Source: Aradus depressus (Eukaryota; Arthropoda; Insecta; Hemiptera; Aradidae). From it: 64,000 nucleotides of DNA. The stretch spans positions 16,210,027 through 16,274,026 of the forward strand of contig OY759221.1 of assembly GCA_963662175.1 (NCBI GenBank), written 5' to 3'. Positions 1 through 64,000 of the stretch are shown here, in pieces (the first letter of the stretch is position 1; every line of letters begins with the position of its first letter). A program made the translations under genes and the position numbers. The notes under the pieces were generated by a model, which was not told the origin of the DNA, ran no database searches, and saw only the letters and a program-made list of their open reading frames with translations.

Positions 1-115
1 TAATGTATCGAAACGAAATTTTATATGTGTATCCAGAATTTCATAACGACGATATATCGATTTTCAGCTGAATCGGCCAAAGGGACTTGACCGTCCCTAT
101 CCATGATATTTTAAA
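1..115. repeat. Repeat B fragment
   Basis: The text about a tATCG-ACGAAATTTTATATGTG stretch followed by TTTTCAGCTGAATCGGCCAAAGGGA recurs at about 36.1-36.3, 43.9-44.2 and 52.3-52.7 kb. It is a non-coding piece of the most abundant dispersed unit in the window. Class unknown. Confidence 0.6.
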
Positions 116-277
116 TTTTTAAAGTTTTTAGATTGTTATTATTATAAAATTATTTAGTTTCCATTCAAAAATTTTTTAATTTTTTATCAGGTATGGTTAT
201 TTCAAAAATTGTTTAACTTTTTACAACAATATATTTATCTTTGTTGCCTTTATATTATATTAAGGATGGTTTCTTTT

Positions 278-323
278 GTAGACTGCCTGATGATGAGGGT
301 AACCTCGAAAGCCGGCTAGCTAC
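278..323 (+). ncRNA. Hammerhead-ribozyme-like motif 1
   Basis: CTGATGA at 287-293 is followed by T, then stem II GAGG-GTAA-CCTC, then GAA at 306-308. Stem III is the self-complementary AGCCGGCT, and the putative cleavage position is the A after its final T. Flanking GC/GC and GTA/TAC (278-280 with 321-323) can form stem I with a bulge. The conserved core order CTGATGA / stem II / GAAA / stem III / UH / stem I is that of a type I hammerhead. A very short palindromic stem III is known for hammerheads carried by Penelope-like elements and retrozymes. No reverse transcriptase is seen nearby. Cleavage is inferred, not shown. Confidence 0.6.
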
Positions 324-1017
324 TTCTAATAAAAATCTGTGAGAGGTCATACTACATTTTATTTGACAACATGTGAAATAATCACTTTTTACTACATCAG
401 CCATCTTCATATTAATTTCTATTAGTTTATTTATTTTTTTTCTCTAATTTCCCATAGATGAAGGGGTCTGAAGAGTTAGTGTTGGTAAACTGTACCATAG
501 TTCGCTCTAACAAGCAGTCAAGTGGACCCATAACAGAAACTAGATTTGGTAAACCACCAACTAATTCTATTAGCAGACTCTGGTGGTATAACTTCTAATT
601 TGTGCCTATTATAGAGGGTACTGGACCAAGTTCTAACTAGGCTGTCCTTACAAACTCCCCAGACATGTCCTGTGTGTCCTCCATGTCCTGGGAGTCTTGG
701 CGTCGCCCCACAAAGTCCTGGTAACAAGTTATTGAGAGGGGGGGGCTCCTCCCCTTTAGAATTCAGTTTCCTTCCCCCTCATCCTTTTAGAAAGGAATTT
801 AATTTCCTTGGAGGCTGGATCTTTTGGCAATGTTGACAACATCACCACCAGGCACGTTCTTCTTACGTTGTCGCCAAATTTCAGTATTCACATTCTTTTT
901 TTCTCTCAATTTTCCTTGTTGATCTTGGTGTACAAAATTCACAAATTGGGAATAGTTTAACAAATTTAATTTCCTTGTGAAAAAGGAACTTTTTTCTTTA
1001 GATCCTTCTCAACTATA
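324..1017. other. No gene seen; AT-rich unique DNA
   Basis: The stretch just after the hammerhead (AATCTGTGAGAGGTC, then TTATTTGACAAC) is shared with 48.73-48.78 kb, so the hammerhead belongs to a dispersed element. The rest shows no coding pattern, tRNA or tandem repeat that I can support. Confidence 0.5.
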
Positions 1018-1200
1018 AAGTTAGTTAGTTCTTGTGAAGTCATGCCCGGGCTTTAGCTTCGAGGTCATGTCGCCTACCACCAGAGCGCTCTTTTGTCGCT
1101 CTGGTGGTCATGCGCCCGACTCTACAGTCCAGGGTAGGGGACCTTCTCTTAACGTCCCATCCGAAGGACAGTGTGCACCTCCCAGATAAAAACCTAACCT
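1018..1200 (-). mobile_element. SINE-1 fragment
   Basis: Matches the SINE-1 body (GCCCGGGCTTTA, CAGAGCGCTCTTT, AACGTCCCATCCGAAGGAC) in the orientation where the tail comes first on the plus strand. It is diverged, has internal deletions and lacks the tRNA-like head. Confidence 0.75.
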
Positions 1201-1214
1201 GATCTAGAGAGCAG

Positions 1215-1445
1215 TACTAAGGTCTCCTGAATACGTTTTGACTTTCGCGATATGTTTGTCTATGTGATTAGAAAGTTGTGAGCGCCCTACCGCAAAAACG
1301 ATTGTAGCTTTAAACTTTAAATTTGGCATGAAGGGGTCATATGTGCTAACTTAGATTTGACTAGATTTTGGCCGAAATTTGAACAAAATTTAGACCAGGA
1401 CGTAAGTACATTATACTAGATACCGCTTATGTATATGACCTAATC
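1215..1445. repeat. Repeat C copy
   Basis: Contains GTTTGTCTATGTGATTAGAAAG, CGCAAAAACGATTGTAGC and TTGGCCGAAA motifs shared with 12.57-12.84, 20.23-20.42, 29.56-29.75 and 46.42-46.53 kb. No ORF is conserved between copies. Class unknown. Confidence 0.55.
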
Positions 1446-1526
1446 AAAAATTTTTACGTGTAAAAGATGTAGAAAAAACTAAAATATATATTTTATAGGT
1501 TAGTTATATCGAAAAATTGGTTCCTA

Positions 1527-1635
1527 CCTAGCACAACGTCCTTCGGATGGGAAGTTAAGAGAACGATGTCAGATACTCGTTAAAGACCTCTACTCTAAGT
1601 GAATAAACCTTGGTAAACAAAATTTAGGACCTCCA
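1527..1635 (+). mobile_element. SINE-1 fragment
   Basis: ACGTCCTTCGGATGGGAAG, CTCGTTAAAGACC and AAAATTTAGGACC match the middle of SINE-1 on the plus strand. It lies in opposite orientation to the fragment at 1018-1200, with repeat C between them. Confidence 0.65.
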
Positions 1636-2214
1636 AATTAATTTTTTTTTTTTGGGGAGGGAAGTAAGAACAGGTTCAGCACAGGACTAGTAAAACCAGG
1701 AAAGTAGAATATTTCCTTGCAGAGATTGGGGTTTAAACTGAAGAACGGGGCGTTTTGTATTATGTCAAAAAATTGTAAAAATGCTATGGAAGAATTAAAA
1801 AAGGGAGGGAGAAGGGCGGGATCCAACCAGTTGCACGTAGGGTGGAGAATGCCGTGGTCACCATGACAACAGAGGAGTGACGTCAGAGGAGCTATAGTCG
1901 TCATGACGACCGCTTCCCAAGCTTGCCAACCTCCCCTGTTCAATACAGGACTCAGGTGTCAAGGCCGGCGATCCGCAACTTTGCCATCATTGGCACACCA
2001 CACCGTCAAAAACACTGGCAAAATGTTGGAGAAACACTGCACTCATCTAGAGACACTCAACTAAACTTTAAAGTCAGATATACCCCTTGCTCTTCACAGT
2101 TGTGACACTTCAAGAGGTTTCTTCTTCTTTGATGAAATGTCAGGCGACAGAATGCAATGAACGCATGCGAACTGTTCCTGAGCAGTATGGTCTCTTCCCA
2201 CAGGACAACCTACA

Positions 2215-2480
2215 ACAAGTTCTTCCTTATCCAGGCTAACTCCCTATCCAGATTCGCCATGATTCTAACTCCTCATTCATTTAAATTCCTACTTTTCCAT
2301 TACCTTCTAGTACAGCAAACCTCTGGTTCCTAAGGCTAGCTCCTATGGTATAGTTCTCTTCTTTCTATAATTCTCTCGCTCCATTGGAGAAATTGTTACT
2401 CTACTGTTTCATCAGCCCGGTTGGAACATTGATGATCACATATACCTATATCAATGTTCCAACCGGGCTGATGAAACATA
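2215..2480. repeat. Dispersed repeat shared with 26.15-26.34 kb
   Basis: The text CCTAAGGCTAGCTCCTATGG, then ATAGTTCTC, CTCTC, TTACTCT and TTTCATCAGCCCGGTTGGA, is closely matched in the same order around 26.22-26.34 kb. It may be the 3' non-coding part of a retroelement. No protein-coding similarity was seen. Confidence 0.6.
2406..2477. repeat. Perfect palindrome, 28-bp arms
   Basis: GTTTCATCAGCCCGGTTGG and the next nine bases (2406-2433) are exactly complementary to 2450-2477, with a 16-nt loop. Only the left arm has a counterpart in the related copy near 26.32 kb, so the second arm is an inverted duplication specific to this locus. Confidence 0.9.
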
Positions 2481-2709
2481 TATAATATACTATAACATAT
2501 ATAGTGTATATATATAAACAATGTTATAATAACTGGATCATAATTTTTAAAAATAATAAAAATGTTTTTCTGAATTATTCTGGGTTCACATGCGGTTCGA
2601 TGAATTTGCTTTCCTCAAACTCTTCTGGTACCTCTGCGAATAGCTGGATGAGATGTTCTGCTGACCTTCAACTTCTTCTTCTTTTTTCAAGGTCTCCTTC
2701 ACGGTTCGG

Positions 2710-2805
2710 GCTGAACAGACGGTAGGACAAACTGGGACAGACGGCTGGACAAACAGGGACAGACGGCTAAGCGGGGACAGACAGCTGGACAAACGGGGAC
2801 AGAGC
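2710..2805. repeat. Minisatellite, GGGACAGACGGCTGGACAAA unit
   Basis: Four to five imperfect tandem copies of a roughly 20-22 bp GC-rich unit. Copies differ by a few substitutions and one short unit. No coding meaning is apparent in any frame. Confidence 0.75.
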
Positions 2806-2977
2806 GAGGGCTATATGAGATTTCTCCCTCCTATGCCGAAGCCTTCTTGATATAAAATTCATAATTTTCAATTATTATTTATTATCGATTTTTTAAAAAT
2901 TTTAGCGACCCCTAAATACATATACGAGTAGGTATACATAAATTCCCCTAAAGAAAACACTCGATATACATATAAAG

Positions 2978-3326
2978 GTTAGATTAAGTTTTATGACTCA
3001 TGTCCAGGCTTTAACACGAGGTCATATCGCCTACTACCAGAGCGCTCTTTCGTTACTCTGGTGGACATGAGCCCGACTCTACCGTGGGAGTCCTAAATTT
3101 TGCCTACCCTAAATTTTTATTCACCTAGGATAGGGGTCTTTAACGAGTACCTGACATCGTACAGGCTCGGGACCATCGCTTAACGTCCCATCCGAAGGAC
3201 GGCGTGCTTAAGTTTATTTTACCTCCCATATAAAATAAACTAAGGGCCTCGGTCGGGTTTCGTACCCACGTTCTTGAGCTCAGAAGAGAAGCACGCATAC
3301 CACTGAGCTACCGCCGCGGCGCCCTC
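2978..3326 (-). mobile_element. SINE-1, nearly full length
   Basis: Read on the minus strand it starts GAGGGCGCC, then a tRNA-like head with Pol III box A (TAGCTCAGTGG) and box B (GGTTCG), then the approximately 270-bp body, then an AACC/TAATC tail. The head carries small changes (ACCGCCGCGGCGCC), and box B is mutated (GGGTTTCGTACCC on the plus strand). Confidence 0.9.
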
Positions 3327-3329
3327 CCC

Positions 3330-3830
3330 GATATATATATACAAAGTCTTTATTTATTTAAAAATGAAAATCACACATACAAATAATTTGAAAATCAAAA
3401 ATCTTATACCAAAGACGACCTCTTGGTCAGATGACCGTCAGAGTATAGTCGTCATAATTTACAAATAAAGAAGAAATTAATACATCTATCACTTAGCGTT
3501 CAATTATAGAACAACAGAATACAATTACAACTTGTTTAAAAATCAAGTACATAATAAATTTTATTTACGAACAAGAAAGGATCTTATCAATATAAATATA
3601 TATCGTTAACCTTTAAAATTCAAATCAAAATAATCATAATCTTCTGGTACGGTATAATAATATTCATTTCAGATATTCATAAGACTTGAGCCTAGTTATA
3701 ATAAATGTTATAAAATAATAATAACAATTAATACGACTTACAAATATTAATAAATGGTAAATAATAATATGATTAAATAGTAATAAGTAATATTATATAT
3801 AATTAAATATATATTCTTTGGCTGTCATTA
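3330..3830. other. No gene seen; very AT-rich
   Basis: Long A/T-rich text with short TAATAATA runs. No ORF, tRNA or recognised repeat. Confidence 0.5.
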
Positions 3831-3831
3831 A

Positions 3832-3965
3832 CATTTAATGTTTCTTTAGTTAATGCCTCAAGGCCTCTTTTCTTTTTTCTTTATTCTGTCTCATTATGTT
3901 GATACTTATATTCTTTTGTTATTCTTAGGGGATCTATGTCCCAGAATAAATAAAAATAAAAATAA
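3832..3965 (+). repeat. Retroelement-like 3' end with terminal hairpin
   Basis: TTATTCTTAGGGGATCTATG followed by TCCCAGAATAA forms a hairpin and runs into an A-rich tail. The same hairpin with GGGAC/GTCCC occurs at 26793-26823, again before an A-rich stretch. The upstream sequences of the two loci also resemble one another. This looks like the conserved 3' terminus of a LINE or SINE family. Confidence 0.5.
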
Positions 3966-4252
3966 TAAATTGATGCGATAATATGTACAAGTACAATGAT
4001 ATTCCATAGTTTTAATATCTGTATTTTGTTAATTTTGTATTGTTCTCCAATTGCATGCCTACCCCTTCCATTCGGTCTGGGGCTGAGATCGATAAACTTT
4101 CGCTTTCAACTGAGGCTAGATTAGGCAACTCACTTAATTGAATTTCCATTTCATTTAATTGCAATCAAAGTTATTCATATCACCAGCGTCAATATATACC
4201 ACATACATCACACTTCTGCCATACATTGGACGTAGCTACAAATTTTTGAATT

Positions 4253-4955
4253 TTAAAATTGCTTATTTACAAATGGAAAAAGGGTTTTAAGAGCACAAAT
4301 TATCGGCCCGCATCTTAAACTGGTTAATAAACCTGTCAGCAAAGACACGAAAAAAAAGGCGTAGTCAAGGTCCACGCCGTAGATTTTCCGTGAAAACGGG
4401 ATAAAATCATTTTTCATTTTCTTTTCGATGCTGCCGTAGCTCTTCCATTTGCTCGGCACTAGACTTTTTAGGTTTTTTAAATTCCTTTTGATGCGAGCTT
4501 TCCTCTGATTTGCATTTTATATAATTCCGCGCATATTTACGATTCATATGAGACATCTTTAATTTTTTTGCTATTTTCAATTTAATACCGATTTTTACAT
4601 ATATTTCGGTGAATATTTTCATTGTTTCACTTTGAGTCCTAGTAGTGTTCCTCAAGCTCTTTACAATAACACCCGAATCAACGTCCTATCTAAACGCGTT
4701 ATCACGCTACACTAATTTCTAATTTTACACAATGCTAATTCGCAACAATCATCCACACTAGCCCGATAACGTCACAGGCAAAACAAACACTGCACAACAA
4801 ACACGTACAGACATGCTCTATCCATTGTGACCTCAACCGTTGTTATCGCATTATTAGTCTCGTAGTTATTATCGATTGAAATCTGACGGTATTTTGCAAC
4901 ACAAGAAAGTTTGACCGGCTATCACTGTGCTTAACGAGCGAATAGACGTTTCCAT
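4253..4955 (-). pseudogene. Repeat F copy 1 with small basic ORF
   Basis: On the minus strand an ORF at 4655-4407 reads about 82 residues ending KKPKKSSAEQMEELRQHRKENEK then stop. The K-x-x-A-E-x-M-x-E-x-R-x-x-R-K pattern resembles the basic N-terminal motif often seen at the start of transposon-encoded proteins in arthropods, but I cannot assign a family. Copy 2 at 13899-14845 continues the same frame past this stop, and copy 1 lacks about 420 bp that copy 2 has, so copy 1 is an internal-deletion derivative. Both copies carry the inverted pair GGCGTAG..CACGCC near 4359-4380. Confidence 0.45.
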
Positions 4956-5239
4956 GTCAATAAAAATAATAATAAATTAAAAAAAAAAAGTTGACGTGAA
5001 TCACCGGAAATGTAACTCCCCAGCATGAAATAATTAAGTGTTTGCTCTCTCTCCAAAGACCAATCGATCGTTTGGGCCAAAACTCAATATTTGACTTATA
5101 TAGTTGCTTCTGAAACCTCATACTAAATGTTGTGTCAATATATTCATTTCATTGGCAGTTATAAGAGTATTTGAGTCAAGTTCACCTTCTCTGATCCCCC
5201 TTCCCCTTCGTCAGATTTAGAGAAAAATTGAAAGGTTCC

Positions 5240-6330
5240 ATCTTTATCTACACACATTCAAATTATTAATATTATACAAATTAATTACATTTATTTATAT
5301 AAAGAAGCAACAATTGGTTTCTTTCTGCTTTTTAAGAGAATAAAACCAAATTTTTGACTATAGATAATTGTTTTTCTATAGTAATTTCATTGGTGGATTT
5401 TGACTATATAGGAGAGCTTTGCTCGGTGATGGATTGGTGCGAACCCTGCGCTAATGGCGGTCTCTACATGAAAGCTGACGAGGGATATTTCTGTCTGTGT
5501 AAACCTGGAACACTGGTCGTCGATGTAGTGTTCCGATTGCATGTGAAGCATTGCCTTGTAAGCATGCTTCTGCCTGTTTCGATTTTGTGAGTTTACAAAA
5601 TTCTTTTTGTGTGTGTGTGTCTTATAGTTTTTTAAGGTTTTTACCAATTATTAGTGAATAAATATATGAATGCATTTTGTTTTAAAACAACCCATGCATA
5701 AAAAAATAAACAAGAGCTATATTTAAAATTATTGTGTAGAGGAGTCGAAGAAGAGACGGTCTGAGTGGAGATGGAGTGAGAGTTTAGGCTTAAGGTATGG
5801 AGAACTAAGTTGTAGTTAATTAATTGTGATTAATTGGAGTTTTAATTGAAATAAATGCACAAAGAAGGTACTTTAATTTAATTATATGATTTATATGCCC
5901 TAAAATAACTTAAATTTGAAGAATGGCCAGTATTTAGAAAGAAAAGAGACTAAAACATAAATGTAAAAATTAGCTTGTAACATTTATTTTTGTAGATAAT
6001 TTGATTTTTTTTAAAATCACTTAGTTATTAATTATATTATGTAGTTTAAGTAAATAAACCCAATTATTTGTTCTCGTAAATTATATGCTATTCATTTACC
6101 CTGTTGGTCCAGTTATATTTTTGAAAAATTTAGAAAAACAATATGGCATCTCGTTAGAAATCCAAATAAAAATTTGTTAACTGAATTTTTTTTAAATTTA
6201 CTTGCAATTTCTTAAAAATTGGACGTCTTGAACTTTTGACACTTTTTTAGGGCCCTTTTATGAAATTACTGTAGAAATAAAAATTTAGTAAAAATACCAG
6301 TTATAAAATTTCTATAGAAAATGTAATTTA
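5240..6330 (+). repeat. Repeat E, copy a, with an insert
   Basis: Shares its layout with copies at 13490-13890 (reverse), 15430-16205, 21690-22330 and 52680-53450: a GAAGCAAC segment, TTAGGCTTAA, GAATGGCCA, AATAAACCCAATTATTTGTTC, CAATATGGCATCTC, and TTTTAGGGCCC near the end. Copy a differs by an extra stretch of about 338 bp (5312-5649) bounded by AATTGGT and ACCAATT. Class unknown; no frame stays open across the copies. Confidence 0.7.
5412..5557 (+). CDS. Candidate orphan exon encoding an EGF-like domain
   Basis: A 146-nt stretch with far more G+C than its surroundings is preceded by the acceptor-like TGACTATATAG and ends at a consensus donor, CTT|GTAAGC. It encodes ELCSVMDWCEPCANGG, then a segment ending GYFCLCKPGT. 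The order PC-x-NGG ... GY-x-C-x-C-x-x-G is that of an EGF-like module. Six cysteines are present, but the Cys normally following NGG is absent. The start is phase 1; the strong donor gives phase 0, while a weaker GTGAAG 14 bases earlier would give phase 1. The exon lies inside the AATTGGT/ACCAATT insert of repeat E copy a. It could be a real exon of a larger gene or a captured fragment. Confidence 0.4.
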
Positions 6331-6429
6331 GTTTAATTTAATTATTTATTCTTTTTAATTTATTGTTTATTTAATTATTATTATTTCAATTATTATTTAT
6401 CTATTTATATTTATTAGTTTTATTTAAAA

Positions 6430-6950
6430 ATCATTTCTTTATCACAGGGATTTTGAGTTTAAATAGAAAATTTCATGTCGATACATTCATTACGTCGCGT
6501 CGGCAGTTATTGGGATTTTTGAGTTTTGAACCTTCATCTGATCCCCTTTCCCCTTCGGCTGATTTTGCTGAAAACTAATAGGTGTCGTCTTAGTAGGGCT
6601 TTGAATTTCCATATCTCGTCTCAGTACATTTATTACAACGGCAGTTATATAATATAATAGAGTTTTTGTGTTAAGTCTCCCCCCTAATACCCATCTCCCA
6701 TTGGCCGATTTGGCTGAAAATCAATAGGTGTTGTCTCTAGACGGTTCTGGATAAACATATAAAATTTCGTGTCGATATATTCATTCAATCGGAAGATATC
6801 GTGTTCACAGGTACACATACATATAGAACATTTAATTTTTTTTAAATCAAAATGTTAGAAAACATGAAATTCCGTTGAAAACTCAGGATCAAAATTTTGC
6901 TTGATTACAGAAATTCTCCTATAATTTGCATAGGTGGAGGAAGTAAAAGT
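6430..6950. repeat. Repeat B, several units
   Basis: Three successive units of roughly 130-150 bp share TTTTTGAGTT, CCCCTTCGGC, GATTT, GAAAA, AATAGGTGTCGTC and TCGATACATTCATT phrases. The end at 6890-6950 resembles the family terminus (GAAATTC..GGAAGTAAAA). Confidence 0.65.
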
Positions 6951-6953
6951 TAT

Positions 6954-7302
6954 AGGTTAGGTTTAGGTTAGGTTTTATGACTCATGCCCGGGCTTTAACT
7001 ACGAGGTCATATCGCCTACTACCAGAGCGCTCTTTCGTCACTCTGGTGGACATGAGCCCGACTCTACTGTGGGAGTCCTAAATTTTGCCTACCCTAAATT
7101 TTTATTCATCTAGGGTAGGGGTCTTTAACGAGTACCTGACATCGTACAGGCTCGGGACCATCGCTTAACGTCCCATCCGAAGGACGGCGTGCTTAAGTTT
7201 ATTTTACCTCCCAGATAAAATAAACTAAGGGCCTCGGTCGGGCTACGAACCCACGACCTTGAGCTCAAAAGTCAAGCACGCTTACCACTACCGGCGCCCT
7301 CA
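6954..7302 (-). mobile_element. SINE-1, nearly full length
   Basis: On the minus strand: GAGGGCGCC, tRNA-like head (missing the TAGCTC of box A by a 6-bp deletion), body, and tail complementary to GGTTAGGTTTAGGTTAGG, i.e. CCTAA repeats. Confidence 0.9.
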
Positions 7303-7880
7303 GTAAAAGTTATATTTTACTTTATTCTATAAAAAATAATTCATATTTCGATTCCGACGTGTGCCCTGTCTCATTATATTCAGTAAGTCTAGTGTGATAC
7401 AAGAGGCGGACATTTAATAATTATATTTGGTTCAGTTTGGTCACTCCTATCTGATATGACTGTCCACAGGATTTATGATAAGTGAAGAAGAGGGGGGGAG
7501 CCTCGGCTACGAATTTGATCTTTCGCCAAAATTTTTTTATCTTCAAAGAAATTGCATTTGGCAATGTGCCCATCACAGGATCAAACAGAAGTAGCAGCAT
7601 TAATAAAAATAAACAAACTATAATTTCAATCTATTATTTTTATTTATTAATAGCTCTATTCAAAGATGTGTGTGACAGCAAAGCCATTCGCCTTCTTGAG
7701 GTCTAAATCAGGTGTTCTTCTGCTTATTTAGAGAAAATAGTTAGCCTTTTGACCTCAATACAACTGGGTGAAGTGTGGAATAAAAAAAAAATGAGGTGCT
7801 GCAATTATTACCTAGTTTATGGAAATTTTACTTTCACGGTTATGAGTAGTAATTAACTTAAAAAGATATGTAATATCAAC
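7303..7880. other. No gene recognised
   Basis: A 74-codon plus-strand frame starts at 7482 but has an AT-driven composition and no recognisable motif. I see no tRNA, repeat unit or splice-bounded coding block that I can defend. Confidence 0.4.
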
Positions 7881-8146
7881 AATTATATGATGTGTTTTTA
7901 CAGGAATTTGATGTTTTGCAAGCCTCTGATTCTATACCTGACAAAAAACCATGAAGAACATTCAGCAAATCCTGACATTCAACTATGATCAGCTACAAGG
8001 ACATCTACTGCTACAACGAGCACTTGAAGCTGAGGACAAACATCGAGAGGACGAGGTGATATCCAAGATACGGGTGTGTTGAGAGCCTGGCTAGAGTGAT
8101 GGTGTGAGGAGTGTCCTACCTCTTCAACAGAGAGGACAGCTGTGAT

Positions 8147-8996
8147 TAGGGTTGCCACCCGTACTTTATTATAAAGTATTGTACCTTATTTCGGGTAATT
8201 GTACTCTATACTTTATGAGAATAATAAAGTACGCGAAAATACTTTATGTCGCATGATTTGATTTCTCTGGGATACATTTTACATATAACATACAAAAAAA
8301 GGTAGGTTAAAACAGAACGACAGATTTACTGGGGTCGGTGAAATTATCGATTGTTGCCGAATAGGATCGATAATTGACGAATATACTATGTGGCGGTCGC
8401 CACATAAACGTTCATTTTTGAACGCATCCTAACCTCAAATGTCAACATTGTCATCATTTTGTTAACATAGTTGAAAATTTAAATCTGCAAAAACTTAATA
8501 TAAATATGGATGATCGTTATGGAGAAATTTCTTTATTAAACAAATTATTTAATCAAATATATAGCTCTGAAGGTTTTGCGGAATTGTCTACTGCACAAAA
8601 ATGGCAGCAAGTATTTAATAAGACTGATGATAGTTTTTCAAATTTGTATAAATTAATTTCATTTTTACTATCGATTCCCGCCACGTCAGCATTCACAGAG
8701 AGAGTTTTTTCTGTGATAAATAGCAAATGGCGAGGCGAAAGAAACAAAGCGTATCTGAATCTGATAAAAAATGAATTATTTATTTACTTTAACTTAAATA
8801 TAGACTGTAAAGATGCTGTGAAGCTGTTTAGCAGAAATAATTATTTGTTAAAAGTTGCTAAAAGTAATAAAAAATATGTTTTTAAGCAAAATAATAAAGT
8901 AAAATAAATCGAACTTTATTTTGACACAATGTACTTTTTTTTTCTACTTTTAATAATCAATATACTTTATTTGCACCAAAAAAGGTCGCAACCCTG
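8147..8996 (+). mobile_element. hAT DNA transposon, internally deleted
   Basis: Terminal inverted repeats are TAGGGTTGCCACC at the left and, read inward from the right, CAGGGTTGCGACC. The 8-bp direct repeat GCTGTGAT (8139-8146 and 8997-9004) flanks it; 8-bp duplications are the hAT hallmark. Subterminal ACTTTAT/ATAAAGT motifs recur near both ends. The element is 850 bp, whereas autonomous hATs are usually 2.5-5 kb, so most of the transposase has been lost. Confidence 0.93.
8506..8907 (+). CDS. hAT transposase C-terminal dimerisation domain
   Basis: This 133-codon intact frame begins MDDRYGEISLL. Residues about 50-95 read LLSIPATSAFTERVFSVIN, then KWRGERNKAYLNLIKNELFIYFN. That is the hAT dimerisation signature (LL-x-IPATSA-x-x-E-R-x-FS ... 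R-x-x-L-x-x-x-x-x-x-x-L). The N-terminal BED finger and the DDE catalytic core are absent, so it cannot transpose alone. The methionine follows about 360 bp of element leader and may be an original internal residue now serving as start. An intact truncated dimerisation domain could in principle bind full transposase, but that is inference. Confidence 0.85.
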   Translation: MDDRYGEISLLNKLFNQIYSSEGFAELSTAQKWQQVFNKTDDSFSNLYKLISFLLSIPATSAFTERVFSVINSKWRGERNKAYLNLIKNELFIYFNLNIDCKDAVKLFSRNNYLLKVAKSNKKYVFKQNNKVK

Positions 8997-9314
8997 GCTG
9001 TGATGTCTGTAACGAAGATCGTACTGACGACATCTACCACTTCTTCGTGGATCTCCATTCTTCAGCCAACTGAGAAGAAAGTACCTGGGGGAAGTACAGA
9101 CCAGCCCACAACTTCAAAAAACCCTCTTCCATACTTTTTTAATATGTATATATATTTTTTTGGTATTTTTCAAATGTTTGGTCGTAACTGTTGCTGTCCT
9201 ATATCAACCAGCTACCAAGAGGATGTCTTGAGTGGCGTAAGAAAGGAAGACCAACCAGCTTGTGGAGGTCTTTTTTGGTCAACACCGAGCAAAACGTTTT
9301 CCCTCTATTTTATT

Positions 9315-9366
9315 TCCAACCAGAACTGATTTTCAACGCAAATGCGTCATCATCAGTGGCACATCT
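9315..9366 (-). ncRNA. Hammerhead-ribozyme-like motif 2
   Basis: On the minus strand: GTGCCA, CTGATGA (9356-9350), T, stem II GACGC-ATTT-GCGTT, GAA, stem III AA-TCAG-TT, cleavage-position C, then TGGT pairing with GCCA as stem I. All invariant core positions are present and stem II is five pairs. It sits just downstream of the dead LINE but on the other strand, so I treat it as a separate insertion. Confidence 0.6.
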
Positions 9367-9544
9367 ACCTAAAACCTCTATGCGAATTTTCAACGATTAA
9401 ATCTCCCCCGACTCCCGAAAGACTGTCAGATAATCCTAGTTACAAAAGACGGTTGTCCGATAAAAGACAAGTTCAGGGTAGTTGATAGAATGATGAATTA
9501 AAAGTAGAAGTGCTGCTATCTATAAATAGAGAGGTATGGGAGAT

Positions 9545-9790
9545 GCGGCTCCCACAGTTACCTCAGCTGGCTGGAACCTAGCCAATCCTCAATTCACAAT
9601 ATCTCCCATTGTAACGTACAGAGGCTGAGGTTCGAATCCCCATCAATCTCAATTAATGACTAATCATTCCTAGTGATTGGTCCTTTCGGGTTATCTCACT
9701 CTATTAGAATCCATAGAAATATTCATGGCCAAAAACATTATTTGATACATAGCTTTCATTTTTATTTTCTTGGCAGAGTTCCTTCACACC
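9545..9790 (+). mobile_element. Possible third tRNA-derived SINE
   Basis: TTACCTCAGCTGG (9559-9571) resembles box A and GAGGTTCGAATCCCC (9627-9641) is an excellent box B. The spacing of about 70 nt is longer than in a normal tRNA. The distal part (ACATTATTTGAT, then AGCTTTCATTTTTATTTT, then GGCAGAGTTCCT) is repeated at 49.72-49.77 kb, supporting a dispersed element. Confidence 0.5.
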
Positions 9791-9967
9791 TCCTTTAATT
9801 AAGTCTCATTGATGTAGATTCATAAGCTGCACTACTAAAAAATGTTAATAGTCATTTTCTAATACCTATCCGCCATAATTACATCCGCAACCTGTAACAC
9901 CATTGCATACTCATTTTCAATCTAATTCGATCATTTTTTGTAACACCTATCCGCCATATTGCAGCCA

Positions 9968-10690
9968 TTTTTTTTTTTTTTTTTTCTTCTATAAGGCATT
10001 TCGACCACGGGGGTCATGGATGCCTGATGGATACAGGTCTGTGGGGATCCTAGCGGGCTAATTTCGATAGACGCAGATTAATAATAATAAAGGAGAGATA
10101 TATGGAATAGAAAGACTACGTTATGAAGAAAATTTTGTTTTATAATTTAGGTAGGAGGTTAGGAGGCAAAAAATGAAATAGTTGGGTAATTTGGGAGCTA
10201 TTATTGGATAGAATTTCGGAGATATCCACCGCAAGGTTGAAATTCCCACGCTGGGGACTATATGCCATACATTCAGTTAGAATGTGTCTGACAGACTGTC
10301 CCACACCGCAGCACTGACACAGAGGAGGGGGTTCCTGAGCCATCAGATATCCATGGGTCAGCCTGGTGTGCCCTATATGAACCAATTATTAAGTAAAATG
10401 ACTTCTTCTTTCCTTTTTTCTCTTATTGAAGTGTTCCAGACTCGAGTGCAGCTTTTGATGATCTCAAACTTATTATAGGCCATTCCAAGCCACCGAATCT
10501 GCCATTTGATCCATACTTTTTCCTTGATGTAGGCATCTTAGTTACTTACAAGGACTTCGGATGTGGGCAGTCCTTCTAGTATGGCGCGCATGGCATACTT
10601 ATCTGCTGACTCGTTACCTGCAATTTCACAATGACCTAGGATCCATAGGAAAGCAACTGAAATCCGGTTTCTTCTTAATGACTGTACAAA
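9968..10690 (-). pseudogene. 5'-truncated LINE with RNase H and poly-A tail
   Basis: On the minus strand, from about 10680: RRNRISVAFLWILGH, then CEIAGNESADKYAM. This is the RNase H signature (x-W-x-x-G-H-x-x-I-x-G-N-E-x-A-D). After a stop and a frameshift at about 10385 comes IGHTRLTHGYLM, then PPLCQCCGVGQSVRHILTEC, the C-terminal Cys/His knuckle typical of Jockey/I-type ORF2 ends. The 3' UTR ends CTTATAGAAG followed by about 18 A (plus-strand T run 9968-9985). It is 5'-truncated near 10690, as is usual for target-primed insertion. Confidence 0.85.
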
Positions 10691-10816
10691 ATTTCAAGTC
10701 AATCGGTTAATTGGAAACGGGTTAAAATCGATTTGCAACATTTTTTGAAGACAGACAACAAAACAAGCTAAATAAAATCTTGTAAAATGAAATCAGACAA
10801 GTAAACATTAGAAATA

Positions 10817-11437
10817 ATGAAGACTGTGAAGTCTTACGTTCAACTAAGGGTACAGAAGGGTAGAGGGTAACAGATAATAAATCTGGGGAAAACCCCAGTT
10901 AACGGGACTTAAATTTGTAGAGAACTACCTACTGGCTACAAGATATTGCCAAAACCTCAAATACTGTCAATTTTCGCACAGATACCAAGAACCTGAGCAA
11001 CATTTATGCCAATTTGCTTCAAAACTGCTGAATCCATAGTTCTGTCTCCAATTATATTTAAAATATAAAACTGTCTTTTTCAGTGTCTACATTCACCGAG
11101 TTTATTTATAGATTAATTTCATTGTGTGTCTATTTATTTTTTATTATGTATTATTTCATTTCTGTTAGTGTCACTTCTGTCGAAAATTCTTTGTTTAATT
11201 AATAAGTTAAATTATGTTACTATTTATATAATTATTGAGTTTTTTTTTTTTTTTTTTTTTTTTTTTCGTAACAGTAAAATATAGTAAAGGTTTTTTTTTT
11301 TTCGTAACAGTAAAATATAGTAAAGGTAGTTCTCTACAAATTTAAGTCCCGTTAACTGGGGTTTTCTCCGGATTTATTATCTGTTACCCTCGACCCTTCT
11401 GTACCCTTAGTTGAACGTAAGACTTCACAGTCTTCAT
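10817..11437. repeat. Inverted repeat, 114-bp arms, 393-bp spacer
   Basis: 10817-10930 and 11324-11437 are reverse complements with only a few mismatches (for example GGGGAAAACCCC against GGGGTTTTCTCC). The spacer holds T-rich tracts and a short direct duplication of CGTAACAGTAAAATATAG. The layout fits a foldback or long-TIR non-autonomous DNA element; no target duplication is clear. Confidence 0.85.
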
Positions 11438-11659
11438 GCCTTCTCCTCAACCATCTATATTCATAGTAAGTTTTCTTCTTGTTCATCAATGTGTATATGT
11501 ATGTGTGTGTATATGGATGTATAGTTATGTATATATGTATTTATGTGGATATGTGTATGTTGTGAGTGTATATTTATGTACCTATATATAAAATTTTAAT
11601 CGATCACTCATTATATTTTTCCAATCTTGATTCCCCCATGTTTGTCTTGTTTTTGTTAG

Positions 11660-11696
11660 GCCCTGATGATGATATGAAATATATCGAAACGTTGGC
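11660..11696 (+). ncRNA. Hammerhead-ribozyme-like motif 3
   Basis: Stem I GCC, CTGATGA (11663-11669), T, stem II GATAT-GAAAT-ATATC, GAA, stem III ACGT (self-complementary), position U, then GGC closing stem I. Thirty bases further on is TGACTGACCCTCAATACCCCC, also found 290 bp after motif 4 (50.24 kb). That ties the two motifs to one element family. Confidence 0.6.
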
Positions 11697-11699
11697 ATT

Positions 11700-12265
11700 T
11701 GAATAGTGTTTTCATCATTGACTGACCCTCAATACCCCCAGAATTTTAAATTTAGAAATAATATTAACAGATTGGAAGTCTTCATAAACTACATCATGGA
11801 TTACACATCAAATATCCAATGGGAACAGACAGACAGCCTGTTATAAACGTTCCATATTGCGGTCTTGAAGGGAAAACCAAAAAAAAAACAAAAAAAGCGA
11901 AAAAAACTGTAGGAAACCTGATTGAGGAGTGATTGATGGGATGTGTCTGTTGGGACTGGAGCTGTCAGTAACAGATTGGAGATCGCGAGACGCCGCGGTG
12001 CTCTCAGCCTCCCAGCCCCTTGCCTGTTTACCAACAGTAGATTTTTGGAAATGGGCCAGTCCTGGGGTACATCTGTCACGCCCTTCACACTTGGCTCATG
12101 CAATTCATTTGTGCCATGTCTAATTGAATACATTGCTTTCTATACAAGCAAACATTCATCCTTCTTCTCTATAAGACAGACTACTATACTCATAGTAATA
12201 ATAATCAAAGGGGTTAGTTCCACTAGTAAATATATTACTGTTTTTATAACTTTCAGTGGGAACCG
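11700..12265. other. No gene recognised
   Basis: Overlapping frames of 64 to 123 codons occur on both strands here, which reflects locally raised G+C at 11.93-12.12 kb. None shows a recognisable motif. The G+C-rich patch could be an old coding relic, but I cannot identify it. Confidence 0.35.
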
Positions 12266-12269
12266 TCGT

Positions 12270-12441
12270 CACTGGCTACTGGTCGAGTACTGTGAGCGAG
12301 CGCTTTCGATGTGAAGACATCATCTTCAAGAATTCTGAGAATGATGTACTCAATTAACTACTACTACTCATTAACAGTGGCTTGAAGATGATGTCTTCAC
12401 ATCGAAAGTGCTCGCCCACAATACTCGACCAGCAGCCAGTG
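12270..12441. repeat. Hairpin, 61-bp arms, 50-bp loop
   Basis: 12270-12330 and 12381-12441 pair over 61 bp with four mismatches, several of them compatible with G:U pairs in RNA. Arms begin CACTGGCT and end CATCTTCAAG. The size suits a foldback MITE or a hairpin-RNA precursor. Confidence 0.9.
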
Positions 12442-12559
12442 ACTATACCGAAATGTATGACAACAATATTATGAGTACAATAATTGTAAAATTGGGCAGC
12501 TTGGAAAAAAGTAGCTTAAATCAAAATTGTACCAAGTAATTTTAAATTATTAATAAAAT

Positions 12560-12845
12560 AGTGGCGAGACCTACTAAAGTTGTTTTTTATTGGAATTATT
12601 TTAATCGTGCGAAAATCCGAGATCGAGGTTTCAACGGATTTTCAAGGTTTCCTGAGAACGTTTTAACCATTTTTGCTATGATGTCTGTTTGTGTGTTTGT
12701 ATGTGATTGGAAAGTTGTGCGCTCTACCGCAAAAGATTGTAGCTATGAACTTGAAACTTAGAATGAAGAAGTCACATGTGCTTACTTAGATGTGATTGAA
12801 TTTTGGCCGAAAACGAACGAAAATTGAAAAACCACTTAAATTGTT
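12560..12845. repeat. Repeat C copy
   Basis: Most complete copy here: GTTTCAACGGATTTTCAAGG, GATGTCTGTTTGTG, GATTGGAAAGTTGTGCGC, CGCAAAAGATTGTAGC, TTTTGGCCGAAAACG. A 66-codon frame across it is not kept in the other copies. Confidence 0.6.
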
Positions 12846-12892
12846 TATATTTATTTTGTATATTTCTCCAGAATTGAGATTTCTCCAGAATT

Positions 12893-13234
12893 AGGGCGCC
12901 GGTAGGTCAGTGGTATGCGTGTTTGCTTTCTGAGCTCAAGGTCGTGGGTTCGAAACCCGGCCGAGGCCCTTAGTTTATTTTTTCTGGGAGGTAAAATAAA
13001 CTTAAGCACGCGTCCTTCGGATGGGACGCTAAGCGATGGTCCCGAGCCTGTACGATGTCAGCGACTCGTTAAAGACCCCTGTCCTAGGTGAATAAAAATT
13101 TAGGGTAGGCAAAATTTAGGACTCCAGCAGTAGAGTCGGGCTCATGTCCTCCAGAGTGACGAAAGAGCGCTCTGGTAGTAGGCGATATGACCTCGTAGTT
13201 AAAGCCCGGGCTTGAGTTATAATAACTAACTAAC
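12893..13234 (+). mobile_element. SINE-1 with 11-bp target duplication
   Basis: Starts AGGGCGCCGGTAGGTCAGTGG (box A with one change), box B GGGTTCGAAACCC, body, tail ATAATAACTAACTAA. The direct repeat TCTCCAGAATT at 12882-12892 and 13235-13245 is the target-site duplication, fixing both ends. Length 342 bp. Confidence 0.95.
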
Positions 13235-13489
13235 TCTCCAGAATTGACCACTATTACAAGTTAACAGTACTCTAATAAATAGGTATATTTTATAGTTCAG
13301 CAACTTGCTAAAATTTTGAGAAAATTACAGGACATTCTTATACCATTCACCAACTGTACAAATCACTCTTCGTCCCTCTCATCGCTCTCACCTTCATTCA
13401 TATATATGTATAAAATAAAAAATGTATATACGAGTATGTATTGTGATAAAATAATTTATTGCAAAATTAAAATAAATAAATAAATAATA

Positions 13490-13890
13490 ATGAAATTGAT
13501 AAAATTAATATTAATTAAATAAACAAAATAATAAATAAAATTACCAGATTTCCTGTAGAAATTATATCTCTGGTCTTTTACTAAATTTTGATTTCTACAG
13601 TAGTTTCCGAAAAGGGCCCTAAAAAAATATCAAAAGTTCAAGAGGTGCATTTTTTAAGAAAGTGCACGTATATTTAAAAAAAATTCAATTAACAAACTTT
13701 TCATTTGGATTTCTAAAGAGATGCCATATTGTTTTTCTAAATTTTTTCAATAATATTGAATCTAATCCAAAGGTTTTTAAATTATCTTTACTGGGCCTAC
13801 AGGGAAAATGAATAGAATAGAATTCAAGAACAAATAATTGGGTTTATTTACTCAAACTACATAATAAAATGAATAACTAAGAGATAAAAA
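13490..13890 (-). repeat. Repeat E, copy b (partial)
   Basis: GGGCCCTAAAAAAATATC, AAAGAGATGCCATATTG and GAATCTAATCCAAAGG are the reverse complement of the distal half of repeat E. It abuts repeat F copy 2. Confidence 0.65.
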
Positions 13891-13898
13891 AAAACATC

Positions 13899-14845
13899 AA
13901 GGCGTAGTCAAAGTCCACGCCATAGATTTTCCGTGAAAACGTCAGAATAAAATCATAAGAAGTGTTTCGTATTAATATGTAATTTAATTATCAATCTCTT
14001 TAATACACTGGTTATACAGAGTGGTATGGTTACAGAATAGATAAATCACAAGTTTATTGCATGTAGCAAGGGTCTGTGGTAGCTAAAGTAACACACGTTC
14101 ACTTCACACAGTATCGAACTGTTGTTCTGCCATTTTATGGCATGCAATTTGTGTCAAAAACAGACATGCTCTATCCATTGTGACCACAACACGACGATAT
14201 TTGGTGATCGCAATACATACTCGTCTGGCGCTGTCACGTTGCCATGATCTCTATATTACGACTGTTTTCTTTATTGCCTTCCAACGACGTCTGCACATGA
14301 TCCGTGGACGTTTGGACTGTCGGTTGCCGCTGTACGCTCGATGGGCCTCCTACGTTATTGCTTTGCGCCGTTTTTTCATTTTCTTTTCGATGCTGCCGAA
14401 ACTCTTGCATTTGCTCGGCACTAGACTTTTTAGGTTTTTAAAATTACTTTTGATACGAGCTTTCCTCTGATTTGCATTTTATATAATCTCTCTCTCTTTA
14501 CGATTCATATGAGGCGACATCTTTAATTTTTTTGCAATTTTCAATTTTATACCGATTTTTACATATATTTCGACGAATATTTTTATTGTTTCACTTTGAG
14601 TCCTAGTAGTACTCCTCAAGTTCTTTACAATGACACCCGAATCAACGTCCTATCTAAAAGCGTTATCACTGCACAACAAACACGTACAGACATGCTCTAT
14701 CCGTTATGACCTCAACCGTTGTTATCGCATTATTAGTCTCGTAGTTATTAGCGATTGAAATCTGACGGTATTTTGTAACACAAGAAAGTTTGACCGGCTA
14801 TCACTGTGCTTAACGAGCGAATAGACGTGTTCACGTCCAAAAATC
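13899..14845 (-). pseudogene. Repeat F copy 2 with longer ORF relic
   Basis: On the minus strand near 14430-14260: KKSSAEQMQEFRQHRKENEK, then TAQSNNVGGPSSVQRQP, QTSTDHVQTSLEGNK and IEIMAT before a stop. The charged start followed by a Ser/Thr/Gln/Asn-rich stretch is typical of the N-terminal region of a large protein, perhaps from a Helitron- or similar transposon; the family is not identified. ACATGCTCTATCC occurs twice inside it and once in copy 1. The plus-strand 96-codon frame at 14180 is its shadow. Confidence 0.45.
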
Positions 14846-14868
14846 AAATTATCTACAACAGAAATCTT

Positions 14869-15020
14869 ACAATGTTGCGGATCTTAGAGACAGTGTCTTC
14901 TTCAGATGTCTATATAAGACTCCCTGTGGATCAGGATATCGTCCAGTGGAGAGATGGCAAACCGGGGACAGAACTGTTCCCTGGAGAAACGGAATGAGAC
15001 CCCCAAGTATCCCAATAAAA
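14869..15020 (+). CDS. Unrecognised coding-like block
   Basis: ATG at 14872 opens MLRILETVSSSDVYIRLPVD, then QDIVQWRDGKPG and ELFPGETE, then TGA at 14995 and AATAAA at about 15015. Amino-acid usage looks genuine compared with AT-driven frames around it, and an acceptor-like ATCTACAACAG lies just upstream at about 14850-14860. It could be a terminal exon or the end of a transposon ORF. No family recognised. Confidence 0.3.
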
Positions 15021-15429
15021 TTCTAGCCTTAGATTTATCAGAACCCGTCCTCCGGCTCTTCTAACTTATCTCCCCAGCTCCCTCACCCATCTTGTTTTTC
15101 TTTATTGGTTCTCGACTGGAGACAGAGAACGTCTTGGTTCCGTATTACAGCTCTTGTCTAGGATTTGTTTAGTTTTTCTGTTGTTTCTTTTGTTTCCAAT
15201 TTTATTGTTCGACTAGCAAGTTAGCCGGCGGTTCCCAGAGGAAGGATGGGTTGAGAGACTGGTGCGTACACCTAGGGACCTAAGCATACAATGCTGTACT
15301 TTCCTGTTAGCTCAACTGTGGGAGCTCAACTATAGGGGCCTCGGTTTTTGTATAAATTTCTTTTCTTTCGTACATTGCCTGGTTGCTTTAGACATTGTTT
15401 AGAATACCTAGGGGATTATATACAATGCC

Positions 15430-16205
15430 AGATTATATAATGTGATGTATAAAAAATACAAACATTTAAATTATTAATATTAAAAAAATTAATTATATTT
15501 ATTTTTCTATAAAATCCAAGAAGCAACTGAATTAGTAAATAAATAATATGAATGCATTTTCTTTTAAAACAAATGAGTAGAAAACAAAACACGGCCATCA
15601 GCTGTTTTTGAATTAGTGTAGAGGCGTCAATGGTGTGTGGTCTGGGTTGAGGTGTGAAGGTGGACAGAGTTTTTTAGGCTTAAAATGTGATGAACTATGT
15701 AGGTGTGAATTAACAATAAAACTGATACGAAAAGAAGGTACTGTTATTTATTTATAATTACAAAATATATATGCCGAAAAATATATAACTTAAATTTGAA
15801 GAATGGCCAAAATATAAAACAGAAAAAAGATTGAAATAGTTTTAAGAATTTAGTTTCTACGATTTTTCTTTTGATTTTTGTTTCAATGTTTAGTTTTTAA
15901 TTTTATAATGTAGATGTAAGAAAATAAACCCAATTATTTGTTCTCGTAAATTCTATGCAATTCATTTTCCCTGTTGGCCCAGTAAGATAATTTGAAAACC
16001 TTTGGATTAGATTTAATATTATTTAAAAAAAAAAATAGAAAAACATATGGCATCTCTTTAAATTTTTAATTGAATTTTTTTTTTTTAATACGTGCACTTT
16101 CTTCAAATTGCACGTAATGAACTTTTGATATTTTTTAGGGCCCTTTTCGGAAATTTCTGTAGAAATCAAAATTCATCAAGACCAGAAAACCTTTAAAAGA
16201 ATATA
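15430..16205 (+). repeat. Repeat E, copy c
   Basis: Aligns with copy a but has GAAGCAACTGAATTAG where copy a carries its 338-bp insert. The distal part contains GAATGGCCAAAA, AATAAACCCAATTATTTG and TTTTTTAGGGCCC. The pogo element has inserted right at its end. Confidence 0.7.
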
Positions 16206-16442
16206 CAGTAGACTCTCCCTTATCCGGCGTTGCCGGAACCGACGTGACGCCGGATAACGGAAATCATCAATTAATGAGATAAAATATATCAATGAAAGCA
16301 TAAAAAAAGTGCTTTTAGGTGAGCTAAGGAATAAAACAAGTATGTATTTTGTTGATATAATTTATTAAATTGAGAAATATGTACATACTGAACATTGATT
16401 TATTATACATACGTACATATGTAGGTATATACATATGTATAT

Positions 16443-16763
16443 TTATCCAAGCATTAAAAAGATATTTTGAAATCTGTGTTTAATTACATACATATTTAAA
16501 ACAAAATCTAAAATTCTAAAAATATTATTTGTTAAAAAAATCGGTAATTTTTCTTTTGTTTCGCTAACACAACACTGTTCCGTGCTGCATAGTCCCACCA
16601 CTTCTTCAGTGTTAAGACGTAATTCCTTGGCTATTTTAGCAGCTGTTTCTCCCTTTTCCATCCTTTCAATGGCCGGAAAGAACAATTTTCTTTCTTTTTG
16701 AAGTGGAAGCCATTGTTTTATCACTTTATAACTTGATGATTTAAAAAAAAAAAGACTGTTCAC
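16443..16763 (-). pseudogene. pogo transposase N-terminal HTH relic
   Basis: Minus-strand frame of 106 codons. Residues about 25-60 read LFFPAIERMEKGETAAKIAK, then ELRLNTEEVVGLC. It resembles the CENP-B/pogo N-terminal helix-turn-helix (E-x-G-x-x-x-x-x-I-A-x-x-x-x-x-x-x-T-V). The frame then runs into AT-rich non-coding sequence; the DDE core is missing. Position inside pogo ends supports the call. Confidence 0.6.
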
Positions 16764-17216
16764 TATCCTGCACCGGCCGTACTACGTCCGTAAACAATGT
16801 AAACAAAAACGTCGCACGTGAGTAAAATAACATTTTAAACATTCAATTTCACTAACGAAAAAAACAACGTTTCTTTTCACTATGAGGATCAAATGAAAAC
16901 TGAGAAAGAGAGAACTAGTGTAAAGGAAAAATAAATAGGAGGACAGGGTTTCTGTGAGAAAAAATTAAACTTTGACTTTACTAGTTAAGTGTTCATTTCC
17001 CGATAAGACGATATTGTTGTGCCACGGACGGGATGGTACCTTTGTTTTTCTATTCTAGGAAACATTTTTTATAAATGTTTGATTTTCAACTATTTATTAT
17101 AGGGTATTAGTGAGTAATAAAATATTGTATTAGCGTTCCCTTACAATAAAAATACATAAAAGATTCGTGAGTTACGGAATTATTATGTGCTCGTAAATAC
17201 ACGTGGCTCATATAAT

Positions 17217-17743
17217 TGATAATATATATAAAGCTGAAAATGTCTGTGCCTTGTACCGCTATAACTCACGAACGGCTTCATGGATTTGATTAATGTTTTT
17301 TAAAATTTGTTCGTCATCGTCTGTGGAAGGTTATAGGCGTATTAGTACCTCAATATCTGGACCATCCCAGCATCCACCCACGCAATCTTTGTAACTCAAA
17401 AACCACTGCAATGATTAATGAGGAATCTTTTTGAATAGATAAGTTTTATCTACCGGAAGGTTAAGGTCTATTTTTTAATCAACCCCTGGTTCATCCCAGC
17501 ATCCACTCACGCAATTTTTGTAACTCGAAAACCATTGCAACGATTAATGAGAAATCTTTTTGAATAAATTAGTTTTAGCTCCAAAGCTAGCGTTACTACA
17601 GTTGAAGGACTATAAGCCTTATTCCGTATGAATAATTGAAAATTATAACATCATGAATGTACTGTCGAGGAACTGAATAGCCTTGTAGGAGATATTGGGA
17701 GAAAAGTCAAAGTTCCCCGGGCAACGCCGAGTATTACTGCTAG
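17217..17743 (+). mobile_element. Helitron (non-autonomous), nested in pogo
   Basis: The 3' end has the hairpin CCCGG-GCAACG-CCGAG (one mismatch) followed by TATTACTG and CTAG, then T. The body matches the reverse-oriented copy at 22494-23017 throughout, including two copies of a CATCCCAGCATCCAC unit. The 5' TC end is unclear, placed near AATATATATAAAGCTG. No Rep/helicase ORF is present. Confidence 0.85.
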
Positions 17744-17840
17744 TAATCTAATAATTGAATGTTAATTTTAGTTTAACAAATTTGATATTATTTTGCGAGC
17801 GCCAATTAATAGAACGCCGGATAAGGGAGAGTCTACTGTA

Positions 17841-18266
17841 TTGGTAAATCCGAATGGATGAGAGGGAGGCCTGAAGATTGTTACGTCTCTCTTCTTTAAC
17901 CCAAAATAAGGACTGCAAAACTTTGAGGAATAAATTGGCTGAGACCACGAAAGTCTAGTTGTGAATTGGAATCAGAACGAGGAGAATAAATTGTATACTT
18001 CAAAGTTATCTCATTCAAAGTTTGAAACCAAAATAACATTTGGAACAAAGCCAACCGTCAAATGCTAATTAAACGACTATTATGGAGTTTGAATAATATT
18101 TTGAATTATCTTATTTTTTTTGGTGTCATAGGTAAAACCAGAGATTGTTTGAGTGTCGGTCGGAGCACTTTCACAGCCCGAACCTTTTAATGTAGCAACT
18201 TCAAAATTGGTAAACGTAGGAAAAGGAAATATGCACGAAGTTGCAATGACCTAAAAAAAACAATAA
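17841..18266. other. No gene recognised
   Basis: Unique sequence between pogo and MITE-D; nothing supportable. Confidence 0.4.
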
Positions 18267-18468
18267 GTGACGTGGCCATTACAGGACTTTCTTATACCAA
18301 CAACGCTCTTTCTCTCTTCTCAAAATTATTTCATACTGGCATTACAGGGTATAAGAATGTCTACTCTCAAGATAACGCTGTTCAAAGAGACAAATGATGA
18401 AGAGGAAGGGACCAGATAGTGATCTGTATGCGTTGTGGTATAAGAAAGTCCTGTAATGGCCACCTCAC
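18267..18468. mobile_element. MITE-D copy 1
   Basis: Ends GTGACGTGGCCATTACAGG and its complement (CCTGTAATGGCCACCTCAC) pair over about 35 bp. Inside are CACTC/ATTTCATACTGGCATTAC and GATAACGCTGTTC, shared with the other copies. Length 202 bp, no ORF. Superfamily unknown. Confidence 0.85.
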
Positions 18469-18489
18469 ATTATTTTTCTTCATTTTTAT

Positions 18490-18957
18490 GATCCCTGCCT
18501 CCAATCAAGTTCGCTACCTTGGGTTCTATCTAGACCAACGACTGACATGGAACCCCCCATACACGACTAAAACGAGCTCCTCTATCGACTGCTTAGCAGA
18601 CAATCCAAACTAACTAAAAACAAATTGACCATTTACAAGACAATAATAACCCCTATATGGACCTTCGGACTTGAATTATGGGGTTGTGCTAAGCCATCTA
18701 ACATCAAGCGTATCCAGTCCTTCCAATCCAAAGTCCTAAGAACAATTGTCGATGCACCCTTCTATGTGTCCAACCTTACCCTCCATAATGACCTTAAAAT
18801 CCCTTTTGCTATTGACCTCATCAAGTCCCGCTTATCCAAATTCCACTCTAACCTTTCTTCCCACGTCAATCCAGTTGCTCGACTCTTGTCAATTCATTCC
18901 CATCCAGATAATCCCCCCCAAGACTGAGGTGGCGCTGGCCGAGAGACCTGCTACTGT
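18490..18957 (+). pseudogene. Jockey-like LINE ORF2 C-terminus
   Basis: Reads QVRYLGFYLDQRLTWNP; after a frameshift near 18565, LLSRQSKLTKNKLTIYKTII, then TPIWTFGLELWG, SNIKRIQSFQSKVLRTI, DAPFYVSNLTLHNDLKIPF; after another shift, LRWRWPRDLLL and stop. This is the region after the reverse transcriptase fingers/palm that is conserved in Jockey elements (YLG-x-x-LD-x-x-L-T-W ... LW-G ... NAP-WYV). Homologous fragments lie at 32.3-33.0 and 45.3-45.8 kb. Two frameshifts; 5'-truncated immediately after MITE-D. Confidence 0.9.
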
Positions 18958-19079
18958 AATCTAGCAACACTATTTTGGGTGATGACCAGCTTCTCCCCTC
19001 TTACTTTTAACTCTCTTTTCCTTCTTGGCCTGCCTCCACTGCTGGACAGTGATTGGCGAGGCGAGAAGGCAGGCATCTA

Positions 19080-19290
19080 TTAATTTTCCGCGAAATCGGT
19101 CAATAGGGGGGGGGGGGGGGGGGGGGGACCAGAGAAGGAGGAAGGGCTCGACACACAAATACCCTAATAACTGCCGATGTAAAGAATGGATACAAAATTT
19201 AGTATGAGTTTACAGAAGCTATTATGTAAGTCTAATATCGAGTTTTAGCCCAAACAGTCGATTGGCAATGGAGGGAGAGCGAAGAAATAT
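19080..19290. repeat. Repeat B fragment with poly-G tract
   Basis: TTTTCCGCGAAATCGGTC is followed by 22 consecutive G (19106-19127), where other copies have only five or six G. Then CTCGACACA, CCGATGTAA, TTTAGTATGAG and AGTCGATTG phrases of repeat B. Confidence 0.65.
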
Positions 19291-19670
19291 CCATTTTGAA
19301 TGACAATTTTTATTATTCCATTATCATGTTATGGATTTACGGAAATAAATATATTATAATTATAAAATAAATGATTTAATATTTTCTTGATTCCTTGCAG
19401 GGCCCTTAATGATAAACAAATAGCTTAGGTGCATCATGGAGAGCTTAGTACACATAAGGTAAACTCTCTCCCTTCTGCACATTCACAAATTGCATTAATA
19501 ATTTGCTGTAGAACCTCGGGTGGGTCATCCTCCCTGAGTGCCTCATCTATGTGAGATAGCCAGAGGCGGAAGGGCCGACCCGCACTATAACCCTTCTTAA
19601 AGCTACCTCAACTAACTAGCATTTACGTTTTTGTTGTTGAAGAAATATTCTGTATAATCACAAAAAATAT

Positions 19671-19872
19671 GTGATGTGGCCATTAAAAGACTTTCTTCAA
19701 CGACGCTTACAGATCACTCTGTCTCTCTCTCCTTCTAAAAATTATTTCAATTTCTCTCATTGTACAGCGTTATCTTGAAAGTAAACATTCTTATACCCAG
19801 CAATGCCAGTATGAAATAATTTTGGAGAGATCTGTAAGCGTGGTTGGTATAAGTCTCTAATGGCCTCATCAC
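19671..19872. mobile_element. MITE-D copy 2
   Basis: GTGATGTGGCCATTA at the left pairs with TAATGGCCTCATCAC at the right; internal AGATCACTCT, CAGCGTTATCTTGA and CCAGTATGAAATAA shared with copy 1. It forms the left part of a duplicated block with 45.86-46.53 kb. Confidence 0.85.
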
Positions 19873-20340
19873 ATATATTTGAATATATAATTACTTAGAT
19901 ATATTCCTTATAGACATTTAGTTTATATTCTTCGGGGTGCTATAATTGTTGTTGTATTGGTCCTATCTCAAATATGAAAACTTATAAGCGATTTGAAATT
20001 TTATAAGGAACAATTTTTGTAAGAATTAATTTTTCGATAGCACTAACCGTTTTCGGATAAATCAAGGAAACGTCTAAAAATATGAGTTTCAAAACTAAAT
20101 TTCAAAATTATACAAAATCATATAAATTATGTATTTTAATATTCTCTACAACTATTACTTGAAAAGATTTTTGATTAGGTCATAGACAAGCTGTATCTTG
20201 TAAAATGTAGTTAGGCCCCAGGGGAAAGTGGTCTCAATTTTCGTTCGATTTCGGCCAAAATATAATCAGAGCTAAGTTAAAAGATATGACCCCTTCATTC
20301 CAAATTTCAAGTTCATGGCTACAATCGTTATTGCGATAGA
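19671..20340. repeat. Duplicated block A (partner 45863-46525)
   Basis: About 665 bp are nearly identical to 45863-46525 in the same orientation: MITE-D, then CATATATTTGAATATATAAT, TTCGGGG, GTTGTATTG, CAAGGAAACGTC, and a repeat C stretch. The match stops at ATGGCTACAATCGTT in both. The copies are separated by 25.5 kb. Confidence 0.85.
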
Positions 20341-20849
20341 GCTCACAACTTTCCAATTATATACACATAGACATACGCAGGGGTTAAGTATATTAAGTAT
20401 GTTGTTAAGTATATTGTGTTTTATGACGTCAGTCCGCGTATTTTTTGAACGGACGTCGTACATATAAACGCGAGTAAATTTTTTTTTTTTACTTTACTTA
20501 TAGGTATACTTTATTTTTTACTCAAATTTCTGACCGAATACATAACTGTCTCTATACCTTGTGTAGCTGGTGAAGTGAAATATTGAAATAGGCTGAGATT
20601 CATTCTTGATTTTTCTTACTTTGTGTGATGATGTACGTCGAGGGAAGTTTTGGACCGGTTCCAAACATACGAAAACAAGTTCAAAAGATTTCAGGCCTCT
20701 GTGTTTACAAATGTTCTCCATATAAACACTGCATATTGTTGATCAAAAGATTGGAGAAAAATAGTTGTAGCTATTATTAATTGGGTATTATCTAATTTGT
20801 CTATTTTTTTTTTTATTGCCGTCTTGACGAACTTGGTTCTTAAGTTTTT

Positions 20850-21275
20850 GTATCTAAGACGTAAAAAAAACTTCACAAATCGATGAATAATGAAGACATT
20901 TTTAAGTACTGCAGCGATTTTCAGATATACTAACGTAGCAGACAAATCTGTTATCGCATACGAATTATCTGAAGAAATAAAAATGTTCAGTCGCGTGTAG
21001 GAGGGTGATAATGACAATTCTGCACTAAAATACATAAAAGACAAAAATATAAGCGAAATATACCCCAATAACAAAACAGTTTTGAGAATCATTGCTATTT
21101 TCGAGACTTAAACTCTTCAAAATATATTTAAGAAATTCAATGACTCAAGAACGACTATCAGCATTAGCTCTTTTACCCATTGAGAATGATGCAGCTTCTT
21201 CTCAAGATTGCTTTAATTGAAGATTTTACTCAAAGAAAAAACCGCAAGCACTTTTGAGTTTTTTGTTTTAATTAT
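20850..21275 (+). pseudogene. hAT transposase C-terminal relic
   Basis: One plus-strand frame reads DKSVIAYELSEEIKMFS, stop, EGDNDNSALKYIKDKNISEI, YPNNKTVLRIIAIFE, stop, then (shifted) NSMTQERLSALALLPIENDA. This follows the C-terminal region of hAT transposases of the zinc-finger-MYM-like type (ALKYI..N-LEEIYPN ... ALRILLTIP ... NSMSQERLS-LALLSIE). The catalytic region is not visible and there are at least three stops. The 133-codon minus-strand frame over the same place is its shadow. Confidence 0.7.
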
Positions 21276-21285
21276 TATTATTTTA

Positions 21286-21634
21286 GGTTTAGATTAGGTT
21301 AGGTTTTATGACTCATGCCCGGGCTTTAACTACGAGGTCATATCGCCTACTCCCAGAGTGCTCTTTCGTCACTCTGGTGGACATGAGCCCGACTCTACTA
21401 TGGGAGTCCTAAATTTTGCCTACCCTAAATTTTTATTCATCTAGGATAGGGGTCTTTAACGAGTACCTGACATTGTACAGGCTCGGAACCATCGCTTAAC
21501 GTCCCATCCGAAGGACGGCGTGCTTAAGTTTATTTTACCTCACAGATAAAATAAACTAAGGGCCTCGGTCGGGTTTCGAACCCACGAACTTGAGCTCAGA
21601 AGTCAAGCACGCATACCACTGAGCTACCGGCGCC
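21286..21634 (-). mobile_element. SINE-1, full length, 11-bp target duplication
   Basis: TTATTATTTTA at 21275-21285 and 21635-21645 flanks it. Minus-strand reading: GGCGCCGGTAGCTCAGTGG, GGGTTCGAAACCC, body, tail ending CCTAACCTAATCTAAACC. Length 349 bp. Box A and box B are intact. Confidence 0.95.
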
Positions 21635-21689
21635 TTATTATTTTATTAATTATAAATATTTATTATATATTGTGATGAGAAAAATTACA

Positions 21690-21785
21690 CACATTAAATT
21701 TATTAATATATTATAAATTTAATTATATTTATTTGTATATATATAACACAGCTGTTAAGAGTGAAGTAACTTAAATAGTGAGTGA

Positions 21786-21843
<58 letters not shown>

Positions 21844-22330
21844 ATAATAAGTCGCATTTTATTTTATTTTTTTAAATGTGATAAATAATGGCCAATAATA
21901 AAACAGAAAAAAGACTGATATATTTAGTTTTAAATAATTAGTTTGTAAGACTTTTTTAAAAATTGTAAATCGATTTTTTTGATATTGGTATTTTGAATTT
22001 ATTTAAAATGTAGGTTAAGTAAAATAAACCCAAATATTTGTTCTCTTATTCTATGCTATTCATTTTTCCTGTGAACCCAGTAAGATAATTTACACCTTTG
22101 GATTAGATTTAACATTTTTGCAAATTTAGAAAAACAATATGGCATCTCTTTAGTAAATTTAGAACAAATCCAAATGAAAAGTTTGTTAATTGAAATTTTT
22201 TTAAATACTTTCTTCAAAATTGCACGTATTGAACTTTCGATATTTTTTTTAGGGCCCTTTTTGGAAATTTCTGTAGAAATCAAAATTTAGTAGAAGTTCA
22301 GCTATAATTTGTACAGGAAATGTGGTAATT
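21690..22330 (+). repeat. Repeat E, copy d, with (TA)n
   Basis: Shares the repeat E order (GAAGTAACTTAAATAGTGA, GGCCAATAATAAAACAG, AATAAACCCAAATATTTG, CAATATGGCATCTC, TTTAGGGCCC). A TA microsatellite of about 24 repeats sits at 21794-21841. The minus-strand 75-codon frame at 22056-22283 resembles one in copy e, but other copies carry stops there. Confidence 0.7.
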
Positions 22331-22493
22331 TTATTATTTAATTATATTTAATATTTATTAATTAGTCTTTTGGTTTTAATTATTATTAATTCAATAATTT
22401 TATCATTTGTTTAATTATTATTAATTTTATTTATTCATTTATTTAACATTACAATTTTTTTTATTATCACAATATATTTTATTTTATTTATTA

Positions 22494-23017
22494 CTAGCAG
22501 TAATACCCGGCGTTGCCCGGGGAACTTTGACTTTTCACCTAATATCTCCTATAAGGCTATTCAGTTCCTCGACAGTACATTCATGATGTTATAATTTTCA
22601 ATTATTCATACGGAATAAGGCTTATAGTCCTTCAACTGTAGTAACGCTAGCTTTGGAGCTAAAACTAATTTATTCAAAAAGATTTCTCATTAATCGTTGC
22701 AATGGTTTTCGAGTTACAAAGATTGCGTGAGTGGATGCTGGGATGAACCAGGGGTTGATTAAAAAATAGACCTTAACCTTCCGGTAGATAAAACTTATCT
22801 ATTCAAAAAGATTCCTCATTAATCATTGCAGTGGTTGTTGAGTTACAAAGATTGCGTGGGTGGATGCTGGGATGGACCAGATATTGAGGTACTAATACGC
22901 CTATAACCTTCCACAGACGACGACGAACAAATTAAAAAAAAAATTAATCAAATCCATCAAGCCGTTCGTGAGTTATAGCGGTACAACGCACAGACATTTT
23001 CAGCTTTATATATATGA
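22494..23017 (-). mobile_element. Helitron (non-autonomous), canonical ends
   Basis: On the minus strand it starts TCATATATATAAAGCTG after A and ends with hairpin CCCGG-GCAACG-CCGGG, then TATTACTG, CTAG, before T. Insertion between A and T without target duplication, TC 5' end, hairpin and CTAG are the defining Helitron features. It is 524 bp, no ORF, and about 95% like the copy nested in pogo. Confidence 0.95.
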
Positions 23018-23209
23018 TAATCCTTTTTTTATTATTTATTTTGTTTATTTATTTCACTTATTACATTCTATTTTATTTATTGAATATTATTTAATTTTGT
23101 TTTGCGAAATTTCAGTTGAAGAATTACTTCACGTTATTGTGAATACATATAATGTTTACTGTCCTTCTGCATTTCACTTATAATACAATAAATAAACTTT
23201 TTTGTACCT

Positions 23210-23348
23210 AAAAGGGCCCCGTAAAGTTAGTTCGCCCGGAGCCCCACCCTAAAGAATATCTTTACATATGAATTGCATATATATTTTAGTGGATATCGTA
23301 CGACCTGTTTATAGTTATTAGTCGGGCAACGCTAGGGTAACATGCTAG
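23210..23348 (+). mobile_element. Helitron-like 3' end, second family
   Basis: GTCGGGCAACGCTAGGGTAA is followed by CATG, then CTAG at 23345-23348 and T. The GGGCAACG motif and terminal CTAG fit a Helitron 3' end, but the hairpin is weak and no matching 5' end is seen. Confidence 0.45.
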
Positions 23349-23933
23349 TTCCGGATATTTTTTGTCTTTTTTGTCTTTTCATTGATTGTTTTTGGATATT
23401 ACTCAGAATATAAAAAGAAATATTCTTCCCAAATCTCGCTTCCCCTCAGAGAAATTTATTTTAATTAGTAGCCTATTCCAAAAAATATTTTAAAAATGTA
23501 GTTGGCGAGCTCTAAAGCAGCTCAGGGTCATCGTTTTACAGAATTAGAAAAGTATTTAACATTCAAAAATTTTAATTTGAGGTGAACCACCTTTTTTTTG
23601 AAAAACTAGGTAATTTTATATACCCTCAATTTGGCCATTTGGCCTATCCCCACACTGTTTTTTAATAAAAGTTGAATTAGCTTTAAAATATTCGAAGAAG
23701 AATCAATTCTCTTTCTCCTTGAACTTCGCATAAGAAGGAGGATTTGGACGTTCACTTCCCATAACAACAACGATCAGGTCTCCCCCGGTCCCCCCACTCT
23801 ACCACCAACCCTTTCTCCATCTTTACTCCAGTTGTCTTCGGTCATCTGTACCCCAACATCCTGTTACGGTTTCTCTCCGGCTCTTCGCCTCTCTTCTCGT
23901 CCGTTTCGTGTTTTTCGGATTTCTTTTTATTGT

Positions 23934-26071
23934 GTATTTTTGTTTTCGATTGTATTCTTCAGTTTATTTTTGTTCACATGTTTCTCTTTATTATCAAACC
24001 AGGCCTTTCCTTTTTGTTATTGTTACTCACTAAGCTAGTATTTATTTATTTTTGTTTTCGATTGTATTCTTCAGTTTATTTTTGTTCACATGTTTCTCTT
24101 TATTATCAAACCAGGCCTTTCCTTTTTGTTATTGTTACTCACTAAGCTAGTATTTATTTATTTTTGTTTTCGATTGTATTCTTCAGTTTATTTTTGTTCA
24201 CATGTTTCTCTTTATTATCAAACCAGGCCTTTCCTTTTTGTTATTGTTACTCACTAAGCTAGTATTTATTTATTTTTGTTTTCGATTGTATTCTTCAGTT
24301 TATTTTTGTTCACATGTTTCTCTTTATTATCAAACCAGGCCTTTCCTTTTTATTATTGTTACTCACTAAGCTAGTATTTATTTATTTTTGTTTTCGATTG
24401 TATTCTTCAGTTTATTTTTGTTCACATGTTTCTCTTTATTATCAAACCAGGCCTTTCCTTTTTGTTATTGTTACTCACTAAGCTAGTATTTATTTATTTT
24501 TGTTTTCGATTGTATTCTTCAGTTTATTTTTGTTCACATGTTTCTCTTTATTATCAAACCAGGCCTTTCCTTCTTATTATTGTTACTCACTAAGCTAGTA
24601 TTTATTTATTTTTGTTTTCGATTGTATTCTTCAGTTTATTTTTGTTCACATGTTTCTCTTTATTATCAAACCAGGCCTTTCCTTTTTGTTATTGTTACTC
24701 ACTAAGCTAGTATTTATTTATTTTTGTTTTCGATTGTATTCTTCAGTTTATTTTTGTTCACATGTTTCTCTTTATTATCAAACCAGGCCTTTCCTTCTTA
24801 TTATTGTTACTCACTAAGCTAGTATTTATTTATTTTTGTTTTCGATTGTATTCTTCAGTTTATTTTTGTTCACATGTTTCTCTTTATTATCAAACCAGGC
24901 CTTTCCTTCTTATTATTGTTACTCACTAAGCTAGTATTTATTTATTTTTGTTTTCGATTGTATTCTTCAGTTTATTTTTGTTCACATGTTTCTCTTTATT
25001 ATCAAACCAGGCCTTTCCTTCTTATTATTGTTACTCACTAAGCTAGTATTTATTTATTTTTGTTTTCGATTGTATTCTTCAGTTTATTTTTGTTCACATG
25101 TTTCTCTTTATTATCAAACCAGGCCTTTCCTTCTTATTATTGTTACTCACTAAGCTAGTATTTATTTATTTTTGTTTTCGATTGTATTCTTCAGTTTATT
25201 TTTGTTCACATGTTTCTCTTTATTATCAAACCAGGCCTTTCCTTCTTATTATTGTTACTCACTAAGCTAGTATTTATTTATTTTTGTTTTCGATTGTATT
25301 CTTCAGTTTATTTTTGTTCACATGTTTCTCTTTATTATCAAACCAGGCCTTTCCTTCTTATTATTGTTACTCACTAAGCTAGTATTTATTTATTTTTGTT
25401 TTCGATTGTATTCTTCAGTTTATTTTTGTTCACATGTTTCTCTTTATTATCAAACCAGGCCTTTCCTTCTTATTATTGTTACTCACTAAGCTAGTATTTA
25501 TTTATTTTTGTTTTCGATTGTATTCTTCAGTTTATTTTTGTTCACATGTTTCTCTTTATTATCAAACCAGGCCTTTCCTTCTTATTATTGTTACTCACTA
25601 AGCTAGTATTTATTTATTTTTGTTTTCGATTGTATTCTTCAGTTTATTTTTGTTCACATGTTTCTCTTTATTATCAAACCAGGCCTTTCCTTCTTATTAT
25701 TGTTACTCACTAAGCTAGTATTTATTTATTTTTGTTTTCGATTGTATTCTTCAGTTTATTTTTGTTCACATGTTTCTCTTTATTATCAAACCAGGCCTTT
25801 CCTTCTTATTATTGTTACTCACTAAGCTAGTATTTATTTATTTTTGTTTTCGATTGTATTCTTCAGTTTATTTTTGTTCACATGTTTCTCTTTATTATCA
25901 AACCAGGCCTTTCCTTCTTATTATTGTTACTCACTAAGCTAGTATTTATTTATTTTTGTTTTCGATTGTACTCTTCAGTTTATTTTTGTTCACATGTTTC
26001 TCTTTATTATCAAACCAGGCCTTTCCTTTTTATTATTGTTACTCACTAAGCTAGTATTTATTTATTTTTGT
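23934..26071. repeat. 112-bp tandem satellite, about 19 copies
   Basis: Unit anchors GCTAGTA recur exactly every 112 bp from 24040 to 26056 (18 intervals). The unit contains TTTTCGATTGTATTCTTCAG, TTCACATGTTTCTC and AAACCAGGCCTTTCC. Copies differ almost only at one site: CTTTTTGTTATT in the first copies, CTTCTTATTATT in most later ones, with CTTTTTATTATT in copy 4 and the last. 112 is not a multiple of three, so no repeated protein is encoded. Confidence 0.97.
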
Positions 26072-26099
26072 TTATGTTATTTATGTAAATGTTCATTTT

Positions 26100-26850
26100 T
26101 CATTTTTTATCACCATGCTTGCAGAATCGTAAACACTATTCTTGTATATAATTTAACTTCGCCATGCTCCTAGTCTAATTTCTTTTAAATCCCAGCTCTT
26201 CCAGCACCTTCTTACTCATCAAACGTCTGATTCCTAGGGCTAGCGTCCTATGGGATAGTTCTCGTCTTCCCATGAGTCTCTCAGTCTATAGCTGGACTGA
26301 TGTTACTCTTCAGTTTCATCATCCCAGTTGGATCACAAGTAGGGTCACTTTATATTTAGGCACTATATGTCTGGTCACTATGTGTTTAGTCACTACATAT
26401 TTTATTTTAGAAGTAATCATTCTTTTTTTTCTTTTCACTCATTTCTTTCAATTCCAAGCAGAATAATGTATAGGTGTGTGATATTCTGGATTTTGGATAT
26501 ATATCTGTAATTAAATGTATGTACCAGGCTGTATGACACATATTATATTTATTTATTTTATTATTTTATTTTTCTCTCTCTCTCTCTCAGTGACCCTTTC
26601 TGTCATTTATATTTACTTTTGCTATTATTTTTTTACTTTATAATTCTAACCCAGTTCCTCATTTATTTTAATATGATCTGTTTATCCTTATTTCTAACTG
26701 CTTTTGTTTCTTTAGGTGCTATACTCCCTTATTTGTTATCTTTTATTCAACTTGTTTGATACTGGTATCTCTTTTGTTTATCTCTTATGCTGTTATTCTT
26801 AGGGGACGTATGTCCCAGAATAAAAATTGTTTTTTCATTTCATTTCATTT
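26100..26850 (+). repeat. Dispersed retroelement-like 3' region
   Basis: 26.15-26.34 kb matches 2.22-2.44 kb, and 26.76-26.83 kb matches 3.89-3.96 kb including the hairpin TATTCTTAGGGGAC-GTAT-GTCCCAGAATA followed by an A-rich stretch. Together they look like one 3' UTR of about 0.7 kb, interrupted in the 2-4 kb copy by a SINE and other sequence. A ATTTC/ATTTCATTTC simple repeat follows. Confidence 0.5.
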
Positions 26851-26876
26851 TTCATTTCATTTCAAGGTAAAAAAAA

Positions 26877-26955
26877 TTTGTGACGTGACCATGACAGGAC
26901 TTATACCAACTACTTTTGTACAGAAAATTCATTTCATACTGGCATTACTGGGTTA
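26877..26955. mobile_element. MITE-D half copy
   Basis: TGTGACGTGACCATGACAGG, CTTATACCAAC and CATACTGGCATTACTGG match the left half of MITE-D; the right half is replaced by SINE-1. Confidence 0.65.
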
Positions 26956-27217
26956 GTTAGTGTCTATTATGACTCATGCCCAGACTTTAACTAAAAGGTC
27001 ATATCGCCTACTACCAAAGCGCTTTTTCGTCGCTCTGGTGGACATGAGTCCGAAATGTTGCCTACACTGGTTTATTCATCTAGGGTAGTGGTCTTTAACG
27101 AGTATCTGGCTTGGGAACATCGCTTAACATCTTATCCGGCGTGCTCAAGGTTTTTTCACGGCCGGGTTTCGAACCCGCGATCTTAAATTCAATAGTACGC
27201 TACCTGCTGGCGCCCTC
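26953..27217 (-). mobile_element. SINE-1 subfamily copy, deleted
   Basis: Minus-strand head GAGGGCGCC, box B GGGTTCGAAACCCGGCC, then GTGAAAAAACCTTGAGCACG. The wording GATCGCGGGTTCG and AACCTTGAGCACG separates this subfamily from the majority (AACTTAAGCACG). Internal deletions remove much of the body. Confidence 0.8.
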
Positions 27218-27242
27218 AAAAATTACTGGGTTAATGAAAATA

Positions 27243-27378
27243 ATGTCCTATCCGAAGGATGGCGTGCTCAAGGTTTTTTCACCTCCCAGATAAAAAACCT
27301 ATGGGCCTCGGCCGGGTTTCGAACCCGCGATCTTAAGGTCAATAAGCTAGTACGCTACCTCTCAGCTTCCGGCGCCCT
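27243..27378 (-). mobile_element. SINE-1 subfamily, head half only
   Basis: Second copy of the same subfamily directly beside the previous one: CCTATCCGAAGGATGGCGTG to CTTCCGGCGCCCTC. Both are followed by AAAAATTACTGGGT, so the pair shares flanking sequence. The box A region is disrupted (CTACCTCTCAGCTTCC). Confidence 0.8.
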
Positions 27379-27503
27379 CAAAAATTACTGGGTATTACTG
27401 GATATATGAAAGTAATGTGCTGGCATCAGCAGTTTTCTTTGTGCAGACAACATAATATTGTTATTGACTTTCTTATACCCAGTAATGCCAGTATAATATA
27501 TAT

Positions 27504-28238
27504 GTTACTGTTAATTTGATAAATCTGCTATTATGTATAATCACCGGTTATTTTATATAATAACCAAAAAACTGGTTAATATGGCAAATTGAAAAAAAAA
27601 TGTATTACTTTATCTGGTTATTTTGTAAAATATCCAACGTGAACAGCTAAAGTGATTAATTTAGTTGAATTTACTAAGTTAACTGGTTATTTTGTATAAT
27701 AGCCAAACTAGTGTGGCCATTATACATAATTGTTGCTATTATAAATAAATAAGACAAATATTAGGTAGGTACTTATTAATTAGCTCGACCACACCTCAAT
27801 TTCCATTGTTGTAAGCTGTCTAACAGCGATAATCATTCATCTGGGTACATAAATTCCTAGAACAAACATAAATCGAAATATTACAAAATTTGGGGGCGTA
27901 TTTGCCGGCGTCCCGCCGGCGGGACGATATGTCTGCCCCTCCCGTCGTTCCTATATTTGAAGTAGTACAGGTTCTAGCTTTAACATATACTTTACCCGGG
28001 TAAAGCCACAGGTTTTCAGCTATTATGCATAATAGCCAGTTAATATGATTTATTTGTGACAAAAGTAAAACATTTATCATATTAACAAGGTGAGTTTTAT
28101 ATTATGTATAATAACTGGTTAATATGATAAATATTAAGAAACTGTGAATAATTTGTCATATTAACCAAGAACGGTAGTTATTTTGTAAAATAACCAGTTA
28201 TTATGTATAATAACTAAATTTATCAAATTAACAGTAAC
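27504..28238. mobile_element. Palindrome-rich inverted-repeat DNA element
   Basis: Ends GTTACTGTTAATTTGATAAAT and its complement, flanked by TATATAT on both sides (possible target duplication, but low complexity). Inside are many small palindromes of the type GGTTATTTTGTAAAATAACC and TATTATGTATAATA, plus two perfect GC palindromes at 27909-27926 and 27990-28005. No transposase ORF. Confidence 0.75.
27909..27926. promoter_or_regulatory. Perfect 18-bp GC palindrome
   Basis: CGTCCCGCCGGCGGGACG is its own reverse complement, in an otherwise AT-rich element. Sixty-three bases on, CTTTACCCGGGTAAAG (27990-28005) is a second perfect palindrome. Function unknown; may be protein-binding sites or cruciform-forming sites. 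Confidence 0.6.
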
Positions 28239-28324
28239 ATATATATGATTATATTATAATGAGAGTGATTCGCACAAAAGTAGTTTGTATAAGGAAGTCT
28301 TGTTATATTTTATGTCACATATAT

Positions 28325-28543
28325 ATTTTTTTTTATTATTTATTTTTATTTTTTGGCCTTATGTTGGATGCATATTAGCCATGTCACTTTTGTTATCTAG
28401 TTATTACAACATCCATGGCCCCGAGAGGGAGTTCTATCTACAAAATAAAACTCACTCCCGGACGGGATTCGAACCCGCAAACTATAGTGAGACGATGCGA
28501 CCAAAGCCCTACGCTCTAGCCCGCACGGCCACCATGGCTCCCT
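28325..28543 (-). mobile_element. SINE-2, tRNA-Leu/Ser-like head
   Basis: Minus strand: GGGAGCCATGGTGGCCGTGC (box A region), a long variable-arm-like stretch, GCGGGTTCGAATCCCGTCC (box B), then a 140-bp body ending in an A/T-rich tail. The roughly 85-nt head with long spacing between boxes suits a class II tRNA ancestor. Head fragments recur at 29261-29281 and 62281-62350. Confidence 0.75.
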
Positions 28544-28734
28544 AAAAAACAGTTAATATAATAATGTTTTGTGCGGATTAGTTTGTTTTGTTTGTAATAT
28601 GCGTTAATTTGTTCACTTGTCGACTTTTCTTTACAATTTTCAAATAAAATGTATACCTTCCAGTCAGGTTACATTCTATACTCATCCTAAGAACCCAAAC
28701 AAAACATATTGACAGCGTTTATATCATTTAATGC

Positions 28735-29260
28735 ATATGTGGGCAACAACCGGCCCGCTGTAAGATTTGGTCCGGCCCGCGAGACATTTTGAATAACACA
28801 ATTAAAAAAAAAAAAAATATTACACTACTTACTCACACGCACTCCAAATTAGAAAGAACGAGTAGGATGGGGTTTGACGTGGAGTTGTGCGATTTCTACA
28901 AAAAATACCTCGAAGAAGACCATTTTCCGCAGCTTAGAAAATTCGCAAGAAGATTGATTGATTTGTGCGTTTGGCAGAACTTATAAATGCGAACAGTTCT
29001 TTTCAATGAAGAAAGTTAATAAATCAAAACATCGTACAAGGCTCACTGAAGATAATTTGGAAAATTCTTTACGTCTTTGTATCAGTGGAATTAATCCAAA
29101 CATCAATGGATTAGTTTCCCAAATTCAAGCTCAAGTGTCTCATTGATTTCGGTGTCGCTACTTAACTTTCGTAGTTTGTAATAATTCCAAATTTCACGAT
29201 TTAATTATAATATTGTACCTATTTTTTTTCATTTCATTTTATTATTTTAATAAATTCTAA
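28735..29260 (+). pseudogene. hAT transposase fragment, GTF2IRD2-like
   Basis: Frame 1 gives FDVELCDFYKKYLEEDHFPQ, then LRKFARRLI; after one frameshift at about 28960 comes CAFGRTYKCEQFFSMKKVNK, SKHRTRLTEDNLENSLRLC, INPNINGLVSQIQAQVSH and stop at 29146. This is the hAT C-terminus annotated in many animals as 'general transcription factor II-I repeat domain-containing protein 2-like' (FGSTY-CEQ-FS ... RTRLTDEHL ... LRL). Upstream, GGGCAACAACCGGCCCGC and GGTCCGGCCCGCGAGAC at 28740-28785 look like hAT terminal sequence. The dimerisation motif is intact. Confidence 0.8.
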
Positions 29261-29281
29261 TCTAGCCCGCACGGCCACCAT
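29261..29281 (-). repeat. 21-bp copy of the SINE-2 5' end
   Basis: TCTAGCCCGCACGGCCACCAT repeats 28515-28535 exactly and in the same orientation, flanking the hAT fragment. It is the tRNA-like 5' end only. Confidence 0.75.
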
Positions 29282-29429
29282 ATATTTTATTCTTATCCTT
29301 AAAAAAAAAAAAAATCCAAATAATAAAAATATATTTTTAATTCGTTGGTATGCGTTACAGTTTGTTTAAATTGTAGTACTGTTTAGTACTTGAAATATTT
29401 TTCCTAAGGAATTTATTGTTAGTTCTTTG

Positions 29430-30400
29430 AGGCTCTTGGTCTCTCTCGTGTTGGTCCTATCTCAAATCTCAGGGAATTTCGTTAGTTGGAAATTTAATAA
29501 GGAAAATTTTAGGTAAGGACCAATTTCTTTACAAGGCAAAAAAATAAGTAAAATTTACTCAGGCACGGATGTATAAATGTCGTCGTTTTCGTTCGAATTA
29601 GGCCAAAATCTAACCATATGTAAATGAGCACAAATGACATCGTCATATCAAATTTCAAATTCATTGCTACAACCATTTTCGAGATAGAGTGTTCACAGTT
29701 CCAATCACATACAGGTCATCGCAAAAATGGTCAAAACTTGTTCAGGGAAAACTCGATTTCGAATTTTCGAACGATTATACCTACTAATTGTAAGTAAAAA
29801 TGTTAGGAGTAGTCCACTAATTTCCATTTCGGAATTAATGCACCAATTATTTCCATTAAATTACTTGTACCAACTTAACTGCTATTTTATCAACTTCATG
29901 AACATAACTTACTACTTAATTACTTTATAAGTACAGATAATGTTCAAGTTCACTTAAGCAGACAATCCGATAACATTCTAGAATTAAGTTTATTTTTTGC
30001 CTCTTTATCAGATCTATCCAGTAATGTGAAATATCAATGTATTCCATATCACTTAAAAATGGAAATAAAAATGGTAAGTAGTTGATTTTTGTTTTATAAC
30101 CGTTATTCTATTCTACAATTTCGAAAACAATTTTACGATTTTACAATAATCGCATTTACTTTTAGATAATAAACAGATATATTTATAATAATATCTTTAG
30201 GACAATATCTATAAGTTAATAAATTAATGTAACCTTCTATGTAAATAAAAATAGTTACCAACATTTACGATTAAAACAATTTTCTGAATTAAATTATTTC
30301 CTATCCTGAACCAATGTTTATAAAAATAGTTAAAAGTTAAATATACCTAGTCTATTAGCACAAAGAGAAACTGAAACAATCGATACGTTCAATAATTATT
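29430..30400. other. Repeat C fragment and AT-rich DNA
   Basis: 29.43-29.75 kb contains TTGGTCCTATCTCAAAT, TCGTTCGAATTAGGCCAAAAT and TGCTACAACCATTTTCGAG, a diverged repeat C copy. The remainder to 30.4 kb shows no gene. TTAACTGAAAATG-like text near 30.2 and 31.2 kb recurs (TAAGTTAATAAATTAATGTAACCTT), so 30.18-30.36 and 31.20-31.38 kb are diverged copies of one short repeat. Confidence 0.5.
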
Positions 30401-30403
30401 ATA

Positions 30404-30641
30404 GTTAGTTATTATGACTCATGCCCGGGCTTTAACTATGAGGTCATATCGGGGTCTTTAACGAGTACCCTGACATAGTACAGGCTCGGGACCACTGCTT
30501 AACGTCCCATTCGAAGGACGGCGTGCATAAGTTTATTTTACCTCCCAAAAAAAAAATAAACTAAGAGCCTCAGTCGGGTTTCGAACCCACGATTTTGAGC
30601 TCAAAGGCAAGCACGCATACCACTGAGCTACCGGCGCCCTC
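30404..30641 (-). mobile_element. SINE-1 with internal deletion, tandem copy 1
   Basis: Head, box A TAGCTCAGTGG and box B GGGTTCGAAACCC are intact on the minus strand. About 110 bp of body is deleted between CATATCG and GGGTCTTT. Tail is TAATAACTAAC. Flanked by TTCAATAATTATTATAG and TTCAGTAATTATTATAG. Confidence 0.9.
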
Positions 30642-30659
30642 CATTCAGTAATTATTATA

Positions 30660-30999
30660 GTTAGTTATTATGACTCATGCCCGGGCTTTAATTACGAGGT
30701 CATATCGCCTACTACCAGAACGCTCATTCGTCACTCTGGTGCACATGTGCCCGATTCTACTGTGGGAGTCCTAAATTTTATCTACCCTAAATTTTTATTC
30801 ACCTAGGGCAAGGGTTTTTAACGAGTACCTGACATCGTACAGGCTCGGGACCTTCGGCTAACGTCCCATTCGAAAAATAGTGTGCTTATGTTTATTTTAC
30901 CTCCCAGATAAAATAAACTAAGAGCCTCAGTCGGGTTTCGAACCCACGATTTTGAGCTCAAAAGGCAAGCACGCATACCACTGAGCTACCGGAGCCCTC
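30660..30999 (-). mobile_element. SINE-1 full length, tandem copy 2
   Basis: Follows copy 1 after 18 bp and in the same orientation. The left flank AGTAATTATTATAG repeats the left flank of copy 1, and the right flank ATATAATTATTGTAT is similar. GGAGCC replaces GGCGCC at the head. Confidence 0.9.
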
Positions 31000-32290
31000 A
31001 TATAATTATTGTATATTTGTTTGTTAAAACTTTAAAAAAAAATATATACCTATGCGAATGGACTCAGATATTCAAAAAATTATATTGTGATATTGTCTCT
31101 CAAAAGGTGAGTAAAAAATAAAAAGTTAAAACTAAGAGTTTTTATTAATTCTATTAAATGAACGCCTAAATATTGGTGACCAAAACCTGAACCTTCTGAT
31201 CATCTATAAGTTAATAAATTAATGTAACCTTAACTGAAAATGAAAATTGTTACCAACATATTATATTATTAACACAATTTCCTGAATTAAATTATTTCCT
31301 AGCCTGTACCAATGTTAATAAAAATAGTTAAAATGAAAATATAGTCTATTAGCACAAAGAGGAACTAAAACTAGAAGAGTTAGGTACGAAAGTTCCTCTT
31401 CAAACGTGTCTACTAACTGCACACACATTTTTTTATATTTTTAATATCAGAGGGGCGAATAACATGAAATTTATGTTAAAACTCGAATCTCATGAACGAT
31501 TACATAACTTTCCCCATACTTCGTAAAGCTGTGGATGTAAAAAATAAAATAATAATAATAATACACTGTTATTCCGTTATGTTCTTCAGGTACTCCTCTC
31601 CTCTCTAGCTGTTACTTCACGTTTTCTTTAAGTATTATCCCCAGATCCGCTTTCCTTCTTCATATATTTACTGTTGGGATTGAGAAAAGCCACTTTGTTT
31701 TCCCTATTTCTAGAGACTGTTTCGGTTTTTCTTCTGATAAAATATCGGTGACAGAGACATTTTTTTACTAGACTAGTTCTTCTTGCTCATAAATATTAAT
31801 TTTATAAAAAATAATTTTTAAATTTACTGTACAAATAATGTAATGTATGCTTCTTAATTGAAATTTATTTTAAAGTTAAACGGGTTTTACTCGCTCACCA
31901 AAAAACATTTCGTACAGGCGTGTCTGTGTATAAAATAGTCACTCTCAAAATTACGCTTTACAATGAAACATAGAAAAACGCTGCTGCCAACATTCAGAGC
32001 CCTCTAAAAACGACACCTATTGATTTTCAGCAGAATCAGTCAAAAAGGAGGGGGTATGGTATCAAAAAATTTATAAATATAAATAAAAATATATAAAATA
32101 ATAAAACTTTTTTTTTTAACTTTAATTTAGTATTTACAACTATATATACAATATATAATGTGATACATAATAAATAAATGTCTTGGATGTTGAAAGAGAA
32201 ATCATTCAATCATGACACTCCATTATCGTGTTATTACGGATGGGAAAGAAAAATTAAAAATATATATAAAAACAAAAAAAAAAAAAATGA
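31000..32290. other. No gene recognised; AT-rich
   Basis: Apart from the short repeat at 31.20-31.38 kb and a repeat B trace at 31.99-32.06 kb (AACGACACCTATTGATTTTCAGC), nothing supportable. Confidence 0.45.
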
Positions 32291-32326
32291 AAAAGGAACA
32301 TGAAAACGTTTGTGGATGATTAGTCT

Positions 32327-32985
32327 TCAATCCACTAGTAGGTTTCGAGGCCATTGCCGCCTCAGTCTCCAAACATGAACATTAGGAAGGGTTCTTGTGG
32401 CAAGTTTGCAGACTAAAGGATTAGGGTGAAAGGAAAGGGTAGAGTGGAATTTTCTGTAGCGAGATTTAATTAGATCCCTTACAAAGGGAATCTGCAGGTC
32501 ATTGTGAAGGATAGCATTTGAGACGTAGAATGGAGCGATTGTGATTATACGAAGGATACGGGATTGTAGGGTTTGGATTCTATAAGAATTCGAAGGTTCA
32601 GTTGAGCTCCAGAGTTCAGCTCCATACATACGCCCTTATTGGTTGTAAATGAGTCTTTTATTACTTAATGTAAGTTTCGATCTGTTGTCTAAAAGTCGTA
32701 ATAAGAGTTTGTGTCGTCGATTAAGTTCTTGTTTTTTAAGTCTAGTATGAGGATTCCATGTCAGGCGTCTGTAAATAAATAATCCAAGGTAGCGGACGCG
32801 GGAAGGAGTGTGTTATAGTGACAGGAGGACATGTTGCACGACGCAGGGTGAAGGTGATGTGTGTACAGTTCTTATTGTTGTCCTTGATCCTCCACCTGCG
32901 GAACCATGTCTCAAGGGATGAAAGATGTTCCTGAAGGGAATCGGAAGCTTTTTATGGATCACTGTCTGAGGAAAGGTATAAAAAT
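32327..32985 (-). pseudogene. Jockey-like LINE ORF2 C-terminus
   Basis: Minus strand: ASDSLQEHLSSLETWFRRWR, IKDNNKNCTHITFTLRRATC, then a frameshift, VRYLGLFIYRRLTWNPHTRL, LLLRLLDNRSKLTLSNKRL, one stop, MYGAELWSSTEPSNSYRIQT, LQSRILRIITIAPFYVSNAI, and a terminal VWRLRRQWPRNLLVD. Same family as 18.5 and 45.3 kb; this is the longest of the three and reaches back to the W-F-x-x-W-R-I-K region. One stop and one frameshift. 5' junction near 32985. Confidence 0.92.
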
Positions 32986-33390
32986 CCCAATAACTACCGA
33001 TGTAATGAATGTATTAACATGAAATTTTCTATTTAAATTCAAACTCTCATAAGGATGGCACCTATCAATTTTCCGCGAGATCGGTCCGAAGGAAAGGGGA
33101 ACCAGATAAGTCGACACAAAGAACCTAATAAATAACTTCCGATGTAATGAATCAACTCAAACTTTAGTATGAGCATTCAGAAGCCACAATGCAAGTCAAA
33201 TATTGAGTTTAAGCTCAAACGTGACAATGATGATGTAAAACCAAATTGGAGGATGGGCAAAGCACAGGCAAAGTAGCTGCGATGACGGTGTGGTTAGCAA
33301 GGCAAGGGGGGGAGGGGGGGCTGTGCTGAAAGTTGTGGGCAGAGCAGGCTTTCGTCCCTTCTACTTTGTCAAGTCTCGGCTTTGTGTGTG

Positions 33391-33392
<2 letters not shown>

Positions 33393-33421
<29 letters not shown>
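33393..33421. repeat. Poly-C run of 29
   Basis: An uninterrupted C tract; a 19-G run follows at 33538-33556. Both lie near repeat B text and may be expansions of its G-rich core. Confidence 0.9.
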
Positions 33422-33423
<2 letters not shown>

Positions 33424-33620
33424 CAAGCACCCAAGCCCCCCTGCTGTCTGGGCATAATTAAAACTTGCGGGGGTCACTTTCAAAACAGCCCTATTGTCGT
33501 TCTCTCTCTCAGTTAAAAAATGAAAAGGAACAGGAGAGGGGGGGGGGGGGGGGGGGAATAAAAAAAAAAATGAACTAGTTTTTATTTCAACTAAATCCGA
33601 TCTCTATTGTTTATATTTCA

Positions 33621-34589
33621 GGGTTAGGTTTAGGTTTTATGACTCATGCCCGGGCTTTAACTACGAAATCATATCGCATACTACCATAGCGCTCTTTCGT
33701 CACTCTGGTGGACATTAGCCCGACTCTACTGTACGAGTCCTAAATTTTGCCTACCCTAAATTTTCAGTTTCTTTAACGAGTACCTGACATCGTACGGGCT
33801 CGGGACCATCGCTTAACGTCCCATCCGAAGGACGGCGTGCTTAAGTTTATTTTACCTCCCAGATAAAATAAACTAAGGGCCTCGGTCGGGCTACGAACTC
33901 ACGATGGCCGAACGACATTTGCATATATTCCTGACGTCCGAGTCCGCCTGCGCTCCACTTGGGTACAGCCCGATCACTGGACATCTTAGGTACTATCAGG
34001 TCACGGTGACTTCAACTCCAAACTCTTCTTCTTCAAGAGGAAGGATAGCCCGAACTGCAGAACATGTGGTCCTCGATTGTCCACTATACGACAGGTCTAG
34101 GGTGGAGTTGATCCGCGCGACAGGATCATATCTGGGATTGACCCTGCCGGAGTTGATGATGGAGTCGAGCTACCCGGCGTTCGGCCGGTTTGTCACCTCC
34201 TGGCGGGAACAGAAAAAGGCCCTTTGACCCGGCGCCGGGGGCGACTGACGGACTGGCCTGAAGTCTACCCCCGGCAACTGCGATATAGAGGCAGCCCCAC
34301 TCCACCGAACTCGAGCTCCCTCGGCGCCGCCTGGCAGCCGCAACCCAAGGAGGTCTGGGAGCGCCAGTCTGTCCCGCTCAGTACCAAAGGCCCCCTAGAC
34401 ACCCACAGCAACACTGTGAATATATAAATAAAACTCAATATTATATATGTACTTCCTCCTTCCCCGACGATAAGCGGGCCGAGTGATTTGCCGGAGCACC
34501 CGTGAAAAAAAAAAAAATTACGAACCCACGATCTTTAGATCAGGAGGCAAGCACGCATACCACTGAGCTACCGGCGCCCTCCTCTATTG
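33621..34589 (-). mobile_element. SINE-1 interrupted by a LINE
   Basis: The tail and body are at 33621-33905 and the tRNA-like head at 34519-34589. The flanks CTCTATTGTTTATATTTCAG (33602-33621 and 34582-34601) mark the SINE's own target duplication. The LINE insertion splits it inside the box B region. Confidence 0.93.
33906..34518 (+). pseudogene. R1-like LINE, 5'-truncated, inside SINE-1
   Basis: Frame 33904-34227 ends ARTAEHVVLDCPLYDRSRVE, LIRATGSYLGLTLPELMMES and SWREQKKAL. The TGH ... TAEHVVLDCP-x-Y-x-x-x-R pattern is the C-terminus of R1/LOA-type ORF2. A G+C-rich 3' UTR ends GAGCACCCGTG plus 13 A. TACGAACTCACGAT (33892-33905) and TACGAACCCACGAT (34519-34532) are a 14-bp target duplication with one later change. 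The first codons, including ATG, come from the SINE, so the apparent start is not native. Confidence 0.9.
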
Positions 34590-34600
34590 TTTATATTTCA

Positions 34601-34949
34601 GGTTAGGTTAGGTTTTATGACTCATGCCCGGGCTTTAACTACGAGGTCATATCGCCTACTACCAGAGCGCTCTTTCGTCACTCTGGTGGACATGAGCCCG
34701 ACTCAACTGTGGGAGTCCTAAATTTTGCCTACCCTAAATTTTTATTCATCTAGGGTAGGGGTCTTTAACGAGTACCTGACATCGTACAGGCTCGGGACCA
34801 TCGCTTAACGTCCCATCCGAAGGACGGCGTGCTTAAGTTTATTTTACCTCCCAGATAAAATAAACTAAGGGTCTCGGTCGGGCCCCAACGAACCCACAAC
34901 CTTGAGCTCAGAAGTCAAGCACGCTTACCACTGAGCTACCGGCGCCCTC
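34601..34949 (-). mobile_element. SINE-1 full length, second of a tandem pair
   Basis: Immediately follows the interrupted SINE. The flank CTCTGTTTATATTTCA at the right repeats the flank seen twice before. Tail complementary to GGTTAGGTTAGG; box A intact; box B altered (GGGCCCCAACGAACCC on plus strand). Confidence 0.93.
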
Positions 34950-35179
34950 TGTTTATATTTCATATAAAGTAGTGGATTCATAATTGAAAGCTTCATTGGA
35001 TATAATAAATTGTTTTTAAATCAATTATATATATAATCAATTTTGCTGATATGTACCTAAATAAACAGACATTTTGCCTTACGAGAACATTTTCATAGAA
35101 TTAAAAGAAAAAACAGCAACATTAGAAATTTATTCACAATAAAGTTGAAAACAAAATGGAAGAAAATAATGATAGAAAT

Positions 35180-35525
35180 TAAAAAATATTCACATATGCA
35201 ATTTTGTGTCGATACATTTATTATAACGGCAGTTATTTGAATTTTTGAGTTAAGCCTCTCCCCTAATCCCCCCTTTTTCCTTTGGCCGATTTGACTGAAA
35301 ATTCAATAGCTGTCATCGTTAGAGGGTTCTGTACACAGCTATAAAATGTCGTGTCGACACATTCATCGTATCAGGAGTTATCGTATTCGCAGACATACAC
35401 AAACACGACAAATATTTTCCATATTTGGAACTGGAGGTGGGAAAACATGAAATTTTAGAATCGCATTAAATTTTTGACCGATTACAAAATTCTCTACATA
35501 TTTCGTATAGCTAGGGAAGTAAAAA
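35180..35525. repeat. Repeat B, two units and terminus
   Basis: GTCGATACATTTATT, GCCGATTTGACTGAAAATTC, GTGTCGACACATTCAT, then the family terminus ACATATTTCGTATAGCTAGG followed by GAAGTAAAA. Confidence 0.7.
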
Positions 35526-35527
35526 CC

Positions 35528-35593
35528 AGCCATGATGTTGAGTCTTGAGCACATTAAGCAAGTACGCTACCAACTGAGCTACCGGCAGCCTCC
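35528..35593 (-). mobile_element. tRNA-like SINE head fragment
   Basis: GCAAGTACGCTACCAACTGA, then GCTACCGGCAGCCTCC, matches the SINE-1 head region on the minus strand with changes (CCAACTGAGCTA resembles a complete box A). Confidence 0.6.
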
Positions 35594-35673
35594 AACTGTA
35601 TGTAGACTCCGCGTCTACAGGAGGTCAAGCCCCCTAGTTCAGTAAAGCATTGAATATTTGAGGGGGGAACAAA

Positions 35674-35949
35674 GTGCATAAAGTATACAGTGAAGTGATG
35701 AGATCACACATTGAAGGGCATCTTTCCTTAGATGAAAACTATATGGCCACAAGATCACCAATTCTTTTATTCCTAACACAGTGGAGATACATCTGGTTCA
35801 GTAAACCATACACAGAACAGAGAGAGAAAGAGCTTCTTGGCAAGAATTCGAGATTTTTGATAAACGAGTTTTTAGATTCGAATCTCCATCAGAAATATCA
35901 AGAGTATTTTACGGTTCACAAATCTCCAGACGGAGTAACCCTCGATTAA
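35674..35949 (+). CDS. Unrecognised 91-codon ORF
   Basis: Encodes MHKVYSEVMRSHIEGHLSLD, then ATRSPILLFLTQWRYIWF, EQREKELLGKNSRFLINEFL and a hydrophilic end. Residue usage (W, K/E/R pairs, few AT-only codons) is more protein-like than random frames nearby. No signal peptide, membrane helix or known motif. GTATACAG at 35683-35690 could be a splice acceptor, making the true start upstream. Could be an exon or a transposon fragment. Confidence 0.35.
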   Translation: MHKVYSEVMRSHIEGHLSLDENYMATRSPILLFLTQWRYIWFSKPYTEQREKELLGKNSRFLINEFLDSNLHQKYQEYFTVHKSPDGVTLD

Positions 35950-36099
35950 TGTGTATTTCTCATGAGTAATATGTATCATTATTAACATTTATCAGATGAT
36001 CATGAGAAATAGAATGATATATCCTAACGATATGATGTATAGGGGAAGTTAAATAATCGGTTGTTTTCAGATTTTCATTTTTTCCGTCTTCCGATTCCA

Positions 36100-36290
36100 A
36101 AAATGGAAAAGACAAATTACTCACACTGTAATTCCTGATAGATTGAATGTATCTACACGAAATTTTATATGTGAATCCCGAATCTTCTAAGAACGACACC
36201 TATTAATTTTTAACCTAATTGGCCGAAGGGAAGGGCGAGATTATGGGGGAGGCTTAACACAAAAAATTTAATAACTGCCGTAGTTAAGAA
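36100..36290. repeat. Repeat B fragment
   Basis: ATTCCTGATAGATTGAATGT, AATTTTATATGTGAAT, GAACGACACCTATTAAT and GGCCGAAGGGAAGG match the inverse orientation of repeat B. Confidence 0.7.
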
Positions 36291-36370
36291 CACCATAGGG
36301 TGATTTCTCCTCTCTTGACATTTTGAAAATGCCATATTTTATTCTTTACTCAAATTTTCTTGTTGTATAT

Positions 36371-37630
36371 TGTAGCATGTCTACCCTATAGATAATGCTC
36401 AGAACTGGCGATGTCTATGAGAGGATCGCGATCGCTAGGAGCAAAGTATGGGTTGTGTGGTGTTGAATAAACGAGAATTGCATTTGGAAGAGAATGCTCG
36501 GAACCAATGATGCCTGCGAGAGAATCGCGATCGCTGGAAGCGAAAATAAAGAATAATAGAGACACAATGGAAAGGAAGCCAAGATAATTGTCTACATCCG
36601 GTGTATAAGGAATAAGCAGTAAAGGTTTTTTTTCTTACTCCAGGTTTTCACACAACTAGAGGCAGATGTTAATTGGTAATATGCGATTGGCTGGAAATAA
36701 AATGGGCGGAGTCCGACGACCAATCAAGTCTCGAGAACTGTCCCCTACCACGGTCGGATATCGGAAGCCACTCCCCGTTTTACTCATTCGTCGCTCATGT
36801 CTTGGCTGGTCACCACGTTCTTTTTATATTGTACAATTGAGTTTAAATATGTGAATTAACTTTCTTCGTTCATGTCTTGGGTGATCACCACGTATCTTTT
36901 CTATAAGTAATATCAGTTAGAATATGTGAAATTAACTTTCTTCGCTCATGTCTTGGCTGGTCACCACGTCTTTTTATATTGTACAGTTGAGTTTAAATAT
37001 GTGAATTGAGTCACTCTGCGTCCATGTCTCGGGTGACCACCACGTATATTATCTGTTTTAATATCAGTTTGAATATGTGAAATAGTCAGTGAGATACACA
37101 TTTTGAATTCGGACGGTGCAAAGTCAGTGGGGGTGTAACTTCTGGTGTGCCCTCGAAACTACGCAGATCTTCAGGGACTATGTGAATAGACGATTTCTAC
37201 GGGAAGTCCAGAAAGGGTGATCACGCCGTCATTCGCCATGGATATCGTATCGAGGTACCTCGTAATTAAGTTATAATTCAGTCCTTCAGACACACGGCCA
37301 AATTATATATATATTCAATTGTTGTTTTGTAAATATGTTCTCATTAAAATAAATATGTTAAAGTTATAGGTTTGATTCATTTCATTCCCCCCCCACTCAT
37401 GCTTCTTCTGGTTGACAACAGTAATTAATTATTGTTAATTACTGATGTCAACTAACCGTTAGGATCTTGTAACCGTTCTTCCCGTGGGAGTGCTTTCAGC
37501 TATTCAGGCATTGTTTAATTAAAGTCGCGATTTAAATAATTTTCAAATTTAATAATTTTTCGATCTCAATTTTATTTATTTTATTAATTACGTGATTTGC
37601 ACTCACACAGGGAGGGAGATTGGTTATAAT
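36371..37630 (+). repeat. 5' LTR
   Basis: Starts TGTAGCATG and ends GGTTATAAT. Contains two copies of a 40-bp unit around ATCGCGATCGCT (36419-36435 and 36522-36537), and four copies of an approximately 80-bp unit around CATGTCTTGG..CACCACGT between 36790 and 37050. A polyadenylation-type AATAAA lies near 37348. Confidence 0.95.
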
Positions 37631-37648
37631 TGGCGCCCGAACAGGGAC
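37631..37648 (+). promoter_or_regulatory. Primer-binding site, tRNA-Lys
   Basis: TGGCGCCCGAACAGGGAC is complementary to the 3' end of the tRNA-Lys species that primes many retroelements. It begins directly after the 5' LTR, where minus-strand DNA synthesis is primed. Confidence 0.95.
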
Positions 37649-37719
37649 TTGATTTGTTTATTAATTATGCCAATTAGTATAATTAATGAACCCCACTAAT
37701 CGGTCCCTTATTAATTAAT

Positions 37720-37766
37720 TATTTTTTTTAATTAAAAAAAAAAAAAAAAAAATTTTTTTTTTTTTT
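37720..37766. repeat. A-run/T-run palindrome in the leader
   Basis: About 20 A are followed directly by about 14 T in the untranslated leader of the LTR element, a perfect foldback with no loop. Confidence 0.8.
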
Positions 37767-38073
37767 GCTTTTTAACGTAGATTCCAGCCTATTAGGCCAC
37801 AATGTTATATTTTCACTTAAAGTCGGTATTTAGAATCAAAACTGAAGAAGGATGGGTGAGGGTAGGGACAATGAATGACATCATTTATTGAAATAATTTT
37901 ATTTTTTTTTGTTTTTGATTTTTTTTCTTATGTAGATTTAGTAGGCATTTATTTTACATATTATAACTATTGTTGTATTGTGATGCCATCTGACAGGTCA
38001 CCATAGAAATTAGGTTAGCACCAGACCTCCCGTATAATTCATTTAATTGTTTTGATATATATTTCTTATCAGA

Positions 38074-38979
38074 ATGGAAGGGAAAGAGAAGTCGGACTTA
38101 GAGCCGATACAGACACGGTCTAGGAAAACCATTCGCACTCCCCCGGAGTCCCCGGTAGAAAATCCTAAATTTGACCTAGAGGCGATGTTTAAGGCCATGC
38201 AGGAACAGATAGGACAGCAGGGAAAGGCCATGCAGGAACAGATAGGACAGCAGGGAAAGGCCATGCAGGAACAGATTTCGGGACTAAGACAACAGGGAAA
38301 GGCCATGCAGGAACAGATAGGACAGCAGACTTCGGAGATAAAGGAACAAATTTCGGCAATGGCAAATAATATCGAATCCATTAAACGTAATATGGGTACC
38401 GTACAATCTGAATCTAGGCAGGACAATTCAGAAGAGAGATATGATAAGCCTACTTCTAAAGTTAGGGACATGGTAGGTGTCAGTTATCATGAAGTTACAG
38501 GTGGGATCGTGTCAGAAACACAGCATCTAGATAAGGAGGTCGAAGAAATAAATTCGAACCAAAATATTATTAGTACCGATTGTGAGAAGAGATTCGCCGA
38601 TATCTCGAAGAGAATAGATACTGTTTCGGGTCAAACTCAGATCTCAACCCCAAAACAAGATGACCGAATGACATTTACCGTACCCGAAGGACATAGGAAT
38701 TGGCCTACGAACCAGACTTTTGCTCGCGAACAGCCTAGCAATGTCACCTTCCAAGATGTCTACGTGAAAAATTACGAACGTGGTGAGGTGGCGTTACGTA
38801 ATAGCGTTTTGGATTTGCCCAACCATTTTGTATTTAAATTCTTACTATTCTGGGAAGGACCTTACCAGATTTTGGAGAGGAAGGGTCCTCAAATTTTTAT
38901 TTTAGGACATCTCGGCAGCGACGTAGTGGAAGGAGGAATCTTTTATATGACATCACAGAAGCCGTGTATTAGCGGATAA
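38074..38979 (+). CDS. Gag-like/integrase-tail fusion ORF
   Basis: 301 codons. Residues 1-35 are basic and proline-rich; residues about 36-90 hold four copies of an 11-residue KAMQEQIGQQG unit (33-bp DNA repeats), predicted coiled coil; about 90-235 are polar and Gag-like without a CCHC knuckle. Residues about 235-301 switch to KFLLFWEGPYQILERKGPQI and FYMTSQKP, resembling the end of Ty3/gypsy integrases (K-F-x-P-x-W-x-GP-Y-x-V). A deletion seems to have joined gag to the last part of pol in frame, removing protease, RT, RNase H and the integrase core. The frame is open and the LTRs young, so the protein may be made. Confidence 0.7.
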   Translation: MEGKEKSDLEPIQTRSRKTIRTPPESPVENPKFDLEAMFKAMQEQIGQQGKAMQEQIGQQGKAMQEQISGLRQQGKAMQEQIGQQTSEIKEQISAMANNIESIKRNMGTVQSESRQDNSEERYDKPTSKVRDMVGVSYHEVTGGIVSETQHLDKEVEEINSNQNIISTDCEKRFADISKRIDTVSGQTQISTPKQDDRMTFTVPEGHRNWPTNQTFAREQPSNVTFQDVYVKNYERGEVALRNSVLDLPNHFVFKFLLFWEGPYQILERKGPQIFILGHLGSDVVEGGIFYMTSQKPCISG

Positions 38980-40740
38980 ATTAACAAGCAGGCTAGAGAA
39001 GCGCTAGGGCTCTCTTTGAGATTAACGATCTTACTTCAGCCGAGTTAGGGGGGGGCGATTATTGCAGACGAGATCGCGGCCCTAGAGTCAGGGAAGAGAT
39101 TTGTGACGTCTCTATGGGTGTCCATCCCCAGCTATCCCAGGAACAGTTAGACAAAGTCACACACACATAAAACAGACACTATTCTTTATTATTTGGGAAT
39201 TATTTATTATTTTACACTAACGGCCAACACCTCATTATACAACAACACACAAAGAATCACACATACACATTTATTGGGGACACGGGATTTATTATTTAGT
39301 TATTTTTTTTTGTAAATAGGATAAGGCAGACGGGGACATTCTGGCACTCCCCTGGGGCTTAACATCGAGCATACCCCCCTTAGTCGAGCTCAAAGATTCC
39401 AAAGTGAATCGCCAGGTTGTAAATAGTAATTTTAGATAATAAGTTAGGGTTAGTTTTTTTTTTTTAATTCTAGATATTAAGTTAGGATAATTTTTTGTTC
39501 ATATATTTAGTAAGAGTATTTTTTAAATAGTATTAGCAATTTGTTTATGATGTTGGGATAATTTAGTTTAGATAGGTTTGTGACTTCATTTGAAATTGAT
39601 ATAATTGTAGGACGGGGCAGACGGTATATGGATTGGCCATCCATGGGAATATTCCTACGTATTTAAATTTGATTAGGAGACGCGGATCTAAGTAGGATGA
39701 CAGCGAGGCGATGGCACACACATTCGTAGGTAGTCAGGTATGGTAAATGTACTTTCAATTGTATTTGTCTGTTTTGTTTTATATTTTAAAATAATATTTG
39801 TATTAGTATCCGACCGTGTGTATCTATTGAAAATGTCACATTGACCCATATTTTATCTAGTGACCATGATGGGCTATGTTAACCCAATGAGAGCCTTATA
39901 AATATATTTGTAACATATATTCAGGTATGGACCTTACTTATTATGATAGAGTGTCGACCACGGTAGGTCAAATGTCAATTTTTTTTATTTTAGTTAAGAA
40001 ATCCTAGGGCAAGGTGCCGAAGCATACATGACTAAAGGGGGAGATATATTATAAACTGGAGGGGATACCCAGAATTGAATATTTAATTATCGTACACACG
40101 GAGAAGGGGCCACTCCATTGATGCTTGTAGAATCCATTTAAAGGGGCGGGAGTTTGTTTAATTATTTTTTTATGCCATGAACTGACTGTTTGAACTGAAG
40201 AAAGGGTTTCGCTACTTGATTAATGCGGATGCCGGAATTTACATATATTTATGAAACTGAGATGGGATTTGAGTGGGCTTATTTTTCTATTTTATATTTC
40301 GTCGTCGTTCCGGCAGAAGGTAAATACCTGTCGAAGGCCTAAGGAGGCATATGGTTAGGGTTTGGTCAACCCAAATTTTTGTTGAAGCGGATTAGGTATA
40401 TGGGAATTCAGTTGAAACATTGTCGAGGCGTGGGGCCTTTTTGGATGTTTTAACTAGTCAGTGAATGTATGCTAGAAATAGAATCATCGTTATTTGCCAA
40501 TGGAGAGGGTTAACTCCAAGAAGTACAGCGTAAAGTAAAATCATGCTTTGGTCACGCATGCATAGGCAAGCCATGCCGATTCGAAAGGAAATTTAAAATC
40601 ATGTTTTGGTCACGCATGATAATGAGGTCGATACCTGAGTATTTGGTTAAGTGTATATGCTCAGTGAACGAGCAAGTGTTAAGTGAAACTAATAAAATAT
40701 GTGACTTCCAATGGTCATTTAGCCGACATATTTTATTTTA
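38980..40740 (+). other. Non-coding remainder of LTR element
   Basis: 1.8 kb without a long ORF. A frame at about 39010-39170 reads EINDLTSAELGGGDYCRRD, then RGPRVREEICDVSMGVHP, which may be a leftover of pol or a downstream ORF. AAAATCATG-x-TTTGGTCACGCATG occurs twice (40.54 and 40.60 kb). No envelope-like gene, signal peptide or membrane segment was seen. Confidence 0.6.
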
Positions 40741-40757
40741 ACGGGAACGGGGGATAT
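40741..40757 (+). promoter_or_regulatory. Polypurine tract
   Basis: ACGGGAACGGGGGATAT lies directly before the 3' LTR; its purine-rich core is where plus-strand DNA synthesis would be primed. Confidence 0.8.
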
Positions 40758-42016
40758 TGTAGCATGTCTACCCTATAGATAATGCTCAGAACTGGCGATG
40801 TCTATGAGAGGATCGCGATCGCTAGGAGCAAAGTATGGGTTGTGTGGTGTTGAATAAACGAGAATTGCATTTGGAAGAGAATGCTCGGAACCAATGATGC
40901 CTGCGAGAGAATCGCGATCGCTGGGAGCGAAAATAAAGAATAATAGAGACACAATGGAAAGGAAGCCAAGATAATTGTCTACATCCGGTGTATAAGGAAT
41001 AAGCAGTAAAGGTTTTTTTCTTACTCCAGGTTTTCACACAACTAGAGGCAGATGTTAATTGGTAATATGCGATTGGCTGGAAATAAAATGGGCGGAGTCC
41101 GACGACCAATCAAGTCTCGAGAACTGTCCCCTACCACGGTCGGATATCGGAAGCCACTCCCCGTTTTACTCATTCGTCGCTCATGTCTTGGCTGGTCACC
41201 ACGTTCTTTTTATATTGTACAATTGAGTTTAAATATGTGAATTAACTTTCTTCGTTCATGTCTTGGGTGATCACCACGTATCTTTTCTATAAGTAATATC
41301 AGTTAGAATATGTGAAATTAACTTTCTTCGCTCATGTCTTGGCTGGTCACCACGTCTTTTTATATTGTACAGTTGAGTTTAAATATGTGAATTGAGTCAC
41401 TCTGCGTCCATGTCTCGGGTGACCACCACGTATATTATCTGTTTTAATATCAGTTTGAATATGTGAAATAGTCAGTGAGATACACATTTTGAATTCGGAC
41501 GGTGCAAAGTCAGTGGGGGTGTAACTTCTGGTGTGCCCTCGAAACTACGCAGATCTTCAGGGACTATGTGAATAGACGATTTCTACGGGAAGTCCAGAAA
41601 GGGTGATCACGCCGTCATTCGCCATGGATATCGTATCGAGGTACCTCGTAATTAAGTTATAATTCAGTCCTTCAGACACACGGCCAAATTATATATATAT
41701 TCAATTGTTGTTTTGTAAATATGTTCTCATTAAAATAAATATGTTAAAGTTATAGGTTTGATTCATTTCATTCCCCCCCCACTCATGCTTCTTCTGGTTG
41801 ACAACAGTAATTAATTATTGTTAATTACTGATGTCAACTAACCGTTAGGATCTTGTAACCGTTCTTCCCGTGGGAGTGCTTTCAGCTATTCAGGCATTGT
41901 TTAATTAAAGTCGCGATTTAAATAATTTTCAAATTTAATAATTTTTCGATCTCAATTTTATTTATTTTATTAATTACGTGATTTGCACTCACACAGGGAG
42001 GGAGATTGGTTATAAT
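40758..42016 (+). repeat. 3' LTR
   Basis: Near-identical to the 5' LTR; differences seen are CTGGGAGCG for CTGGAAGCG and seven instead of eight T in one run. The 95-codon minus-strand and 62-codon plus-strand frames inside are duplicated non-coding LTR text. Confidence 0.95.
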
Positions 42017-42194
42017 ATATTATTTAAACAATTGTGAATACCTATTTATAAAAAACAAAAAAAATATAATTTATTTATTTAAGCACAACACCAGGATTAC
42101 TTATTTTCAAACTTGTACTAATGCAAGATTCATGTGCTAAAAAAAAAATTAAACATAAATAAAGCTAAAAATGTATTATTGTAATTATTATTAT

Positions 42195-42549
42195 TTTATT
42201 TGTAGGTTTATACAGAAGCTGGAGCAGGATGATGAGGAGCATGCTTGGAATAAAGATAAGTGACGGGATAAGAAACAGCGAGGTTCTACGGAAGGTGAGG
42301 CTAAGAAGCCTCCAGAAGGAAGAACTCTTGCTGAAGTGGAGATGGGCCGGGCATGAGACAAGGATGGATCCTCGACGATGGGCTAAAGTCTGCATGGAGT
42401 GGATTCTTAGAGACAGAAGAAGAGGAAAAGGAAGACCTGGACTGCGGTGGAGGGACAAGATGATGGAGAGAATAGGGGATGGATGGTGCCCAGAGGCCAG
42501 GAACAGAGAAACGTGGAACAAATGTGTAACAGTATTATTTAAGAAATAA
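42195..42549 (+). pseudogene. RTE/CR1-like LINE ORF2 C-terminus
   Basis: Reads SWSRMMRSMLGIKISDGIRN, SEVLRKVRLRSLQKEELLLK, WRWAGHETRMDPRRWAKVCM, EWILRDRRRGKGRPGLRWRD, then GWCPEARNRETWNK and stop. The order R-x-ML-G-x-x-x-x-D-x-I-R-N ... W-x-W-AGH-x-x-R-M ... GRP-x-x-RW-x-D ... A-x-x-R-x-x-W is the tail of many arthropod endonuclease/reverse-transcriptase LINEs. The frame is open over about 115 codons; everything upstream is missing. It begins just after a T-rich stretch ending TTTGTAG. Confidence 0.85.
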
Positions 42550-42693
42550 CCCTCATTTTTACTTTTGTTTTTATTTTATCTTGTTTTATTTTTATTCAAG
42601 AAGTGTTACGTTAAGAAGTTACGTACAACGTTAATTGTATAATTGTAGTGATAGAATAGATTATAGACAGGTGGAATAGGTATCTTCCATATA

Positions 42694-43137
42694 CAGTGTA
42701 AACTCCATTTAACGCCACTCCATTTAACGAAAACTCCCTGAAACATCGAAATTACATGAATCTGGTTGGTTTACCTTATTGTCCATACAATGATACACTC
42801 TATGTAGCATCACACCCAGTCTACATAACGACAACAATACGTCATTACTAAGCAATAAACAGTACTTTCAAGTTGCCCAAATTAATAAGAACTGCAGCTG
42901 TGTACGTTCTTTTGTTTGTTATTTTGTTGCTTTATTGTCTTGCGCGTATTTACCTCGACTGTCGGCATCATACGTACCGAAAATTCTAAGAAATCTTTTG
43001 TTTGTTGTGATTACCTTGCACGGCAAGTTGATCCCACAGTATCCCAAGATATGAATAAAATACATAAGAAAATACAATTAAAATACTGGAGCAGCAAAAA
43101 ACGTCAGACGAAGATAACAGACTATACGCAATAAGCG
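42694..43137 (+). pseudogene. pogo/Tigger element relic with transposase tail
   Basis: CAGTGTAAACTCCATTTAACG after TA (42692-42693) is a pogo-type left end. A frame ending at 43134 gives DPTVSQDMNKIHKKIQLKYW, then SSKKRQTKITDYTQ. The RQTKITDY-F ending is the usual C-terminus of Tigger transposases. The DDE core is deleted and I do not find the right inverted repeat, so the element is truncated. It is a different family from the 16.2-kb pogo, judging by the ends. Confidence 0.7.
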
Positions 43138-43539
43138 TTGTTATTTGTATCAATATTAATGTTTGTTGTTTGTAAATATTTCTTGTACTTACATGAAAAT
43201 CGGCACCGCAAACAGGAATATGTCGATTTTTAGTCCTTGAGTTCATTTTTGGACTTCTGAAAAAAAAAAAAAATCTATATAAATACATATATTGAAAATC
43301 TGTGTGTGGCTTTTGCCGGGTATCACGAAGTAAAACAGCAGAACGGACGGATGGTCTAAATTAGAAGCCCAAATATAATTTCAAAGAATTTGATGAGACC
43401 AGTTCAGACTAAATGCACTTTTACACGTCACGTCGTGGAGAAAGAGGAAAACTATGTTCTATGTTTTGTCTGAACATTATGCAGAAACTGTTGAAACTGT
43501 ATACACGAAACTTACAGAATATCTCAAGAATGATTTTTG

Positions 43540-44250
43540 AATTGTGGCTCCCCTTCGTCTTCCGCTGATTCAGCTGAAAACTAATAGGTGTCGTCCTTAT
43601 GAGACTTTAAATTTACATACATTTCGTGTCGATACTTTCATCACATCGGCAGTTAGAGTTGTTATGCTAATCCTCTCCCTAATCTCCAATACTTTTGGTC
43701 GATTTGGCTGAAAATCAATAGGTGTCGTCTTTAGAGGGTTCTGGATACATTCATTATATCGGCAGTTACAAGCATTGACATTTTTACTTCCCCGGCTATA
43801 CAAAGTATAGGAAAAGTTATGTAATCAGTCAAAAATTCGATGCGGAGTTTTCAACGGAATTTCATGTTTTCCGACCTTTAGATTCCAAATAAGAAAAAAA
43901 AAGGCTGTCTCTCTGCCTGTCTGTGAACACGATAACTCTCAATAGAATGAATATATCAACACAAAATTTTATATATGAATCTAAAACCCTCTAACGACGA
44001 CACTTCTTGATTTTCAGCCAAATTGACCGAAGGAAAGGGGGAGATTATGGGGAGGCTTAACTCAAAAACTGTAATAACTGCTGTTGTGATGAATGTATTG
44101 GCGCAAAATTTTATATGTGAATTCAAAACGCCTTAAAAACGACACTTATTAATTCTTAGTGGAATCGGCAGAAGGGAAGGGGGATCAGGGGGGCTCAATT
44201 TAAAAAACCCAATAACTGCCGACGTAATTAATTTATCGTCAAAAATTGGT
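43540..44250. repeat. Repeat B, about five units in both orientations
   Basis: 43.54-43.80 kb reads forward and, from the terminus TTTACTTCCCCGGCTATACA (43787-43806), 43.81-44.25 kb reads in the reverse orientation. The hairpin terminus is therefore the junction of two inverted arrays. Confidence 0.7.
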
Positions 44251-44749
44251 TCACCGAGGCCCGTTTTTGTTTTTATAGGAAACAAAAAACATCCTTGTTT
44301 TTTTTAAAAATAAATAAATAAAGGAGATAATGATTATAAAATTCTTAATACGAAATACATATACTAATACGATACAATACCGCTCCATCTTGTGAAATTT
44401 CCTACCAAAAATTGGTTGTCCATTTGACCGGAAACTTGTTGACAGACGGACAGACAAAAAGGCTTTTTGCAAAAAATCAGGTTTTTTGCATTCCGGGGAA
44501 TCAGTGAAATAAATTAGTTCCATCCCTCACTTGTGGAGTTGGAACGATGAAAGAGGTTATTTATGGATTTATTCATGGCCACCACTGCGGGGGACAGATA
44601 GACGTCAAACACTCGTTAATAGGGTTTGTGTATAGTCTTCCTACTACGGAGCCCTTCAAACTCAAGTCTGTACAACTCATCAACTTCTCTTTCCAGATCT
44701 GAGAAAAAAAAAGTAAACTAAATGTCTATAAGGAATATATCTAATTGTG

Positions 44750-45100
44750 AGGGCGCCGGTAGCTCAGTGGTAAGCGTGCTTGCCTTCTGAGCTCAAGGTC
44801 GTGGGTTCGTAACCCGACCGAGGCCCTTAGTTTATTTTATCTGGGAGGTAAAATAAACTTAAGCACGCCGTCCTTCGGATGAGACGTTAAGCGATGGTCC
44901 CGAGCCTGTACGATGTCAGGTACGTACTCGTTAAAAACCCCTACCCTAGGTAAATAAAAATTTAGAGTAGGCAAAATTTAGGACTCCCACAGTAGAGTCG
45001 GGCTCATGTCCACCAGAGTGACGAAAGAGCGCTCTGGTAATAGGCGATATGACCTCGTAGTTAAAGCCCGGGCATGAGTCATAAAACCTAACCTAACCTA
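44750..45100 (+). mobile_element. SINE-1 full length
   Basis: GGGCGCCGGTAGCTCAGTGG, box B GGGTTCGTAACCC (one change), body, tail AAAACCTAACCTAACCTA. No target duplication is obvious. Confidence 0.93.
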
Positions 45101-45211
45101 TTTCTAGTCGATGGATTCATTCTATCGGCAGTTATCATGTTCACAGACATTGGAGGTCGGAAAATATGAAATACCGTTGAAAACTCCTCAATAATTTTAT
45201 CCGATTATATA

Positions 45212-45290
45212 GTTAGTTAGTTATTATGACTCATGCCCGGGCTTTAACTACAAGGTCATATCGCCTACTACCAGAGCGCTCTTTCGTCAC
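45212..45290 (-). mobile_element. SINE-1, 3' end only
   Basis: GTTAGTTAGTTATTATGACTC to GCTCTTTCGTCACTT: only the tail-proximal 79 bp, abutting the Jockey fragment. Confidence 0.85.
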
Positions 45291-45299
45291 TTCATGAAT

Positions 45300-45790
45300 G
45301 AACATTATATAACAAGGAAATATGAGCAGGGTAACAATAAACATGATACTCTTGAAGAAGCGGCTGGTCAGCACCACCACCTCCTCTGGCAGGAGGTCAC
45401 GAGGCCAGTGTCGATTCAGTCGTCGAGGGGAGCTGCCCGGCAAAGACCGGACCGACATTGCTTCTACCAGTGCAATCGGTTATGTCGTGACCTTGTTGTA
45501 CTTTGTGTATAATTGTTGTCTAACTTCTTAAATGTTAGTCTGGGCTTTGTGTAATTGTTCGAAGGATTTTATTTTAAATAGCTTGAATTATTTTGGTGTG
45601 TGAGGACTTAGCTGAACGCCATATGTCCAGATAGATCTGATAATGGTCTTGTAGACACTCAGTTTGAGGTTGTGGCGAAGTTGAGGTCGATTGTCTAGTA
45701 GTCTTTTGAGCAGTCCAAATCGCTGATTCATTTTCTGCCGAGTAACATGTTTGTTCCAGGTCATAAGTAATGTATAAATCGTAATTCATA
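45300..45790 (-). pseudogene. Jockey-like LINE ORF2 C-terminus
   Basis: Minus strand: TWNKHVTRQKMNQRFGLLKR, LLDNRPQLRHNLKLSVYKTI, IRSIWTYGVQL, then frameshifts, KILRTITQSPD, and a last part SPRRLNRHWPRDLLPEE. Same family as the 18.5- and 32.3-kb fragments (HWPRDLL end). Several frameshifts and deletions, more decayed than the others. Confidence 0.85.
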
Positions 45791-45862
45791 GCAACGAACT
45801 TTAAAATATGCATTATTTATTTGTAGTTTTTTTGGAAAATTATAAAAATGCAAAAATAATAA

Positions 45863-46525
45863 CAAGATTTCTTATACCAAAAACGCTTACAGATCACTCT
45901 CTCTCCCCTTCCCCTTCTCGAAATCATTTCATTTTGTCTCTTTGTACAGCGTTATCTTGAGAGTAGACATTCTTATATCCAGTAATGCCAGTATGAAATA
46001 ATTTTGAGAGTGGGGAGAGATCTGTAAGCATGGTTGGTATAAGTCCTCTAATGGCCTCATCACATATATTTGAATATATAATTACTTAGATATATTCCTT
46101 ATAGACATTTAGTTTACATTCTTCGGGGGGCTATATTTTTTGTTGTATTGATCCTATCTCAAATATGAGGACTTATAAGCGATTGGAAATTTTATGAGGA
46201 ACAATTTTTGTAAGAATTAATTTTTCGATAGGACTAATCGTTTTTGGATAAATCAAGGAAACGTCTAAAAATATGAGTTTCAAAACTACATTTCAAAATT
46301 ATACAAAATCATATAAATTATGTATTATAATATTCTCTACAACTATTACTTGAAATGATTTGTTGATTAGGTCATAGACAAGCTGTATCTTGTAAAATGT
46401 AGTTAGGTCCCAGGGGAAAGTGGTCTCAATTTTCGTTCGATTTCGGCCAAAATATAATCAGAGCTAAGTTAAAAAGATATGACCCCTTCATTCCAAATTT
46501 CAAGTTCATGGCTACAATCGTTTTA
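45863..46525. repeat. Duplicated block A (partner 19671-20340), with MITE-D
   Basis: 45863-46063 is MITE-D copy 3 with a truncated left end (starts AGATTTCTTATACCAA). The following 460 bp match 19.87-20.34 kb almost base for base. Confidence 0.85.
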
Positions 46526-46613
46526 CTACTGTTAATGAAGAAAGGAAAGGAAATATTTTAGAACAAACAAATTCTTAACTGTAAAGCCAGGGGGATTTTC
46601 TAGTTCGAATTCC

Positions 46614-46956
46614 GAGGGCGCCGGTAGCTCAGTGGTATGCGTGCTTGCCTTCTGAGCTCAAGGTCGTGGGTTCGAAACCCGGCCTAGGCCCTTAGTTTAT
46701 TTTATCTGGAAGGTGAAATAAACTTGAGCACGCCGTTCTTCGGATGGGACGTTAAGCGATGGTCCCGAGCCTGTAAGATGTTAGGTACTCGTTAAAGACC
46801 CCTGCCCTAAATGAATAAAAATTTAGGGTAGGCAGAATTTAGGACTCCCACAGTAGAGTCGGGCTCATGTCCACCAGAGTGACAAAAGAGTGCTCTGGTA
46901 GTAGGCGATGTGACCTCGTTGTTAAAGCCCAGGCATGAGTCATAAAACCTAACCTA
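46614..46956 (+). mobile_element. SINE-1 full length
   Basis: GAGGGCGCCGGTAGCTCAGTGG (box A exact), GGGTTCGAAACCC (box B exact), body, tail CATAAAACCTAACCTA. Intact internal Pol III promoter. Confidence 0.93.
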
Positions 46957-47139
46957 TAAATTATGTATTTTAATATTCTCTACATTGAAAATATTTTTGA
47001 TTAGGTCATAGACATAAGCTGTATCTTGTAAAATGTAGTTAGGTCATGCCGAGTAATGCCAGTGTGAAATAATTTTGTGAAGGGAGAAAGAATGTGATCT
47101 GTTAGCGTGGTTGGTATAAGAAAGTAATGGCCACATCAC
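46957..47139. repeat. Repeated block A remnant plus MITE-D half
   Basis: 46.96-47.04 kb again contains TATTCTCTAC, TTGATTAGGTCATAGAC and TGTATCTTGTAAAATG, a third partial copy of block A. It is followed by the right half of MITE-D ending AATGGCCACATCACA at 47139. Confidence 0.7.
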
Positions 47140-47249
47140 AATTTTTTTTTTTTTTTTCAAATTTTTAAACTGGAGGTCGGAAAACATGAAATTTTGATGA
47201 AAACTCCGCATCGAAAATTTTGACAGATTACACAGTATAGCGGGGGGAG

Positions 47250-47325
47250 TAAAACCTAAGGGCCTTAGTCGGGTTTTGAACCCGTGATCTTCAGTTCGTA
47301 GGCAAGCACGCTCTGAACTACCAGC
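47250..47325 (-). mobile_element. SINE-1 head fragment
   Basis: AAGGGCCTTAGTCGGGTTTTG, GATCTTCAGTTCG and GGCAAGCACGC match the tRNA-like head; box A is deleted. Confidence 0.7.
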
Positions 47326-47329
47326 CCTA

Positions 47330-48360
47330 GTCCTTATTATATTGGGTTAGACACAAATTTCGCAATACCCAGGGGCTAATGTACTACAAACAACAACAAC
47401 AACAAATAAAAAAGAGAAGGGGGAAGCAAGAAAGCTGATGACGTAACTGATTTAGAACTAAATCGAACACAAACAGAACCGATATTATCATTTGGGAACA
47501 TAGTTATTTTCAGTGGTCTGACGTCAGTTGGATCTGTCTACATTGAACACCTACCTCTATCACACACAGACACACGCCCCCGCAAGGTAAAACACAAACT
47601 GCTCAATAATCTATATTGGTAAATATGTATTTTGGATTATGAGGGCATTTTGGGATCCACTGTGGGCTCTGCTTACACAAAGGATTTGCGTAATATGAGA
47701 ATTTCTCGTTGGAGTGAAAGGAATGATAGTGGGCAGTAAATGATTCCTATTTTTGTATATCTTATTACTTCACCAGCTAAACGAGTAATAGAGCAAGTTA
47801 TATAATCGGTCAGAAATTCAATGTTCTGTTTTTAGCGCAATTTCATGTTTTCCGACTCCGAGATTACATAAGCGCAAAAAAAAAGGATGTGTTAGTTATT
47901 GTCACGGGACTTTATTTACGAGATCATACAACTCCCACTACCGATTGGTCAGTGCTTTAGGGTCTCAGGAAGGCTATCTTTCAGTAAACTGACATCGAAA
48001 AACTCCGACTGCTAGCTCAAATTCTCCACAATAGCAATAGAAATTTTAGGATTTTACTTGGAGGGTTTAGGTATGTGTTTTGTCCTGAAAGTGTTTGCAG
48101 GCTCTGTAACTTCGGACGAATAGGACAACCTCATACACTTTTTGTTGTATTGTCCCTCTTTGTGTATCCCCAGGCAAGCATTTCTCCACAATTATCTCAC
48201 CAATAGATCAGAATACGACTAAAAACCAATTGTGCATTTTTTAAATAATTTAGAAATAATAATTTGTTAGAAAAATTTAATTTTTTCTAAGTTAATAGAA
48301 TAATATAATTTAATTTGTTGCTTGTAAGTTGGATATAAACATTTTTATATTTTATTTCGT
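47330..48360. other. No gene recognised
   Basis: A repeat B terminus in reverse lies at 47.76-47.88 kb (ACTTCACCAGCTAAACG, TTTCATGTTTTCCGACTCC). 48.05-48.19 kb (TGTCCTGAAAGTGTTTGCAG, CTCATACAC..TTGTATTGTCCC) could be a decayed LINE tail but I cannot confirm it. Confidence 0.4.
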
Positions 48361-48677
48361 GAGGGCGCCGGTAGCTCAGTGGTATGCGTGCTTGTCTTCT
48401 GAGCTCAAGAACGTAGGTTCGTAATCCGACCGAGGCCCTTAGTTCATTTTAACCGGGAGGTAAATAAACTTAAGCACGCCGTCCTCGAGCCTGTACGATG
48501 TCAGGTACGGTCTGGACCATCTGTATGGTCGGGACCATCGCTTAACGTCCCATCCGAAGGACGGCGTGCTTAAGTTTATTTTACCTCCTAGATAAAATAA
48601 ACTAAAGGGCCTCGGTCGGGTTTCAAACCCACGATCTTGAGCTCAGGTGACAAGCACGCATACCACTGAGCGCCCTC
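48361..48677. mobile_element. Head-to-head inverted SINE-1 pair
   Basis: 48363-48520 is SINE-1 head and proximal body on plus; 48521-48677 is the same part on minus. The outer ends are GAGGGCGCC and GGCGCCCTC, with two tRNA-like promoters facing each other. The transcript would fold on itself over about 150 bp. Confidence 0.9.
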
Positions 48678-48704
48678 ATTTAATTAGGTTAATTCAAAAA
48701 ATTT

Positions 48705-48785
48705 TATTTATCAGACTGCCTGATGATGAGAGCAATCTGTGAGAGGTCAGACTACATCTTATTTGACAACCTGTGAGACACCTAT
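48705..48785 (+). ncRNA. Decayed hammerhead-like motif
   Basis: CTGCCTGATGATGAGAGCAA shares the left part of motif 1 and then joins AATCTGTGAGAGGTC, so the GAAA and stem III are deleted. Homologous to 278-400 but not functional. Confidence 0.6.
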
Positions 48786-48835
48786 TAAATTTTCGCGAAA
48801 CCGGCCGAGAGAGAGAGGGAGAGATCAAATGAAGA

Positions 48836-49062
48836 GGGCTCGACACAAAAAACCCTACCAACTGTTCGTGTAATGAATGTATCGACACAAAAAACCCTAC
48901 CAATTGTTCGTGTAATGAATGTATCGACACAAAAACCCTACCAACTGTTTGTGTAATGAATGTATCGACACAAAAAAACCCTACCAACTGTTTGTGTAAT
49001 GAATGTATCGACACAAAAAAAACCTACCAACTGTTTGTGTAATGAATGTATCGACACAAAAT
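48836..49062. repeat. 52-bp minisatellite, about five copies
   Basis: Units read ATCGACACAAAAAACCCTAC, CAACTGTT and GTGTAATGAATGT. This is a tandem amplification of one repeat B segment; A-run length varies between copies. The minus-strand ORF over it is a by-product. Confidence 0.92.
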
Positions 49063-49242
49063 TTAGTATGAGGATTCAGAAGCCCCTATGCACATAATCT
49101 ATTGAGTTTTAGCCAAAAATAGTGGATTATTTTTAAAGGGAGAGCGAAAACTTATTGATTAAGATTGATAATTGATTACTTATTATTATTTTATTCAATA
49201 ATAGTGGTACTTTAGAAGTTATTCAATACAAACATCAATATC

Positions 49243-49422
49243 TTAGGTAAGTCTCATTATAATAAACGTACAACACACTCCTAAGAAGAGATTATGTCGG
49301 ATTTCAACAGATGTGATCACAGGTGAAGAATTTAGAAAATCGGATTATCCTACAATTCTGAATGAGGAGATTACATGTATTCTGAAGAGATTAAAACCGC
49401 CCGAGCCAGTCTACAGTGTATA
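49243..49422 (+). pseudogene. Unrecognised coding-like fragment
   Basis: A plus-strand frame reads TPKKRLCRISTDVITGEEFR, KSDYPTILNEEITCILKRLK and PPEPVYSV before a stop. Residue usage is protein-like. GCATTGAATGCTTAGGTCCC just after it (49465-49484) is nearly repeated in reverse at 15270-15290, so it may be part of a retroelement. No family assigned. Confidence 0.35.
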
Positions 49423-49945
49423 GGGACTAGGGCCAGTAAGGAGGTGGCTAAGGGCTTAAAAGCATTGAATGCTTAGGTCCCTAAGTTTTGTTTCTAAGGT
49501 CCAGAAAATCGAGTTTTCTGAACTGTTAATGGAACTACAGTAGTTCCACTAGGTATATTTCTTCCAACTCCATAAAGACTCTTTGCCCGATATCAAAATT
49601 TAATTTAATATAATTTTAATATCTCTTTTTACTGATTTCTTCTATTGATATTTGCAAATTATGCAGAAATAATAAAATAATCAAAATAAAAAAATTGGGG
49701 TTTCATATTCAAAGACATTATTTGATTCAAAGCTTTCATTTTTATTTTTTTGGCAGAGTTCCTCCTCGGATATCCTTTTTAAGGTCTGTTAAATCTACGT
49801 TTTATCATTATTTTTATTATTTATAAAATAATTTATTATATTTCTCTTGGGTTTTCCTATTATGTATTGATTTTTTCATTTATTTATATATTTTTTATAG
49901 TTATTATTATTTTGATTTCTTTCTTTTTTCTATATTTCGCACATA

Positions 49946-49998
49946 GTCACCTGATGAAGGGACGTAAGAACGTCTCGAAATGTCGTCCTGAAAAAGAC
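49946..49998 (+). ncRNA. Hammerhead-ribozyme-like motif 4
   Basis: CTGATGA (49951-49957), A, stem II GGGACGT-AAGA-ACGTCTC (seven pairs including one G:U), GAA, stem III ATGT, cleavage-position C giving the favoured GUC, then GT pairing with AC, and a distal GTC/GAC helix. The strongest stem II in the window. Confidence 0.65.
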
Positions 49999-50224
49999 AC
50001 TCCCGGAAATGTTATAAAAAATTATTATCTTATATTTAATTAATTTAAAAAAATTATCTACTATATTTTATTAAGATTATTATTTTTGTACTCATATTTT
50101 CAAATATTTATTTACACATTTCATTTTATTTTTTAATAGTATTATTTATTCTAATCCATTTGTGTCAGACTCTAAGAGTTAATATCTGTTTATGGTAGAT
50201 GTTTGCTAGCGACTGTAGAATTCA

Positions 50225-50268
50225 AAACTCTGGGGGTATTTGACTGACCCTCAATACCCCCAGAGTTT
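50225..50268. repeat. Perfect 16-bp inverted repeat
   Basis: AAACTCTGGGGGTATT (50225-50240) and AATACCCCCAGAGTTT (50253-50268) are exact complements with a 12-nt loop TGACTGACCCTC. Loop and right arm also occur singly at 11.72-11.75 kb after hammerhead motif 3. Confidence 0.9.
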
Positions 50269-50479
50269 CTGTTTATGTGTCTAATTTATAAGCTATCTTA
50301 ATGTATAAATTCTTACGACGTATCCAATTCTTATGTTTATTATTTATCTTATTTCCTATTATGTGGCCGTTTGAAATTCTGGAGTACCACATTTCATATA
50401 AAATTTGTCTGAAATATTATATGAACTATTTATGATTTAATGCATATTATATAATAGGTGACCTCTTTGTAATATTTAA

Positions 50480-50880
50480 TGTTTAAGTTTTCGCTCTCCC
50501 TCTGAAATCAAATTACCGGTTTGGTTGAAAATTTATAGGTGTCTTCATTGAGGTTTGATTGATCTTCATATTAAATTTCGTGCTTTTGAATACACCTCAT
50601 CTGGCCGATTTGGCCGATTCAGCTGAAAATTGATGGCTACCATTCTTATGAGGTTTTTACATATGAAATTTCGTGTCGATACCTACATTACTGCGGCAGT
50701 TATTGACATTTTTGTTTCCACCTTTCTTTTGGCCAATTTGAATGGAAATCAATAGGAGTTATCGTGTTCACGGACATAAGACAGAAGAATTTTATCTTTC
50801 ATTTTTGGAATCAAGGGATTGGAAAAGGTGAAATTCCTAAGAAAACTTAACATCAAGTATTCTGACCCACTACATAATAT
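50480..50880. repeat. Repeat B units
   Basis: TTTTCGCTCTCCCTCTG, GGTTGAAAATTTATAGGTG, TTTCGTGTCGATACC, CGGCAGTTATTGAC and the GTGTTCACGGACA phrase. Confidence 0.65.
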
Positions 50881-51012
50881 CGTATATAAAATATCGCTGA
50901 TATTGGTTTTTGAAATATTAATCTTGTTATTTGAAATTCAAAACCAGAAATGTGCATAATATTGAAGAAAAACCCTTAATAGTTTTCTAAATCTCTTCTC
51001 TATCGTAAAAAC

Positions 51013-51215
51013 GTATAAAAATAGCTCAGAGGTAGAGTGAATATTGAACTCAAGATCGCGGGTTCGAAACCCGGCCGAGGTTTTTAGGTTTTTTATCTCG
51101 GAGGTGAAAAAGCCTTGAGCACGCCGTTAAGCGATAATCCCGATGTATAGTCGGATATTATCCTCGGTCTGGTCGTAGGCGATATAACCTAGTTAAAGCC
51201 CAGGCATGAATCATA
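51013..51215 (+). mobile_element. SINE-1 subfamily copy, deleted
   Basis: TAGCTCAGAGGTAGAGTGAA (box A), GATCGCGGGTTCGAAACCC (box B), GGTGAAAAAGCCTTGAGCACG, then a shortened body and CCCAGGCATGAATCATAAC. Belongs with the 26.95-27.38 kb subfamily. Confidence 0.85.
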
Positions 51216-51321
51216 ACTATAAAAATCGTCTGAAAATCAAAATTTTGAAGTGAAATTACTCCATTAGTATCGGGGTTTTCTAGACATTTTTTTGACTTTT
51301 CTAAATTCCGTCATTAATCAA

Positions 51322-52005
51322 TCTATATTAATAAAGCTGAAACGGGTTTTCTTTGTGGGTTTGTTCCAACATCACGCCCAAACGGCTGGACGGATTTTTA
51401 TGAAACTTCACATGTGGCATTCTTTTGAGCCGATTGAATAATAGGCTATGTGGCGTCCCAAAATTTTGAACGGGAGGGGGGGTTGTGAGGGGGGCTTAAG
51501 TATAAATATAGTGCTAGCTCATTAAGGGGGGCTGTGGGGGTAGGCCTAAGCATAAATATAGTGCTAGATTATTAACTAATGGTCAGATTGTCACGAAATT
51601 TCACATGTAGTATTTCTGAACGCCAAAACTTTGAACGGGAGGGGGGGTTGTGGGAGTAGGCCTAAATATAAAGATAGTGTTAGCTCATTAACGAATGGTC
51701 GGATTGTCAAGGAATTTCACATGTAGTAGTAGTAACTACGTACTAGCTGTGATGCCCAGTGGTCCTAACTACATACTAGCTGTGGGGTTCGCCGTTGCAA
51801 GGCACATACTAGCTGTGATGCCCAGTGGTCCTAACTACGTACTAGCTGTGGGGTCCGCCGTTGAAGGACTATAAGCCTTATTCCATATGTATAATCGAAA
51901 ATTATAACATCATGAATGTACTGTCGAAGAATTGAATAGGATTCGAACGAGAGATATTATAAGAAAAGTCAAAGTTCCCCGGGCAACGCCGGGTATTACT
52001 GCTAG
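51322..52005 (+). mobile_element. Helitron with internal array of other Helitron ends
   Basis: Starts TCTATATTAATAAAGCTG after A; ends with hairpin CCCGG-GCAACG-CCGGG, TATTACTG, CTAG before T. The last 200 bp match the 17.7- and 22.5-kb Helitrons, while the 5' half differs (ACGGCTGGACGGATTTTTATG). At 51722-51860 TACTAGCTGTG occurs four times, each the complement of a Helitron CTAG end, within two tandem 72-bp units. Confidence 0.88.
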
Positions 52006-52299
52006 TTATAAATATTTTGAGTACCTTGACTAACGGAACATTGAACTTTCCCTGAGTGTCTCAAAATGCCAGACATAAAAACAATGAGATGCCTGACAAA
52101 TCGATAGCTGAATCTGTTGACACTAAAGTTGAAATGTGATTGGTTCAAGAGGAGAGGGGGTATTATGTATAATTTAAAGGTGAATTGAATCAGTGAGAAG
52201 ATGGAAGAGATGAGCTAGCAATCAGGACTCTGTTAAACTGAGGGTGTTGTTCTTGAAAGGTCATGAACAGGACTTTATAAGGTCAGAGGTCACCTACAT

Positions 52300-52680
52300 G
52301 GCTTAACACAAAACCTCAGATAACTGCCAACGTAATGAACATAACGACATAAAATTGTATATATGGATCCAGGACACAATCAGGTCTGATTTTCAGTAAA
52401 ATCGGTCGAAGGGGGGATTAACTCAAAAGAGGATCCACCTATTATGAAACACTTAGTTGAAAAATTCAATGGAGAAGTTCATAGCCGGTGATCGTCGACA
52501 ACTTTTTAAATTTCCTGTGTGTGTGTGTGTGTCTGCGCTGCGAACACGATAACTAAGGATAGAATGAATATATCGCAATAATATAAATCAATTTTCAGCT
52601 GAATCGACCAAAGGAAGAGAAAATTTAGAGAAAGAGGGACCCAACTCGTAAACTGTTCATGTTATGATGTAAACAATTTA
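52300..52680. repeat. Repeat B fragments
   Basis: CTTAACACAAAACCTC, AACTGCCAACGTAATGAAC, GATTTTCAGTAAAATCGG and a second unit ending at 52.67 kb. A TG microsatellite lies at 52.51 kb. Confidence 0.65.
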
Positions 52681-53450
52681 CACATATTAAGATTATAAAA
52701 ATATTATAAAATCAATTATTATTAGTATAAAAACAGCAGTTAGGAGTGAAGTAACTTAAATAGTGAATAAATATACAAAGATGGACCAGTCGCATTTTAA
52801 AACGAAAGTTGAACAACCAATGAATGAAGGACAAAAGACTATGATGAGCCGTTTTAAATAGTCAAAACAGTCTAAGGAGAGATGTGGAGATGGACAGTCT
52901 AGAGAGAGTTGTTTTTAGGCCTAAGGTAGTGAACCATGTAGGAGTGAGAATAACAGTGAAGTAGATGTGCAAAGGTACTTTTATTTATTTATATGTTTAT
53001 ATGCCCAAAATAACATTGAATTAAAGAATGGCCACAATATTTATAAAGAAAAGAGACTAAAATAGATGTAGAAATTAGTTTGTAAGATTTTTATTGTAAG
53101 TAATTTGATTTTTAATATCATATTGATATTTTGATTTTATTTATAATGTAGGTTTAGGTAAATAAACACAATATTTGTTCTTCTATGCTATTCATTTCCC
53201 TGTGAACCCAGTAAGATAATTTATACCTTTGGATTAGATTCAACACTTTAGAAAAAAAGAAACAATATGACATCTCATTATTATATTTAGAAGAAATCCA
53301 AATGAAATAATTATTAATTGAAATATTTTTAAACATGTGCACTTTCTTCAAAATTGCACGTCTTGAACTCGATATTTTTTTAGGGTCCTTTTCGGAAACT
53401 ACTCTAGAAATCAAAATGTAGTAGAAGACCATGCTAAGAGATCTTTAATT
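52680..53450 (+). repeat. Repeat E, copy e
   Basis: GAAGTAACTTAAATAGTGAA, GATGGACCAGTCGCATTTTA, TAGGCCTAAGGTAGTGAACC, AATAAACACAATATTTG, ACAATATGACATCTC and TTTTTTAGGGTCC. The minus-strand 92-codon frame aligns with the one in copy d, but copies a, b and c break it. Confidence 0.7.
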
Positions 53451-53597
53451 TTCAATAAAATCGGTAGCTCGTATTCACAGGGAGAGCGGCACCTTAATTA
53501 ATTCGCTCTGGGGAAGTAGATTGCTGACGACTTTGTTTCTGTAGTCCAGTATTGAAACCGCTGTATATGTGTATATACATATTTGGTATATACATAT

Positions 53598-54406
53598 TAG
53601 GGATGCCCTTATTTTGAAAAAGTTTAAATTTCTCAGACCTCCACCTGGAATTTTGTTTAGAATGTTGAAAAATGAATTTTCAGATTTTTTTGACCATATT
53701 AACCCGTGCCTGTAAGGTGTTAAAGTTTAACATTGAGTTTAAATGGGGATGTTGCGATTCGAGAGACTTTAGAGCGTAACTTTTGATGCCTCAAATGGAT
53801 TGTTCTGAAATTTCGTATTCTTACGTTTTGGGGGTCGCTGAATTAAAAATTTGATGTCAAAAATCAAGTTTTGACAGTTACACTTGTCAAAAACTTTTTG
53901 ATATTAAAATTGAATTCAGCTGCCCCTAAATCATATATAATCACATCAGTGAAAAATGTATTCCTTAAATTGTATATAGATTTGAATTATTGACAGTTTT
54001 TTTTACATAAAATTTGAAATCAGCGACCTCTAAAACCTATAAAATCACATCACGGATGGTTTTTTTGTAAAAATTGTTTATTTGTTAAAATTAATGACAG
54101 TTTTTTGACAAGTGTAACTGTCAAAACTTGATTTTTGACACCAAATTTGAATTCAGCGACCCCCAAAACGTAAGAAAACGAAATTTCAGAACAATCCATT
54201 CGAGGCATCAAAAGTTACGCTCTAAAGTCTCTCGAATCGCAAAATCCCCATTTAAACTCAATGTTAAACTTTAACACCTTACAGGCACAGGTTAATATGG
54301 TCAAAAAAATCTGAAAAAATTCAGGGGTCATTTTTTCAACATTCTAAACAAAATTCCGGGTGGAGGTCTGAGAAATTTAAACTTTTTCAAAATAAGGGCC
54401 ACCCTA
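53598..54406. mobile_element. 809-bp near-perfect palindromic element
   Basis: Left end TAGGGATGCCCTTATTTTG, right end the complement of TAGGGTGGCCCTTATTTTG. Arms of about 385 bp pair almost throughout, with a short centre near 53.95-54.06 kb. ATACATAT lies on both sides (53590-53597, 54407-54414), an 8-bp target duplication suggesting a hAT-like mover, although the site is low complexity. No ORF. Confidence 0.9.
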
Positions 54407-54493
54407 ATACATATACATATTGGGAGATGGTTGAAAATAACTATACAGCACGTTATAAAGGCATGGCTGATATGCATCATACATAAAGCCAAT

Positions 54494-54660
54494 AAAATAA
54501 AAAATAATAAAAGAAAGGTGTTTAAGAAGAAAAATTTGTATTCTGATAAAAAAATAATAAAAGAAAGGTGTTTAAGAAGAAAAATTTGTATTCTGATAAA
54601 AAAATAATAAAAGAAAGGTGTTTAAGAAGAAAAATTTGTATTCTGATAAAAAAATAATTA
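54494..54660. repeat. 60-bp tandem repeat, three copies
   Basis: AATAATAAAAGAAAGGTGTT, TAAGAAGAAAAATTTG, TATTCTGATAAAA repeats at exactly 60 bp with no differences seen, so a recent expansion. Confidence 0.95.
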
Positions 54661-54724
54661 GCAAAAGTTTTACTGAGAAGTGTGATATTGTCACATATTG
54701 ATGTAATAATACATTATTTATATT

Positions 54725-54968
54725 ATAGTTAGCTAGTTATTATGACTCATGCCCGGGCTTTAACTACAAGGTTATATCGCCTACTACCAGAGCGCTCTTT
54801 CGTTACTCTGGTGGTTTTGAGCCCGACTCTACTATGGAAATCTTTAATTTTGCCTCCCCTAAATTTTCATCCACCTAGGGTAGTGGTCATTAACGAGTAC
54901 CTGACATCGTACAGGCTCGGGAACAACGCTTAACGTCAAATCCGAAGGAAGACGTGCTTAAGTTTATT
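54725..54968 (-). mobile_element. SINE-1 lacking its head
   Basis: Tail GTTAGCTAGTTATTATGAC to GACGTGCTTAAGTTTATTT; the tRNA-like 5' part is absent, so it is 5'-truncated. Confidence 0.88.
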
Positions 54969-55196
54969 TATATTATATAAAATACAATTAATACATTTTG
55001 TTAGTACATTAATGCATTATTCACCAAACGTAAATACATATAACTGATGTATGGACCAGCTTTAGTCTCACGCGGTGATGATAACCCGTCAAAGTAACGG
55101 TGGTTAGTAGTGATGAATATGGTTCCCTAGTTGAATAATGCATTGATGAAATAATAAATGTTATTAGTAAATTTATGCATTAGTCACCAAGGGAAC

Positions 55197-55525
55197 CGAG
55201 GGCGCCGGTAGCACAGTGGTATGCGTGCTTGCTTACTGAGCTCAAGATCGCGGGTTCAAAACCCGGCCAGGTTCCCCATCTGGGAGGTGAAACAACCTTG
55301 AGCACGCCATCCATCAGATGGGACGTTAAGTAATGGTCCCGAGCCTGTACGATGTCAGGTACTCGTTAAAGACCCCTACCCTAGGTGAATAATAAATTTA
55401 GGGCAGGTAAAACTTGAACTCCCATAGTAGAGTCGGGCTCACGTTTACAAGAGAGTCAAAAGAGCGCTCTGGTAGTAGGCGATATGACCTCGTAGTTCGA
55501 GCCCGGGCATGAGTCATAATAACAA
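55197..55525 (+). mobile_element. SINE-1 with 11-bp target duplication
   Basis: ACCAAGGGAAC at 55186-55196 and 55526-55536. Head GAGGGCGCCGGTAGCACAGTGG (box A with C to A change), GATCGCGGGTTCAAAACCC, and the subfamily wording CCTTGAGCACGCC. Tail CATAATAACAA. Confidence 0.95.
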
Positions 55526-55658
55526 ACCAAGGGAACTCTTCTGAATTTGTGACCTGATCACACTTCCCAGTAATATTATTGATTAATTCTAACTATTATT
55601 TATTGCATGGGTAAATTATCTTAAAACCACTATAATATCTTATATATACTTTTTTTTT

Positions 55659-56011
55659 GAGGGCGCCGGTAGCTCAGTGGTATGCGTGCTTGACTTCTGA
55701 GCTCAAGGTCGTGGGTTCGTAGCCCGACCGAGGCCCTTAGTTTATTTTATCTGGGAGGTAAAATAAACTTAAGCACGCCGTCCTTCGGATGGGACGTTAA
55801 GCGATGGTCCCGAGCCTGTACGATGTCAGGTACTCGTTAAAGACCCTTACCCTAGATGAATAAAAATTTAGGGTAGGCAAAATTTAGGACTCCCACAGTA
55901 GAGTCGGGCTCATGTCCACCAGAGTGACGAAAGAGCGCTCTGGTAGTAGGCGATATGACCTCGTAGTTAAAGCCCGGGCATTAGTCATAAAACCTAACCT
56001 AAACCTAACCT
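55659..56011 (+). mobile_element. SINE-1 full length
   Basis: Box A exact, box B GGGTTCGTAGCCC (changed). Tail AAAACCTAACCTAAACCTAACC. Flanked by ATACTTTTTTTT on both sides, a probable target duplication in a T-rich site. Confidence 0.93.
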
Positions 56012-56074
56012 ATACTTTTTTTTTTTTTTAGAAATTTCTATTATATTATTTCACTATATTATGGTTCCAATGTA

Positions 56075-56116
56075 GATGGCCTGATGATGGAGAAACCTAG
56101 AAAGCCAGCTAGCATC
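56075..56116 (+). ncRNA. Hammerhead-ribozyme-like motif 5
   Basis: GAT-G-GC, CTGATGA (56081-56087), weak stem II TGG-AGAAA-CCTA, GAA, stem III AGCCAGCT, A, then GC-ATC, which pairs with GC and GAT as stem I. Compared with motif 1, stem I keeps pairing although its bases differ (GTA/TAC there, GAT/ATC here). Confidence 0.6.
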
Positions 56117-56815
56117 CAGTAATAAACTTTTTTTCTCTTTCTTAGTCAAATAGAAACTTTCACACGAAAGAATATGAGTATCTTGATATAATTCTGCAAA
56201 TAGGAAATAATCAATCAATACTAGACTGAAGAACTGACAATGCGTGCTCATCAAGTTTAAATTGATGTCTCTCCTAATTTGTAATTTAAATGTTAGAGAC
56301 AGTCCCTTCCTCCGTTTCTCCTTCCAAAGAACATTTACATAATCTTCATTTGGGTACCAGGAAACACTTTAATGAAACATGATAGCGCACCCAGCTCTAG
56401 GCGCTGTCTGTTGGCTGCTATATTAATTAAAACTTGAGGCGCGAAAAAATGTGATGAGAAAAATAATTTAAAAAAGATGTCTATGAATCATCGGCTATAT
56501 ACTTCCCCAGTACAAAAATATCAATTACGTCTTCACTCTCTCTCAGTGCCGGATTTATATACCTATTTTTCAAGTATAGGCATTTTTTTCATGTATAAAT
56601 ATTTATAAAACTAATATTAATAATAATAATAATAATAGCCTTTTTATTTGTTTCCCAAGAATTTAAAACTTTTATTCGGAATTAAATAATTAATGTTTGT
56701 GTGGTCTACCATAAGGAAAATTCAAATGAATGGAAACAACTTATATACTTAAAATATAAATTTCAAAAGAGATAAAAACTTATAAATTTAAGAAGAAAAA
56801 CAACGTCTTATATAG
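56117..56815. other. No gene recognised
   Basis: AT-rich sequence with a short AAT microsatellite at 56.61 kb. Frames present are not protein-like. Confidence 0.45.
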
Positions 56816-56821
56816 GTGAAA

Positions 56822-57034
56822 TCACAATAGGTTCTGGCGTGATTTCTTATTAGCAAAATTATCGATATCATAACTCATAATTTCAGTTAGTTCGGACTCG
56901 ACACATAAAACAGTGAAAGAATTTAATTTTTCTTGACATAATGATGATCTTGGAAAATTGTTCACTCTTTTTAGACAAGAAAAGCTTTTTTCACCGATAT
57001 TAAAACATCTATATTTCACGACCACCAATAACAC
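56822..57034 (-). pseudogene. hAT transposase C-terminal relic
   Basis: Minus-strand frame of 70 codons: EKSFSCLKRVNNFPRSSLCQ, EKLNSFTVLCVESELTEIMS, then YDIDNFANKKSRQNLL. It matches the hAT dimerisation tail (ERSFS-LKR-K-YLR-x-M-x-x-E-RL-x-L-x-LL-x-I ... FA-KK-SR). The upstream part of the transposase and both ends are missing. Distinct from the 8.5-, 21- and 29-kb relics. Confidence 0.72.
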
Positions 57035-57227
57035 CTTTCATCAATTGAGTCAATTGATTTGATAAACATACATATAAGTTAATTATTGCAATTTACAATT
57101 ATTTTTAGCGGAGATAATGTTAAAAAATAAAAAATAATGAAAAATCGTACGTTTTTTAAAAATATTGTCAATTTCATAAAATATATATAATATAGGAGTA
57201 CTTTCGATATTGCTACCATATTATATA

Positions 57228-57522
57228 GGTTAGGTTTTATGACTCATGCCCGGGCTTTAACTACGAGATCATATCGCCTACTACCAGAGCGCTCTTTCAT
57301 CACTTTGGTGGTCATGAGCCCGACTCTACTGTGGGAGTCCTAAAAATGTTGCCTACCCTAAATTTTTATTCATCCAGGGTCTTTAACGAGTACCTGACAT
57401 CGTACAGGCTCGGGACCTTCGGCTAACGTCCCATTCGAAGGACGGCATGCTTAAGTTTATTTTACCTCCCAGATAAAATAAACTAAGGGCTTCGGTCGAG
57501 TTTCGAACCCACGTTCTTGAGC
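57228..57522 (-). mobile_element. SINE-1, head truncated
   Basis: GGTTAGGTTTTATGACTCATG to TTCGAACCCACGTTCTTGAGC. Box B is present, box A and the first 40 bp are missing. Confidence 0.9.
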
Positions 57523-57594
57523 GAACGAAAAAAATATATATATTTTGTGAAATAGAGAATATATTTTCTTTAAAACATACGTTTTTTCATTATT

Positions 57595-57900
57595 TTTTTT
57601 ACACTAATAACTGCCAATAGAATGAATGTATCGACACAAAATTTCATATGTGAATTCAAAACCCATAAAGATATCACTTATTAATTTTCAGCGGGATTGC
57701 CAGGACGGAAGGGGGGTTCAGGGCTCAATTAAAAAACCCCAATAACTTCCGATATAATGAATTTATCGACACAATATTCAGTATGAGGATTAAGGAGCCC
57801 CTACATAAGTGAACTATTGATCATTAGCGCAAAAAGTCGACTGGTTTTGCAGGAAAAGCGAAAAATTATTTGATTAATTGGCTCTGGGGATGTACATTGC
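57595..57900. repeat. Repeat B units
   Basis: ATAACTGCCAATAGAATGAA, TTTCATATGTGAATTC, CACTTATTAATTTTCAGCGG, TTCCGATATAATGAATT and CTCTGGGGATGTACATTGCC. Confidence 0.7.
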
Positions 57901-57904
57901 CGAT

Positions 57905-58720
57905 GATTCACATACGATTTAAATTTTTTTTTTTTTTTTTTTTTATGATGCAAAATTTGCTTTTTTCACATCACACAAATTTTCGTCATGTTCCATATTT
58001 GATCAAAATGAAGTATGAATATTTTGTGAAAGACTGTTTACACCGGGTAAGCTGGATCAAGTAATTAGAGCCCTTGGCAGGGCTTCACTTCAAAGCAGCA
58101 CAATTATTAATATTCACTTTGCTCGCCCTTCTGACTAAAGATTACTCGACGTAGTCAGCAACTTATAAGAGTATAAAATGTTTTAAAAAATACAACTGAA
58201 TTTTTTATCAATAATATTATCTCAGGGGTGTATAGTCCACAAACTTTTATAATGAGATTTGAAAAAGTCCAACATTTACTCATGATATTTTAAAGGGGGC
58301 TGAAGAACGTTAAAAAATGTATTTTCTAATCTAAGTCAAATCCCCAGGCCAACTCCTCAGAAAGAAATTATCCTAAATACTTTAAAAAAAGTAACTGAAT
58401 CTTTTATTCATACAACCCTTAATTACAAGTGAGCCAGAATGGGGATGCGAGAGGGTTACGAATCTTTTTAGGGGCCACATTACAGTAAGTCCCAGTAGTA
58501 CTGCATAGTCAGATTTGAGCCCTGACTGAGAAAACAAGATGGAGTCCATATGGCGCGGAAAGTTCTCAACATCCGCAGAACGGACAACATAAGAAAATAA
58601 CAAACTGAGAATAAAGGAGGTTAAACCAGAAGCAAGAAGGTTAAAATGGAATTGAGTCGGACATCTTGCAGGAAGTGAGTCAACAAATCCACGGAATAGA
58701 TCCCCAGAGAATGAAGAAAA
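57905..58720. other. No gene recognised
   Basis: A T-run of 24 lies at 57.92-57.94 kb. 58.62-58.72 kb (GGTTAAAATGGAATTGAGTC, CGGAATAGATCCCCAGAGA) shares wording with 59.69-59.75 kb on the other side of the minisatellite. Confidence 0.45.
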
Positions 58721-58721
58721 A

Positions 58722-59450
58722 GAGGACGACAGCGCAAATTTCGGGACGGGAGGTTGGTGACTGTTGGTGGAAAGTGGCTAACGACAGAAGACGATGGAAG
58801 AAAGTAGTTCGAAGACTGTTCGGACAGTAGGAAGTGGGCCAAGAATAGATGAGACAGCGGAAGAAGAGGAAGACAGCGCAAATTTCGGAACGGGAGGTTG
58901 GAGACTGCTGGTGGGAAGTGGCTAACGACAGAAGACGATGGAAGAAGGTAGTTCGAAGACTGTTCGGACAGTAGGAAGTGGGCCAAGAATAGATGAGACA
59001 GCGGAAGAAGAGGAAGACAGCACAGATTTCGGGACGGGAGGTTGGAGACTGCTGGTGGAAAGTGGCTAACGACAGAAGACGATGGAAGAAAGTAGTTCGA
59101 AGACTGTTCGGACAGTAGGAAGTGGGCCAAGAATAGGTGAGACAGCGGAAGAAGAGGAAGGCAGCGCAGATTTCGGGACGGGAGGATGGAGATTGCTGAT
59201 GGAAAGTGGCTAACGACAGAAGACGATGGAAGAAGGTAGTTCGAAGACTGTTCGGACAGTAGGAAGTGGGCCAAGAATAGATAAGACAGCGGAAGAAGAG
59301 GAAGACAGCACAGATTTCGGGACGGGAGGTTGGAGATTGCTGGTGGGAAGGGGCTAACGACAGAAGACAATGGAAGAAGGTAGTTCGAAGACTGTTCGGA
59401 CAGTAGGAAGTGGGCCAAGAATAGATGAGACAGCGAAAGAAGAGGAAGAC
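58722..59450. repeat. 144-bp minisatellite, five copies
   Basis: Units contain ACGGGAGGTTGGAGACTGCT, GTGGCTAACGACAGAAGAC, AGTTCGAAGACTGTTCGGAC and AGAATAGATGAGACAGCGG. Because 144 is a multiple of three, one minus-strand frame (58621-59418, 265 codons) stays open: a 48-residue hydrophobic repeat AHFLLSEQSSNY .. LPSRNLRCLPLL. Copy differences include many amino-acid changes and there is no promoter or homology, so I treat it as non-coding. Confidence 0.9.
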
Positions 59451-59597
59451 AAGTGCAGTGCAGAAGATGGCAGGAGTTGGTGATTGCTTGTAGACATTAG
59501 GTGGTTCCGAGACTATTCGGACAATAGGAAGTGGGTTTCTTAAACTTCTCTACTATGTTGATTTTTTCCGACATTTTTTTCCAGAGGTGTTTTCTTT

Positions 59598-59648
59598 ATT
59601 CGACAATATTTCGGGACACTTCCAAGTCCCTTCTTCTGGTCACTATGA
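59598..59648 (-). ncRNA. Degenerate hammerhead-like motif
   Basis: Minus strand: CCAGAAGAAGGGACTTGG, AAGTGTCCC, GAAATATTGTCG. It parallels motif 4 (CTGATGAAGGGACGT .. CGTCTCGAAATGTCGTC), but the CTGATGA core has become CAGAAGA, so it should be inactive. Confidence 0.5.
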
Positions 59649-60016
59649 ACCCTTTTTCAAAAAAATAAGAAATGGGTCAAGAAGACCACCGAATAGATCC
59701 CCAGAGACATAAGAAGAAGAAGAGGAAGACAATGCAGAAGATGGCGGGAGGAGGTTAACTGCTGGTGGACACAGAAGAAGAGTGGTCTATGTACAGAAGG
59801 GAGGAGAAATTATATAGAATTTAGGCGATTCATAGACAAATTCCACTTTCAAGATAATAGAAGAAGGATTTCCTTTCATCAAAGCAATTAATCATGAACG
59901 TAGCTGACGAGTTAGGTTATGAACATGACACCATTCAGTGCAAACTAAAAAGGCTTAAAGGTTTAATTAAAATCCCGGCTCCAGTTGTAACTATCCTCAG
60001 ATCCTGAGTAAAAAGA

Positions 60017-60172
60017 ATGTTTCCTGTATTTCTACAAGCTCCCTCTGTTGAGCCCCACCAAACTTTAGAAGAGCCAAAAGTGAGAAAGAATGTACAAGTT
60101 GACAAGAATGTGGAGAGAAACAGAGAGAAGTGGCCAGAAGGGGATGATGACGAGGCCCTAAAACTTCTCTGA
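60017..60172 (+). CDS. Unrecognised 51-codon ORF
   Basis: MFPVFLQAPSVEPHQTLEEP, KVRKNVQVDKNVERNREKWP, EGDDDEALKLL, stop. The charged, low-AT-bias composition with an acidic end looks like a genuine C-terminus. A TGA lies in frame shortly upstream, so if it is an exon its acceptor must be inside 60000-60016 or the start is the ATG shown. A 98-codon minus-strand frame overlaps and looks like the shadow. Confidence 0.3.
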   Translation: MFPVFLQAPSVEPHQTLEEPKVRKNVQVDKNVERNREKWPEGDDDEALKLL

Positions 60173-60479
60173 AATATAACCTTTGTTATTATTAACAACT
60201 TTTCCGACCCGTTTTGTTTTACATTCAACAATCCCCCAACAGGGAAATGTGTTTTTGAAACTCAATAGGCTCTCTCACAGGGCCCCAGGCGGCAACCTCA
60301 AACCCGAGGGAGGAAACTCTCCAATATTGACGTTATTTTTCTTTTTTCGAAAGAACGAAATATAACGTTACGAAGAGTCCAATCGGGCAGACTTTGGCTA
60401 TGAAGATTAGGTATATAAGGAACGGTGGCTTATTCATAAATTTACGAAAATAGTGTGAGATCACATTAAAAAAGTCGTC

Positions 60480-61585
60480 GGTGAATCACCAGCAATGTAC
60501 TTCCCCAGAACGAATTACTCAATTAACTTTTCGCTTTTCCTCCAAAACCAGTCGAATTTTTGCGCTAATATTCAACAGTTTACTTATATAGGGGCTCCTA
60601 AATCCTCATACCAAATTTTGTGTTAATAAATTTATTACATCGGCAGTTATTAGGGTTTTTTGAATTGAGCCCCCTCCCCTGAACCCCCCTCTCCCATCAG
60701 CTGATATCAATGAAAATTTGACAGGTTATTTCCTCATTGAGTTTTGACTTTAAATATGAAATTTCATGTCGATACATTCATTACATCGATAGTTATTGGA
60801 TTTTTTAGTTGAGCCCCCTCTGATCCCCTTCTTCCCATCAGCTGATATCAATGAAAATTTGACAAGTTATTTCCTCATTGGGTTTTGACTTTAAATATGA
60901 AATTTCATATCGATGCATTCATTATATCGATAGTTATTGGGGTTTTTGAGTTGAACCCCCTCTGATCCCCTTCTTCCCTTCTGCCGATCCCGCTGAAAGT
61001 TAATTAGTGTCGTCCTTATGGGGTTTTCAATTCACACATTCATTACATCGGCAGCTCCCTTCGACCGATTTCGCTGAAATTTAACAGGTATTGCCCACAT
61101 GAAATTGTGACTTTAAATATGAAATTTCATGTTAACACATTCATTACATCAGCAGTTATTGGGATTTTTGAGTTGAGCCTATCTCTGATCACTCCTTTCT
61201 CTTTGCTCGATTTCGCAGAAAATTAATAAGTGTTGTCCTTATGGGGTTTTCAATTCACACATGAAATTTTGGGTCAATACGTTCATTACAACGGCAGTTA
61301 TTAGAGTTTTTGAGTTAAGTCTCCTCCTAATCCCCCTTCTCTTTGGCCGATTTGGCTGAAAATCGCTATGTGTCGTCGTTCGAGGGTTCTGGATTCACAT
61401 ATAAAATTTCGTGTCGATACATTCATTCTATAGGGAGTTATCATGTTCACAGACAAACAGACTTTTTTCTTCATATTTGTAACCAAGAGGTGGGAAAACA
61501 AGAAATTCCGTTGAAAACTTGGGATCGAATTTTAGACCGACTACAAAACTTCCCCTATACTTCGTAAAGCTGTGGAAGTAAACAA
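60480..61585. repeat. Repeat B array, about eight units
   Basis: Units of 110-170 bp repeat GAGTTGAGCCCC, CTGATCCCCTTCTTCCC, GCTGAAA, TTTCATGTCGATACATTCAT and AGTTATTGGG. The array ends in ACTTCCCCTATACTTCGTAA and GGAAGTAAA. It is the best place to derive a consensus. Confidence 0.8.
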
Positions 61586-61902
61586 CTAGATACTGACTAC
61601 TTTTCACAAAATATCTTACATATTCTTCTGGGCTCCGTTCACGACTATAATTACAGCGGGTAGCTGGTACAGGGTATACAAATTTTAATGAAAAAAAGTA
61701 ATTAATTTTTTTGCGTCAACTTTTTCTTTTTTTCGCGGGGCTGTGAGCTGGGGACGAGGGACATTGATTAGAAATGATCGTATGAGCCTGTTGGCTCATC
61801 AGCCTTCCATGTCATTAGCACTAAATTATTTTCCAAAAAAAATCAAATTATACTATCAAATGTTTTTTTCTCTTAACTGAATGTAAAGTAATCATCACTG
61901 AT

Positions 61903-62145
61903 TAGATTCTCGATGGTGTAGTAGTTTCGCTGGGTAGATTTCTGATGGTGTAGTAGTTTCGCTGTGTGTATTTCTGATGGTGTAGTAGTTTCGCTGGGTA
62001 GATTTCTGATGGTGTAGTAGTTTCGCTGATTAGATTTTTGATGGTGTAGTAGTTTCGCTGACTGGAATTCTCTCACTGGCTGGATTTCTGATGGTTTAGT
62101 AGTTTCGCTGTGTATTTCTGATGGTGTAGTAGTCGTTAGCTAAAA
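61903..62145. repeat. 36-bp minisatellite, about seven copies
   Basis: Units read GATGGTGTAGTAGTTTCGCTG followed by a variable GGTAGATTTCT. The minus-strand ORF across it is a by-product of the repeat. Confidence 0.92.
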
Positions 62146-62280
62146 CTCTGTTTGTATAGTGGTTAGCATCGTAGGCTGGATTGCCAATGATGTAGTGGTG
62201 ACATCACAGACTGATTGGTGAAGTGGGTAGCTATTCTGGCTCGATCCTTAGCTGTGCAGCGATTAGCATCCCGTACTAAC

Positions 62281-62350
62281 ATCCATCTCTCCACCGGACG
62301 GGATTCGAACCCGCGACTGTGGTAAGTTTATGCAGCCAAACCCCCTAGCC
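62281..62350 (-). mobile_element. SINE-2 head fragment
   Basis: CCGGACGGGATTCGAACCC matches the SINE-2 box B region; the box A side (TTTGGGCTAGGGGG) is diverged. Confidence 0.6.
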
Positions 62351-62361
62351 CAAATGACCCC

Positions 62362-62445
62362 ATGAAATATATACCTAAGGCTAAAATACATAAGGCATGA
62401 AATATATACCTAAGGCTAAAATACATAAGGCATGAAATATATACC
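62362..62445. repeat. 35-bp tandem repeat
   Basis: CATGAAATATATACCTAAGG, CTAAAATACATAAGG occurs two and a half times without change. Confidence 0.92.
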
Positions 62446-62458
62446 AAATACCCTCAGG

Positions 62459-62640
62459 TTTTTTATCTAGTAAGTTGAAAAATTGATCACGCCGTCCTTC
62501 GGATGGGACGTTAAACGATGGTCCCGAGCCTGTACGATGTCAGATACTCGTCAAAGATAGGCTCATGTCCACCAGAGCGATGATAGTAGGCGATATGACC
62601 TAAGTGTTAAAGGCCAGGGCATGAGTCACAATATCTAACT
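62459..62640 (+). mobile_element. SINE-1 fragment, body and tail
   Basis: TCACGCCGTCCTTCGGATGG, GAGCCTGTACGATGTCAG, AGGCGATATGACC, then GGGCATGAGTCACAATATCT. The tRNA-like head is absent. Confidence 0.85.
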
Positions 62641-63054
62641 AACTGTACCTAATCCATTCATCTTAAGATAGCAAGATATAATAGAATGGAGGATGGGGAT
62701 CGTTTTCAGTGAAATTATCTCAAGAAATTACCCTTTTAAGTAACTACACTGCGTTCTGCTACAGGAGACTTCAATTGAGACTTCATTAAGTCACAACTTG
62801 GGGAAACGTTTATTTGCTCCAGAAAGAAGACAATCCGGGATAATCTTGAAGATATTTGCACTTTAAAAAAATGGATCTGCTTGCGATTTATCATTCTCAA
62901 TTTAGATATTTCTGTAAAATTGAAATTCGTCTCCATTGTAACACTAAATTTATAGGATGACCCTTGAAGAGTTTAGATATCTGTTTTGCACTGAGTGTCT
63001 GTAGGCTGCACCTTAAACGAGAAGCACCACATAAATAAAGAAAATTGTCGGTGA

Positions 63055-63440
63055 ATCCCAAAACGAATTAATCGTCAACTTTTTGCTTCCTCTCCAAAAT
63101 CAGTCGAACGTTTGCGCTAATATTCAGCAATTCAGTTCCTTTGGAGCTCCTAAATCTTCGAACAAAATTTTGTATACGATTACAAAGGCAGTTATTCGTT
63201 TTTGAGTTACGCCTCTCTCAGAATCCTTCCCTTTGTCTGATTTGGCTGAAAATCGATAGGTATTGTCCTTGTGAGGTTCTGTATTCACATATAAAATTTC
63301 GTGTCGTTACATTCATTCTATCAGCAGTTATCGTGTTCACAGGTACAAAGTGCAGTTTATTTTCCATATTTGGAACTCTAAGAGTTCGGAAAACACAGAT
63401 TTCATAACTTCCCCTATACTTCGTATAGCTGGGGAAATAA
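63055..63440. repeat. Repeat B units with hairpin terminus
   Basis: Ends in ACTTCCCCTATACTTCGTA, TAGCTGGGGAAAT (63407-63438), which folds as TTCCCC-TATAC-TTC-GTATA-GCTG-GGGAA. Confidence 0.75.
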
Positions 63441-63540
63441 AACAAAGAACTTTTCACAAAAATATATACATAAAGCGTATCGGTTTCGGCTTACGTCATC
63501 GTTAGCATGAAGTATCTACGTTAACAAAATGTGTTTAATA

Positions 63541-63841
63541 GTTAGTTATTATAATTCATGCCCTAACTAAGAGGTCATATCGCCTACTACCAGAGGCTCT
63601 TTCGTCACTCTGGTGGACATGAGCCCGAACTCTACTATGGGAATCCTAAATTTTGCCTACCCTAAATTTTTATTCACCTAGGGCAGGGGTCTTTAACGAG
63701 TACCTGACATCGTACAGGCTCGGGACCATTGCTTAACGTCTCATCAGAAGGATGGCGTGCTTATGTTTATTTCACCTCCCATATAAAATAAACTAAAGTT
63801 TGCTCAGAAGGCAAGCACGCATGCCACTGAGCTACCGGCGC
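63541..63841 (-). mobile_element. SINE-1 with 10-bp target duplication
   Basis: GTGTTTAATA at 63531-63540 and 63842-63851. Box A is intact; the box B region is deleted (AACTAAAG joins TTTGCTCAGAAGG), so this copy cannot use its own promoter. Tail TAATAACTAAC-type. Confidence 0.93.
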
Positions 63842-64000
63842 GTGTTTAATATATATGTATTTTTGTGTTTATTTCTTTTAATAGTTTTCCACTATGTGGA
63901 CACAGATTACAGAAATGTATTCAGACATAGAAAATTACCATATTGTCAGTTTTATTTTAATGTTAGGAAGTATAATGCGTTATTAGCGTTATAACTAAGC

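Follow-up and report, generated by a model that had tools for sequence, protein, structure and literature searches.

The beginning of the window, that is, of the whole 64,000-nucleotide stretch of Aradus depressus DNA analyzed here, carries a motif resembling a hammerhead ribozyme, and raises the question of whether it is a ribozyme core at all and which kind of element brought it there. Upon direct inspection of the sequence, the letters previously proposed from the sequence alone (the sequence-only reading) were found at 278..323 of the forward strand, on which coordinates lie unless a minus sign is given. GTAG (278-281) forms the outer strand of stem I and is followed by the CTGATGA core (287-293), stem II GAGG/CCTC (295-298/303-306; 295-306 with its loop), GAAA (307-310) and a palindromic stem III, AGCCGGCT (310-317). 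The cut is predicted after A318, at 318/319, where GCTAC (319-323) begins, and stem I of the predicted minimal type I hammerhead would consist of GTA..GC and GC-TAC. The type I layout is present, with its CTGATGA core, stem II, GAAA and a stem I opening 5′ and 3′. Helix III is minimal and, in this motif, palindromic (AGCCGGCT), so that two RNAs could pair there; by itself the palindrome allows no hairpin stem with a proper loop. The central C-G pair of stem III is retained in 81 of 88 aligned copies from the same genome.

The exact pattern CTGATGAN{3,25}GAAAGCCNGCTAGC was searched in the genome of this insect (697.7 Mb, 74 contigs). It matches 3,829 times (1,886 + 1,943), the reversed-pattern control giving 0 matches, which marks the core at 278-323 as genuine rather than a chance occurrence. 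Within the window, the search CTGATGAN{3,25}GAAA gave 5 matches against 1.1 expected (at least five in 2 of 100 shuffles), among them the present motif (motif 1) and a second one at 56075-56116 (motif 5). No match in the window reached Rfam's own cut-offs, and none of the 36 matches obtained at E ≤ 10 is a hammerhead, a silence that we ascribe to the missing stem III.

The sequence-only reading had argued for RNA folding from a compensated change between motifs 1 and 5 (GTA/TAC versus GAT/ATC). The positions compared are not homologous, the 5′ strand being shifted in register: for outer stem I, motif 1 uses letters 1-3 of GTAGACTGC and motif 5 uses letters 4-6 of GTAGATGGC. With a loose pattern, 91 motif copies were gathered from fetched genomic loci (named L001 onwards) and the window, and 88 of them entered a covariation table; L025 (+), L028 (-) and window 56081 were excluded, as their letters were out of register. 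When these genomic copies were aligned, no excess of compensated substitutions appeared, which removes covariation as an argument: a single cell is altered on both sides in ten pairs by 88 copies, a comparison of low power because most copies are dead, and dead copies are weak material for detecting such substitutions. Pairing at the ten pairs is seen in 78 to 88 of the 88 copies, depending on the helix position. Among the 33 copies with GTAG upstream, 29 have TAC at most 7 nt past the GC of the cut site, as do 41 of the 58 copies without it. The support for the putative ribozyme lies in conservation and element context, not in compensation. A chance look-alike within an A+T-rich repeat, for which the lack of an Rfam match and of compensatory changes might speak, is scarcely credible, as the core, stem II and GAAA are retained across differing subfamilies (in copies collected by a loose version of the pattern) and the motif is tied to the 3′ ends of Penelope-like elements (PLEs), as for published PLE hammerheads.

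The motif lies in a 5′-truncated PLE 3′ end (~85..414), in the unspliced form and with a type A end and tail. When L009:8161-9010 was compared with the window by blastn, 77.7% identity was obtained over 85-380, which is only the last part of the PLE, and the tail letters of the window copy reach ~414. Queries made of 134-nt 3′ ends gave no match in L059 (1,101 bases, upstream to window base 74), and by eye the window copy has neither a second arm nor a clear target duplication. It is a dead, 5′-truncated, unspliced fragment. That no GIY-YIG or RT ORF is visible here, as stated earlier, is true for this copy and is explained by the 5′ truncation.

Longer copies with this 3′ end occur elsewhere in the genome. 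A 630-aa open frame occupies L015:718-2610; its last 469 residues contain RVT_1 (2.3e-11) and GIY-YIG (2.1e-6) domains, and the hammerhead, at L015:2755, begins about 150 nt past the stop codon of this frame. Both domains are likewise present in L036, with a hammerhead downstream, and in L009 a GIY-YIG frame (PF01541, 2.9e-7) stops about 150 nt upstream of the hammerhead. RT and GIY-YIG in one frame, the arrangement expected of a PLE, are found in L015 and L036 and are absent from the window copy; the target duplication, inverted terminal copies and optional tail of PLEs are found in 30 genomic pairs. By their domain content, the longer copies tie the same 3′ end to an RT and GIY-YIG frame, and the element is therefore classed as Penelope-like. 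The PLE protein search scored 7,995 candidates and gave 674 relatives, the best of them about 40% identical. Ten of the best 120 of these 674 carry an organism name (7 insects, 2 flatworms and 1 bacterial MAG), and the insects among the matches listed are Phthorimaea, Cacopsylla (twice), Schistocerca, Onthophagus, Cyamophila and Coccinella. Viral contigs contained 0 relatives, the single match in a bacterial record was read as chance, and a search by sequence returned no matching solved structure for the L015 protein.

The Penelope-like reading proposed earlier is backed by the 3,829 exact genome copies and by the PLE copies sharing this 3′ end, and the predicted ribozyme at 278-323 belongs to a known class, the minimal type I hammerheads of PLEs that lack stem III. 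Such hammerheads were reportedly described by Cervera & de la Pena in 2014 and by Lunse, Weinberg & Breaker in 2017. According to the accessible part of PMC7761336, PLE minimal hammerheads share with the present one the CUGAUGA..GAAA core, a lost or minimal helix III, thousands of dispersed copies, a location in the PLE pseudo-LTR (pLTR) and a proposed action as dimers; they differ in that here an intron ends within stem I. We consider it highly probable that 278-323 is a minimal hammerhead in the 3′ end, of pseudo-LTR type, of a GIY-YIG-bearing PLE, the insertion and dimer proposals given below being included in this judgement. For the source element, a tandem pLTR-ORF-pLTR arrangement is assumed; direct pLTRs flanking the frame were recognised in none of the 91 copies in the fetched loci.

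The sequence-only reading had also mentioned retrozymes, small non-autonomous circular RNA elements that contain a hammerhead and are mobilised by others; the inverted pairs would then be derived arrays. A hammerhead in thousands of short dispersed copies would suit them, and animal non-LTR retrozymes resemble the present copies in their type I hammerhead, dispersed repeats and low G+C content (available sections of PMC7229834). Nevertheless, the element that ends 3′ in this motif itself encodes RT and GIY-YIG, whereas animal retrozymes are, in the same sections, non-autonomous tandem monomers, and the short, minimal stem III is unlike that of canonical ones. No tandem, non-coding monomers of ~170-400 nt turned up among the 100 exact-pattern places listed, of which 0 have a same-strand neighbor within 2 kb, or in the fetched loci, where only L023, L038 and L041 contain two copies on one strand (0.3-2.4 kb from each other), and these differ in their letters. 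We regard a retrozyme as very improbable.

The feature that sets this hammerhead apart is an intron. In the window copy, a GT-AG intron of 91 nt (GTATGG...TTTTGTAG; 191..281) is present that is absent from spliced copies elsewhere. GTAG (278-281) serves both as its 3′ splice site and as the outer strand of stem I of the hammerhead; this strand is therefore lost upon splicing. Two forms are found upstream of the core, ..TTATCAG/GTATG...TTTTGTAG/ACTGC-CTGATGA and ..TTATCAG/ACTGC-CTGATGA (slashes mark the splice boundaries): the intron end directly precedes the ribozyme in 33 of the 91 copies and the exon end in 37, the rest having other letters. The unspliced L036 and the spliced L014, L017 and L057 are identical in the aligned stretch except for an exact 75-nt GT..AG gap, and the same intron gap, with few differences, separates L055 from L035 and L050 in another subfamily. 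A CAG/GTAT donor, defining an intron of 75-116 nt, was found in 16 of the 33 GTAG copies; the script found none in 17, some of whose arms end inside the intron. The exact pattern of the spliced form occurs 1,309 times genome-wide, with 0 matches for its control. Both the GT-AG ends and the exact removal in spliced copies are those of a spliceosomal intron. As copies with and without the intron are otherwise identical, the alignments indicate that the PLE template is sense RNA in either splice state. An alternative is that a spliced RNA, once reverse transcribed, founded a separate intron-less lineage, the intron-less copies then not being splicing products themselves; this is quite unlikely, since at least two subfamilies (those of the two comparisons above) hold both forms, identical or nearly so around the gap. 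Penelope itself is said to contain an intron, in work of Arkhipova from 2003.

Two 3′ ends recur, B (..CCTGYGA, which in the window copy reads ..CATGTGA, to 376) and A (..CATATTA), and the tail of that copy (377..414) is the stretch separating them. As a rule, the tail is found on one of the two arms of head-to-head insertions. When neighbors within 2 kb were counted by eye, 100 exact-pattern places listed gave 20 (-,+), 1 (+,-) and 0 same-strand arrangements, and 100 spliced-pattern places listed gave 22, 0 and 0, respectively. The fetched loci contain 30 (-,+) pairs, of which 9 (L049-L057) had been chosen because they were already pairs. In 20 of the 30 pairs, the 30-letter flanks on the two sides share a stretch of at least 8 letters, as shuffled flank pairs do in 5.3% of cases. 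One A arm and one B arm were assigned by script, with B loosely matched, in 27 of the 30; of the exceptions, two (L029 and L049) came out as B/B and one (L056) was not assignable, although the right arm of L029 continues into the tail by blastn. Twenty extra sites were picked as unpaired exact spliced places, and by eye 8 of them have a second arm: L062, L068 and L077 are A/B, L078 is probably A/B, L070 is B/B, and one arm is cut short in L069, L075 and L080. With end types assigned by the author and L029 taken as A, the tail arm is longer in 15, shorter in 7 and similar in 6 of 28 pairs, which is not significant. The one (+,-) neighbor pair counted above for the exact-pattern places is L058:532-721; it is tail to tail, its two copies pointing towards each other in an inverted repeat.

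We determined the splice state of each arm, in genomic loci since the window copy has no second arm, through its score against intron-end and exon-end panels drawn from other loci. Both arms are unspliced in 11 and spliced in 18 of 34 pairs; 2 pairs are discordant and 3 unclear. When four pairs that had been found via a spliced site (3 spliced, 1 unclear) are left out, 26 of the 28 called pairs have both arms in the same state, as against 51% under independent draws (binomial 2.5e-6; permutation 0 of 200,000). The discordant calls are L001 and L033. In L001, intron letters follow the exon end in the left arm (TTATCAG/GTATGTTTAATC) up to a deletion, so this arm is unspliced, as is its partner; the arms of L033 are only 29 bp apart and are uninformative. 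In L046, called spliced on both sides by script, the left arm is uninformative by eye, and a stricter concordance is 25 of 27. On this concordance, both arms derive from one RNA, or one arm was copied from the other; the shared splice state points to one RNA per insertion.

Two different RNAs, dimerised through the palindromic stem III and each templating one arm, would account for two end points per insertion and for the palindrome, whose central pair is kept as noted above. Such a dimer is disfavoured as the origin of the inverted pairs by the splice-state concordance, and we find it unlikely; the argument does not extend to a dimer of alike-spliced RNAs from one locus. Self-priming, in which the first cDNA folds back and copies itself into the inverted arm, is a real though doubtful possibility. 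It predicts arms of shared splice state and fits with their being usually alike (median identity 93% within pairs, 79% between pairs). Partner arms are the joint nearest copy in only 14 of 30 pairs, a low figure that we attribute to near-identical copies within subfamilies and to decay of old pairs. Self-priming has also been argued from junction palindromes, there with an antisense template (accessible part of PMC3846280). A copied-back arm, however, should carry the tail too, whereas one arm lacks it in 27 of 30 pairs, and the spliced copies indicate a sense template. Two starts on one RNA seem likelier than copy-back, because one arm has no tail.

With two starts on one RNA as the preferred reading, insertion might proceed as follows. 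A sense RNA, spliced or unspliced, would reach the target uncleaved, since copies extend across the cut site. Priming would then occur from both nicked strands of the target on this same RNA, one start lying at A and one at B, and the joining of the two resulting cDNAs would give the head-to-head pair. By analogy with the published class, the ribozyme would be active chiefly in dimers paired at the palindromic AGCCGGCT, possibly with help from the element's protein, and would serve to process multimeric transcripts.

The exon end TTATCAG (184..190) is complementary to all seven letters of the CTGATGA core, with one G-U pair, and in the window copy the predicted probability of this pairing is 0.92. 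Where the donor is CAG and the sequence A+T-rich, such complementarity would arise by chance, by our own estimate, in about 5% of cases. When the fold takes in the exon, the mean predicted pairing of core and exon end is 0.83 in 18 unspliced copies and 0.72 in 33 spliced ones. Freeing the core is predicted to require 7.4 kcal/mol with the exon and 5.1 without it in the unspliced RNA (18 copies), and 5.7 and 4.4 kcal/mol in the spliced RNA (32 copies), a predicted masking of about 1.3-2.2 kcal/mol in both splice states; 16 of 90 shuffles reach the unspliced median. In monomers, folding predicts a paired rather than a free core. With 14 nt upstream included, the dimer fold gap has a median of 1.7 in unspliced (28) and 12.6 in spliced (29) copies, 57 of the 91 being usable; shuffled exon letters give 1.3, and 12.6 is reached in 0 of 145. 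With 40 nt upstream, five copies gave mixed values (unspliced 9.5, 5.9 and 1.4; spliced 13.8 and 13.0). The idea that splicing switches the ribozyme off was discarded: when the exon is present, the core of the unspliced RNA is likewise predicted to pair with the exon end. Constancy of TTATCAG was also dropped as evidence, as the 40 copies compared were chosen by letters -5 to -1; the unpaired letters -9 and -8 are constant in 36 and 38 of the 40, much as -7 and -6 (38 and 39).

According to these folding predictions, whose controls are weak, the exon end may mask the ribozyme core. More speculatively, and with more doubt than conviction, the core may be a splicing-linked element: TTATCAG(G) would pair with the whole of (C)CTGATGA across the intron, bringing the splice sites together and masking the ribozyme, which would open only in RNAs lacking that exon end or when the element's protein unwinds the helix. 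On this reading, each insertion would also be copied from a single uncleaved RNA, in either splice state, by two priming events at internal points that recur. The hammerhead of PAc, the Anolis Poseidon PLE, does not cleave without protein (available portion of PMC11167929), a behavior that, by analogy, would be compatible with a masked core.

The minimal PLE hammerhead and PLE insertion are already known as kinds. According to that portion of PMC11167929, PAc has GIY-YIG and RT in one frame and a pLTR hammerhead, as here; its tail, like the present one, is the stretch between two RT starts, with both target strands cleaved and extended and mainly uncleaved RNA as template, as we propose. PAc differs in being a tandem locus, none having been found in our fetched loci, and in that its start points in vitro are the same on both strands, while 27 of 30 natural pairs here have one A and one B. 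The Pen elements of Adineta vaga are PLEs with an intron, and their head-to-head inverted pLTRs, with a tail on one side and target duplications (8-10 bp there), agree with the inverted pairs, tail and duplications found here; the accessible text (PMC3846280) proposes intron retention and an antisense self-primed template, a sense one being also possible, whereas the spliced copies here point to sense. In the literature searched, including the accessible parts of PMC11167929, PMC3846280, PMC7229834, PMC7761336, PMC6431247 and PMC12910113, we found no description of an intron end inside stem I, of mixed spliced and unspliced copies or of arm concordance; most subscription papers, two key hammerhead papers included, lay outside this scope.

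The role of PLE hammerheads has been called a mystery (accessible part of PMC7761336), and how PLEs insert and what causes the head-to-head copies is presented as an open question in the available parts of PMC3846280 and PMC11167929. With thousands of copies, some spliced and some not, this genome amounts to a natural experiment on PLE insertion, in which a shared splice state of the arms points to one RNA, spliced copies to a sense template, and A and B ends to two starts. The intron end overlapping stem I provides a concrete test of what PLE ribozymes do.

Further hammerhead-like motifs occur in the window. Motif 5 (core 56081-56087, GAAAGCCAGCTAGC) lies in a diverged PLE 3′ end (56021..56130), with GTAG at 56072-56075 as the presumed 3′ splice site. 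Its relation to motif 1, claimed in the sequence-only reading, stands as regards GAT..CTGATGA..GAAAGCCAGCTAGCATC, but its palindrome, AGCCAGCT, is imperfect, unlike that of motif 1. A third PLE 3′ end copy (48690..48776) is spliced (..TTTATCAG/ACTGC at 48714/48715) and ends at B; its CTGATGA (48720-48726) is present, and GAAA and stem III are deleted, leaving a damaged hammerhead. By eye, the remaining three of the five window matches (9356 -, 11663 + and 49951 +) resemble minimal hammerheads of other families. A second family of minimal, hammerhead-like motifs reads approximately CCA-CTGATGA-tgacg..gcgt-GAAA..TGG and is found at window 9325-9360 (-), L017:4569 (-), L023:4202 (+) and L029:519 (+). 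Another minimal hammerhead-like motif, GCC-CTGATGA-stem II-GAAACGTT-GGC, occupies 11658-11700 (+), and TTTTTGTTAG just before it resembles a 3′ splice site. A CTGATGA-agggacgtaagaacgtctc-GAAA motif occurs at 49948-49990 (+) and at L077:398 (+); in the window, a pyrimidine-rich stretch and CACATAG lie immediately upstream, and intron ends may adjoin hammerheads in more than one family. Long inverted repeats at 12282-12429 and 2392-2491 match miRNA families below cut-offs and are perhaps miniature inverted-repeat elements. By eye, the frames at 18571-18927 (+) and 32327-32635 (-) resemble C-terminal pieces of non-LTR retrotransposon polyproteins.
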